From the IMG/VR virus record IMGVR_UViG_3300025118_005384, positions 1 through 40,351 of that record: a DNA stretch of 40,351 bases; one strand, 5' to 3'. Positions 1 through 40,351 of this stretch are shown here, one piece after another. This stretch comes from a virus. Position numbers and translations under genes: made by a program. How positions within the stretch are numbered: position 1 is the stretch's first letter; every line of letters begins with the position of its first letter. Below the pieces are notes generated by a model. It worked only from the letters and a program-made list of their open reading frames with translations, made no database searches and was not told the DNA's origin.

Positions 1-47
1 TTTAGGGTCTGTTTACTACAAAACCGGTTATTTCAACTAAATACTGT

Positions 48-632
48 ATGAATGATTACTTTAAATTAGGCCTTATGGTCATTATTTATGTTTGTCTTAT
101 TGCATTTAGTATATGCTCTCTAGCTACCCCCTCGGGGGCCAGCGACTACGTAAGCAACTATACTAGGATTCCAGCAGTTCACAACGCTCCCGCCAAAGTT
201 GGTACATGGTTTAAAACCCCTACGGTGATAGTTTGCGAGCATGCCCCCATTACTCAAGTACAGATCAACAGCGCGACAGCGTTCTGGGAAGGCCTCGGAT
301 ATCGGTTCTACGCTACTCAATACAAACATGACCCTCTTAATAAGTGTTTGTCGGAGGCCCCAGAGGGTTATATCCTCATTCGCCTGGTGTCATCTAGCAT
401 TAAAATGGATGAAACAGCCCTCGCACAAACCCATTTTTTTGTAGACAATGATACTAGTGAAATAGATTGGGCGGTGATCTACATGCGAGATGACATAAGA
501 AAGACGGTGCTGGAACACGAATTGGGACACGCTTTGGGCTTCCTACACTATAATCGAATCAATCACCTCATGAATGAAAAGTGGACTATGGGCGGTTGGG
601 ACAAGGACGGCTTAGAAAACAAGCGTCGATAG
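48..632 (+). CDS. Secreted metzincin-type zinc metalloprotease
   Basis: A 194-residue protein with a hydrophobic N-terminus (about residues 6-28) that looks like a signal peptide or membrane anchor. The zinc motif HELGHALGFLH is at residues 157-167, which is the full HExxHxxGxxH signature of metzincins (matrixin/M10-like), and M175 in NHLMN fits the Met-turn. C63 and C100 could form a disulfide, consistent with an exported protein. The ATG at 48 has no clear Shine-Dalgarno; an in-frame stop lies at 3-5, so the gene starts inside the window. By family it should be a zinc endopeptidase acting outside the cytoplasm. The substrate is unknown. Secreted metzincins are uncommon in phages. Its 3' end overlaps the next small ORF if that ORF starts at 581. 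Confidence 0.8.
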   Translation: MNDYFKLGLMVIIYVCLIAFSICSLATPSGASDYVSNYTRIPAVHNAPAKVGTWFKTPTVIVCEHAPITQVQINSATAFWEGLGYRFYATQYKHDPLNKCLSEAPEGYILIRLVSSSIKMDETALAQTHFFVDNDTSEIDWAVIYMRDDIRKTVLEHELGHALGFLHYNRINHLMNEKWTMGGWDKDGLENKRR

Positions 633-808
633 GCGACATAGTGGTGTGTATTGATGCAGCCCGCAAGGACATCAATGGACATAATCGAAGATTTATTGGA
701 TTAGTACTTGACAAATCCATCACAATCTATAGAATACAAGTAGTGGACAGTGGTGAAGAGATCTACTGGCCCATGACAGCAACTTATCTATGGAAGGAAA
801 CAAAATGA
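581..808 (+). CDS. Small hypothetical protein, possible SH3-like fold
   Basis: I do not recognise this protein of up to 75 residues. The core from GDIVVCIDAARKD through the end has alternating hydrophobic residues and a Trp-Pro segment (YWPM), which suggests a small beta-barrel. The start is uncertain. The GTG at 581 overlaps the protease gene by 52 bases and has no good ribosome binding site; a GTG at 641 would remove the first 20 residues, including the GDI segment. The stop overlaps the next gene's ATG in an ATGA arrangement, which supports translation of at least the 3' part. Function unknown. Confidence 0.5.
   Translation: MDYGRLGQGRLRKQASIGDIVVCIDAARKDINGHNRRFIGLVLDKSITIYRIQVVDSGEEIYWPMTATYLWKETK
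708..735 (+). promoter_or_regulatory. Candidate sigma70-type promoter
   Basis: TTGACA at 708-713, a 16-base spacer, then TAGAAT at 730-735, which is one mismatch from the -10 consensus. It lies inside the small ORF ending at 808 and would serve the genes starting at 805. It is a consensus match only; chance occurrence in coding sequence is possible. Confidence 0.3.
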
Positions 809-1089
809 GTACTGAAGAAATAGTAGAAGTTGGTCACCAAGAGGGACCAGCATGGGAAATCGTCGCAAAATGTGCGACATACGACGAAGCGGATCAAAAA
901 CGCTTAGAATTGGCAATGGAAAAGGATTTGCAAGTGAAGGTTCACTGGCAGGGAAAGGTCAACTCGCGCTATTTTGCCGTGAAGACCCGAGAAGATCCCC
1001 GCATTGCGTTAGAGGAAGCTCTCAATCAAAGGCGCGCCGAAAAGAAAAAACGAAAGGCCAAGCTCAACAAGAAGCGCCGGAAGAAGTGA
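805..1089 (+). CDS. Hypothetical protein with basic C-terminal tail
   Basis: A 94-residue protein. I chose the ATG at 805 rather than the in-frame ATG at 790, because 805 has AAGGAA just upstream and overlaps the preceding stop as ATGA. Residues 1-70 have an alpha/beta pattern (WEIVAKCATYDEADQKRLE, then VKVHWQ and YFAVKTRED), while about the last 25 residues are almost all Lys, Arg and Ala. That tail suggests nucleic-acid binding or a tether, but no family is recognised. It is part of a run of small genes before the tRNAs. Confidence 0.6.
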   Translation: MSTEEIVEVGHQEGPAWEIVAKCATYDEADQKRLELAMEKDLQVKVHWQGKVNSRYFAVKTREDPRIALEEALNQRRAEKKKRKAKLNKKRRKK

Positions 1090-1139
1090 GCAATTAGAGG
1101 GCCAACGCAACTAGTTATAGAAGATCAAGGAGTGGAATA

Positions 1140-1328
1140 ATGTCCGACCAAGCACCAAAAAAAATACCTGCCTTTTTAAAAACAGTGTATCTTTCAAATC
1201 GAGAGATCCGATTGATCTTGGCCGGACTTTATTCGCTCGACATGCCGAAAGAAGAAATTGAAAATACGTTGTGGAAAAAGCTTTTGTTTGAAAAGCTTCA
1301 TAAAAAAACACGTAGAAAGAAAAATTAA
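1140..1328 (+). CDS. Small basic helical hypothetical protein
   Basis: A 62-residue protein, probably mostly helical (segments REIRLILAGLYSLD and KEEIENTLWKKLLFEKL) with a Lys/Arg-rich C-terminus. The ATG at 1140 is preceded by AAGGAG with suitable spacing. Its TAA overlaps the ATG of the next gene by one base, so the two are probably translationally coupled. I recognise no family. Small basic proteins of this type are frequent in early regions of T4-like phages. Confidence 0.6.
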   Translation: MSDQAPKKIPAFLKTVYLSNREIRLILAGLYSLDMPKEEIENTLWKKLLFEKLHKKTRRKKN

Positions 1329-1588
1329 TGAACTTAACAGAAAGAGATAGTCTCATACTTGAGGCGGCGATCGAATTTGGCCCCGACTTCTTCTATAAAA
1401 TTAAGAATGGTACGTTGGGTTTAACCCTCTATATAGAGGCCTCCAATAAACCGGAGGCCTCTGCCGTCCGTCGCGTGGCGCCCTGTTATTGGAACGACTT
1501 GTATGTGGTAGTATTGTATACATCTGACCCAGACTTTAGTTCAATTGAGCCTCCGGGGATCTCCTATTATGATCCCGAGTTATCTTAA
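1328..1588 (+). CDS. Hypothetical protein
   Basis: An 86-residue acidic protein starting on an ATG that overlaps the previous stop (TAATG). It begins with a helical segment (TERDSLILEAAIEF) and has a hydrophobic aromatic stretch, YWNDLYVVVLYTSDPD. The codons for the two EAS tripeptides lie in a cluster of palindromes described separately. It ends four bases before tRNA-Thr. Function unknown. The length, the coupling to its neighbour and the protein-like composition support a real gene. Confidence 0.6.
   Translation: MNLTERDSLILEAAIEFGPDFFYKIKNGTLGLTLYIEASNKPEASAVRRVAPCYWNDLYVVVLYTSDPDFSSIEPPGISYYDPELS
1417..1461. repeat. Cluster of overlapping inverted repeats
   Basis: Three dyads overlap here. 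GGGTT-T-AACCC is at 1417-1427. The perfect 14-base palindrome CCTCTATATAGAGG is at 1426-1439. A 9-base stem, GAGGCCTCC at 1436-1444 with GGAGGCCTC at 1453-1461, has an 8-base loop. No T-run follows, so it is not an obvious intrinsic terminator. It lies within a coding region just upstream of the tRNAs. The last pair also encodes the duplicated EAS tripeptide. Confidence 0.6.
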
Positions 1589-1592
1589 TAGT

Positions 1593-1668
1593 GCCGGTAT
1601 AGCTCAGCTGGTAGAGCAGCGGTTTTGTAACCCGCAGGTCCCGCGTTCAATTCGTGGTGCCGGCACCA
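1593..1668 (+). tRNA. tRNA-Thr (anticodon UGU)
   Basis: A 76-base cloverleaf. The acceptor arms GCCGGTA and TGCCGGC pair, the D-stem is GCTC/GAGC, and the anticodon loop TTTGTAA places TGT at 1626-1628. The T-arm CCGCG-TTCAATT-CGTGG follows, with CCA encoded at 1666-1668. The base pair next to the anticodon loop is a T/C mismatch (1623/1631). It should read ACA codons. It sits 55 bases upstream of a second tRNA. Confidence 0.93.
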
Positions 1669-1723
1669 TTTATGTGGATATAAGTTTAAAAAATTATGTC
1701 CTTATAGGTATACTTATAGTTGA

Positions 1724-1799
1724 TGCGGTGTAGCTCAGTTGGTAGAGCGGCTGACTGTTAATCAGCCTGTCGCTGGTTCGAGTCCAGCCGCCGCAGCCA
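1724..1799 (+). tRNA. tRNA-Asn (anticodon GUU)
   Basis: A 76-base cloverleaf. The acceptor arms TGCGGTG and CGCCGCA pair, the D-stem is GCTC/GAGC, and the anticodon stem GCTGA/TCAGC encloses loop CTGTTAA with GTT at 1757-1759. The T-arm GCTGG-TTCGAGT-CCAGC is perfect, and CCA is encoded at 1797-1799. It reads AAC and AAU codons. The next gene starts 29 bases downstream. Confidence 0.95.
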
Positions 1800-1828
1800 C
1801 ACCTTAGAATTAATAAGGAGAGAATATT

Positions 1829-2335
1829 ATGAGCAAGAAAAAGACAATTTGTGTATCGGGAGGTTTTGACCCAGTCCACGTAGGACACCTGCGTATGATG
1901 CAAGAGGCCGCGGCATACGGTGATGTAATCGTTATTGTAAACTCAGATAAGTGGTTGATGCGCAAGAAGGGATATATTTTTATGCCCTTTAAGGAACGAT
2001 GTGAGATCCTCGAGGGACTTGATTGTGTGACAGTCACTAGTCACGTCGCCGACTTTGATAATACAGTGTGTGAAGCGCTCCAACGCTTAAGACCCGATTA
2101 TTTTGCTAACGGCGGAGATCGCAAAACTGATAATACGCCAGAGATGGAAGTTTGCTCTAAATTGGGAATTGAGTTGTTATGGAACATTGGCGGAGGAAAA
2201 ATTCAAAGCTCATCGACTTTAGTGAATGATGCTGGGATGCTCATGGACCCTCATCCCGACGACGACCCCGACTTGCGCCCCAGCCGAGTAGATGTTCTTT
2301 CATCAGGTGATATACCAAAGTCGAGTGACTATTAA
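1829..2335 (+). CDS. Cytidylyltransferase-like nucleotidyltransferase (RfaE-II/HldE-C type)
   Basis: A 168-residue Rossmann-like nucleotidyltransferase. The N-terminal motif GGFDPVHVGHL (residues 11-21, H17 and H20) is the HxGH signature of the cytidylyltransferase superfamily. The later segments NSDKWLMRKKG, MPFKERCEIL and the SSSTLV stretch match the layout of HldE C-terminal and glycerol-phosphate cytidylyltransferases. It should join a nucleoside triphosphate to a sugar or polyol phosphate; the substrate cannot be told. The acidic C-terminal tail (about residues 139-168) is extra. AAGGAG precedes the ATG. It stands apart from the glycan island, and two further domains of this family lie at 8696 and 13376. 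Confidence 0.82.
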   Translation: MSKKKTICVSGGFDPVHVGHLRMMQEAAAYGDVIVIVNSDKWLMRKKGYIFMPFKERCEILEGLDCVTVTSHVADFDNTVCEALQRLRPDYFANGGDRKTDNTPEMEVCSKLGIELLWNIGGGKIQSSSTLVNDAGMLMDPHPDDDPDLRPSRVDVLSSGDIPKSSDY

Positions 2336-2371
2336 GTCCGCGGCCTATATATTAATAGCAAAGGGTCTTGA

Positions 2372-3691
2372 ATGAGCCGAAAAAAGATATATGTGTTGGA
2401 TACAAGCGTTTATCTAACAAATGCAGAATGCATTTACGCTTTTAAGAATAATGATATTCAGGTACCACTTAAAGTATTTGAGGAAATAGATAAACACAAA
2501 AAGCGCCAAGATGCTGTAGGGGCTCAAGCCCGAAAGATCATTCGCATATGGGATGACTTAAGGACTGCTGGATCCCTTGATGGCGGCGTACGCATTCGTA
2601 AAGGTTTGGGTATTATCCAATCCATTAGTGCATCTGGAATCACAGAAGAAGACTTACCACGTGATCTAGACATCAAGATCCCGGATCACTTAATCATTGC
2701 TACGGCGCTCAAAGCCCAACGTGAGAGCGATCGTAAAGTTATTTTAGTTTCTCGCGACATAAACATGCGAGTTATTGCAGATGCAGTGGGTCTCATCTCC
2801 GAAGACTTCCAGAACAATCAGATTGTTGATACGAGCGAGAACATATTTGATGGTTGCACTACGGTTTTGGTTGATGATCAAATTATCGATCGATTTTATG
2901 AGAGGCAAAGTGTTTATTTAGAAAATAAGGGCTTGTTCTCAAATCAGTATGTGATGTTGGTTTCCAACGCTAACGAAAAGAAGACAGCTCTCGGCCGTTT
3001 CGTAAGTGATGCAATGCCCCTAAGACAACTCCTTACCAGTAAACAAAAGGTGTGGGGAATTAAGCCTCGTAATAAGGAGCAACAGTTTCTGATGGACGCC
3101 CTCATGGATCCGAGCATCCAGATAGTGACAGTCATCGGCAAAGCAGGTAGCGGTAAGACGATCTGTGCGATCGCTGCAGGGCTTGAGCAGACCATAGACG
3201 AGGTCAAGCAGGAATACACCCGCGTAATCGTCTCACGGCCCGTACAGCCGCTTGGAAAGGACATCGGCTTTCTGCCGGGGACCATGGAAGAGAAAATGTC
3301 CCCCTGGCTGATGCCAATTCAGGACAACCTACAGTTTTTAATGGGAAATGATAAAATAACCCTTGACATTTATATGCAAAAGGGTACAATAGAGATAGAA
3401 GCATTGACTTACATTCGTGGTCGCTCGATCTCAAATGCCTTTATCATAATAGATGAGGCACAAAACTTGACAACTCACGAATTAAAGACTATAATAACAA
3501 GAGTAGGTGAAGGAACGAAAATTGTGTTGACCGGTGACGTAGAACAAATTGATAATGTTTATATCGATGCGACGTCTAATGGATTAACACATGCCGTAGA
3601 AAAGTTCAAGAAATTTGAGCTTGCTTCTCACGTTACCTTACATAAGGGCGAGAGATCTAAGGTCGCTACCTTCGCCGCAGAAAATTTGTGA
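2372..3691 (+). CDS. phoH: PIN-PhoH family ATPase/ribonuclease
   Basis: A 439-residue two-domain protein. The PIN domain (about 1-160) opens with YVLDTSVYL, where D10 is the first acidic metal ligand, and has E38 and D129 (SRDINMR) as later acidic candidates. The PhoH ATPase domain (about 225-439) has Walker A GKAGSGKT at 256-263, Walker B FIIIDEAQN at 357-365 and the following LTGD segment. This matches PhoH2/YlaK-type proteins, which combine ATP-dependent RNA unwinding with ribonuclease activity. Phage versions are common but their role in infection is unsettled. AAGGG precedes the ATG. The order PIN then PhoH is canonical and the length is usual. Confidence 0.93.
   Translation: MSRKKIYVLDTSVYLTNAECIYAFKNNDIQVPLKVFEEIDKHKKRQDAVGAQARKIIRIWDDLRTAGSLDGGVRIRKGLGIIQSISASGITEEDLPRDLDIKIPDHLIIATALKAQRESDRKVILVSRDINMRVIADAVGLISEDFQNNQIVDTSENIFDGCTTVLVDDQIIDRFYERQSVYLENKGLFSNQYVMLVSNANEKKTALGRFVSDAMPLRQLLTSKQKVWGIKPRNKEQQFLMDALMDPSIQIVTVIGKAGSGKTICAIAAGLEQTIDEVKQEYTRVIVSRPVQPLGKDIGFLPGTMEEKMSPWLMPIQDNLQFLMGNDKITLDIYMQKGTIEIEALTYIRGRSISNAFIIIDEAQNLTTHELKTIITRVGEGTKIVLTGDVEQIDNVYIDATSNGLTHAVEKFKKFELASHVTLHKGERSKVATFAAENL
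3363..3390 (+). promoter_or_regulatory. Candidate sigma70-type promoter inside phoH
   Basis: TTGACA at 3363-3368, a 16-base spacer, then TACAAT at 3385-3390 (5 of 6 matches to the -10 consensus). It could give extra transcription of the protease-like and nuclease genes downstream. It lies in coding sequence, so this is only a consensus match. Confidence 0.28.
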
Positions 3692-3698
3692 GAGAAAA

Positions 3699-3962
3699 AT
3701 GGAAAATGAAAACCCCGCTTTAGAAGCACCGGTTGGTACCACTACCGGATTACAAGAACTAGTGGTCAATTACATTGGGGCACGGCTAGAAGCAGATGAG
3801 ATTATCACTGTTGATATGGCAGTGCAAGTGTTTGCTGCAGAGTTCCCAGAATTCCTGATGGCTGTGGCGGAGGAAAACTTCCTTCGCGGCTATGAACAAG
3901 CACTAACAGATGTAGAGCACTCAGAAAAAAAGAGCACTTCAGAAGAAGATTTCTTAGGCTGA
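3699..3962 (+). CDS. Small acidic hypothetical protein
   Basis: An 87-residue acidic protein. The ATG at 3699 follows the phoH stop by seven bases and has GAGAG upstream. Longer reading back to 3615 would overlap phoH and is unlikely. The middle is helical (LQELVVNYIGARLEADE and VDMAVQVFAAEFPEF), ending in a charged tail. Its stop overlaps the next ATG (TGATG), which suggests coupling to the zinc-protease-like gene. I recognise no named family. Confidence 0.65.
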   Translation: MENENPALEAPVGTTTGLQELVVNYIGARLEADEIITVDMAVQVFAAEFPEFLMAVAEENFLRGYEQALTDVEHSEKKSTSEEDFLG

Positions 3963-4576
3963 TGGAATATTATATCCACAGCGTCCCCGTATTTGTGATG
4001 GGGGATAAACCGGTATGTAGTATACCACAGTTTTGTGCGGAAGCCGAAGATCTCTTGGCTTCCACATTACTATCTGGAGTCGACGTAGTATACATTGGCG
4101 ACATGCGCGAGTTGGCAGGAAGAAACGCTACATACGCTAACGCAGCCATTTACATGACAAACAAAGAGCCCACCGTAGAAGATATGTTAGAAAATTTTGT
4201 TCACGAAGTGGCTCACTCCTTGGAGGAGAGTTACGGTCCTTTAATTTACACGCAAGATTTGATTAGTGAATTTAAAGGAAAACGCGAAAGGTTGCGGGTG
4301 TTGCTCGAAGCACAAGGGTTTTACACAAGCCCCCACCTGTACACGTTCACAGAGTATAATGAAATCTTTGATAAATTTCTGGCCGACGAAGTTGGCTATC
4401 CGATATTACTGAATTTGACGATTGGTCTTTTTGCGTCCCCGTACGGTGCAACATCGATTCAAGAATATTTTGCTAACGGGTTTGAGAAGTATTTCTTAGA
4501 AGACCCACGATACGTCTGGAGCGTAAGCCCAGTGTTGTATGAAAAGATTGAAACGGTGATACATGACGAAGCGTGA
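3962..4576 (+). CDS. Zincin-like metalloprotease (gluzincin pattern)
   Basis: A 204-residue protein with HEVAH at residues 81-85 (HExxH zinc motif, H81, E82, H85). E168 in SIQEYFANGFEKYF lies 83 residues later, placed as the third zinc ligand would be in a gluzincin. This layout resembles the catalytic domain of anthrax lethal factor-like proteins (ATLF), where a conserved EYFA-type segment carries the third ligand. No signal peptide is visible, so it would act in the infected cell or be packaged. Substrate unknown. It overlaps both neighbours by a few bases. The assignment rests on these motifs only. Confidence 0.62.
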   Translation: MEYYIHSVPVFVMGDKPVCSIPQFCAEAEDLLASTLLSGVDVVYIGDMRELAGRNATYANAAIYMTNKEPTVEDMLENFVHEVAHSLEESYGPLIYTQDLISEFKGKRERLRVLLEAQGFYTSPHLYTFTEYNEIFDKFLADEVGYPILLNLTIGLFASPYGATSIQEYFANGFEKYFLEDPRYVWSVSPVLYEKIETVIHDEA

Positions 4577-5342
4577 ACACATATCTTATTCCGAACTAAA
4601 AGATTGGGCACAATGCCCCCACTACCATAAGAAAGCCTGGATTGAAAGAGTCACCTCTTTTGAGGGGAACGAATATACGGCTTTTGGCACAGCCATTCAC
4701 GATGTCTGCGAAAAGAAGCTCCTCAAAGAGAACGTGGACGAGGCTGAAATATTCCAGATCGGTTTTGATAAAAAACTGCAGCAGCTTTTAGAAAAAAATA
4801 TTGAAGTAAATCCAAAGAATGTTGAACAAATGCGCGTTGCCGGCCCAGCGATTTTGTCCGAAGTAGACGATGCGCTCAAAGAGTACTTTGGAGATTATGA
4901 AGTGTTCTCATCAGAGGAAATGTTATATGTCCCCATTGAAAATTTCAACATTAACTTTAAAGGATTTGTTGATGCGGTAGTAAAAGTGGGCAATACCTAT
5001 CATCTATTTGATTGGAAGACTTGCTCTTGGGGGTGGGACTCTCGAAGGAAGGCGGAAAAGCTCGTTACATATCAGCTCACACTATACAAGCACTTCTTCT
5101 GTCAGAAGCACAAAATCGATCCAAAAAACGTAGAGACTCACTTTGCCTTACTAAAAAGAACGGCCAAAAAAGACCGGGTAGAAATATTTAGAGTAACAAG
5201 CGGCTCCCAAAAAACTGAGAATGCCCTTAAACTTCTATACCAAGCAATCTATAATATCACTAAAAGATTTACGATCAAGAACCGGCTTAGTTGCCACAAG
5301 CCCTTTCCCTGTAAATTGCTTAATACTGAACACTGTACATAA
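4563..5342 (+). CDS. Cas4/RecB-like PD-(D/E)XK exonuclease with Fe-S cluster
   Basis: A 259-residue nuclease. Visible motifs are H46 in FGTAIHDVCE, D137 in FKGFVDAVV, D150 and K152 in FDWKT, and Q171 in TYQLTLY, which form the RecB-type PD-(D/E)XK active site. Four cysteines, C18 at the N-terminus (WAQCPHYHKK) and C244, C250 and C258 at the C-terminus, match the split arrangement that holds a 4Fe-4S cluster in Cas4 and AddB nucleases. It probably acts on DNA ends in phage recombination or host DNA breakdown. No cas genes are nearby, so a CRISPR role is not supported. It overlaps the preceding gene by 14 bases. Confidence 0.87.
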   Translation: MTKREHISYSELKDWAQCPHYHKKAWIERVTSFEGNEYTAFGTAIHDVCEKKLLKENVDEAEIFQIGFDKKLQQLLEKNIEVNPKNVEQMRVAGPAILSEVDDALKEYFGDYEVFSSEEMLYVPIENFNINFKGFVDAVVKVGNTYHLFDWKTCSWGWDSRRKAEKLVTYQLTLYKHFFCQKHKIDPKNVETHFALLKRTAKKDRVEIFRVTSGSQKTENALKLLYQAIYNITKRFTIKNRLSCHKPFPCKLLNTEHCT

Positions 5343-5351
5343 GGAACACAC

Positions 5352-6602
5352 ATGTCTGAAAAAATCAAGATCTTCACGATTGGCGATCACCCTTTATCAC
5401 CATCAGGAGTAGGATCCCAATCTAAATATATTATTGAAGGGATGTTAAAAACAGGAAAGTACCAGTTTTTCTCCTTCGGGGGCGCCATAAAGCACCCTGA
5501 TCATAATCCACAACACACAGAAGAATGGGGAGAAGACTGGATTATTTGGCCAGTTGATGGCTACGGTAACGCCGATATGGTTAGGGCCATGCTCCACCAA
5601 AATAAGCCCGATATTATGTGGTTTATGACGGACCCTAGGTTCTATACTTGGTTATGGTCAATAGAAAATGAGATCCGCTCCCACGTTCCTATGATTTACT
5701 ATCACGTGTGGGATAACTACCCATACCCCACTTTTAACAAACCGTGGTATGCCAGTAACGATCATATTGCATGCATTTCCAAGCTCACCCACGACATAGT
5801 TCAAACAGTGGTTCCGGACGTTGAGAGTAGTTATATCCCACACGCGGTCGACGCAGAGGTCTTTCGCCCGCTGCCACAAGAAAATATAACACAATTCCGA
5901 CAGAGCCGCGGCATAGATGATAGGTTTGTGTGTTTTTGGAACAACCGCAACGCTCGCCGAAAGCAATCTGGAACACTGATTTTTTGGTTTAAAGAATTTT
6001 TAGACAAAGTGGGGCATGACAAGGCCACCCTTATTATGCATACAGATCCAAAAGACATTCACGGACAAGATTTAGAAGCCATTATTCATGAATTGGGGCT
6101 CACCTCGGGACAGGTATTATTCTCACGCGATAAAGTACAGCCTACAGATCTTGCTATGGTATATAATATGGCCGACTTGACGATCAATATTTCGGATGCT
6201 GAAGGATTTGGTCTGGCGACGTTAGAATCACTCTCGTCAGGCACCCCTATTCTCATTAATAAAACCGGAGGCCTCCAAGATCAGATAAGTGATGGGGAAA
6301 CCTCTTTTGGAATCGGCCTAGAGCCCAGCTCGAAAGCAATAATCGGCTCACAGGATGTTCCTTACATTTATGAAGACAGGCTCAATAAGGATGACTTCCT
6401 CGAAGCGCTAACAACTCTGTATGAGATGCCGGCCGAAGAAAGGGTAGCCCTAGGACACGCCGGCCGTAAATTTACGGAGACTCAATTTAATTTTGAAACA
6501 TTCACCAAGAGCTGGGATGAACTATTCACTCGTGTTTACGAAGAAATGGGCTCCTGGGAAGACCGCAAGGGCTATAGCCCATATACTGTAAAGGAATATT
6601 AA
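5352..6602 (+). CDS. GT4-type glycosyltransferase
   Basis: A 416-residue GT-B glycosyltransferase and the first gene of the glycan island. The N-terminal domain has a glycine loop, SPSGVGSQSKY (residues 16-26), for the acceptor/donor cleft. The C-terminal domain has SDAEGFGLATLESLSSGTP (281-299), the GT4 donor-binding signature with the E-x7-E acidic pair (E284/E292). It should transfer a sugar from an NDP-sugar; donor and acceptor are unknown. AAGGA lies upstream of the ATG at good spacing. It is one base from the next glycosyltransferase and may work in series with it. Confidence 0.88.
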   Translation: MSEKIKIFTIGDHPLSPSGVGSQSKYIIEGMLKTGKYQFFSFGGAIKHPDHNPQHTEEWGEDWIIWPVDGYGNADMVRAMLHQNKPDIMWFMTDPRFYTWLWSIENEIRSHVPMIYYHVWDNYPYPTFNKPWYASNDHIACISKLTHDIVQTVVPDVESSYIPHAVDAEVFRPLPQENITQFRQSRGIDDRFVCFWNNRNARRKQSGTLIFWFKEFLDKVGHDKATLIMHTDPKDIHGQDLEAIIHELGLTSGQVLFSRDKVQPTDLAMVYNMADLTINISDAEGFGLATLESLSSGTPILINKTGGLQDQISDGETSFGIGLEPSSKAIIGSQDVPYIYEDRLNKDDFLEALTTLYEMPAEERVALGHAGRKFTETQFNFETFTKSWDELFTRVYEEMGSWEDRKGYSPYTVKEY

Positions 6603-6603
6603 A

Positions 6604-7857
6604 GTGCAGAAGAAAATTTTAATTAAAGCTCCGATTTTATCGCGATCGGGTTATGGAGAACAATCTCGATTTGCTCTCCGTGCTCTGCGTAGCCGCCCTG
6701 ATCTTTTTGACATTTACATTGTTAATATCCCGTGGGGGCGCACGGGCCAAATCATCGAGCACAACGAAGAAACTGATTTCATTAAGATGTCAATGACAAA
6801 GACAGCAGAATACGTTCAGCGCCAAGCGCCATTCGATATATCTCTGCAGATAACAGTGCCAAATGAATTTGAAAAAATCGCACCTGTGAACATCGGATAC
6901 ACTGCCGGTATTGAGACTACCAAAGTGGCCCCAGAATGGATAGATAAAAGTAACCAAATGGTCGACCGTCTGATTGTCGTCTCTAACCATGCAAAAAAGG
7001 TTTTCGAAAACACCAAATACACGGTTAAGGACCAAGCTGGAAATGACTATCCTAATTGGGGACTGACAGTCCCGGTAAGCGTGGTTAACTACCCGGTGCA
7101 CGAAAGGGAAAGTTCGCCTGTTGATGTTGAGTTTACTACAGAAAATAACTTCCTAGTGGTCTCCCAGTGGGGCCCCCGTAAGAATCTCGATAATACTATT
7201 AAGTGGTTTGTGGAGACGTTTAACGACGACGATTCGGCCGGCCTGGTTCTCAAGACTAATACCGCCAATGATTCAATAGTTGATAAGTATCATACTAGCG
7301 CCCGTTTAGATAACCTATTAAGGGATTATGAAAACAGAAAATGCAAGATTTACTTGATCCACGGCGACCTGACCGCGAACGAGTTAACTTGGCTTTATCG
7401 TCATCCTACGATGAAGGCTCTTGTCAACATTGGCCATGGCGAGGGATATGGTCTCCCTCTGTTTGAGGCAGCTTATAATGGTTTGCCCCTACTCACGGTT
7501 ACTTGGAGCGGCCATATGGATTTCATTTGCAAGCCAAACAAAAAAGGAAAAAACTTCCCTCGTGTTGTTGGCGTCGATTACGATCTTAAGCCAGTTCAGA
7601 AAGAGGCCGTCTGGCCCGGAGTTATTCAGGAAGATTCTATGTGGGCGTTTGCGCGAGAAGCATCTTACAAGAGAGGGCTGAAAGAAGTCCTTGAAAAAGA
7701 GAAGCATAACAAGCAGGTTGCAACAGCGCTTCAAAAGCATATTTTGGAAACCTTCACTGCCGAGAAGATGTATGAACAATTTATTTCAAGCATCTATAAT
7801 CCTTCGGACGAAGAGGTTGAGTGGATGAATACCCTAGGGGAGATTGAAATCTTGTAA
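6604..7857 (+). CDS. GT4-type glycosyltransferase
   Basis: A 417-residue GT-B glycosyltransferase starting at a GTG one base after the previous stop. The N-terminal half has SRSGYGEQSRFALRAL (residues 13-28), a glycine-rich loop as in its neighbour. The C-terminal half has FLVVSQWGPRKNLD and then GHGEGYGLPLFEAAYNGLP (277-295), the GT4 E-x7-E signature. The pair of similar GT4 genes here may have arisen by duplication. Sugar donor and acceptor are not evident. Its stop overlaps the next start (TAATG). Confidence 0.87.
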   Translation: MQKKILIKAPILSRSGYGEQSRFALRALRSRPDLFDIYIVNIPWGRTGQIIEHNEETDFIKMSMTKTAEYVQRQAPFDISLQITVPNEFEKIAPVNIGYTAGIETTKVAPEWIDKSNQMVDRLIVVSNHAKKVFENTKYTVKDQAGNDYPNWGLTVPVSVVNYPVHERESSPVDVEFTTENNFLVVSQWGPRKNLDNTIKWFVETFNDDDSAGLVLKTNTANDSIVDKYHTSARLDNLLRDYENRKCKIYLIHGDLTANELTWLYRHPTMKALVNIGHGEGYGLPLFEAAYNGLPLLTVTWSGHMDFICKPNKKGKNFPRVVGVDYDLKPVQKEAVWPGVIQEDSMWAFAREASYKRGLKEVLEKEKHNKQVATALQKHILETFTAEKMYEQFISSIYNPSDEEVEWMNTLGEIEIL

Positions 7858-8699
7858 TGTCCTGTCTCTTTTTATCTGACCTTTATAGTGACCAGATTAA
7901 TGGAGGGGCGGAAAACAACGATGCAGTCCTCATTCAGCATCTGCGAGATAAAGGAGTTGAATTGGAGTGTCGTTCTACTAAGGATATCACCCCCGATGAG
8001 ATAAGTGCATTTAACTGTATTATTTTATCTAATTTTATACTCCTAAGTGAGCAAGCAAAAGCTCATTTAACTAATAATTGTCGCTACGTGATTTATGAGC
8101 ATGATCACAAATATATTAATACCCGTGACCCTTCCAAGTTTGTAGATTTTAAAGCTCCCCCTGCGCAGCTTATTAATGCCGACCTATATGCTAATGCTGC
8201 ACAGGTGGTGGTGCTAAGTAAAATATGTAAGTCGGTGGTGGAGAAAAACCTTGGCATTAACAACGTACACAGTATAGGAACTAGCCTGTGGTCAACCAAG
8301 AAGTTTAAGTTCATTAAGCAATTAATCAAAGGTGCCACAAAGACAAAGGACCTCGCAGTTTTAAATTCACCCAACCCAACCAAAGGGACTATACCTGCGG
8401 TTGAATTTTGTAAGACAAACGGAATGAGCCCAGACCTCATTAACTCCCCAGACCAGTATGAGTTTCTTCAAATTTTAAGTGAGTATCGCACCCTATTGTT
8501 TATCCCTCAGGTATTAGAGACCTTTTGCCGTTTGGTGGCAGAGGCCAAGATGTTGAATTGTAACATACAGACAAAAAAAAACTTAATTGGGCTTATGAGT
8601 GAACCTTACTCCGACCAGTCGGGGCTAGAATTGCTGGAGACCCTAGAGAAGAAAGTTGAGGAAGCTCTAGATCATTTTTATGAGTTGGTGACAGAATGA
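7857..8699 (+). CDS. Glycosyltransferase, GT4-like
   Basis: A 280-residue protein, shorter than its neighbours. It begins with DLYSDQINGGAENNDAVLI, an N-terminal GGAE loop typical of GT4 enzymes. Near the C-terminus FIPQVLETFCRLVAEAKML (residues 215-233) replaces the usual E-x7-E signature, keeping E221 and E229. Segments YVIYEHDHKY and VVLSKICK fit the GT-B N-terminal domain. It is likely a diverged glycosyltransferase with a reduced C-terminal domain. The stop overlaps the next ATG (ATGA), so it is coupled to the RpiB fusion gene. Donor and acceptor unknown. Confidence 0.72.
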   Translation: MSCLFLSDLYSDQINGGAENNDAVLIQHLRDKGVELECRSTKDITPDEISAFNCIILSNFILLSEQAKAHLTNNCRYVIYEHDHKYINTRDPSKFVDFKAPPAQLINADLYANAAQVVVLSKICKSVVEKNLGINNVHSIGTSLWSTKKFKFIKQLIKGATKTKDLAVLNSPNPTKGTIPAVEFCKTNGMSPDLINSPDQYEFLQILSEYRTLLFIPQVLETFCRLVAEAKMLNCNIQTKKNLIGLMSEPYSDQSGLELLETLEKKVEEALDHFYELVTE

Positions 8700-9556
8700 T
8701 AATAGGATTATCTTCAGATCATAATGGTGTTGAACTCAAAACGAAGATGGCGCAATATCTCCGCGATCAAGGAGATTTTAAGGTTATTGACATAGGTCCG
8801 TTTTCCTCTACTAAAAAAGTCGATTACGTCGATTATGCTAGCCAACTCTCACAGATGGTGAGCAATGGCGATCTAGATCGCGCTATATTAATCTGTGGTA
8901 CCGGAGTTGGAATGAGTATCGCAGCCAACCGGTTTGAGAAAGTCCGTGCCGCATTGGTTCACAACGTTATGACGGCACCCAAATGTCGTGAGCACAATAA
9001 CTCCAATGTGTTGTGCTTAGGTGCTTGGACCACCTCCGAAGAGGAGAATTTTGAAATCTTAGATTTGTGGCTGCAAACTATCTTTGGAGAAGGTCGACAT
9101 GTGAAGCGCGTAGAGAAGCTTTCGTCGCACCGCGCCAACATTGTATTTACAAGTGGTGTATTCGACATTTTACACGCTGGTCATATAGAACTACTACGAT
9201 TTGCTAAATCATTGGGGGACCGTCTTATTGTTGGCTTGAACTCTGATGAAAGTGTTAAGAGAATTAAGGGGCCCCATCGCCCCATTACAATGCAGGAAGA
9301 CCGAAAAGGCCTTTTGGAAGCACTCCTAGAAGTCGACGAGGTCGTTATCTTCGATGCGGACAGCCCCGCAGACTTAATATCAGATATATCCCCCACCATT
9401 CTTGTAAAAGGTGGCGAGTGGACGGTGGATGAAATTCGATCCCGCGACAGCATCCCGGCCGAAATAGAAATCAAGGTATTTCCTATTGTAGGAAAATATT
9501 CTACAACAAACATTATCAATCAGATCTCGCAAGTGGATGACGGTGAGAAACAATGA
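8696..9556 (+). CDS. Fusion of RpiB-type sugar-phosphate isomerase with HldE C-terminal-type nucleotidyltransferase
   Basis: A 286-residue protein with two whole enzymes in one frame. Residues 1-142 are an RpiB/LacAB isomerase: SSDHNGVELK (D8, H9), ICGTGVGMSIAANR (C67 at the catalytic cysteine position of E. coli RpiB), HNNSNVLCLGA and the GEGRHVKRVE end. Residues 148-286 are an RfaE-II/HldE-C nucleotidyltransferase: FTSGVFDILHAGHIELL (H160, H163), GLNSDESVKRIKGPHRP, VKGGEW and a YSTTNII end. The first domain interconverts a ketose phosphate and an aldose phosphate; the second activates a sugar 1-phosphate to an NDP-sugar, ADP in known HldE. The stop overlaps the next start (ATGA), which begins the kinase for the step between. 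Substrate (pentose or heptose) unknown. Confidence 0.9.
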   Translation: MIIGLSSDHNGVELKTKMAQYLRDQGDFKVIDIGPFSSTKKVDYVDYASQLSQMVSNGDLDRAILICGTGVGMSIAANRFEKVRAALVHNVMTAPKCREHNNSNVLCLGAWTTSEEENFEILDLWLQTIFGEGRHVKRVEKLSSHRANIVFTSGVFDILHAGHIELLRFAKSLGDRLIVGLNSDESVKRIKGPHRPITMQEDRKGLLEALLEVDEVVIFDADSPADLISDISPTILVKGGEWTVDEIRSRDSIPAEIEIKVFPIVGKYSTTNIINQISQVDDGEKQ

Positions 9557-10467
9557 CATTCCTTAATCAAAACATCTTAGTTATAGGCGACTCAATCCTG
9601 GATCATAAAGTATTTTGTAAAGCTGTTGGACTCTCGCTGGAGACACCAACTCTCAAGACGCGTCTCAACAAAGAGGAATATTCCTTTGGCGGCGCCGCCA
9701 ATGTTGTCAATAACTTGCTACTGTTGGGAGCTAAGGTAACCTTTGTGACGCCCCTTGCAACAGATTCTCACCGACATCATTATCTTGGCTGGAATCAGAC
9801 AAACTTAACTGTTAAGCCACTGCAGTTTGACGGAACAAATGTGGTCAAATCTCGATACTGGATTTCTAAGGGAGACGGTCTCTATAAGTATCTTCAGGTT
9901 AATCAAGGTACTAAATTTAATGATCCTCAGCTTGTCATAAGCACTCTTACAGAGCTTTTGTATACAGATAGATATGATAAAGCCATATTGGTGGATTATC
10001 GCGGCGGCCTCTTTGAACAGAAAGAGGAAGTAAAATTAATTTTGGACATTTTGTATGGGCACCACATAAAAACGTACGCCGCATCACAGATGTCAGATAG
10101 AAAAGGTCAATATGATATTTTCGAAGGGGCCGGCCTTATATGCTTAAATCGCGAGGAAGCTGCAGCTTTGGTGGCGGGGTTCGAACCCACAGATGAAAAA
10201 TTGAACGAATTGTCCGCGCAATTGGGGGCCCGAGTATGTGTAACACTTGGCGCAGACGGAAGCATCCTTAGTAGTCCGTCAGGCGCCGTTAGAGCGGCCG
10301 CACACCAAGTTGAAACTATTGACACCTGTGGAGCAGGAGACAGCTTCCTGGCAGCGCTGGTGGCGTCTGACGAGGATTTGGCTTTTAGTAATAAATGGGC
10401 CGCGGCATCGACATTGCAAATAGGCACAAATGCACCAAGTTTAGAGGAGGTGTTGTCATGGAGGTGA
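9553..10467 (+). CDS. PfkB-family sugar-phosphate kinase (HldA/RfaE-I-like)
   Basis: A 304-residue ribokinase-fold kinase. The N-terminus ILVIGDSILDHKVF and FGGAANVVNNLLLLG (residues 45-59) are typical of the HldE kinase domain. The C-terminal DTCGAGDSFLAAL (257-269) is the PfkB signature with D263 as catalytic base. In HldE this domain phosphorylates C1 of heptose 7-phosphate. Here it sits directly after the isomerase-nucleotidyltransferase fusion, overlapping it by four bases, and would make an aldose 1,n-bisphosphate. Together the two genes have the same domains as HldE plus an isomerase. The true sugar is not shown by sequence. Confidence 0.87.
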   Translation: MTFLNQNILVIGDSILDHKVFCKAVGLSLETPTLKTRLNKEEYSFGGAANVVNNLLLLGAKVTFVTPLATDSHRHHYLGWNQTNLTVKPLQFDGTNVVKSRYWISKGDGLYKYLQVNQGTKFNDPQLVISTLTELLYTDRYDKAILVDYRGGLFEQKEEVKLILDILYGHHIKTYAASQMSDRKGQYDIFEGAGLICLNREEAAALVAGFEPTDEKLNELSAQLGARVCVTLGADGSILSSPSGAVRAAAHQVETIDTCGAGDSFLAALVASDEDLAFSNKWAAASTLQIGTNAPSLEEVLSWR

Positions 10468-11138
10468 AGCAGCTCGTTCTAGATGCCAATCGCTGGATTG
10501 TTGAGAAGGGGCTAGTTAGTCTTACTTGGGGGAATGTTAGTGCCCTCGATGCCTCGTCTGCGGCGCTTATTATTAAGCCCTCTGGAATATCTCTCAAAGA
10601 GGCCACAGAAAAGGATATGTCTGTCGTAGCGTGGGATGGCTCGCTATTAGATGGCAAAAAGCCATCTGTTGACACCCCTACTCATCTTGAATTATATGAG
10701 CGCTTCCCTGAAGTTCGATGTGTTATCCACACTCATTCTAAATACGGCACCATCTTTGCCCAAGCTAACCGATCGGTTCCTTGCCTTGGTACTACCCACG
10801 CGGATTATTTTGCAGGAGACATCCCCTGTGTTCCACACCCTAACGAAAATCAAATAAATACAGATTATGAAATGTTTACGGGGAGAATAATAGGTGAATA
10901 TTTTAAGAAAAATAGTTTAAACTATAATCACATTCCTGGATGCATAGTGCAGGGACATGGCGTATTTACGTGGGGAGAAACGATAGACAAGGCACTTGAA
11001 ACAGCCTATGTCTTAGAGTTAGTGGCAGAAATGGCGTTTAAAACCCTTGCACTAGATTCTTACAGTTACTTAGCAGATTTTGTAGCTGAAAAACATTTTG
11101 CACGAAAGCACGGACAGACAAGTTATTATGGACAATGA
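10458..11138 (+). CDS. araD: L-ribulose-5-phosphate 4-epimerase-like (AraD family)
   Basis: A 226-residue class II aldolase/AraD protein. The ATG at 10458 has GAGGAGG at ideal spacing; a longer ORF to 10395 would lack this. Visible features are LTWGNVS (residues 22-28), PSVDTPTHLELY (69-80), metal ligands H91 and H93 in IHTHSK, THADYF with D116, H167 in QGHGVFTWG, and the C-terminal SYYGQ with Y224. D116 and Y224 correspond to the catalytic D120 and Y229 of E. coli AraD, so epimerase rather than fuculose-type aldolase activity is favoured. It should interconvert L-ribulose 5-phosphate and D-xylulose 5-phosphate. There is no other arabinose catabolism gene, so it probably feeds the sugar-activation module. 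Confidence 0.88.
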   Translation: MEVKQLVLDANRWIVEKGLVSLTWGNVSALDASSAALIIKPSGISLKEATEKDMSVVAWDGSLLDGKKPSVDTPTHLELYERFPEVRCVIHTHSKYGTIFAQANRSVPCLGTTHADYFAGDIPCVPHPNENQINTDYEMFTGRIIGEYFKKNSLNYNHIPGCIVQGHGVFTWGETIDKALETAYVLELVAEMAFKTLALDSYSYLADFVAEKHFARKHGQTSYYGQ

Positions 11139-11574
11139 AATAAAATACGGCCGACAAGAGCTACCTCCCGTTACAACGGTTGTTAAAGAGGTCGAAAAGT
11201 ACTGGGGTGGTATGAAAACCCTATTCGAGAATGACCTGTACTCCGTCAAGAGAATCTTTATGAAAAAAGATACTCAGAGTAGTATGGAGTATCATGTGAA
11301 AAAAGAGGAATCTTATTACATCGAATCTGGAAAGCTTAAAGTAGGTACCCGTATAGGCCGCGCCGTGAATACCTCACTGATACTTAATCAGGGTGATGTA
11401 TTTCATATACCAGTAGGGTTTATGCATATGCGCATAGCTCTAGAAGATACTGTTATTATAGAGTTCTCCACACTAGATGATGATGGTGACTCGCATATAG
11501 TAGAAGATGGGAAAACATATACCCACGTAGACGACCCTTGGGCTCGCCCTCGGCAAACAAAGAAAGAGACTTAA
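11128..11574 (+). CDS. Cupin protein, mannose-6-phosphate isomerase-like
   Basis: A 148-residue single-domain cupin. The ATG at 11128 overlaps the araD-like gene by 11 bases. YHVKKEESYYIESGKLKV (residues 55-72) supplies H56 and E60/E61, and VFHIPVGFMHMRIALED (91-107) supplies H100, the usual metal ligand set. Cupins of this kind resemble the C-terminal domain of type II phosphomannose isomerase/GMP enzymes and sugar-phosphate isomerases. It may isomerise or epimerise a sugar phosphate. A second cupin follows the second kinase at 14545, which hints that each module has its own cupin. Function inferred from fold and place only. Confidence 0.72.
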   Translation: MDNEIKYGRQELPPVTTVVKEVEKYWGGMKTLFENDLYSVKRIFMKKDTQSSMEYHVKKEESYYIESGKLKVGTRIGRAVNTSLILNQGDVFHIPVGFMHMRIALEDTVIIEFSTLDDDGDSHIVEDGKTYTHVDDPWARPRQTKKET

Positions 11575-11575
11575 A

Positions 11576-12244
11576 ATGAAACTGTTTATTGATACAGCAA
11601 ACCTAGAAGAAATTGAAAGCGCTTTAGAGCGCGGAGTAGTACAGGGAGTGACGACTAATCCATCCCTCTTATCGAAAGAGCCACAGGCGGACTTTTATTC
11701 CCATATTCAAAAGATAGCAAACTTATGTACCGAACTCGCACCTGGTATTCCGCTCTCGGTTGAAGTCTTTGCAGAAGAGGCTGACGAAATGATAGCCCAG
11801 GCTCAGGAGATTATGAAGACTATAGAATATACTAACTTAAATATCAAGGTGCCGATCGGCTATGATGAATTGCGAGTCATTAGTGAGCTGAAAGAATTAG
11901 GTATCCCGGTTAATTGTACCTGCTGCTTCACAGCGACCCAGTTGCAGTTAGCTGCATTGGCCGGTGCACGCTATGTCTCGCTCTTTTATAATCGAGCACT
12001 CGATAGCCAGATCGATGCTATTGAGATTTTAGAGCGCACGCGTGCATTTATTGATTTTAATGAACTTGAGTGTGAAATAATTGCTGGCAGTATTCGTAAT
12101 GCTTATGACCTAGAGGACTGTTGGGCCGCCGGCTGCGATATTGTTACCGCAGGACTCCCTGTTATTAAGAAGTCCGTATCCCACCTCAAAACAGATGAAT
12201 CGGTTAATGGATTTTTGAAGGATTTCGCAGCATGGATAAAATGA
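11576..12244 (+). CDS. talC: Transaldolase, TalC/FSA subfamily
   Basis: A 222-residue TIM-barrel protein of the small transaldolase/fructose-6-phosphate aldolase group. MKLFIDTANLEEI has D6; GVTTNPSLL (residues 24-32) is conserved; NLNIKVPI carries the Schiff-base lysine K91. The segment ARYVSLFYNR has Phe at 137, where E. coli FSA has Tyr131; Phe at this point is typical of true transaldolases. It would exchange fructose 6-phosphate and erythrose 4-phosphate with sedoheptulose 7-phosphate and glyceraldehyde 3-phosphate. TalC is a known auxiliary gene in cyanophages, but here it sits among sugar-activation genes, so it may supply the sugar precursor. Confidence 0.9.
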   Translation: MKLFIDTANLEEIESALERGVVQGVTTNPSLLSKEPQADFYSHIQKIANLCTELAPGIPLSVEVFAEEADEMIAQAQEIMKTIEYTNLNIKVPIGYDELRVISELKELGIPVNCTCCFTATQLQLAALAGARYVSLFYNRALDSQIDAIEILERTRAFIDFNELECEIIAGSIRNAYDLEDCWAAGCDIVTAGLPVIKKSVSHLKTDESVNGFLKDFAAWIK

Positions 12245-12561
12245 CCTATGTAATTGATATCGACGACACCATATGCCGAACAAACGAAAGCGACTATGAA
12301 AATTCAGAGCCGATGCAACATCGCATAGATGCTGTTAATAAGCTCTATGATGACGGCCACACGATTTTGTTTTTGACCGCGCGCGGTATGTGCCGCAACA
12401 AGAACCATCAATTAGACGCTATTGCAGAACTACACAAGTTTACGCATGATCAGCTGGTAAGATGGGGAGTTAAATTTCATAAGCTTTTCTTAGGTAAGCC
12501 GGCCGGAGATATCTATATTGATGACAAGGGCTGCAAGGATATAGATTTTTTTGATGAGTGA
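12232..12561 (+). CDS. Small HAD-superfamily phosphatase
   Basis: A 109-residue minimal HAD phosphatase. Motif I is VIDIDDT with D9 and D11, motif II is FLTARG with T49, and motifs III/IV are K89 in LGKPAG with DIYIDDKG (D97, D98). The ATG at 12232 has AAGGA nine bases upstream; an alternative ATG at 12241 overlaps the previous stop. The protein lacks a cap domain, as in small capsule/LPS-cluster phosphatases and the GmhB group. In this context it could remove the distal phosphate from a sugar 1,n-bisphosphate, the step between kinase and nucleotidyltransferase. It overlaps the next gene by eight bases. Confidence 0.78.
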   Translation: MDKMTYVIDIDDTICRTNESDYENSEPMQHRIDAVNKLYDDGHTILFLTARGMCRNKNHQLDAIAELHKFTHDQLVRWGVKFHKLFLGKPAGDIYIDDKGCKDIDFFDE

Positions 12562-13375
12562 TGGGCATCTAATAGCTGGCCCTTGGGTTGGAGAATTCGG
12601 ATGGGAGCTATATGCGTGGCAGGGATATGTCCGCGCGCTCTCTCGAAGCTTCTCCAAAACAACAGTTATTTCTAGGCCTAATTCGCAATACTTATATGAA
12701 GACTTTGCTGATAGGTTTATACCACATACTCCCACCGGAGGTCACCCCGATGCTTTTTTGATGCACGGGTTTGATATGAAAACCTCATTGAGAGAAATTG
12801 TACAGGAGAACCAAATACAAACTGGGCCCCATACAACTTTGTTTACACCTCGCCGTCTTGGGAACCCTCCTTATACTCATTACACTACACCGGTCGAGGT
12901 AGGGACCTTCGCAATAGTTCCAGAATACCATATGTATGGTACAAAAAACGCGACCGCAGAGTTTGACTACTTGTTTCATATTCGCAATCGTGATATGCGC
13001 GCTGAAGACAATTGGGATAAAGAGAAGTGGAGTGTCTTAAGGCACCTGCTCGGCGCCGATAAGAAGATAGGCTGCATCGGCACTACTAGTCAGTCAGGTC
13101 TGGTCGAAGGGACCACAGACCTGAGAGGTATTTCTCTAGAGGAAACATGCAATACCATCAAGGGCTGCAGAGCAGTTTTCGGACCTTCCTCGGGTCCTAT
13201 GCACCTTACAAGTCTGTGCGGGGTACCTCACGTAGTGTGGTCGGTTAAAGACCAGGTCCGATATACAGAAAATTGGAATCCATTTAATACTCCGATTCTT
13301 TACTTGAACGAGCAGGGATGGCGCGCCATACCGCAGTTTATCTATGACAAGTACCAGGCTTGGACAGGAGCCTAA
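12554..13375 (+). CDS. GT9/heptosyltransferase-like glycosyltransferase
   Basis: A 273-residue protein. I use the ATG at 12554 rather than the TTG one codon before. The N-terminus GPWVGEFGWELYAWQGYVR (residues 9-27) resembles the acceptor domain entry of GT9-like proteins. The C-terminal VFGPSSGPMHLTSLCGVP (208-225) corresponds to the DSGPMHLA nucleotide-sugar site of ADP-heptose:LPS heptosyltransferases, with S in place of the usual D. It lies between the phosphatase and the second nucleotidyltransferase, so it may use the sugar made by these modules. It is followed immediately by a GTG start. Confidence 0.7.
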   Translation: MSDGHLIAGPWVGEFGWELYAWQGYVRALSRSFSKTTVISRPNSQYLYEDFADRFIPHTPTGGHPDAFLMHGFDMKTSLREIVQENQIQTGPHTTLFTPRRLGNPPYTHYTTPVEVGTFAIVPEYHMYGTKNATAEFDYLFHIRNRDMRAEDNWDKEKWSVLRHLLGADKKIGCIGTTSQSGLVEGTTDLRGISLEETCNTIKGCRAVFGPSSGPMHLTSLCGVPHVVWSVKDQVRYTENWNPFNTPILYLNEQGWRAIPQFIYDKYQAWTGA

Positions 13376-13768
13376 GTGTCACAGATAGTTTTTACAAACG
13401 GATGCTTTGATATTCTGCATCGAGGACATTTCGAGCTTTTAAAGTATTGTAAATCCTTGGGAACTGTCATAGTGGGCTTAAACAGCGATGCTAGCGTAGC
13501 ACGCCTTAAGGGCCCAACCCGACCTTTTTTCAATACCGCGGACAGACAGTTTGCACTAGAGAGCTGCAGCTATGTGGATAAGGTGGTGGTATTCGACGAG
13601 GATACACCATACAATCTCATCAAAGAATTGGCGCCCGATATTGTCGTAAAGGGAGGCGATTATAAAGCCGAAGAAGTTGTAGGTTATGATCTAGCCGAGG
13701 TGAAGATTTTTAATTTTGTTGATGGTTATTCAACAAGCAAAGTATTAGAAGAGAAGGAAGATGTTTAA
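13376..13768 (+). CDS. HldE C-terminal-type nucleotidyltransferase (stand-alone)
   Basis: A 130-residue single-domain nucleotidyltransferase starting at GTG, directly after the preceding stop. FTNGCFDILHRGHFELL (residues 6-22) has the HxGH motif (H15, H18). GLNSDASVARLKGPTRP, VFDEDTPYNLI, VVKGGDY and the YSTSKVLE end match HldE-C/HldC. It is about the length of stand-alone HldC and resembles the second domain of the fusion at 8696, so the phage has two such activities in this island. It should form an NDP-sugar from a sugar 1-phosphate. It overlaps the next kinase gene by eight bases, giving the order nucleotidyltransferase then kinase, as in the first module. Confidence 0.88.
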   Translation: MSQIVFTNGCFDILHRGHFELLKYCKSLGTVIVGLNSDASVARLKGPTRPFFNTADRQFALESCSYVDKVVVFDEDTPYNLIKELAPDIVVKGGDYKAEEVVGYDLAEVKIFNFVDGYSTSKVLEEKEDV

Positions 13769-14561
13769 GATATTACTGATTGGCGATGCTTGCGAGGATG
13801 TATATCATTATGGCTCGATCGATCGATTGTGTCCGGAAGCACCGGTACCTATCGTGAGACACACCCACACCGAAACCCGGGACGGCATGTGTCTGAACGT
13901 AAGAAACAACCTCCAGACGTTTGGTATGTCCGTTGAGGTTTTGTGCAATGCTGAGCTGATTCAAAAACAGCGTTTTGTAGACCTTCGAACAAAGCAGCAC
14001 TTACTTCGAGCCGACTTCGGGGAAAACGAAAGATTAGCTCAATGCGACGCTGCAAAAGTCGAAAACTATGACTTCGCGTCTTTAGATGCGGTGGTGATAG
14101 CAGATTACAATAAAGGATTTGTCGAAAAAGAAGTCATCGAGATTGTGACGAAGAAGGCTGCGGCAGAAAACATTAACGTCTTTGTTGACTCTAAAAAAAG
14201 CGACCTGAGCGCGTATAAGAATTGCATCATAAAGATTAACAAATTAGAATTCAATAAGCTGAAAAAACAACCAGAACAGTGTGAGCTGATTATAACAATG
14301 GGAGAAGAGGGGGCCCGATGGAATGGAAACACATACCCCACAGAAGCCTGTGATGTGTTTGATGTGTGCGGTGCCGGCGACACTTTCTTGGCAGCCCTGG
14401 TTTATGAACAACTCGAAACTAAGTCAATCGAAAAAGGAATTCAGTTTGCTAACCATTGCTCACGCTTGGTGGTGGGCAAATTTGGAACGTACACACTAAC
14501 TTCCGAGGATGTTAAAAATATAAGAGACAAGGGAGAAAATCAAAATGAAGTTTGTACCTAA
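13761..14561 (+). CDS. PfkB-family kinase, HldA-like with altered substrate loop
   Basis: A 266-residue ribokinase-fold kinase. The N-terminus LLIGDACEDVYHYGSIDRL followed by CPEAPVPIVR is very like the HldE kinase opening. The C-terminal DVCGAGDTFLAAL (201-213) has D207 as base. The usual GGAANVA substrate segment reads RDGMCLNVRNNLQTFG, so the two glycines and alanines are lost, and the protein is about 40 residues shorter than typical HldA. The substrate pocket may differ, or activity may be weaker. It overlaps both the nucleotidyltransferase upstream and the cupin downstream, so the three are probably translated together. Confidence 0.83.
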   Translation: MFKILLIGDACEDVYHYGSIDRLCPEAPVPIVRHTHTETRDGMCLNVRNNLQTFGMSVEVLCNAELIQKQRFVDLRTKQHLLRADFGENERLAQCDAAKVENYDFASLDAVVIADYNKGFVEKEVIEIVTKKAAAENINVFVDSKKSDLSAYKNCIIKINKLEFNKLKKQPEQCELIITMGEEGARWNGNTYPTEACDVFDVCGAGDTFLAALVYEQLETKSIEKGIQFANHCSRLVVGKFGTYTLTSEDVKNIRDKGENQNEVCT

Positions 14562-14886
14562 AGGCTGGGGCTTTGAAAAGTGGATTGTTAATAACGAAGA
14601 GTATTGTGGAAAATTACTTTACTTTGTTAAGGGCAAAAGATGCTCTTGGCATTATCACGTATTAAAAGATGAAGTATTTTATATACAATCAGGGAAAATT
14701 CTGGTAAAATATTCGGAGAGTGATGATCTTGAATCAGCCGAAGAGAAAACTTTAGAGCGCGGAGACAATTTTCACGTATATCGAGGATTGCGTCATCAGA
14801 TGGTTGCTCTAGAGGACACCGAGCTGTTTGAGTTCTCAACTCAGCACTTTGACTCGGATAGTCATAGGATTATTAAAGGAGACTAA
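14545..14886 (+). CDS. Cupin protein, sugar-phosphate isomerase-like
   Basis: A 113-residue single cupin. WHYHVLKDEVFYIQSGKI (residues 35-52) gives H36, H38 and E43, and H84 in GLRHQMVALED completes a standard four-ligand metal site. It ends with EFSTQHFDSDSHRI, similar in pattern to EFSTLDDDGDSHIV in the cupin at 11128, so the two are probably related. Such cupins resemble the mannose-6-phosphate isomerase domain. It starts 17 bases before the kinase gene ends. A role as isomerase or epimerase in the second sugar module is inferred from place. Confidence 0.72.
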   Translation: MKFVPKGWGFEKWIVNNEEYCGKLLYFVKGKRCSWHYHVLKDEVFYIQSGKILVKYSESDDLESAEEKTLERGDNFHVYRGLRHQMVALEDTELFEFSTQHFDSDSHRIIKGD

Positions 14887-15783
14887 ATGTATAATTTCCG
14901 TATGCCCACGGTTCCGAAGAAAAAAGAGAGGTATGTTTACCCCAACAAGCAGGCCCCATATGAGAAGGTTTGTTTTGGCATTCGAGGCCAGTTCGGCGAT
15001 ATCGTGATGCAAGAGCCGGGCTTGAGAAAGTTTATTGAAGAAAATCCAGAAACTAAGATAGTTTTTGCTGTTTCTGAGCCCTATAAGGACATTCTTCCCC
15101 TTTTTGAGAACTATCATGAGAACATAGTAGGCTTCAAAGTCTGGGAGGGATACAATGAGTGGCCCACAGAGGCCGACCGTAAATATATGGAAGAAGAAAA
15201 CTTTGATGCTCTGTTTCCTCCGGACATCCCTTTGCATGCCCAGCCGGACTGGGCCCACCGCCGCCACATCACCACAGAGACAGCTTTGATGATCGGGGTT
15301 ACGTCCGGTGACACGAATATACAGCTTAAAATGCCAGCAGATGTCGAAAAAGAGCCGAAAACGGTCGGATTGCACCTGTTTTCGAGCAAGTGGCCAGGGG
15401 GCGCAAGATCCGTGGATGTGCAGAAACAGACTTCTATTGTCGACCATATAGTTGCCAAAGGCTATAAAGTATACCAGTTGTCCGCCCCGGACCAGCCGCG
15501 CATCCCAAATACAACCTTTTCGGAGGGCTCCTATTTTGATTCGTGTAAACGAATGCTTACTACGGACCTTTTAATCACTTGCGACTCCGGGATGCCCTGG
15601 ATTGCGTCAGCGTACGACCACCCTATGGTGGGGCTGTACTCGACGGCCTATAACCCGCTTATAGAAACCACTAAAAACTGGCAACCGGAGAACCCTAATG
15701 CCGTTTTCTTAGAGGGTCCGCTCGCCAATGATATACCACTAGAGGTGGTTTTGGCTGCGATAGATGGAAAGCTAGAGGATTAG
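14887..15783 (+). CDS. GT9 family heptosyltransferase-like glycosyltransferase
   Basis: A 298-residue GT-B protein. GIRGQFGDIVMQEPGLRKF (residues 31-49) matches the GxxGDxxMxxP opening of GT9, and KIVFAVSEPYKDIL follows as the second strand. The C-terminal half has VGLHLFSSKWPGGARS and LLITCDSGMPWIASAYDHP (228-246), the GT9 donor site with D233, S234 and G235. GT9 enzymes use ADP-heptose, so this gene ties the HldE-like modules to transfer of the product. The acceptor is unknown. The ATG directly follows the cupin stop. Confidence 0.85.
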   Translation: MYNFRMPTVPKKKERYVYPNKQAPYEKVCFGIRGQFGDIVMQEPGLRKFIEENPETKIVFAVSEPYKDILPLFENYHENIVGFKVWEGYNEWPTEADRKYMEEENFDALFPPDIPLHAQPDWAHRRHITTETALMIGVTSGDTNIQLKMPADVEKEPKTVGLHLFSSKWPGGARSVDVQKQTSIVDHIVAKGYKVYQLSAPDQPRIPNTTFSEGSYFDSCKRMLTTDLLITCDSGMPWIASAYDHPMVGLYSTAYNPLIETTKNWQPENPNAVFLEGPLANDIPLEVVLAAIDGKLED

Positions 15784-15786
15784 ACC

Positions 15787-16668
15787 ATGAGAATCTCCCT
15801 TATTACACCCCCATCCCATAACATTGAGCCTTGGGTGCCTATTTTTGAGAAGAAGGGCGTCAAAGTCCATCTCAATGGTATCCACCCTGATTGTGATTTC
15901 ATTATAAATACGAGCCAATCCTGGATTCACCTGGTGGTGATGTTTCGAAACACGTTTCCACATATTCCTTTTATCAATTATACTCTGGATTTCTACAAAA
16001 CTGTATGGACTGCCCCGAATCCGCACGGATATAACTGGGCCGCGTACCGAGACATTATAAAAACGGCCACAGAAGTGTGGTGTATCTCCAATGAAGTAAA
16101 ACAACGACTGACAGAAGAGGGAATAAACCCTGATCTCTGTGAGGTCATGAAAATATGGGCCCGATTCTTTGATTATCCGGGCACCATTGAAGATAAGCGC
16201 TATATTCTTAATCCAATGCGCGCCTATATCGCCGACAAAAACTATGGTTGGCTTGACCGCGCGTGTAGCGAACTAAACATTCCTGTAGTCAAAACACAGA
16301 ATAGCCTGACCCTCGACGACTTTCGCAAGACCATTGCGGAATGCAGTTTTATGTGCACAGAATATCATGAAACCTCCACCGGAGGTCTAACCCTGTTGGA
16401 AGGATATAGGCTTGGCAAACCCTCTGTTGTGAGCGATTCTCCTTATGAGGGTGTCCGCGACTATCTGGGGGATAAGGCCATTTATTTTGATGACAACAGC
16501 TATGAAGATTTCAAGAGAGTCATCAAGGAGACCTGGGAAAATCCGCCGCAACTGGATTTAAAAGAGTGTGAGGCTTATTGCGATACACACCCCACCCTTG
16601 AAGAAACAGTCGATGTTATGATTGCCCGTATGCAAATACTCAAAGAAAGAGAGAACGAAAATGGATAA
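15787..16668 (+). CDS. GT4-type glycosyltransferase
   Basis: A 293-residue glycosyltransferase. The C-terminal CTEYHETSTGGLTLLEGYRL (residues 190-209) with E195 and E205, then GKPSVVSDSPYEG, is a GT4-like donor signature. The segment TEVWCISNEVKQRL is typical of the end of the N-terminal domain. It is shorter than standard GT4 enzymes, with a compact N-terminal domain. It overlaps the FkbM methyltransferase gene by eight bases. The donor cannot be named; proximity to the GT9 gene suggests both extend the same glycan. Confidence 0.78.
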   Translation: MRISLITPPSHNIEPWVPIFEKKGVKVHLNGIHPDCDFIINTSQSWIHLVVMFRNTFPHIPFINYTLDFYKTVWTAPNPHGYNWAAYRDIIKTATEVWCISNEVKQRLTEEGINPDLCEVMKIWARFFDYPGTIEDKRYILNPMRAYIADKNYGWLDRACSELNIPVVKTQNSLTLDDFRKTIAECSFMCTEYHETSTGGLTLLEGYRLGKPSVVSDSPYEGVRDYLGDKAIYFDDNSYEDFKRVIKETWENPPQLDLKECEAYCDTHPTLEETVDVMIARMQILKERENENG

Positions 16669-17410
16669 AGCCACCATCAGATACCAACAGAGATTGGTCG
16701 TAGATCACGAGATCGTGTTTCATGATCTACTAGAAACCGGAATGAATATGGATAAACATATTATTGCCGGGACGGCGTTCCAGCGCCCAGACCACAACTT
16801 TCAGCCATTGTTGCGCTTGGTTAAGAAGGGGTCTGTAGTTTATGATCTAGGATCGTACATCGGCACCTTTGCCATTCCAATGGCAATCGAAGGGATGGAA
16901 GTCCATGCATTTGAGGGATTCCCTGACAACTATGAAAGATGCAAGAAAAACACAGAGCCATATAACGTGACAAATTATCAGGTCGCTGTGAGTAATGAAA
17001 ATTATACTGTGGATTCAAAATTTAATAACTGTATGGATAATGAGTATGAAGTGCGCACGATTAAATATGTGCGTCTAGACGAATACGTAAAGAAGAACAA
17101 GATACCCGCCCCGTCTTTGGTAAAAATGGATATTGAAGGGATGGAAACTTTGGCGTTGCATGGGATGACTAATCTATTGGAAAATGTACGCCCGATATGG
17201 AGTATGGGATATCACTTTAAGTTCTACTCTACAGTCGAAGGATACCCGGGCTGGATTGATGTAAAGGATGGAGGCTTCGATTTTAAGAGATTTACTGAGC
17301 TGGGATATATAATCTTTGACGAGCTCGGCCGCCGAGCTCCTCCACATATACTTGACATTCGCGGAGGAGAGTTTACATTTATACCTAGGGAGAAGATTAA
17401 AGCAAAATGA
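16661..17410 (+). CDS. FkbM-family SAM-dependent methyltransferase
   Basis: A 249-residue methyltransferase. The ATG at 16661 is used; the longer ORF would run deep into the glycosyltransferase gene. SAM motif I is VVYDLGSYIGTFAIPMA (residues 59-75), followed by VHAFEGFPDNYERCKKN, and SLVKMDIEGMETLALHG is the FkbM hallmark. FkbM enzymes O-methylate sugar or polyketide hydroxyls; in this island a sugar hydroxyl is likely. The protein keeps a C-terminal extension rich in aromatic residues. It overlaps the formyltransferase gene (ATGA). Confidence 0.88.
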   Translation: MDKATIRYQQRLVVDHEIVFHDLLETGMNMDKHIIAGTAFQRPDHNFQPLLRLVKKGSVVYDLGSYIGTFAIPMAIEGMEVHAFEGFPDNYERCKKNTEPYNVTNYQVAVSNENYTVDSKFNNCMDNEYEVRTIKYVRLDEYVKKNKIPAPSLVKMDIEGMETLALHGMTNLLENVRPIWSMGYHFKFYSTVEGYPGWIDVKDGGFDFKRFTELGYIIFDELGRRAPPHILDIRGGEFTFIPREKIKAK

Positions 17411-18015
17411 AAAAGGTCTGTATAGCTGCTTCTAGGGACGTTGGGCTCCGCTGTGCAGCGTGGGCGAAAGACCACACACCACATGGTTTCGAAGTAACTG
17501 AGGATATGTCAGCTGCAGATATTATTATATGTGTTATGTATGAGAAAATACTGGGCCCCCAATATGTTAATAACAGTACTTGTTTTAACTTTCATCCTGG
17601 TATCTTGCCTGAGTATAAGGGATCTGGAACCTTTAGTTGGGTCATTATTAATGAGGAGCAAAAGGCAGGAGTCACTCTCCATTTAATTGACCGAGGACTA
17701 GATACAGGAGACGTTATTGAGATAAGAGAATTCTTGATAGGAAAAGAAGATACAGCCTACTCCTTATTTTTAAGAGGCGAAGAAGTTATCTTCAAGATGT
17801 TCAAGAATTGGTACGCTGATCTGCTCCAGGGTCAGTACACTGCGATCCCGCAACGAAGCAAGAAGGGAAACCTTTATTACAAGAAGGACTTGCAGAAAGC
17901 CAAAAATCTAACGAGGTTTGTTAAGGCTTTTTATTTCCCCAACAAGGAGGCTGCTTATTATATTAATGACAAAGCAGAGAAAATTTATTTAAACTTTAAA
18001 GAGGAACAACGATGA
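17407..18015 (+). CDS. Formyltransferase-fold protein, probable sugar N-formyltransferase
   Basis: A 202-residue formyltransferase of the Fmt/GART fold. The catalytic set is visible: N61 and H63 in NFHPGILPEYKGSG (61-74), and D99 in DRGLDTGDVI. It lacks the C-terminal tRNA-binding OB domain of methionyl-tRNA formyltransferase, so a sugar substrate is more likely. The end (YYKKDLQKAKNL and later) resembles the tail of sugar formyltransferases. It would use 10-formyltetrahydrofolate to formylate the amino group of an NDP-amino-sugar. Neighbouring SDR and DegT aminotransferase genes would make that substrate. It overlaps the next gene by four bases. Confidence 0.8.
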   Translation: MKKVCIAASRDVGLRCAAWAKDHTPHGFEVTEDMSAADIIICVMYEKILGPQYVNNSTCFNFHPGILPEYKGSGTFSWVIINEEQKAGVTLHLIDRGLDTGDVIEIREFLIGKEDTAYSLFLRGEEVIFKMFKNWYADLLQGQYTAIPQRSKKGNLYYKKDLQKAKNLTRFVKAFYFPNKEAAYYINDKAEKIYLNFKEEQR

Positions 18016-18968
18016 GAAATATTCAAAATTGCAATGTATGCGTAATTGGGGGAGCCGGCTTTCTCGGATCCCAACTAGTTGATCACTTGATTGAGGATCG
18101 TAGCTGTAATGTTATTGTTTTAGATAACCTAATAACGGGCCTTAAAAAACACATTCACCCCGACGCTGTCTTTAAGTGGTTCGACATCCGAGACGACGAA
18201 AACGAACTAGCCAAGATTTTTAATGAAAACAAGATTGACTATGTATTCAACTATGCGGCAGAGCCTTACATCCCGGAGTGCTTCGAGCGCCCGATGCACT
18301 TCTTTGATATTAACGCCACATCGGTACTGCGTGTATTAAATGCGTGCCAGAAAGCCGACATTAAAGGGCTCTTACAAGTTTCGTCCGCTGAGATCTATGG
18401 CGATATGAAAGGCAAGATCACGGAATCAGATCCGATCGTTCCGCATTCTACCTACGGGGTTTCTAAAGTGGCCGCCGATGGCCTCGTTCAAGTGCGCTGG
18501 CGAGAGGGGAAGGTTCCAGCGATCGCGATGAGACAATTTAATTGTGTAGGCGAGCGAGAGTCACACCCATATGTGATCCCTGAAATCATTTACCAAATGG
18601 ACTACTCAAACAAAATCAAGCTCGGCAACAACTCCTTCAGAGATTTTCAGTATTCTGGCGATGCAGTGAGAATGGCTGTGGAATTGTTAGAAAAAGGCGA
18701 GTTCGGCGAAGTTTATAACATGGGGAGCGAAGGGGGCATTCAAATTTATGATTTGGCTCATCTTATTGGTAAGCTTATGGGACACGAGACTGTCGAAATT
18801 GAAACAGATCAGTCCCGTGTGCGCCCGTGGGAAATCTGGCATCTTCAGTCTGACAACACAAAGCTTTATGCTGCCATCGGCCAGAAGACTCCCACATCAC
18901 TTGAAGAAGCACTACAGAAAACAATTGATTATTTTTATGCCAACGGAAAATCGTGGGATTGGGAATAG
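18012..18968 (+). CDS. NAD-dependent sugar-nucleotide 4,6-dehydratase/epimerase (extended SDR)
   Basis: A 318-residue extended SDR. The Rossmann motif is VIGGAGFLGSQL (G13xxG16xxG19), the active-site strand is VSSAEIYGD (S125), and Y148xxxK152 is in STYGVSKVAADG. The C-terminal part with FRDFQYSGDAV, YNMGSEGGIQIYDLA and VRPWEIWHLQSDNTK is typical of NDP-sugar 4,6-dehydratases of the LegB/RmlB/GMD group. It probably makes the 4-keto-6-deoxy intermediate for the aminotransferase that follows three bases later. Sugar and nucleotide are not fixed by sequence; a 4-epimerase is the main alternative. Confidence 0.85.
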   Translation: MRNIQNCNVCVIGGAGFLGSQLVDHLIEDRSCNVIVLDNLITGLKKHIHPDAVFKWFDIRDDENELAKIFNENKIDYVFNYAAEPYIPECFERPMHFFDINATSVLRVLNACQKADIKGLLQVSSAEIYGDMKGKITESDPIVPHSTYGVSKVAADGLVQVRWREGKVPAIAMRQFNCVGERESHPYVIPEIIYQMDYSNKIKLGNNSFRDFQYSGDAVRMAVELLEKGEFGEVYNMGSEGGIQIYDLAHLIGKLMGHETVEIETDQSRVRPWEIWHLQSDNTKLYAAIGQKTPTSLEEALQKTIDYFYANGKSWDWE

Positions 18969-18971
18969 TAA

Positions 18972-19559
18972 ATGAGTTTTGAGGTAATCAAAACATTTGA
19001 AGATGAGTTGGCAAAGTTTTTTGGTTCTCCTTATGCAGTTACAACTGATTGCTGCACACACGCTGTAGAGTTGTGTTTGCGGTATAAAGATATCAAGTCG
19101 ATTAGCGTCCCGAAGCACACTTACATATCTATTCCTCTTTTGTCCCGCAAGCTTGGCCTTGACTTAGAGTGGCGAGACGAGGAGTGGCTGGATTACTACA
19201 CAGTTGCTGATAATATCATTGATGCCGCAGTTCTGTGGAAGCCGGAGAGTTATATCCCGGGAACCTTTATGTGTGTGAGCTTTCAGTTCAAGAAACACTT
19301 GAGCCTAGGCCGCGGAGGCGTTATCCTCACAGATAATAAAGAGGCCGCGCTAGATTTAAAAAAGATGTCGTATGATGGACGAACACCGGATACCCCATGG
19401 GCAACACAGAATATTAGCACTATGGGATATCATTACTATATGACACCCGAGACGGCAATCAACGGATTAGAGAAGCTGCCTGGGGCAATTGTCAACCCTC
19501 CTAAGCAGTGGACGATAGAGGACTGGCCAGACTTAACAAAAATGGAGATATTTAAGTGA
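18972..19559 (+). CDS. Compact DegT/DnrJ/EryC1-type PLP aminotransferase
   Basis: A 195-residue protein with the core of the DegT sugar aminotransferases, which are usually about 370-400 residues. VTTDCCTHAVELCLR (residues 23-37) matches the substrate/PLP-phosphate loop, NIIDAAVLW (81-89) matches the EDAAQ aspartate segment, and SFQFKKHLSLGRGG (103-116) matches the PLP-lysine region, probably K108. YHYYMTPETAINGLEKL resembles the NYRM segment. The internal spacing is shortened throughout and the C-terminal small domain is missing. The next gene starts within its stop, so there is no downstream remnant. It is either a working miniature enzyme or a reduced one. Confidence 0.72.
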   Translation: MSFEVIKTFEDELAKFFGSPYAVTTDCCTHAVELCLRYKDIKSISVPKHTYISIPLLSRKLGLDLEWRDEEWLDYYTVADNIIDAAVLWKPESYIPGTFMCVSFQFKKHLSLGRGGVILTDNKEAALDLKKMSYDGRTPDTPWATQNISTMGYHYYMTPETAINGLEKLPGAIVNPPKQWTIEDWPDLTKMEIFK

Positions 19560-20548
19560 GATTTTTAGTTACAGGCGCCACCGGTTTCGCTGGCCCGCAT
19601 ATGATAAACCGGATTTTAGCCGACGGCCACGAAGTTGTTGCTATGGCCAGAAATTTAGAAACTGCTCCGGGCATTGAAAACATTGTTGGGGAAAATATTA
19701 ATAAAATTGAATTTGTATATGGAGACCTAGCTGAGTTAGATTCTCTATCTGCAATTTTTGCAAACGACACCTTTGACGGTGTGTTTCATCTGGGCGCTTT
19801 TGCACACCCACCTTCCTCTTTTGTCACACCGCTTTTGGCTAGCCAAACCAACATCTTAGGAACCGCTCGCATCTGTGATGAGATCCTAGAGCGAATGCCT
19901 GACTGTGTTTTGATGAATTGTTCTACCCCCGAGGTGTATGGAATATGCCCCGGCGATCGAAAGATTAAAGAAGACACACCTCTGGTCCCCAATAACCCCT
20001 ATGGTGTTTCAAAAGCCGGCGCCGATATGTATGTTCTTGAGCGCGCTGCCACAACCGGGTTGAAGACCTTCTTAACACGCGCATTCTCACATACTGGACC
20101 CCGCCGCGGCCCAAATTTTTCAATATCTTCGGATGCAATCCAAATCGCGCGCATCCTTAGAGGACAGCAGGAGCCCATCATCAAAATTGGAAACATGGCT
20201 GCCCTACGAATTGTGGCTGATGTCCGCGACATTGTTGACGTTTATTATCAGTTAATGCTTAAGTTTATGGAAGGTGCCATTGAAACCGGCGACATCTTTC
20301 ATATTGCTGGAAACGATTTGCACACAATGCAACACTATTTAGACCTGATGCTGGGGATCTCGGGACTCACAGACAAGGTTACGCTAGAAATAGAACCAAA
20401 GTTTTTACGAAAAGTGGAGATCCCCGTACAAATACCTGACGACTCCAAGGTCAGAGCTTTATTGGGATGGGCGCCTACTATTCCTATTGAAGAAACGCTT
20501 GAAGATCTGGTAAACTATTGGTTGGGAGAAATAGATCATGGGAATTAA
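19556..20548 (+). CDS. NAD(P)-dependent sugar-nucleotide reductase/dehydratase (GMD/RMD-like SDR)
   Basis: A 330-residue extended SDR starting at GTG that overlaps the aminotransferase stop. Cofactor motif VTGATGFAGPHM (G7xxG10xxG13), NCSTPEVYG (121-129), and Y149xxxK153 in NPYGVSKAGAD. HTGPRRGPNF and IIKIGNMAALRIVADVRDI resemble GDP-mannose 4,6-dehydratase and GDP-4-keto-6-deoxymannose reductase (RMD). With the SDR at 18012 it forms a dehydratase/reductase pair around the aminotransferase. A GDP-linked 6-deoxy sugar is suggested, not shown. It overlaps the radical SAM gene by 11 bases. Confidence 0.85.
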   Translation: MRFLVTGATGFAGPHMINRILADGHEVVAMARNLETAPGIENIVGENINKIEFVYGDLAELDSLSAIFANDTFDGVFHLGAFAHPPSSFVTPLLASQTNILGTARICDEILERMPDCVLMNCSTPEVYGICPGDRKIKEDTPLVPNNPYGVSKAGADMYVLERAATTGLKTFLTRAFSHTGPRRGPNFSISSDAIQIARILRGQQEPIIKIGNMAALRIVADVRDIVDVYYQLMLKFMEGAIETGDIFHIAGNDLHTMQHYLDLMLGISGLTDKVTLEIEPKFLRKVEIPVQIPDDSKVRALLGWAPTIPIEETLEDLVNYWLGEIDHGN

Positions 20549-21608
20549 AGACGTAGACGCGCACAAATTAATGTACTACCCTGAAGAGGTAGCAAAATGG
20601 CTGACAACGGGTGCCACAACTCCGTTGCATGTTGAGATTGGACCAACGAACCGTTGTAATCATCACTGTAGTTTCTGCAGCGTTGATTGGGCAACTCACG
20701 GAAAAGTACTGATTGATACTGAGGTATTGGAGAAGGCTATTCATTCGATGGCTGATGTTGGTGTAAAATCAATATATTTTGCTGGCGAGGGAGAGCCTAT
20801 GCTTCACCCTGACATCGGCAAGTTTTTGCAAGCCGGCTGGAATCGTGGCATTAAAACCTCGATGGCTACAAATGGATCGAGATTGACCGAAAAGATGATC
20901 CCGGAAGTACTACCGTATCTATCGTGGGTACGATTTAGTATGGATGCAGCAACTCCGGATACACACAAATCAATTCATAAGAATAAAGACTTCGATCGTA
21001 TTATCAAGCACCTTCGAGCGGCCACTGCATATAAAAAAGAGCACAACTTAGAGGTAGAGCTTGGCGCTCAGTTCATCGTGTTAGAAGAGAATCTGACCGA
21101 ACTGGAACAGTTCGCTGATCTTATGAAGGATGTGGGAGTCGACAATATTCAGTTTAAGCCACACCACAACCACCCCAAGAGTGCTTCCAACCCCACTCTT
21201 TACAACCTGACAGACGAAGATCTAAAACAACGCCTGGTGGCTCGCAGCACAGATGACTTTGTTGTTATGGTTCGAAGCCGAAACATTCAAGAACTACCGG
21301 TTATTGATGGCCAAAGCCACAATTATTGCTATAAGAAGTGCTATGCATATAATTTCCTGACGCTAATTGATGCATACGGGGAGTGCTATGGTTGCAATGT
21401 TTTCTATAACACACCTGATTATAGCTTTGGGAATATTCACAAGCAGTCCTTCGAAGAAATCCATACAAGCGGACAGGTCCAAGACACAATGGAACGTGTT
21501 GCAGAACTAGACCATGTACAGTGTGGTAACTATAAGTGTCGTCCTCATGTTTTAAATGAATATCTTCATCGAGTTAAAAACCCCGAGAAGAACGACGAAT
21601 TTATTTAG
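20538..21608 (+). CDS. Radical SAM protein with SPASM-like C-terminal domain
   Basis: A 356-residue radical SAM enzyme. The cluster motif is C40xxxC44xxC47 in TNRCNHHCSFCSVDW; the GGE-type SAM motif reads FAGEGEPMLHPD (81-92), and TSMATNGSRLT follows. Six more cysteines near the end (C264, C268, C283, C286, C329, C334) are arranged like a SPASM/twitch domain that holds auxiliary Fe-S clusters. Such proteins carry out sugar epimerisation or dehydration, peptide modification, or enzyme activation. Here, inside the glycan island and beside a glycosyltransferase, a sugar or glycan substrate is the best guess. Confidence 0.86.
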   Translation: MGIKDVDAHKLMYYPEEVAKWLTTGATTPLHVEIGPTNRCNHHCSFCSVDWATHGKVLIDTEVLEKAIHSMADVGVKSIYFAGEGEPMLHPDIGKFLQAGWNRGIKTSMATNGSRLTEKMIPEVLPYLSWVRFSMDAATPDTHKSIHKNKDFDRIIKHLRAATAYKKEHNLEVELGAQFIVLEENLTELEQFADLMKDVGVDNIQFKPHHNHPKSASNPTLYNLTDEDLKQRLVARSTDDFVVMVRSRNIQELPVIDGQSHNYCYKKCYAYNFLTLIDAYGECYGCNVFYNTPDYSFGNIHKQSFEEIHTSGQVQDTMERVAELDHVQCGNYKCRPHVLNEYLHRVKNPEKNDEFI

Positions 21609-21620
21609 CAAGAGGTTCAA

Positions 21621-22490
21621 ATGAAAGTACTTTATATTGGGGTATTTGATAACAATCATAAGTCTACAAATACATCCCAACTGCTTTCTCTTAAGCGCGC
21701 CGGCGCACAAGTTGTTGGATACAACTACAAAGACAAAGCTAAAAAACTAGGTTTCGCCGGCCGAGATGCCGATCTGGTTAATCTAGTGAGAGACCGAGAT
21801 TTTGATTTGGTTTTGTATAGCAAGTGCAACTTACTAAGTTATGATGTATTTGAAAACATCAAGCAGCAAACTACAACAGCAATGTGGTTTATGGACCCTC
21901 TTCAAACATATGATATGGAGATGAAAGAAAGGACCAAATTGGTGGATTATTTTTACTGTGATAAGAGCAACGTTTTGTGTGAAGCACTAAAAATCAATCC
22001 AAATTCACACAGGGTATGCGAAGGATATGACGAAAGTGTAGACCGGCCAATCGAGAATGTAAATAAATCTTATGACGTTAGTTTCATCGGAGGCTTATAT
22101 GGCCATCGCGTAACACAGATTTCGTCGATGAGACACCCGGTGAAAATTATAACGAACGCATATGGAAAAGAACATGCACATAGTGTGGCGAAGTCTAGGA
22201 TAAACCTAAATCTTTGCACAACTCGCGGCGCGTCAGATCGAGTATATAAGGTTATGGCCGCCGGCGGCTTTTTAATTACTGATGACTGGGACGGCCGCGA
22301 AGATGATTTTGTTGATGGGAAAGACTTAGTTGTTTTTGAAAATATCGAGGATTTAGATCAGAAGATAGATTACTATTTAAGTAATCCAGTAATTAGTGAT
22401 AAAATAGCAAGAAGTGGGCAGAGAACAGTCCAGAAGTTTACGCGCCTGAATTGGGCGCAAGAGATCTTGAGCTTAACCCTAACCCACTAA
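21621..22490 (+). CDS. CgeB/YkvP-like glycosyltransferase
   Basis: A 289-residue protein. VSFIGGLYGHR (153-163) and the C-terminal VYKVMAAGGFLITDDWDGRE (208-227) with FVDGKDLVVFENIEDL match the CgeB-type glycosyltransferase domain seen in spore-coat and phage proteins. AAGAGG is just upstream of the ATG. It is the last gene of the glycan island; the next gene belongs to the small block before the late sigma factor. Donor and acceptor unknown. Confidence 0.8.
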   Translation: MKVLYIGVFDNNHKSTNTSQLLSLKRAGAQVVGYNYKDKAKKLGFAGRDADLVNLVRDRDFDLVLYSKCNLLSYDVFENIKQQTTTAMWFMDPLQTYDMEMKERTKLVDYFYCDKSNVLCEALKINPNSHRVCEGYDESVDRPIENVNKSYDVSFIGGLYGHRVTQISSMRHPVKIITNAYGKEHAHSVAKSRINLNLCTTRGASDRVYKVMAAGGFLITDDWDGREDDFVDGKDLVVFENIEDLDQKIDYYLSNPVISDKIARSGQRTVQKFTRLNWAQEILSLTLTH

Positions 22491-22504
22491 AGAACGGAGA
22501 TAAA

Positions 22505-22669
22505 ATGAAGAAAAAGAAAGAAGAGGCCGCCCGCGGCCCAACCAGGAGCGAAGTTAAAGAAATTGCGCAAGACATAGTCCAGAGTGCCCTGCATACTCAA
22601 GCACGCGAATTGGAAGCTCACTTAAGAGATATCCACTCACGAATAGTGGCCCTAGAACGGAAACCATAA
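22505..22669 (+). CDS. Small charged coiled-coil-like protein
   Basis: A 54-residue protein with a lysine-rich start (KKKKEEAARG) and a long helix, EVKEIAQDIVQSALHTQ through to ARELEAHLRDIHSRI, with heptad-like spacing. The ATG at 22505 with CGGAG upstream is preferred over the longer ORF that overlaps the preceding glycosyltransferase. Family unknown. It is the first of four small genes leading to the late sigma factor. Confidence 0.55.
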   Translation: MKKKKEEAARGPTRSEVKEIAQDIVQSALHTQARELEAHLRDIHSRIVALERKP

Positions 22670-22671
22670 TA

Positions 22672-22881
22672 ATGACATTATCTAATCAAGCCATAGGAGC
22701 CCTAATGATGGCTCTTCAAAAATCTTTAATGGAACAAAGCGACATAGTCCCTGTCCTATTAGGAATGGACTTTGTTACAACGGAGGAGGGAACCCTTCAG
22801 GTTACAAACCCGCCCGTTGTTTCTTTAGAGGGCGTAACCCCTCCTTTCACAGATGAGGAAGAAACTACCTTTGAGGACTAG
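22672..22881 (+). CDS. Small acidic hypothetical protein
   Basis: A 69-residue protein with a helical start (NQAIGALMMALQKSLMEQ), a middle strand-like part and an acidic tail ending FTDEEETTFED. It starts two bases after the previous stop. I recognise no family. The place, between small proteins and a zinc ribbon, suggests a phage accessory or regulatory role but nothing more can be said. Confidence 0.55.
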   Translation: MTLSNQAIGALMMALQKSLMEQSDIVPVLLGMDFVTTEEGTLQVTNPPVVSLEGVTPPFTDEEETTFED

Positions 22882-22886
22882 CATAG

Positions 22887-23135
22887 ATGCCACGATATAA
22901 TTATCAGTGCAAACTATGCAAAAAAACCTCAACGATAAATCATCATAGTGATGATTTGCCGGGTTGTTGTCCTTTGTGCAAAGAGGAGGGGGGATTGGTT
23001 AAAACACTAACCACCTTTAGTACTCAACATAAAACATCTAGCGTATTGCGCACAGGGCAAGTTACAGAAGAATTTATAAAAGACTCACGAGAAGAATTAA
23101 AACAGCAACGGAAACAGTTGCACGAGGAACGATGA
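22887..23135 (+). CDS. FmdB-like zinc-ribbon protein
   Basis: An 82-residue protein beginning MPRYNYQCKLCKK, the typical start of FmdB-type putative regulatory proteins. C8 and C11 with C28 and C31 form a zinc ribbon; C27 is an extra cysteine. The C-terminal half is a charged helix (DSREELKQQRKQLHEER). Zinc ribbons of this kind often modulate transcription; here it is close to the late sigma factor gene. It overlaps the next gene by four bases. Confidence 0.7.
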   Translation: MPRYNYQCKLCKKTSTINHHSDDLPGCCPLCKEEGGLVKTLTTFSTQHKTSSVLRTGQVTEEFIKDSREELKQQRKQLHEER

Positions 23136-23458
23136 CAGAACTACACTTATTTTTAATAATATCAGTTCTCCTTAACGGAGGCCTTATATGGTATGTAACA
23201 AGAATTTTAAGAAAATTTGTGTTCATATCAGAGAATTTGTCTGATCTATTTTTAACCACAAAGGCATTTCAAGTCTTTGTGAATTCATTATATGGGATGG
23301 ATAATTATCATGGCGAACCTATGATACAAGAACTGGTATTTAAAATTAGTCAAGTTACTGAGGAAATAGAAATGTTTCGCGACATATTTGAATATACACT
23401 AGATGAAGAACTAGAGGAAGAACTAAATGCCGCCGCGGAAGAAAAGATCGAAGAATAA
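23132..23458 (+). CDS. Small single-pass membrane protein
   Basis: A 108-residue protein with a hydrophobic segment at about residues 5-26 (HLFLIISVLLNGGLIWYV), followed by a basic stretch and a long soluble part with an acidic C-terminus (EELEEELNAAAEEKIEE). The segment most likely anchors the protein in the inner membrane with the acidic tail in the cytoplasm. GAGGAA precedes the ATG. It overlaps the sigma factor gene by 32 bases. No family recognised. Confidence 0.6.
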   Translation: MTELHLFLIISVLLNGGLIWYVTRILRKFVFISENLSDLFLTTKAFQVFVNSLYGMDNYHGEPMIQELVFKISQVTEEIEMFRDIFEYTLDEELEEELNAAAEEKIEE

Positions 23459-24122
23459 AAACCATTATTTTACAAAAGTCCATGAAGACGCAATTGTAAA
23501 ATACGCCAACACTGAAGACAGGGAACTGAGGTCAAAGCTGTATGTAGAATACATTCAGCCTGCTTTTGACCAGATGGTCGATAAAATTATTTATACTTAT
23601 CGTTTTACCACCCTGCCCAATATTGATTACTTAAAAGCCGACTGTAAGGTCTGGCTCACAACTATTTTAAATAAGTATGATCCGAGCAAAGGATCAAAAG
23701 CCTTTTCCTATTTTTCTGTTGTAACTAAAAACTGGTTTATCCACAAAGTTAAGCGCACCCAGAAGCGAAACAGGACCGAAGTCTTCATGGAAGATATCCT
23801 GAATGAGCTGGATGAAAATTTAGTATCCACCGAACCCACTTATCTACAAAAGCGCCAAGATATAGAATTTTGGTCTTCTCTCCATGGAGAAATTGATACT
23901 TGGGATGGCTTTATGCTGAAGGAAAACGAAAAAAAGGTTTTAATGGCTGTTCGTATTTTATTGGACTCTGCTGATACAATTGAAATTTTTAATAAAAAAG
24001 CTATTTACTTATACTTGCGAGAGATTACTGGCCTCAACACCAAACAGGTTGTTAATAATCTCAATAAACTGAGGAAGCGTTACAAAACGTTTAAAAGTAA
24101 ATGGCAAAACGGCGAGATCTAA
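23427..24122 (+). CDS. 55: Late transcription sigma factor, gp55-like
   Basis: A 231-residue protein related to T4 gp55 and sigma70 region 2. The core LNKYDPSKGSKAFSYFSVV (81-99) then NWFIHKVKRTQKR aligns with the region of gp55 that reads as a sigma region 2 helix pair. It directs host RNA polymerase to late promoters. Unlike T4 gp55 it has a C-terminal helix-turn-helix-like stretch (residues about 191-219, YLYLREITGLNTKQVVNNL), and its last residues (KSKWQNGEI) lack the hydrophobic sliding-clamp-binding end (LDFLYE type) of T4 gp55. It sits just before the structural genes it would be expected to switch on. Confidence 0.82.
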   Translation: MPPRKKRSKNKNHYFTKVHEDAIVKYANTEDRELRSKLYVEYIQPAFDQMVDKIIYTYRFTTLPNIDYLKADCKVWLTTILNKYDPSKGSKAFSYFSVVTKNWFIHKVKRTQKRNRTEVFMEDILNELDENLVSTEPTYLQKRQDIEFWSSLHGEIDTWDGFMLKENEKKVLMAVRILLDSADTIEIFNKKAIYLYLREITGLNTKQVVNNLNKLRKRYKTFKSKWQNGEI

Positions 24123-24409
24123 ACCTAGATGAATATCTAGAAGAAACTACAAAAAACATCCGCGAGGATCGGGCGATGGCTAAGACATTGCTTATAGATG
24201 TCATGGCGGATATGAAAGCCTCTTCTGCGGAGCGCAGAGAAATGGGCCCCATCGCGGCCAAGTTTGTAGAAAACCTTCAACGCTCTAACGAACAGATGGT
24301 AAAGCTAGCATCCATCCTCCAGAGACAAAAAACTAGTAGTGTTGGTCTCACTGCGTCCGATAAAGAGGATCTGTTCGACCTTCTTAACGAGAACCAGGAG
24401 GACAAATAG
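24101..24409 (+). CDS. Helical protein, possible gp33-like late co-activator
   Basis: A 102-residue, mostly helical protein overlapping the sigma factor gene by 22 bases. The helical part runs from DEYLEETTKNIREDRAMAK to FVENLQRSNEQMVKLASIL. Near the C-terminus SDKEDLFDLLNENQEDK contains DLFDLL (residues 90-95), which resembles the hydrophobic/acidic sliding-clamp-binding end LDFLL of T4 gp33. A role as late transcription co-activator is my inference from this motif, size and place. Small terminase or an unrelated protein are alternatives. Confidence 0.5.
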   Translation: MAKRRDLNLDEYLEETTKNIREDRAMAKTLLIDVMADMKASSAERREMGPIAAKFVENLQRSNEQMVKLASILQRQKTSSVGLTASDKEDLFDLLNENQEDK

Positions 24410-24411
24410 CC

Positions 24412-26427
24412 ATGGCCGAGGAAACCGAGAGCAGCGAGAGCAGCCTTACTCTAAAGGGTTTAAAATACGGATTCCTTAATGATGTTTCCGACACTGGTAT
24501 GGAAGGATCCACAGATCGAAGGCGATCGCAAGGAGTCGATTATTTACGGTCAGCAATAAATTCCAATTATCAGCGCCGCGCGCTTGAGAAAATAGCTGTT
24601 TTTACGGGGATAGTAGTGGCTGTAGGTGAGAAAATATCTATCGCCGCCCGCAATCCGGACGTTATTTTGAAACAAAACGCAGTTAACAAAAACTGGTTTT
24701 CAAACGACGACGGGGATGACGTAAAAGTTTATAAAGTATATATCCCAGAGATAGAGTGCCGCCCAGCTCCTGCAAGTTATCGCGATCCCATTATTGCTAC
24801 GTACTATGATGTATATAGCAGTTTAGGTACCGGATTCTTTGACAAAGAGCCGACAGTAGGCTCGGTGGTCTCAGTGAGGTTTGATAACCTTAATAATTTC
24901 TCTGGGCCCCGTATAATAGCTTTCGGCGAAACAATCGCCTTTCTTGACGATGTTGATGGAAATTTGCAGGCTCTTTTTGGCGGCGGTGGCTACGGTGGCG
25001 GCGGTGGCCAGTGGATGGGGGCCACGATGAAGAACCGGGGCAAAGGCCTAGGAGAATTTCAAAAGGCCTTCAACCGGAAGCCACGCATAAAGTGCGATAC
25101 AGAGCCCTCTGAGGCTCAAAAACAAGTAGCTGCTGCTCTCAATATCGACGTTGAGGTTATTATGGCCATCGGCGCCGTCGAGTCAGGAGGCCGTTCGGGC
25201 CCCACATTGCGCTTCGAACCACATCTATTTCACAGGGATGCATCATCTGCCGAGGCAGCCAAAGTACCATTTACTGCGCATAGCCCTCCTCCTACTTATA
25301 GTAGGGTAGGAAAGGAAACCAAGAAGCCCGCGTTCGATCACGCGTACACTGTAAATAAGAAAGCAGCCATAAGATCAACCAGTTGGGGCATGTATCAGGT
25401 CTTGGGGGGACATTTGCTGAAAAAGTACGGGCCCGACCCAGACAGGGCCCTCGCAGCATTCTATAATGACCCGGATGCCGTATCTTATGTCTTGCTTCAA
25501 TCTTGGATGGAGGGGTCCCCCAAGGCACGCAAAGCAGCGCAGGAGAAGGATTTTGTATCTTTTGCCGGCTACTATAATGGCGGCGGCCCCGGTGGTGGGC
25601 AATCGTGGATGTACGGCGGATCGATCGCGCGCGAGTATAACTCTATTACGTGTGGCAGAAATGTTCAAGTCGCCCCCAATCCTGAAGACCCACAAGAACC
25701 GACGCCTGGCTCAGTACTCTATCTTGCAGATAGCCAGCATGCTGCCCCATATTCTTTTGGCGGCCTTTTGCGAAAGGACCTCACCAAGGCCGGTGTGCCT
25801 TATATAATTAATATGGCGAAAACTGGCCGCGGCATTAGTGCCGGCGGAGCTGGGGTTATAAGCAATAGCACCTTAAAAAACGAATTTGTAGCGCGCGTAA
25901 CGAAGGTAAAACCAAAGTATGCAATCGTTGGCTTGGGCGGAAACGATGCTGGTTTTTCTGGAGACGGATCCGAGTCTACCTATAAAACTAAATTTTTAAA
26001 ACCACTTGTAGAAGCTCTTAAGGGTGCCGGCATAGAGAAGATCATATGGCTCGGAGCCACCAAGCCCTCCGTGCCAGATAAAGAGCCCACCGGAGAACAA
26101 AAGTATTATAAGAAACCCGAGGAACTCGCTCGCCGCGCTAATATTCGCCGATGGCAGGCTGGATATTTACCGTCTTTGGGGGTAACCTATATAAATATGG
26201 AACCTTTAACCCAGACACGACAAACAGCCGATGGCGTACACTATACATCAGGGGGATATTCTGGATGGTACAGCGCCGCTAAAAATGGTGTCCTCAAGGG
26301 CCCTATAGATCAGTTGGTTGCCGGCGTCAAATCCGATATGGCCGCTGCAGAAGTGGCTGCCGCTGAAGAGAATACGGTTCAAGAAGAAGAAAATGCTGCT
26401 CCCGAGGAGAACACCGCTCCGGCGTAG
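24412..26427 (+). CDS. 5: gp5-like tail spike: OB domain, N-acetylmuramidase and SGNH hydrolase
   Basis: A 671-residue protein with three parts. Residues about 60-180 form an OB-like domain (VYKVYIPEIECR, TVGSVVSVRFDN), as in gp5/VgrG spikes. A Gly-rich linker (189-199) leads to an N-acetylmuramidase domain (about 236-415) with E257 in AIGAVESGG, RFEPHLFHR, SWGMYQVLGGH and FAGYYNGGG. Residues 434-640 form an SGNH hydrolase: LADSQ (S441), LGGND (509-512) and the D607/H610 pair in TADGVHY. An Ala/Glu-rich tail ends it. It should cut peptidoglycan and remove an ester, perhaps O-acetyl, at the tail tip. AGGAGG precedes the ATG. Confidence 0.82.
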   Translation: MAEETESSESSLTLKGLKYGFLNDVSDTGMEGSTDRRRSQGVDYLRSAINSNYQRRALEKIAVFTGIVVAVGEKISIAARNPDVILKQNAVNKNWFSNDDGDDVKVYKVYIPEIECRPAPASYRDPIIATYYDVYSSLGTGFFDKEPTVGSVVSVRFDNLNNFSGPRIIAFGETIAFLDDVDGNLQALFGGGGYGGGGGQWMGATMKNRGKGLGEFQKAFNRKPRIKCDTEPSEAQKQVAAALNIDVEVIMAIGAVESGGRSGPTLRFEPHLFHRDASSAEAAKVPFTAHSPPPTYSRVGKETKKPAFDHAYTVNKKAAIRSTSWGMYQVLGGHLLKKYGPDPDRALAAFYNDPDAVSYVLLQSWMEGSPKARKAAQEKDFVSFAGYYNGGGPGGGQSWMYGGSIAREYNSITCGRNVQVAPNPEDPQEPTPGSVLYLADSQHAAPYSFGGLLRKDLTKAGVPYIINMAKTGRGISAGGAGVISNSTLKNEFVARVTKVKPKYAIVGLGGNDAGFSGDGSESTYKTKFLKPLVEALKGAGIEKIIWLGATKPSVPDKEPTGEQKYYKKPEELARRANIRRWQAGYLPSLGVTYINMEPLTQTRQTADGVHYTSGGYSGWYSAAKNGVLKGPIDQLVAGVKSDMAAAEVAAAEENTVQEEENAAPEENTAPA

Positions 26428-26441
26428 AGGAATAAAGTTTT

Positions 26442-27449
26442 ATGTCAAAAACAAAAATAAACCCAACTGTGAAAAAGATTAGTAAGGCGATAGACTTAGA
26501 TTTGTTGTCCGATCGTCAGCGCGCTGCCTTTGATCGTAGATCCCCTAGTCAAAAAGCCCAATGGCTTGGCTTCAGCCAGGGCGGCCGCGAGAATTTCGAT
26601 ACGCCCTCCTATATCAAGAGCGACGCCGAGAAAGTACTAGACCAGGGGAATGCATTTATAGTTCTTGGTCTAGACAGGCCCAGTAACCTTTTCTCTGGTT
26701 TTGGGGGAAGCAAGAATACTCAATGCGCTGCGATCGACCTCGTCGCGGGGAGAATGGGCTACCGGGCTAAATCATCCACAAAAAACGGTGCTACTGTGCA
26801 CACTGATCCCAACTTTCGCCACGACGCGGCGCGGATTTATATATCGCAGAAGTCCGACCCGGATGGGTATTTTGGATTAGCGGCAGGTTCAGTTGGAAAC
26901 ACATCTAATAAGAGCCCCAGGAGTACGGTGGTACTAAAAGCAGACACGGTTCGTATGGTAGCAAGAGAAAACATTAAATTAGTGACACGCACAGACACAC
27001 AAAATTCTCAGGGAGCCACTCTAGGTAACGCATTTGTAGGGGGCTATGGAATTGATTTAATTGCGATGAATGACGACAAGGCCCTACAGCCTATGGTAAA
27101 AGGGGAAAACTTGAAAGAATGTTTGAAAGCTATCATCGAGACTATTCATGATATTAGAGATTTGTTTGATAATTTTATTGAAGAGGATCGAAAACTTACA
27201 CAATCACTTTTGAAACATACACATAACTCTCCTTTCTTTGGGTCCCCGACGTCTCCGGCCTTCGAGTTTTTGCCTGCTGGGATTGAGTCACTGATCAATA
27301 AAATTACTAATGTGCAGCTCCAGTTGAATACCTCAATGCAAAAACTAAACTCAGTTCAAACGAATTATTTGGAAGTTCCTGCTGGAGCCTGCGCCACTAA
27401 AGATGGAAAAAGCCAATATATATTGAGTAGATACAATAACGCGAACTAA
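26442..27449 (+). CDS. Baseplate/spike structural protein
   Basis: A 335-residue protein. The middle (STVVLKADTVRMVARENIKL then VTRTDT) has the short repeating strands of gp5/VgrG C-terminal beta-helix segments. The later part is helical (CLKAIIETIHDIRDLFDNF and LINKITNVQLQLNTSMQKL). It follows the gp5-like gene by 14 bases, so it may complete the central spike, which in T4 is a single gp5 polypeptide. A plain virion structural role is safe; the spike part is inference. Confidence 0.62.
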   Translation: MSKTKINPTVKKISKAIDLDLLSDRQRAAFDRRSPSQKAQWLGFSQGGRENFDTPSYIKSDAEKVLDQGNAFIVLGLDRPSNLFSGFGGSKNTQCAAIDLVAGRMGYRAKSSTKNGATVHTDPNFRHDAARIYISQKSDPDGYFGLAAGSVGNTSNKSPRSTVVLKADTVRMVARENIKLVTRTDTQNSQGATLGNAFVGGYGIDLIAMNDDKALQPMVKGENLKECLKAIIETIHDIRDLFDNFIEEDRKLTQSLLKHTHNSPFFGSPTSPAFEFLPAGIESLINKITNVQLQLNTSMQKLNSVQTNYLEVPAGACATKDGKSQYILSRYNNAN

Positions 27450-27454
27450 TCATA

Positions 27455-30400
27455 ATGCCAGCCAAATTAAATTTTTATAAAGAGTTCCCCGGGAAGCCTC
27501 TCAACATACCGTTTGAAGAGAAGGGCATTCCTTACCTTAAGTTTAAATTACGTAAAAAAATCAAAGACCAGGATACAATTTATAATAAAGCGATTGATCA
27601 TTATGTAACTCATTACTTTCCTGAATTTTATCGCAACATGAAGGATCCTGAGTTTGATGGCGACGATACATATTATGATGAATTAAGACAAACCCTCCGG
27701 TCAGCAATCCGGACCGAAAACCCTGGATATGCTACAGCGCCCCCTACTGCCAATCATATTATTATAACGCGTTTGGAGATGGACCAAACGATAGCCGAGC
27801 TAAGAAACTCAATGGCACGCCAAGATCAGCTCCCAGAATTTCGGCCTAGCCTAGAGTTCTTTAATAAAAAGAACAACATCAGCACTGAGATAGCCTCTCA
27901 AACGGAAATTCAATTAGAACATATTCTCACCGACATGGATTTGTTCGGAGCTGTAATGAAGGATTTCGGGAAACAAAAAGATAACTATAGCGGCGCCGTA
28001 CCCCTAGGGGGAATTAATTTTAATTTTCTAGGTGGTGATATTTCTAAGGTTATAACTGTAATCCTGCGCGAGGTTCTTAAGGACGTTGAGGCCACTATGG
28101 GCGAAACCTACCGCGCGGAAGAGGGAGACGTGCTTACAATATATTTCTCTGAACGCACCGGGCCACCCGAAGGAGAATTGGAGTCGTCTGCACCACCACC
28201 GGATCCGCTCAATATTTTTAATGTTCCAAAAATAGCGATCGCCGGAATTACTTATTCCGCCGCCGCGGCCACTGGCACTGAGTTCCTTAAGGTAGGATAT
28301 CTATCTCTCATTAAGTATAAGAAGCGATTCCGAGATCCCTTAACTCTTAAGACGTTACAAAAATATAATGATGTTCTGCTCAAAGCCGGCGAGAGCAACG
28401 CCGCCGGACAGCCATTTCCGATGTTTGAGTTTTTGTCCGAAACACTACCAGATCAAATACAGACAGATCAGAACAACGGTGATCTTTTTAGTTTCCCTAC
28501 CCCCAATGATCAAAACAATAATGACAACAACGCGCTTCTTCAAGAGGCTATTCGTCTTGGTCTCATCGATGTTACTGATACCAAAGAATTGGAAGACGGC
28601 ATAAAAGCCTTAACTACTGATGAGCTAACACAGCTTAGGGCCGCAGTCGAAAGCAATCCGGAGCTGGCAGAAAAAGTATATCAGGCAGAGCGCAAAAAGA
28701 ATCTTGAGACTGGCATCAACATTGCTAATAATATTGAGAGGGCTTTTGAAATAGGCCCCCTTGCCATGTTCGAGCACTGCAGCGCGTTGGATAAAATATT
28801 AGAAAAAATAGGACTCAAGGCATTAGCCAAGGAGGCTTTGATCTGTTTAACCTTCGGAATAAATTTTGAAATTAGTCGCATCGCGGCCGCCGTGGGTAAC
28901 GTAATGGAGGAGGAACTTCTATCCCGACCATCCATAGATCCTCAAACGTTTGATATATTTAAAATCAAAGGAGATCTCTGGAAAACCATCTTAGATATGA
29001 TTTTGAACTCCTTGCAACAAGCCCTCCTTGCGCTTGTTAAAAGCCTAACCGAGATGCTCAAGGAGGCGTGCAATCTCAATAACCCCCGCGCCAGTGACTA
29101 CGGAAATACCGATCTTGCAGGCCTGATTGCCGACAACTTTCTGGATCCCCTCGCCGGCGTAAATCCATTTGGCTACGGCAATGATGGCAACAGCCCACTC
29201 GGAGATTTGATAAATCTTTTAGGCATGCCACAAGAAGATATCTACAAGTACGTCAGCGACCTGTCATCTATTCTAAGTTCTCTGGACATTTGCATTCTTC
29301 TCATGGACATACAATCAGCGTCCGACGAACTAATCGATCGAATTATTGAGTTTAATTTAGGATATGGAGATTCTAATATTTCAACCAAACTCATAGATGT
29401 TTCGTCGGTTATTGAATTCTTTACGCTCCTGGGGAATGTAACAGATGTAACTGATCTGTGCAATGAGATTATTAATGATCTGTCATTGTTGAACCAAGAT
29501 AATATTTGTTTAGACATCGGTCAACTTGATGCCCAAGAGATGCAGAATATTGAGGATTTGCTAGACATTATTGAAAACGGATTCACAGATGAACCCCCCG
29601 TATATAACTTTGATTGCCCTGAGGCCGAAAACTATATTAGTGACCCGACCATAACCAGACTTATACCGGAAACTTTGAGCACGCTGGTAGAACTTGTTGA
29701 GATGCAGTTCGTTTATTCAGTCGACTCGATAAAAAATGTTCTCTTAGAGCCTTCCATCGCCCGGGCCGGTGGCTCTGGAGCTAAGGGGGAGACAGCCTAT
29801 GGAACCGCACTTAAGAGTGTTCCTGACGCCGAGGACTGGCCCGAATTACCTAAAGCCGGCGTGTCGGCCCTGCTCTCGATAATGAAAGCACTCAAAGAGG
29901 TGTCCTCTGGCTCTTCCGACCTCCGCGATGCGCTCGAAGCGTGTTTGATTGATGTTCCGGGCCTTCTAAATCCAGACCTTCGGAACATTGGCGAGGCCAT
30001 TGATATTTTAATGGACGTTCTGATGTCACCAGAAATTTCTGATGCACTAGAAAACATTTCAGACAAAGCAGATCAACTCAATCAGGGGACTGGCCCAGCA
30101 GTTATGACCTATCGCTTCAACCAAGAGTTTTATAATAAGTTTGTGGACTACATTAATATTGATGAGGCCGACTGGAAAAGGTTATCGACAACACCCTCAC
30201 GGACCCAGTATTATATTAAAGATCGTTTTAAGTATATCACCTCCGAAGAAACAAATACCAACCGAGTTATGTTTTCGTTTCCCGATATAGCGTCGACTCC
30301 TACCCTTGCGGGCCTCCGGGATGGTACAGTAACGGCGACTACGGGAGAGAGACTCGATTGTAAGGACCAACAACAAATTAATCAAATATTAGATTTCGGA

Positions 30401-32794
30401 GGCACCGTACCGTGGGGAACTGGCTGCCCGGGCACCACTCACGGTCCTGAGACCGCGATCGCTGTAGGCGACCAACGTATTGAGCTAAAATATCCACTGT
30501 ATGGTAGCTCGAAAGATTCCCAGCCTTCTGTGTTTAAGCTGGATGACCTATTCACAACCGAGACAAGGGAAAAGTTTCAAACAGATATGTTTCTGTCTAC
30601 ATCCCTAGAACCCGTAAACTATAATTTGGATCCGTTCGTTGATGCAGTAGCTGCGCAGGGCGTATCGAACGCCACAGCTGAACAGCGCTATTTCCCCCTT
30701 GCCTATGGATTACTGGCAGACCAGGTCTTTGATTATTATACTGTTAATGGCATCTTCGACGCCGCAACACTTCAATCACTAAACTTTTTCCACGACAATG
30801 CTAACTGTGCTGCCGACGATATATCTGATCTTTTGGATGTATCGGGGGTATTCACCCAAATGCAAAAGGAATATTTAGAAGAGGCCTGTAATAACAATCC
30901 CGAGTCTTCCCGCGAACGCATGCGCGAAGTAATAAAATTTGGTATGTTTCTGCTGTTGATTCAGGTACACGTAGCTGAGTTTATTCTTAAAAACATTTTT
31001 GTCTTCGGCGCTGTGGAAATGGATGAGCTTTTTGCTAAGCCGTTTATTGTTTCATATATGCGCGATCAGGTAAGCCTATCGATGAAAAGCTATTTTTCAA
31101 GACTTGTTGAAGCAGGGGAAGAAGAAAAAGTTAACGGGGTTAAAGATGCTCTAGTCGACATATTCAACAGAATGATGCAACGCCCGAGTACTGTGGCGAA
31201 TGGCGGCCTTTTAGATCTCAACAATAATGTTGTGTTTCCGTTTGGAACGGTGTTTCTAAAACCAGTTGGCAAGACCACCTACGGCCCGGATACCCCTACT
31301 GCAACCTTTAATGATATTATCGATTATCTTACAATTTATCGTATTCAAAGCGCAATGGGTACCGCCGGCAACCCTGGTCCGACATCAAACTCTGTCAAGA
31401 ATGCGTTGCCCATATCGCGCCAGAAACCAATGGATGAAATCTTCCTGAACTCGATGCCTGTGGTAGACGCCGTAAACACGACCTCAGCCGGTACCGGCGC
31501 CGACCTAGGAGCTGAGTTTTTTGCGAACAAATTAAAGCAAAAGTCTGGTATTGTAATAACGAAGTCTTGGTTCAAAGCCGTGACCCTCGAACGCGCTCCC
31601 TGCCTAGATCAACAACAGATAAATCAATACTTAGGATTCGGCGCCACCATACCCATCGGCCACGGCTGTGAAGGGACAACCCATGGTCCACCAGATGAAG
31701 ATCACAGACCTCTCACTCAGAGCGAGGAAGAAGCCGCTACACTCGCCGCAAGTCTTAATCTTGGCCCCAATGACTCGATCCGCTACCAGTGTTATATGTA
31801 TGTTGATAGTATGACGGAGTTTGATTTGCCGTGGATCCCTTCACCCGGCTCAAAGAGTGGCCCAGCTCCGGCCCCGACGCCAACAAAAAAAGCAATTAAG
31901 CTTTTCGAAATCGAGCTGGATAAAGTATCGGATCTAGAAAACTACAGCCTCAGAGAGGTTAAAAAGAGAGACCGTCTAAGCCCCGCAGAAGTGAGGTTTC
32001 TCCTCGATGATGAAACTTACCAAGATTACTTTACCAATGTTTTCAGCGCTGAGACAATTGGGATACTCCCAATTATACAGAACTTCTATCTTACCACAAA
32101 GTATTTTAAGGATATCCGTAAAGCTATGCGATCTACGAAGAATCAAGTGCTCGATATATTGAATAGTACAATGGCAAACGCAGATAGTTATAGCGCAACG
32201 CCAGACCTTCGCCGCCCAGGCGCGCGCAAGGCCATGGCCATCGACGGTCCAGATGCAGAAGCCATGGCGCGCGACTTTATTCTTAAAATGTTAATCAAGA
32301 CACCAATTGATATTATTAAGGGTCTTATGCAACTCATCGACCCACACGTGATCATCACCAAGCTTATTAAAGGCGGGACAGCAGACGTATTCAACATGAT
32401 TCAGTCTCAGTTGCGACAGGTTGACTTGCCGAGCCCCGGAGACGATCCCCCGCCAGCAATCGCCCCGTTTGCCGACGGCGCCGACGGGGGAGATGCTTTT
32501 GTTGCTATTTTATGTTTGTTGCAGTATCTTATGGAAAATCCGCCGAACTTCCCCGACCCGCCACCACCCGGCGTGAAACCAGAAAACTTCTTCCCGCGAA
32601 TTTCTGAGGATGGAGTTGATTTCTTGGGTACGGGAATGGGCATGTTAATGATGCCGCCCACACCTTTTGGGCTCATTTATCTATTGTTATCACTAATTAA
32701 CTTTGACACTGAGCAGCCCAATATTGACGTCCAGGTTGATTTTGGTCCAGACCAAACAAACGCTGGAGACTCGGGCGGCCCAAGTGAGTGTTAA
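27455..32794 (+). CDS. Very large virion structural protein (baseplate or tail)
   Basis: A 1779-residue protein between spike and wedge genes. I recognise no named domain. It is acidic overall with many amphipathic stretches, a Pro-rich stretch near the end, and a hydrophobic segment near the C-terminus (PTPFGLIYLLLSLINF). Two copies of a Cys/His motif occur at residues 969-998 and 1383-1412 (see the separate entries). The place suggests a baseplate or tail component, assembled with gp25 and gp6. Its size is unusual for a T4-like baseplate protein. The ATG at 27455 follows the previous stop by five bases. Confidence 0.7.
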   Translation: MPAKLNFYKEFPGKPLNIPFEEKGIPYLKFKLRKKIKDQDTIYNKAIDHYVTHYFPEFYRNMKDPEFDGDDTYYDELRQTLRSAIRTENPGYATAPPTANHIIITRLEMDQTIAELRNSMARQDQLPEFRPSLEFFNKKNNISTEIASQTEIQLEHILTDMDLFGAVMKDFGKQKDNYSGAVPLGGINFNFLGGDISKVITVILREVLKDVEATMGETYRAEEGDVLTIYFSERTGPPEGELESSAPPPDPLNIFNVPKIAIAGITYSAAAATGTEFLKVGYLSLIKYKKRFRDPLTLKTLQKYNDVLLKAGESNAAGQPFPMFEFLSETLPDQIQTDQNNGDLFSFPTPNDQNNNDNNALLQEAIRLGLIDVTDTKELEDGIKALTTDELTQLRAAVESNPELAEKVYQAERKKNLETGINIANNIERAFEIGPLAMFEHCSALDKILEKIGLKALAKEALICLTFGINFEISRIAAAVGNVMEEELLSRPSIDPQTFDIFKIKGDLWKTILDMILNSLQQALLALVKSLTEMLKEACNLNNPRASDYGNTDLAGLIADNFLDPLAGVNPFGYGNDGNSPLGDLINLLGMPQEDIYKYVSDLSSILSSLDICILLMDIQSASDELIDRIIEFNLGYGDSNISTKLIDVSSVIEFFTLLGNVTDVTDLCNEIINDLSLLNQDNICLDIGQLDAQEMQNIEDLLDIIENGFTDEPPVYNFDCPEAENYISDPTITRLIPETLSTLVELVEMQFVYSVDSIKNVLLEPSIARAGGSGAKGETAYGTALKSVPDAEDWPELPKAGVSALLSIMKALKEVSSGSSDLRDALEACLIDVPGLLNPDLRNIGEAIDILMDVLMSPEISDALENISDKADQLNQGTGPAVMTYRFNQEFYNKFVDYINIDEADWKRLSTTPSRTQYYIKDRFKYITSEETNTNRVMFSFPDIASTPTLAGLRDGTVTATTGERLDCKDQQQINQILDFGGTVPWGTGCPGTTHGPETAIAVGDQRIELKYPLYGSSKDSQPSVFKLDDLFTTETREKFQTDMFLSTSLEPVNYNLDPFVDAVAAQGVSNATAEQRYFPLAYGLLADQVFDYYTVNGIFDAATLQSLNFFHDNANCAADDISDLLDVSGVFTQMQKEYLEEACNNNPESSRERMREVIKFGMFLLLIQVHVAEFILKNIFVFGAVEMDELFAKPFIVSYMRDQVSLSMKSYFSRLVEAGEEEKVNGVKDALVDIFNRMMQRPSTVANGGLLDLNNNVVFPFGTVFLKPVGKTTYGPDTPTATFNDIIDYLTIYRIQSAMGTAGNPGPTSNSVKNALPISRQKPMDEIFLNSMPVVDAVNTTSAGTGADLGAEFFANKLKQKSGIVITKSWFKAVTLERAPCLDQQQINQYLGFGATIPIGHGCEGTTHGPPDEDHRPLTQSEEEAATLAASLNLGPNDSIRYQCYMYVDSMTEFDLPWIPSPGSKSGPAPAPTPTKKAIKLFEIELDKVSDLENYSLREVKKRDRLSPAEVRFLLDDETYQDYFTNVFSAETIGILPIIQNFYLTTKYFKDIRKAMRSTKNQVLDILNSTMANADSYSATPDLRRPGARKAMAIDGPDAEAMARDFILKMLIKTPIDIIKGLMQLIDPHVIITKLIKGGTADVFNMIQSQLRQVDLPSPGDDPPPAIAPFADGADGGDAFVAILCLLQYLMENPPNFPDPPPPGVKPENFFPRISEDGVDFLGTGMGMLMMPPTPFGLIYLLLSLINFDTEQPNIDVQVDFGPDQTNAGDSGGPSEC
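30359..30448 (+). repeat. Copy 1 of a 30-residue Cys/His motif in the 1779-residue protein
   Basis: Encodes residues 969-998 in the pattern C-x-DQQQINQ-x-L-x-FG-x-T-x-P-x-G-x-GC-x-GTTHGP. It matches copy 2 at 22 of 30 residues. Two Cys and one His are conserved in both copies. Confidence 0.8.
31601..31690 (+). repeat. Copy 2 of a 30-residue Cys/His motif in the 1779-residue protein
   Basis: Encodes residues 1383-1412 in the same pattern as copy 1, 414 residues further on. The surrounding sequence is not clearly alike beyond a preceding Glu-Arg, so only this motif is repeated. Confidence 0.8.
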
Positions 32795-32809
32795 GGAGGA
32801 GATAAGAAG

Positions 32810-33199
32810 ATGTCCGGACTTTCGGTAGCGCTACCATTAGAATTCAGTGAGGTTTTCGGACCTTATGTTCGCAACATGACCTTTAATGCCCTGGCCAAGC
32901 AAAACTTAAAAATGTTGCTCCTCACCATCCCAGGAGAGCGAATTATGGATATTAATTTTGGCGTCGGTATTCCTAGATATTTGTTTGAGAATAATGGACC
33001 AGATACTTATAGTGCAATTGCCGGCAAGATCCGGGAACAGGTAGACATATACTTGCCATATATTGCAATTGATGATGTCGTCTTTAATTATGTGGAGGAC
33101 AACCCGGACCTGTTCCCTAATTCGCTGAATTTGAGTGTTTATTTTACTATCATCCCGTTACAACAGTCAGATTCTCTAGAAATTGATATACACAACTAA
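32810..33199 (+). CDS. 25: Baseplate wedge protein, gp25-like (GPW/gp25 family)
   Basis: A 129-residue protein. LLTIPGERIMDINFGVGIPR (42-61) then YLFEN, with IREQVDIYLPYIAIDDVVF, is the gp25/GPW baseplate wedge layout (GER-M-x-FG then a helix and the EPRI-like segment, here LPYI). It sits in the inner baseplate and links to gp6. AAGGAGGAG precedes the ATG, one of the strongest Shine-Dalgarno sequences in the window, as fits a structural gene. Confidence 0.9.
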   Translation: MSGLSVALPLEFSEVFGPYVRNMTFNALAKQNLKMLLLTIPGERIMDINFGVGIPRYLFENNGPDTYSAIAGKIREQVDIYLPYIAIDDVVFNYVEDNPDLFPNSLNLSVYFTIIPLQQSDSLEIDIHN

Positions 33200-33215
33200 T
33201 TAAAGAGACTTTATT

Positions 33216-35015
33216 ATGCCCAAGAAACTACAACCTATTGATTATACGAGCCGGGACTTCGATTCAATCCGAAAAGACCTGGAGAACTACGCCAAGCGCT
33301 ATTATCCTGATACATATAAGGATTTTAACAAAGCCTCCTTCGGATCATTAATGCTGGATACAGTTTCGTATGTCGGAGATGTGCTATCATTTTATCTAGA
33401 TTACCAGGCCAACGAAAGTTTCCTTGAAACGGCTGTTGAATATAATAATGTTCTTCGATTGGCCCGCCAGATGGGCTTCAAACTCAATCAAAGTCCCTCC
33501 TCGTATGGGGTGCTTACGTTTTACATTCAAGTGCCGGCTGACCAATCGAGCCTAGGCCCCGACTTAGCATATGCCCCGGTTCTAAAGCAGGGGTCTACCT
33601 TTTCTTCTTTGGGAGGAGGGATGTATACTTTGCTTGCAGACGTCGACTTTAGTGTATTAACCAACCAAGTGGTTCCGAAAGATATTGATAATACCACCAA
33701 TAATGTGCTGAACTATGTTGTGAGAGCTCAGGGCCGAGCTGTCTCTGGTCGAATGGCGTATAAGGAAGTAACGGTTGGGAATTTTGAAAGATTTTTAAAG
33801 GTTGATTTGGGAGTAAGCAGTGTAACAGATGTTTTAAGTGTGCATGATACTGAGGGACATGAATATGTCCAGGTCGATAACCTATCCCAGAACGTTATTT
33901 ATAAAGCAATTAGAAATACAAACAGCACCACCAATGGAGCCGTGAGCAGTATTCTTAAGGCAGTCCCGGTAGCACGACGATTTACAGTTGAGAATGTCGC
34001 CGACCGCACATATCTCCAGTTTGGATACGGCTCGGATTCTGAATTACTGTCAGATTCTGTGGTTGACCCCACTAATCTAGTTTTAGATTTAAATGGCCGC
34101 ACCTATGTAACTGATGTTGATTTCGATCCTACCAACTTAATTAATACTGATAAATTTGGAATCGCCCCCTCTAACACAACCTTGCGTATTGCATATCGGG
34201 TGAACACAATAGATGATGTTAACGCCGGCGCCGGAACCATTACAAACGTAGAAAGCCCAAAATTTAGGTTCAAATCCCAAGGCGCGCTGTCATCTACATC
34301 TCGATCAACAACGCAGTCATCATTAGAGGCCACTAACGACGAGCCATTCACAGGAGACATCACGTTGCCATCTTCTGAAGAAGTAAAGCAGAGAGTCTTT
34401 GGCTATTATGCAGCACAAAACAGGGCAGTCACGGTTCAGGATTATCAGGCCATCTGTTATGGCATGCCAGGAAAGTTTGGGTCGGTTAAAAGAGCTGCAG
34501 TTGTGCGCGACTTTGATGAGTTACGACGAAACATTAATATATATGTGATCTCACAAGACACTAGTGGCAAGCTAATAGCAGCCAACCAATCTTTAAAGAA
34601 TAATTTAAAAACGTGGCTCTTACAATATAAAATTATTAATGATACAATTGATATATTAGATGCTGTCGTAGCAAACTTTGGAGTTAATTACGTGATCGCA
34701 ATTGATACCAATGCAGATAGATTTACAGTATTAAATCGCGCCAACATTGCTATAGCAAAGCATCTTAATAATAGCCAATATGATATCGGCGAAACTATTA
34801 TGATCACGGACTTCTATAAGATATTACAGAAGGTCCCGGGCATTATCGATGTAATCGATTTAGAAATCGTAGGCAAGACCGGCGGGATTTATTCAGATTT
34901 GAGTTATGATTTCGTTGATAAACTGTCAGCCGACGGCCGCCGCATCATGTCTGAAAAGAATACGATTTTCGAACTTAAGTTCCCCAACATAGACATTAAG
35001 GGATCGATTACCTAA
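33216..35015 (+). CDS. 6: Baseplate wedge protein, gp6/baseplate J-like
   Basis: A 599-residue protein. The N-terminus YTSRDFDSIRKDLENYAKR, then FGSLMLDTVSYVGDVLSFYL, matches baseplate J/gp6 wedge proteins, followed by FLETAVEYNNVLRLARQMG. The later EEVKQRVFGYYAAQNRAVT then VQDYQAICYGMPGKFGSVK is the typical J-domain core. It forms the wedge ring of the contractile tail baseplate with gp25. The stop overlaps the next start by one base. Confidence 0.9.
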   Translation: MPKKLQPIDYTSRDFDSIRKDLENYAKRYYPDTYKDFNKASFGSLMLDTVSYVGDVLSFYLDYQANESFLETAVEYNNVLRLARQMGFKLNQSPSSYGVLTFYIQVPADQSSLGPDLAYAPVLKQGSTFSSLGGGMYTLLADVDFSVLTNQVVPKDIDNTTNNVLNYVVRAQGRAVSGRMAYKEVTVGNFERFLKVDLGVSSVTDVLSVHDTEGHEYVQVDNLSQNVIYKAIRNTNSTTNGAVSSILKAVPVARRFTVENVADRTYLQFGYGSDSELLSDSVVDPTNLVLDLNGRTYVTDVDFDPTNLINTDKFGIAPSNTTLRIAYRVNTIDDVNAGAGTITNVESPKFRFKSQGALSSTSRSTTQSSLEATNDEPFTGDITLPSSEEVKQRVFGYYAAQNRAVTVQDYQAICYGMPGKFGSVKRAAVVRDFDELRRNINIYVISQDTSGKLIAANQSLKNNLKTWLLQYKIINDTIDILDAVVANFGVNYVIAIDTNADRFTVLNRANIAIAKHLNNSQYDIGETIMITDFYKILQKVPGIIDVIDLEIVGKTGGIYSDLSYDFVDKLSADGRRIMSEKNTIFELKFPNIDIKGSIT

Positions 35016-36592
35016 TGGCTATTTTAAGATTTACAGCTAGCGCAGACACAACTATTACAAATGCTTTTGAGTCGAATTTGCGCCTTCGTGGCACGGGATC
35101 TAATATGGGGTATGCCGACTCCCTAGAGATTTTCTCGATTTATGGCCAAGAGTCCGGATCAAACGGACAATCTCAGGAGCTTTCGCGAACTCTTATAGAG
35201 TTTCCTATTTCTCAGATTTCAGCCAGCCGTGCCGCAGGGAACCTTCCCACCTCCGGGAGCGTTTCCTTTCATTTAAGAATGTTCAATGCGCGCCATCCAT
35301 TCACACTACCTCAAGGATTTACTCTAGTTTTAGAACCAGTGTCGGGCTCTTGGACCGAGGGTACCGGCCTTGATATGGATGAATATAAAGACCTGGGACA
35401 AGCTAACTGGGGCCTGCGCACAAGCGCCGACACTTGGACTCGCAAAGGTGGCGATTATTACACATCATCGGCGCTCATTACCAATGTTTCGTTTCCTCTG
35501 GGACTTGAGGACATAAATCAAGATATCTCACACTTAGTTGAAGAGTGGGTCAAATATTCGAATGCTAACGCTTCACTTACGGGAGTAACAAAAAACTACG
35601 GGCTTGGGGTCCATCTAACGGCCAGCGACGAAGCCTACTTTTCCAGTTCTGCCGGAGCAGGAAAACTCCCCCTCGATCCCGGCGCAGACTCTGGCTCTGT
35701 GTTACAGAACCCCGGCGGAGCAAACCAATCTTACTATACTAAGAAGTTCTTCTCTAGGAGTACCGAGTTTTTCTTCAAACGTCCAGTTATCGAAGCGCGC
35801 TGGAACTCAGCAACTAAAGATGATAGGGAAAATTTCTATTATTCTAGCTCTGTTGCTCCCGCCGCCGACAACTTAAACAAACTATATCTTTACAACTATG
35901 TGCGCGGCCGCCTTGTTAATGTTCCGAAGGTCGGAACCAACGAGATGCTGGTCTCATTCTATTCAAGCAGCGCCGGCCTGCCCACGGGATCTAAGCTTCG
36001 GCTTCCAGTAGGCGGTGGGGTCGCCGCAGCGCTCGATCTAAACGCTACAGCTAGTTATTTGAGCACAGGCCTGTATACAGTCCAACTAGCTCTTACAGCG
36101 GCTTCTACGGCCGTCCCTGCGATTCATGATGTATGGCACTCTGGCGGTGTTGAATTTTACACTGGTTCGTTCTATCCTGAACTGATGCCGACCTATGATA
36201 GTGCGCCTACCTTCAATCGTATTACGAGTTGCACCAATCTTAAAAAGAAATACTCCACCACAGATAAGGCACGCTTTCGCTTTTTTGTAAGAGATAGGAA
36301 TTGGAACCCCACAATTTATACCGTGGCGAAAGCTAACAATCCTACAGACATTATTGAAAGCGCTTCTTACGCGATCTACCGCACCACGGATAACTATGCG
36401 GCTATAGCATATGGCACTGGCTCGTCTTTGAGTACAATGATGTCGTACGACAAAGGAGGCAACTATTTTGATCTTGATCTATCGCTTCTAGAGTCAGACT
36501 ATATGTATGAAATAAGATTATCCTATTATAATGATAGTATAGGAGACTGGCAGGAGCAACCTCAAACGTTCAAATTTAGAGTTGAAGAATAA
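35015..36592 (+). CDS. Baseplate/tail structural protein with DNRLRE-like domain
   Basis: A 525-residue protein. The N-terminal ILRFTASADTTITNAFESNL through MGYADSLEIFS and SRTLIEFPISQIS is like DNRLRE/CBM96 domains (alternating strands, NYG-like turn, then an (L/R)xxxFxIS strand). LVLEPVSGSWTEGTGLDM continues that fold. The C-terminal half is Ser/Thr-rich with short beta stretches. It may be a baseplate or fibre component that binds glycans or cell surface. The link to carbohydrate binding is by similarity of pattern only. Confidence 0.65.
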   Translation: MAILRFTASADTTITNAFESNLRLRGTGSNMGYADSLEIFSIYGQESGSNGQSQELSRTLIEFPISQISASRAAGNLPTSGSVSFHLRMFNARHPFTLPQGFTLVLEPVSGSWTEGTGLDMDEYKDLGQANWGLRTSADTWTRKGGDYYTSSALITNVSFPLGLEDINQDISHLVEEWVKYSNANASLTGVTKNYGLGVHLTASDEAYFSSSAGAGKLPLDPGADSGSVLQNPGGANQSYYTKKFFSRSTEFFFKRPVIEARWNSATKDDRENFYYSSSVAPAADNLNKLYLYNYVRGRLVNVPKVGTNEMLVSFYSSSAGLPTGSKLRLPVGGGVAAALDLNATASYLSTGLYTVQLALTAASTAVPAIHDVWHSGGVEFYTGSFYPELMPTYDSAPTFNRITSCTNLKKKYSTTDKARFRFFVRDRNWNPTIYTVAKANNPTDIIESASYAIYRTTDNYAAIAYGTGSSLSTMMSYDKGGNYFDLDLSLLESDYMYEIRLSYYNDSIGDWQEQPQTFKFRVEE

Positions 36593-36601
36593 TTATAGAG
36601 T

Positions 36602-39600
36602 ATGAGCATTAAGAAATACTTTGAAGTTGCCGAAAACATTCAGTCACTGGCAAACAAAACCTCTAACGATATTTCGGGAGAAGTAGAATCCTCGGGATAT
36701 CATGCGCAGGATATCATCAAAGAAGAGAGGTATATTCCTTATGCTGATTTTAAAAAGCCTGAAAACTTTGCCCGGTGGGGTTCTGCTGAAGAATATTATG
36801 AATCTGCCATTAAGAGAATTTATGGTACTTATCCATACGACGGCTCTCTTAAAGAGAGGCTAGAGTGGGAAAATGAGTCCACATATCTAGATCTTTATCT
36901 TCTTGAAGAGCGCTACCCTCGCACAAACGGCTATATTATTCTGTCGGCCGACAGTACCGCGGTCAGCCAGGTTAATGATGGATATGGACGCCCCTCAACC
37001 CCGGAATACATCTTCTTCAGAGGCGGCCCTAACCCCACTACGGGTCAAAGTGACACCCTAGCCGGCCAATTTACTGGTTCTAACTACTATGAGCCGTCGA
37101 TGAACCGGGCCTCTAACTTACAGTATGATCTCGCTTCGCGCGGCACATCGCTAGAATTCTGGCTCAAGAAGGATAACTTCTCTGACCCTAGTGTTACTTC
37201 TCGCGAAGTAATCTTTGATATGTGGAACGGCCAGAATTCCTCATCCGCTGATTATGGGCGCCTGCGCCTGGAGCTTTCCGCCAGTGGTGATAGTGTCCTG
37301 GGCGCAAACCCGTTATTGCTTACAGCATTATCGGGAACGACTGGATTTTATCGGCAGCCTATTGCAGCAAGTACTTTTACTACTTCCTCACTAGCAGATG
37401 GAAACTGGCACCACTATGCAGTGACAATGAAGTCTGCATCTGCCGGAGTAACTACTAAATTCTATGTGGATGGCCAACTTAATAATACTACTACTTTGGG
37501 AACCGCGGGGATTAATGATATTTCAACACCAGGATTACGGGCTCACATCGGCGCCTTGGTTGACCAAGTCTCAGGTTCCTGGACTACTCCGAGCCCCACA
37601 CTAGCCGGCGACGGCAAGCTCGACGCCTCTCTAGACGAATTCCGCTACTGGAAAACACAGCGAACTTCTAAAGACATTGGTCGCTATTGGTTTACACAGG
37701 TAGGAGGCGGTGTTAATACCGACCCGAAGCCATATATTACAACTCAAGAACTAGCAAACACAAATCTGGGCGTTTATTTTAAGTTTAATGAGGGCATTAC
37801 CGGCATAACTAGCACCGACAGCACCGTATTAGATTACTCTGGCCGTTATTCAAATGGTACGTGGACAGGCTATAACGCGAACTCTAGAAACACTGGCTCT
37901 GCTATTGTTTCGTCTAGTGCTGCAACTCATGAGTTCCTGGACCCTATTATCTATGTTTCACACCCCAAGGTGCAGGCGCTAAAAACAGAACTTCAATTGT
38001 CTGGCTCCACCTATGACGTCGACAATAATGCTGCCATTTACAACAGCATCCCGTCATGGATTAGCGAAGAGGACAGTGAAGGCACCAAGAATGTTAAGTA
38101 TTTAACCCAAATTCTCGGAAGCTATTTTGACACTCTTCATCTTCAGATCGATAATTTAAACACTCTTGGTGAGAAACGCTATGTGAGTGGCAGCTTTGAG
38201 AAGCCAATCCCCTTCGCGGAGAAGCTAGTATCCTCAACAGGTATCGTCGCTCCGAACTTGTTCCTAGATGCGGATGTTTTAGAAAAGCTAGCCGACCGAA
38301 GCGAAGACCGCGTGTATGCGATGTCTTTGCACGATATTAAGAATACGATCTACCAAAACATCTACAATAATATATCTTACATCTATAAGTCAAAGGGGAC
38401 CGAGAAAGCCTTCCGTAACCTTATCAGGTGCTTCGGAATTGATGATGAACTTGTTAAATCCAATATGTATGCCAGCAACGTGGAATATGAATTGCGAAAC
38501 AACAGGCGCAACACTGTTGTGGCTGACAAATTTATTGATTTTAATACAGAAGACAATCAAGTAGCTACAGTCTTCAACTATCCCAATTCTGCCAACGCCA
38601 ACTCAGTTGGTTATATTACTTCGAGTACAAATCTTACAGGAGGATTCTCTACAACCCTAGAAGCAGAGATTATGTTTCCTCTCAAGCCCTCCCAGGAACA
38701 GGCGCAGGGATTTTTTAACACGAACGTGATTAGTTCATCTCTGTTTGGAATGCATGGCGCGATGCCTCACGATGCAAACGACACGACTTGGCTGACAAAC
38801 CTTGAAGCTGTCAACTTTCAGGTTTATGCTGTTCGTGACGAATTGTTGTCCGATAATGCTACCTTTGTGCTCACAAGTTCTGGGGATGGTCATATACCGG
38901 TCATCTCTTCCTCGCTCTACCAAGATGTATATAACAACCAGAGATGGAATCTGTCGGTTCGAATCCGTCCCGAACAGTATCCAGTAAAGGGCCTAGTAGA
39001 CGGAGCTAGCTCCAATTACGTAGTTGAACTTCATGGCGTCCAGGCACAAGCCGGGGAAATCATGGAACAGTTTACTGTTTCGGGGAGCATTTCAAGTGCA
39101 GGCCTACCAGCTGCATTTATGACCGGCTCGCGTCGTGCCTACATTGGTGCCCACAGAACCAATATGACAGGCAACGTTTTACAGACTTCCGATGTGAAGG
39201 TTAATGCTTGTCGGTATTGGCTGGACTATGTCGACGATGAAGCTTTAGCCGGCCATATTCTAGATACGGAGAATCACGGTGCTATGCAGCCGCACCTCTA
39301 TGCTTTCCCGTTCCAAACATCAGCGTCTTTCGGCGATGTTAAAAAGATAGACACTTTGATATTCAATTGGGAGTTCCTTACTAACACGGGATCTAGTGCT
39401 AGTGGATATCTTACGGTTGCAGATATTAGTTCTGGATCAGCGCCAAAGACTGGATTGGACACTGGGTTTTCAATTGATAACCTCCTAAACCAGCAGCACA
39501 CAGCACAAGGACGATTCTTCAAGACCTCATCAACTTCAGCTATCGATAAGGACTTCGTCGTCGCCGCGCGCCTGAATCTCCCCGAGAATGTACAGTCCGA

Positions 39601-40351
39601 AGATATGGTGAAGGTCCTCAATGCCCAAGAGCAGGATGTGTTTACTTCTGACTCGCGGCCAACCAGCTATTTCTTCGCGTTCGAGAAGAGTATGTATCAG
39701 GTTATCTCGGAAGAGATGGTTAATTATTTCGCTAACCTTAAGGATTTCAACAACTTAATTGGTGATCAGGTGGAACGATATCGACCTGATTATAAGCAGT
39801 TGTCTTTCATGCGGCAGAAGTTCTTTGAGCAAGTTGGCAACGATAGTCTTGACTTTGATAAGTTCTATGAATTCTATAAGTGGTTCGATAGTTCCCTTTC
39901 GTTAATGCTCGGACAACTTGTCCCGGCCTCGGCAGACTTTAGTGATAATGTTCGTACCATAATCGAGAATCACGTTCTTGAAAGGCCAAAGTACCAGCAG
40001 AAATTTCCGTTCCTGCAGCGCAAGGGTGGCGGCGATATTACGAGTTCAGCTGACGGCAATATGGCTGCAGATAGCTCGATGATGTCTTCGCCAGAGGAAT
40101 TCGCACAAGGTACTGCTTTCTTCACAAACACCGCGATGACAAAACGTCAGATTGGCTCTTCGAATACGTCGCAGAACAGGCCGTGGAAGCATTTCCACGC
40201 TCCCCTCGCTCGGAGCGCTCCTTCTGCCAAGTCCATGCTTTTCGATGGCGACAACCCCAGCGAGATTGATATTGGTGCCGATTCTGTTTGGAATCCTCTA
40301 GTAGGACTCGCCGGCGCTGACGCAAAAGCTTTTACTATCTCTGCCTGGATT
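36602..40351 (+). CDS. Large LamG-containing tail/fibre structural protein (partial, 3' end outside)
   Basis: An open frame of 1250 codons from the ATG at 36602 to the window end with no stop. The first LamG/concanavalin-like domain (about residues 145-375) has GTSLEFWLKKDNFSD, DGNWHHYAVTMK and TTKFYVDGQL. The middle is helical in part (KNVKYLTQILGSYFDTLHLQ, ISEEMVNYFANLKDFNNL). A second LamG-like domain opens just before the window end (SMLFDGDNPSEIDIG, AFTISAWI). It is probably a tail fibre or baseplate arm protein that binds host surface sugars. The full length cannot be told. Confidence 0.82.
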   Translation, partial: MSIKKYFEVAENIQSLANKTSNDISGEVESSGYHAQDIIKEERYIPYADFKKPENFARWGSAEEYYESAIKRIYGTYPYDGSLKERLEWENESTYLDLYLLEERYPRTNGYIILSADSTAVSQVNDGYGRPSTPEYIFFRGGPNPTTGQSDTLAGQFTGSNYYEPSMNRASNLQYDLASRGTSLEFWLKKDNFSDPSVTSREVIFDMWNGQNSSSADYGRLRLELSASGDSVLGANPLLLTALSGTTGFYRQPIAASTFTTSSLADGNWHHYAVTMKSASAGVTTKFYVDGQLNNTTTLGTAGINDISTPGLRAHIGALVDQVSGSWTTPSPTLAGDGKLDASLDEFRYWKTQRTSKDIGRYWFTQVGGGVNTDPKPYITTQELANTNLGVYFKFNEGITGITSTDSTVLDYSGRYSNGTWTGYNANSRNTGSAIVSSSAATHEFLDPIIYVSHPKVQALKTELQLSGSTYDVDNNAAIYNSIPSWISEEDSEGTKNVKYLTQILGSYFDTLHLQIDNLNTLGEKRYVSGSFEKPIPFAEKLVSSTGIVAPNLFLDADVLEKLADRSEDRVYAMSLHDIKNTIYQNIYNNISYIYKSKGTEKAFRNLIRCFGIDDELVKSNMYASNVEYELRNNRRNTVVADKFIDFNTEDNQVATVFNYPNSANANSVGYITSSTNLTGGFSTTLEAEIMFPLKPSQEQAQGFFNTNVISSSLFGMHGAMPHDANDTTWLTNLEAVNFQVYAVRDELLSDNATFVLTSSGDGHIPVISSSLYQDVYNNQRWNLSVRIRPEQYPVKGLVDGASSNYVVELHGVQAQAGEIMEQFTVSGSISSAGLPAAFMTGSRRAYIGAHRTNMTGNVLQTSDVKVNACRYWLDYVDDEALAGHILDTENHGAMQPHLYAFPFQTSASFGDVKKIDTLIFNWEFLTNTGSSASGYLTVADISSGSAPKTGLDTGFSIDNLLNQQHTAQGRFFKTSSTSAIDKDFVVAARLNLPENVQSEDMVKVLNAQEQDVFTSDSRPTSYFFAFEKSMYQVISEEMVNYFANLKDFNNLIGDQVERYRPDYKQLSFMRQKFFEQVGNDSLDFDKFYEFYKWFDSSLSLMLGQLVPASADFSDNVRTIIENHVLERPKYQQKFPFLQRKGGGDITSSADGNMAADSSMMSSPEEFAQGTAFFTNTAMTKRQIGSSNTSQNRPWKHFHAPLARSAPSAKSMLFDGDNPSEIDIGADSVWNPLVGLAGADAKAFTISAWI

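Follow-up and report, generated by a model that had tools for sequence, protein, structure and literature searches.

The results of this work suggest that a conserved cassette of six genes, found in many aquatic phages and a few bacteria, has the look of a pathway, not described before, that would supply surface glycans with an activated sugar, probably a heptose. The cassette was analysed in a virus record of 40,351 bases (the window), whose right half carries tail and baseplate genes. Its first gene (8696..9556, + strand) encodes, from an ATG start and in a single frame, a protein of 286 aa made of an RpiB/LacAB domain (residues 3-142), a linker (about 138-147) and an HldE-C-type nucleotidyltransferase domain (about 147-279). 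Judging from the sequences of the two halves and of their neighbours, it seems fairly probable that this fusion is the bifunctional first-and-last enzyme of an ADP-heptose-like NDP-sugar pathway, with RpiB standing in GmhA's place. In known ADP-heptose synthesis the isomerase is GmhA, a protein of the SIS fold.

The preliminary description had read one frame with a full RpiB and a full HldE-C domain, which Pfam, NCBIfam and AlphaFold2 all bear out, and had placed C67, HAGH (160-163) and STTN (269-272) where they are indeed found. AlphaFold2 gives two confident domains (mean pLDDT 88.9) joined by a low-confidence linker (138-144), and Foldseek returns RpiB 3HE8 and HldC 5XF2 as the solved relatives of the model. 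An ATGA overlap links the start of the gene to the upstream stop codon, and at its other end the stop is likewise overlapped by the kinase start, as would be expected in a compact operon. The idea that an internal start yields two products was rejected, since 27/39 fusions have no in-frame ATG or GTG near the linker (TTG not counted), so that translation of the second half on its own is not conserved among them.

Full-length fusions were found in about 49 virus contigs in two scans of such contigs. They are 49-68% identical to that of the window, except for one (L002) which is 100% identical and probably comes from the same virus. Clustering at 95% leaves 39 non-redundant sequences, and in a tree the nucleotidyltransferase domains of all 39 form one clade (SH-aLRT 98). 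A misassembly or frameshift joining two genes, one of the doubts raised in the preliminary description, is therefore extremely improbable and can be discarded, given 39 non-redundant copies from independent assemblies. The RpiB domains of the fusions also cluster, with one very long branch and one unfused RpiB among them. The latter belongs to a virus locus (L205) where RpiB adjoins AraD, kinase, transaldolase and cupin genes, with the HAD and HldE-C genes a few kb further on, which suggests that the association is older than the fusion or arose in parallel with it.

In cells the fusion is rare. Six full fusions were seen among the best 80 of 429 relatives in a genome collection, the cellular carriers being an archaeon MAG, an Acidobacteria MAG, a Longimicrobiales MAG, a Prochlorococcus single-cell genome and two Candidatus Taylorbacteria, to which a further genome from the Taylorbacteria order is added. 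Across the groups searched, made up of relatives of these genomes, it occurs in 1/350, 3/397 and 1/87 genomes, centre genomes included, counts from which divergent cellular fusions may escape because the peptides scanned for were those of the phage form. The other doubt of the preliminary description, that many cellular homologs of known function would exist, likewise falls away, as those found are few and none has a known function; a common cellular architecture was rejected on the counts above. The short MAG contigs could be phage-derived, and the Prochlorococcus contig holds a complete cassette amid surface-polysaccharide genes. GenBank phages and plasmids gave zero matches at 80% query coverage, the full-length fusion is absent among the PDB and BFVD matches listed, and no description of fusion or cassette was found in the open-licence papers searched, PDB, BFVD or GenBank phages. 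Four near-identical fusion phages (L176, L177, L178 and L180) carry two photosystem reaction-centre genes each, so part of this phage family probably infects cyanobacteria; 13 other records are without such genes.

The isomerase half is a genuine member of the RpiB/LacAB family. Pfam LacAB_rpiB matches at E 1.3e-47 over the whole profile (1-138), the NCBIfam rpiB equivalog TIGR01120 scores 142.1 bits (cutoff 138.65), and the equivalents of EcRpiB D9, H10, Y43, C66, T68, H99, N100, R133 and R137, that is, the catalytic set and two phosphate arginines, are 100% kept in the 39 fusions. It thus shares with RpiB/AlsI (ribose-5-P and allose-6-P isomerases) and LacAB the fold, the Cys67 base, Asp8-His9, Thr69, His100, Asn101 and two phosphate arginines (134, 138), and differs from them by a Trp in the place of Arg110 (E. 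coli numbering) and by the added nucleotidyltransferase. This Trp, at residue 111, occurs in 39/39 fusions, as opposed to an Arg in 71/80 unfused relatives, which means that the third phosphate-binding arginine of a ribose-5-phosphate isomerase B (MtRpiB Arg113, E. coli Arg110) is missing; the correspondence with MtRpiB Arg113 was derived from the numbering of L. donovani RpiB by offset (PMC4783025). In MtRpiB that arginine binds phosphate, and LacAB, an isomerase of hexose phosphates, has another residue in its place (PMC3755991). An invariant change of Arg to Trp in the phosphate pocket speaks against plain ribose-5-phosphate, which is probably not the substrate of this half; some pentose phosphate is possible, since the rpiB cutoff is still passed. 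Asn10, His89 and Asn90 are also characteristic of the fusions, and in L205 the unfused RpiB already shows Asn10 together with Trp111.

The second half matches Pfam CTP_transf_like (residues 152-249, E 3e-17) and has all the nucleotidyl-transfer motifs (HxGH, RP and STT). With NCBIfam rfaE_dom_II (TIGR02199, residues 140-278) it scores 156.3 bits against a cutoff of 181.5, which places it in the same family yet beneath the equivalog line. Compared with the heptose-1-P adenylyltransferases (HldE C-domain/HldC/RfaE2), it has the same HxGH, RP and STT and its nearest structure is HldC 5XF2, whereas a GGEW loop with R248, R250 and D251 replaces GGDY, and its partner is an isomerase instead of the HldE kinase. 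E241, R248 and R250 are found in 39/39 fusions, while unfused relatives have D in 38/43 at position 241 and mixed residues at 248 and 250; the separate nucleotidyltransferase of L205 has ordinary residues at these fusion-specific sites. Canonical D,D-manno-heptose-1-phosphate is, on these residues, probably not the substrate. That specificity residues are altered in both halves together fits one shared, non-standard sugar.

The fusion is followed on the same strand by five genes in the order kinase, AraD, cupin, transaldolase and HAD. In the 31 representative loci, i.e., those with more than 5.5 kb downstream of the fusion, the kinase, cupin and transaldolase are never missing (31/31), the HAD occurs in 29/31 and the AraD in 28/31, so that AraD was not found in three of them and HAD in two. 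The kinase (9553..10467) is of the PfkB family and HldE-N/HldA-like (Pfam PfkB, E 1.5e-21), its start and the stop of the fusion share an ATGA, and its GAGD motif is invariant across loci; it scores 90.6 bits with TIGR02198 (HldE-N type, cutoff 345), and its top PDB match is the heptose-7-P kinase 4E84. The AraD-type (class II) sugar-phosphate 4-epimerase (10458..11138; longest ORF from 10395) passes PRK08193 with 264.9 bits (cutoff 257) and has AraD 1JDI as its top PDB match. Its Zn His triad and Asp76, along with Asp120 and Tyr229 of the epimerase reaction, are kept in 32/32, and Ser75 is changed to Val in 28/32. The single-domain cupin (11131..11574; longest ORF from 11098) has a weak Pfam similarity to phosphomannose-isomerase-C, and AlphaFold2 and Foldseek give a cupin fold with matches covering several cupin functions. 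The small transaldolase (11576..12244) is of the TalC/FSA family (Pfam TAL_FSA, E 1.5e-44), with Lys85, Phe131 and Arg134 (E. coli FsaA numbering) in 34/34; Phe131/Arg134 is the pattern of transaldolases and not of fructose-6-P aldolases. The small HAD-like DxD protein (12232..12561) is a candidate phosphatase with zero Pfam matches and a PDB match to a capsule biosynthesis protein (9IQW, E 3e-13).

What this gene set lacks is the SIS-fold GmhA of canonical ADP-heptose synthesis: a search for SIS_2 domains in 17 virus records that carry the fusion, up to 284 kb long and some perhaps incomplete, gave no match, with a control search positive in E. coli. Use of the host's GmhA by these phages is possible. 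The preliminary description had proposed that an RpiB-type enzyme heads a dedicated NDP-sugar pathway whose two ends are united in one protein; the cassette and the 17 records without SIS_2 lend weight to this idea, which is the best supported of the readings considered and is widened here by genes that the description had not listed (kinase, cupin, transaldolase, HAD and usually AraD).

The logic of such a pathway is well supported by gene content; the substrate, chain length, stereochemistry, nucleotide, role of the cupin and order of steps are inferred. The transaldolase would make or replenish a ketose phosphate, with sedoheptulose-7-phosphate as the likeliest one, and AraD, where present, would invert C4. 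The RpiB half would then convert ketose to aldose phosphate, which is GmhA's job, the PfkB kinase would phosphorylate C1, the HAD protein would take off the terminal phosphate, and the HldE-C half would transfer a nucleotide, most likely AMP, onto the sugar-1-phosphate, after which neighbouring glycosyltransferases could build this sugar into a glycan of a surface or of the virion. Transaldolase products have a D-threo C3-C4 pattern in common. Inversion of sedoheptulose-7-phosphate at C4 would give D-manno-heptulose-7-phosphate, and from it a D-glycero-D-galacto (or talo) heptose; reasoning from configuration, a LacAB-like isomerisation would lead to D-glycero-D-galacto-heptose-7-P. Given an ADP-heptose-like pathway, a seven-carbon sugar is more likely than not. 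The nearest solved structures of both kinase and nucleotidyltransferase are heptose enzymes; the scores of both below the heptose equivalog cutoffs may count against this reading. The fuller statement, that transaldolase, AraD and an RpiB with a rebuilt phosphate pocket form an undescribed phage/bacterial route to a non-manno heptose phosphate, whose activation would fall to the second domain of the isomerase protein, is tentative and to be held at somewhat under an even chance.

Known systems share parts of this design. Bifunctional HldE (kinase plus adenylyltransferase) also joins two NDP-sugar steps in one chain, the nucleotidyltransferase coming last, but the N-terminal half of the fusion is an isomerase and its kinase is a separate adjoining gene. 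The C. jejuni GmhA-HddA-GmhB-HddC route to GDP-heptose has the same order of isomerase, C1 kinase, phosphatase and nucleotidyltransferase; its isomerase is GmhA instead of RpiB, and its stereochemistry is altered after activation, whereas in the pathway proposed here this would happen before (PMC10680097). The heptose-type cassette of cyanophage S-CAM1 has an HldE-C gene, kinase, small HAD and cupin in a row, gene kinds common to both, and is without RpiB, AraD and transaldolase. The window's cassette thus amounts to that set plus these three, which look like added entry steps for supply and isomerisation. The S-CAM1 kinase shares 43% identity with the second kinase of the window, and a 107-aa S-CAM1 gene annotated as phosphoheptose isomerase is 49% identical to the window's HAD (12232-12561). 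Such a cyanophage 'phosphoheptose isomerase' was considered as a GmhA and rejected, the gene being a small HAD. The genes so labelled at NC_020837.1 (L223:5709-6032), L224:5658-6005 and L225:6751-7089 encode small DxDGT HAD-like proteins, not SIS-fold ones, and the labels are likely to be annotation errors.

A pentose version of the pathway has to be weighed, where xylulose-5-P or ribulose-5-P would pass through AraD/RpiB to a pentose-5-P and then, by kinase, HAD and nucleotidyltransferase, to an NDP-pentose. By family, both RpiB and AraD act on pentose phosphates, and RpiB passes the rpiB cutoff; even so, the phosphate Arg has become Trp in 39/39, AraD Ser75 has become Val in 28/32, nucleotidyltransferase and kinase are heptose-type, and the transaldolase is not obviously needed, which together make this version unlikely, if worth keeping in mind. 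The cupin raises another issue. Universal in the 31 loci and without a firm role, it could be an isomerase itself, and if it were the core ketose-aldose isomerase, RpiB and AraD would run a second interconversion. Its presence in cyanophage cassettes without RpiB (S-CAM1), its weak PMI-C match in Pfam and the cupin sugar isomerases among its fold matches favour this, but those matches spread across many cupin functions and cyanophages may draw on host GmhA, so we give it a low probability.

It is slightly less probable still that the two halves serve different pathways and were fused for co-expression, RpiB for pentose-phosphate/nucleotide supply and the other half for ADP-heptose with host enzymes. 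Pentose-phosphate genes, transaldolase among them, do occur elsewhere in phages. Against this stand the unfused L205, with RpiB beside AraD, kinase, transaldolase and cupin and with HAD and HldE-C a few kb off, the altered specificity residues in both halves, and a kinase that is always present.

Should a single pathway to an activated heptose-type sugar be correct, it would constitute a second, SIS-independent entry to such sugars, borne mainly by phages, would point to an as yet undescribed activated sugar, and would give phage transaldolase genes in such cassettes a part in biosynthesis. Being small and self-contained, the cassette can be reconstituted in vitro and the product identified by mass spectrometry and NMR.

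Other features of the window are worth recording. A second HldE-type set (nucleotidyltransferase, kinase and cupin; 13376-14886), without an isomerase, follows the cassette and is also found in L166, and a third, divergent HldE-C-like nucleotidyltransferase (1829-2335) lies remote from it. Genes for tRNA-Thr and tRNA-Asn stand near each other at 1593-1799. A DegT-family aminotransferase (18972-19559) has 195 aa as against a profile of 360 positions, with a similar length in L166 and L182.
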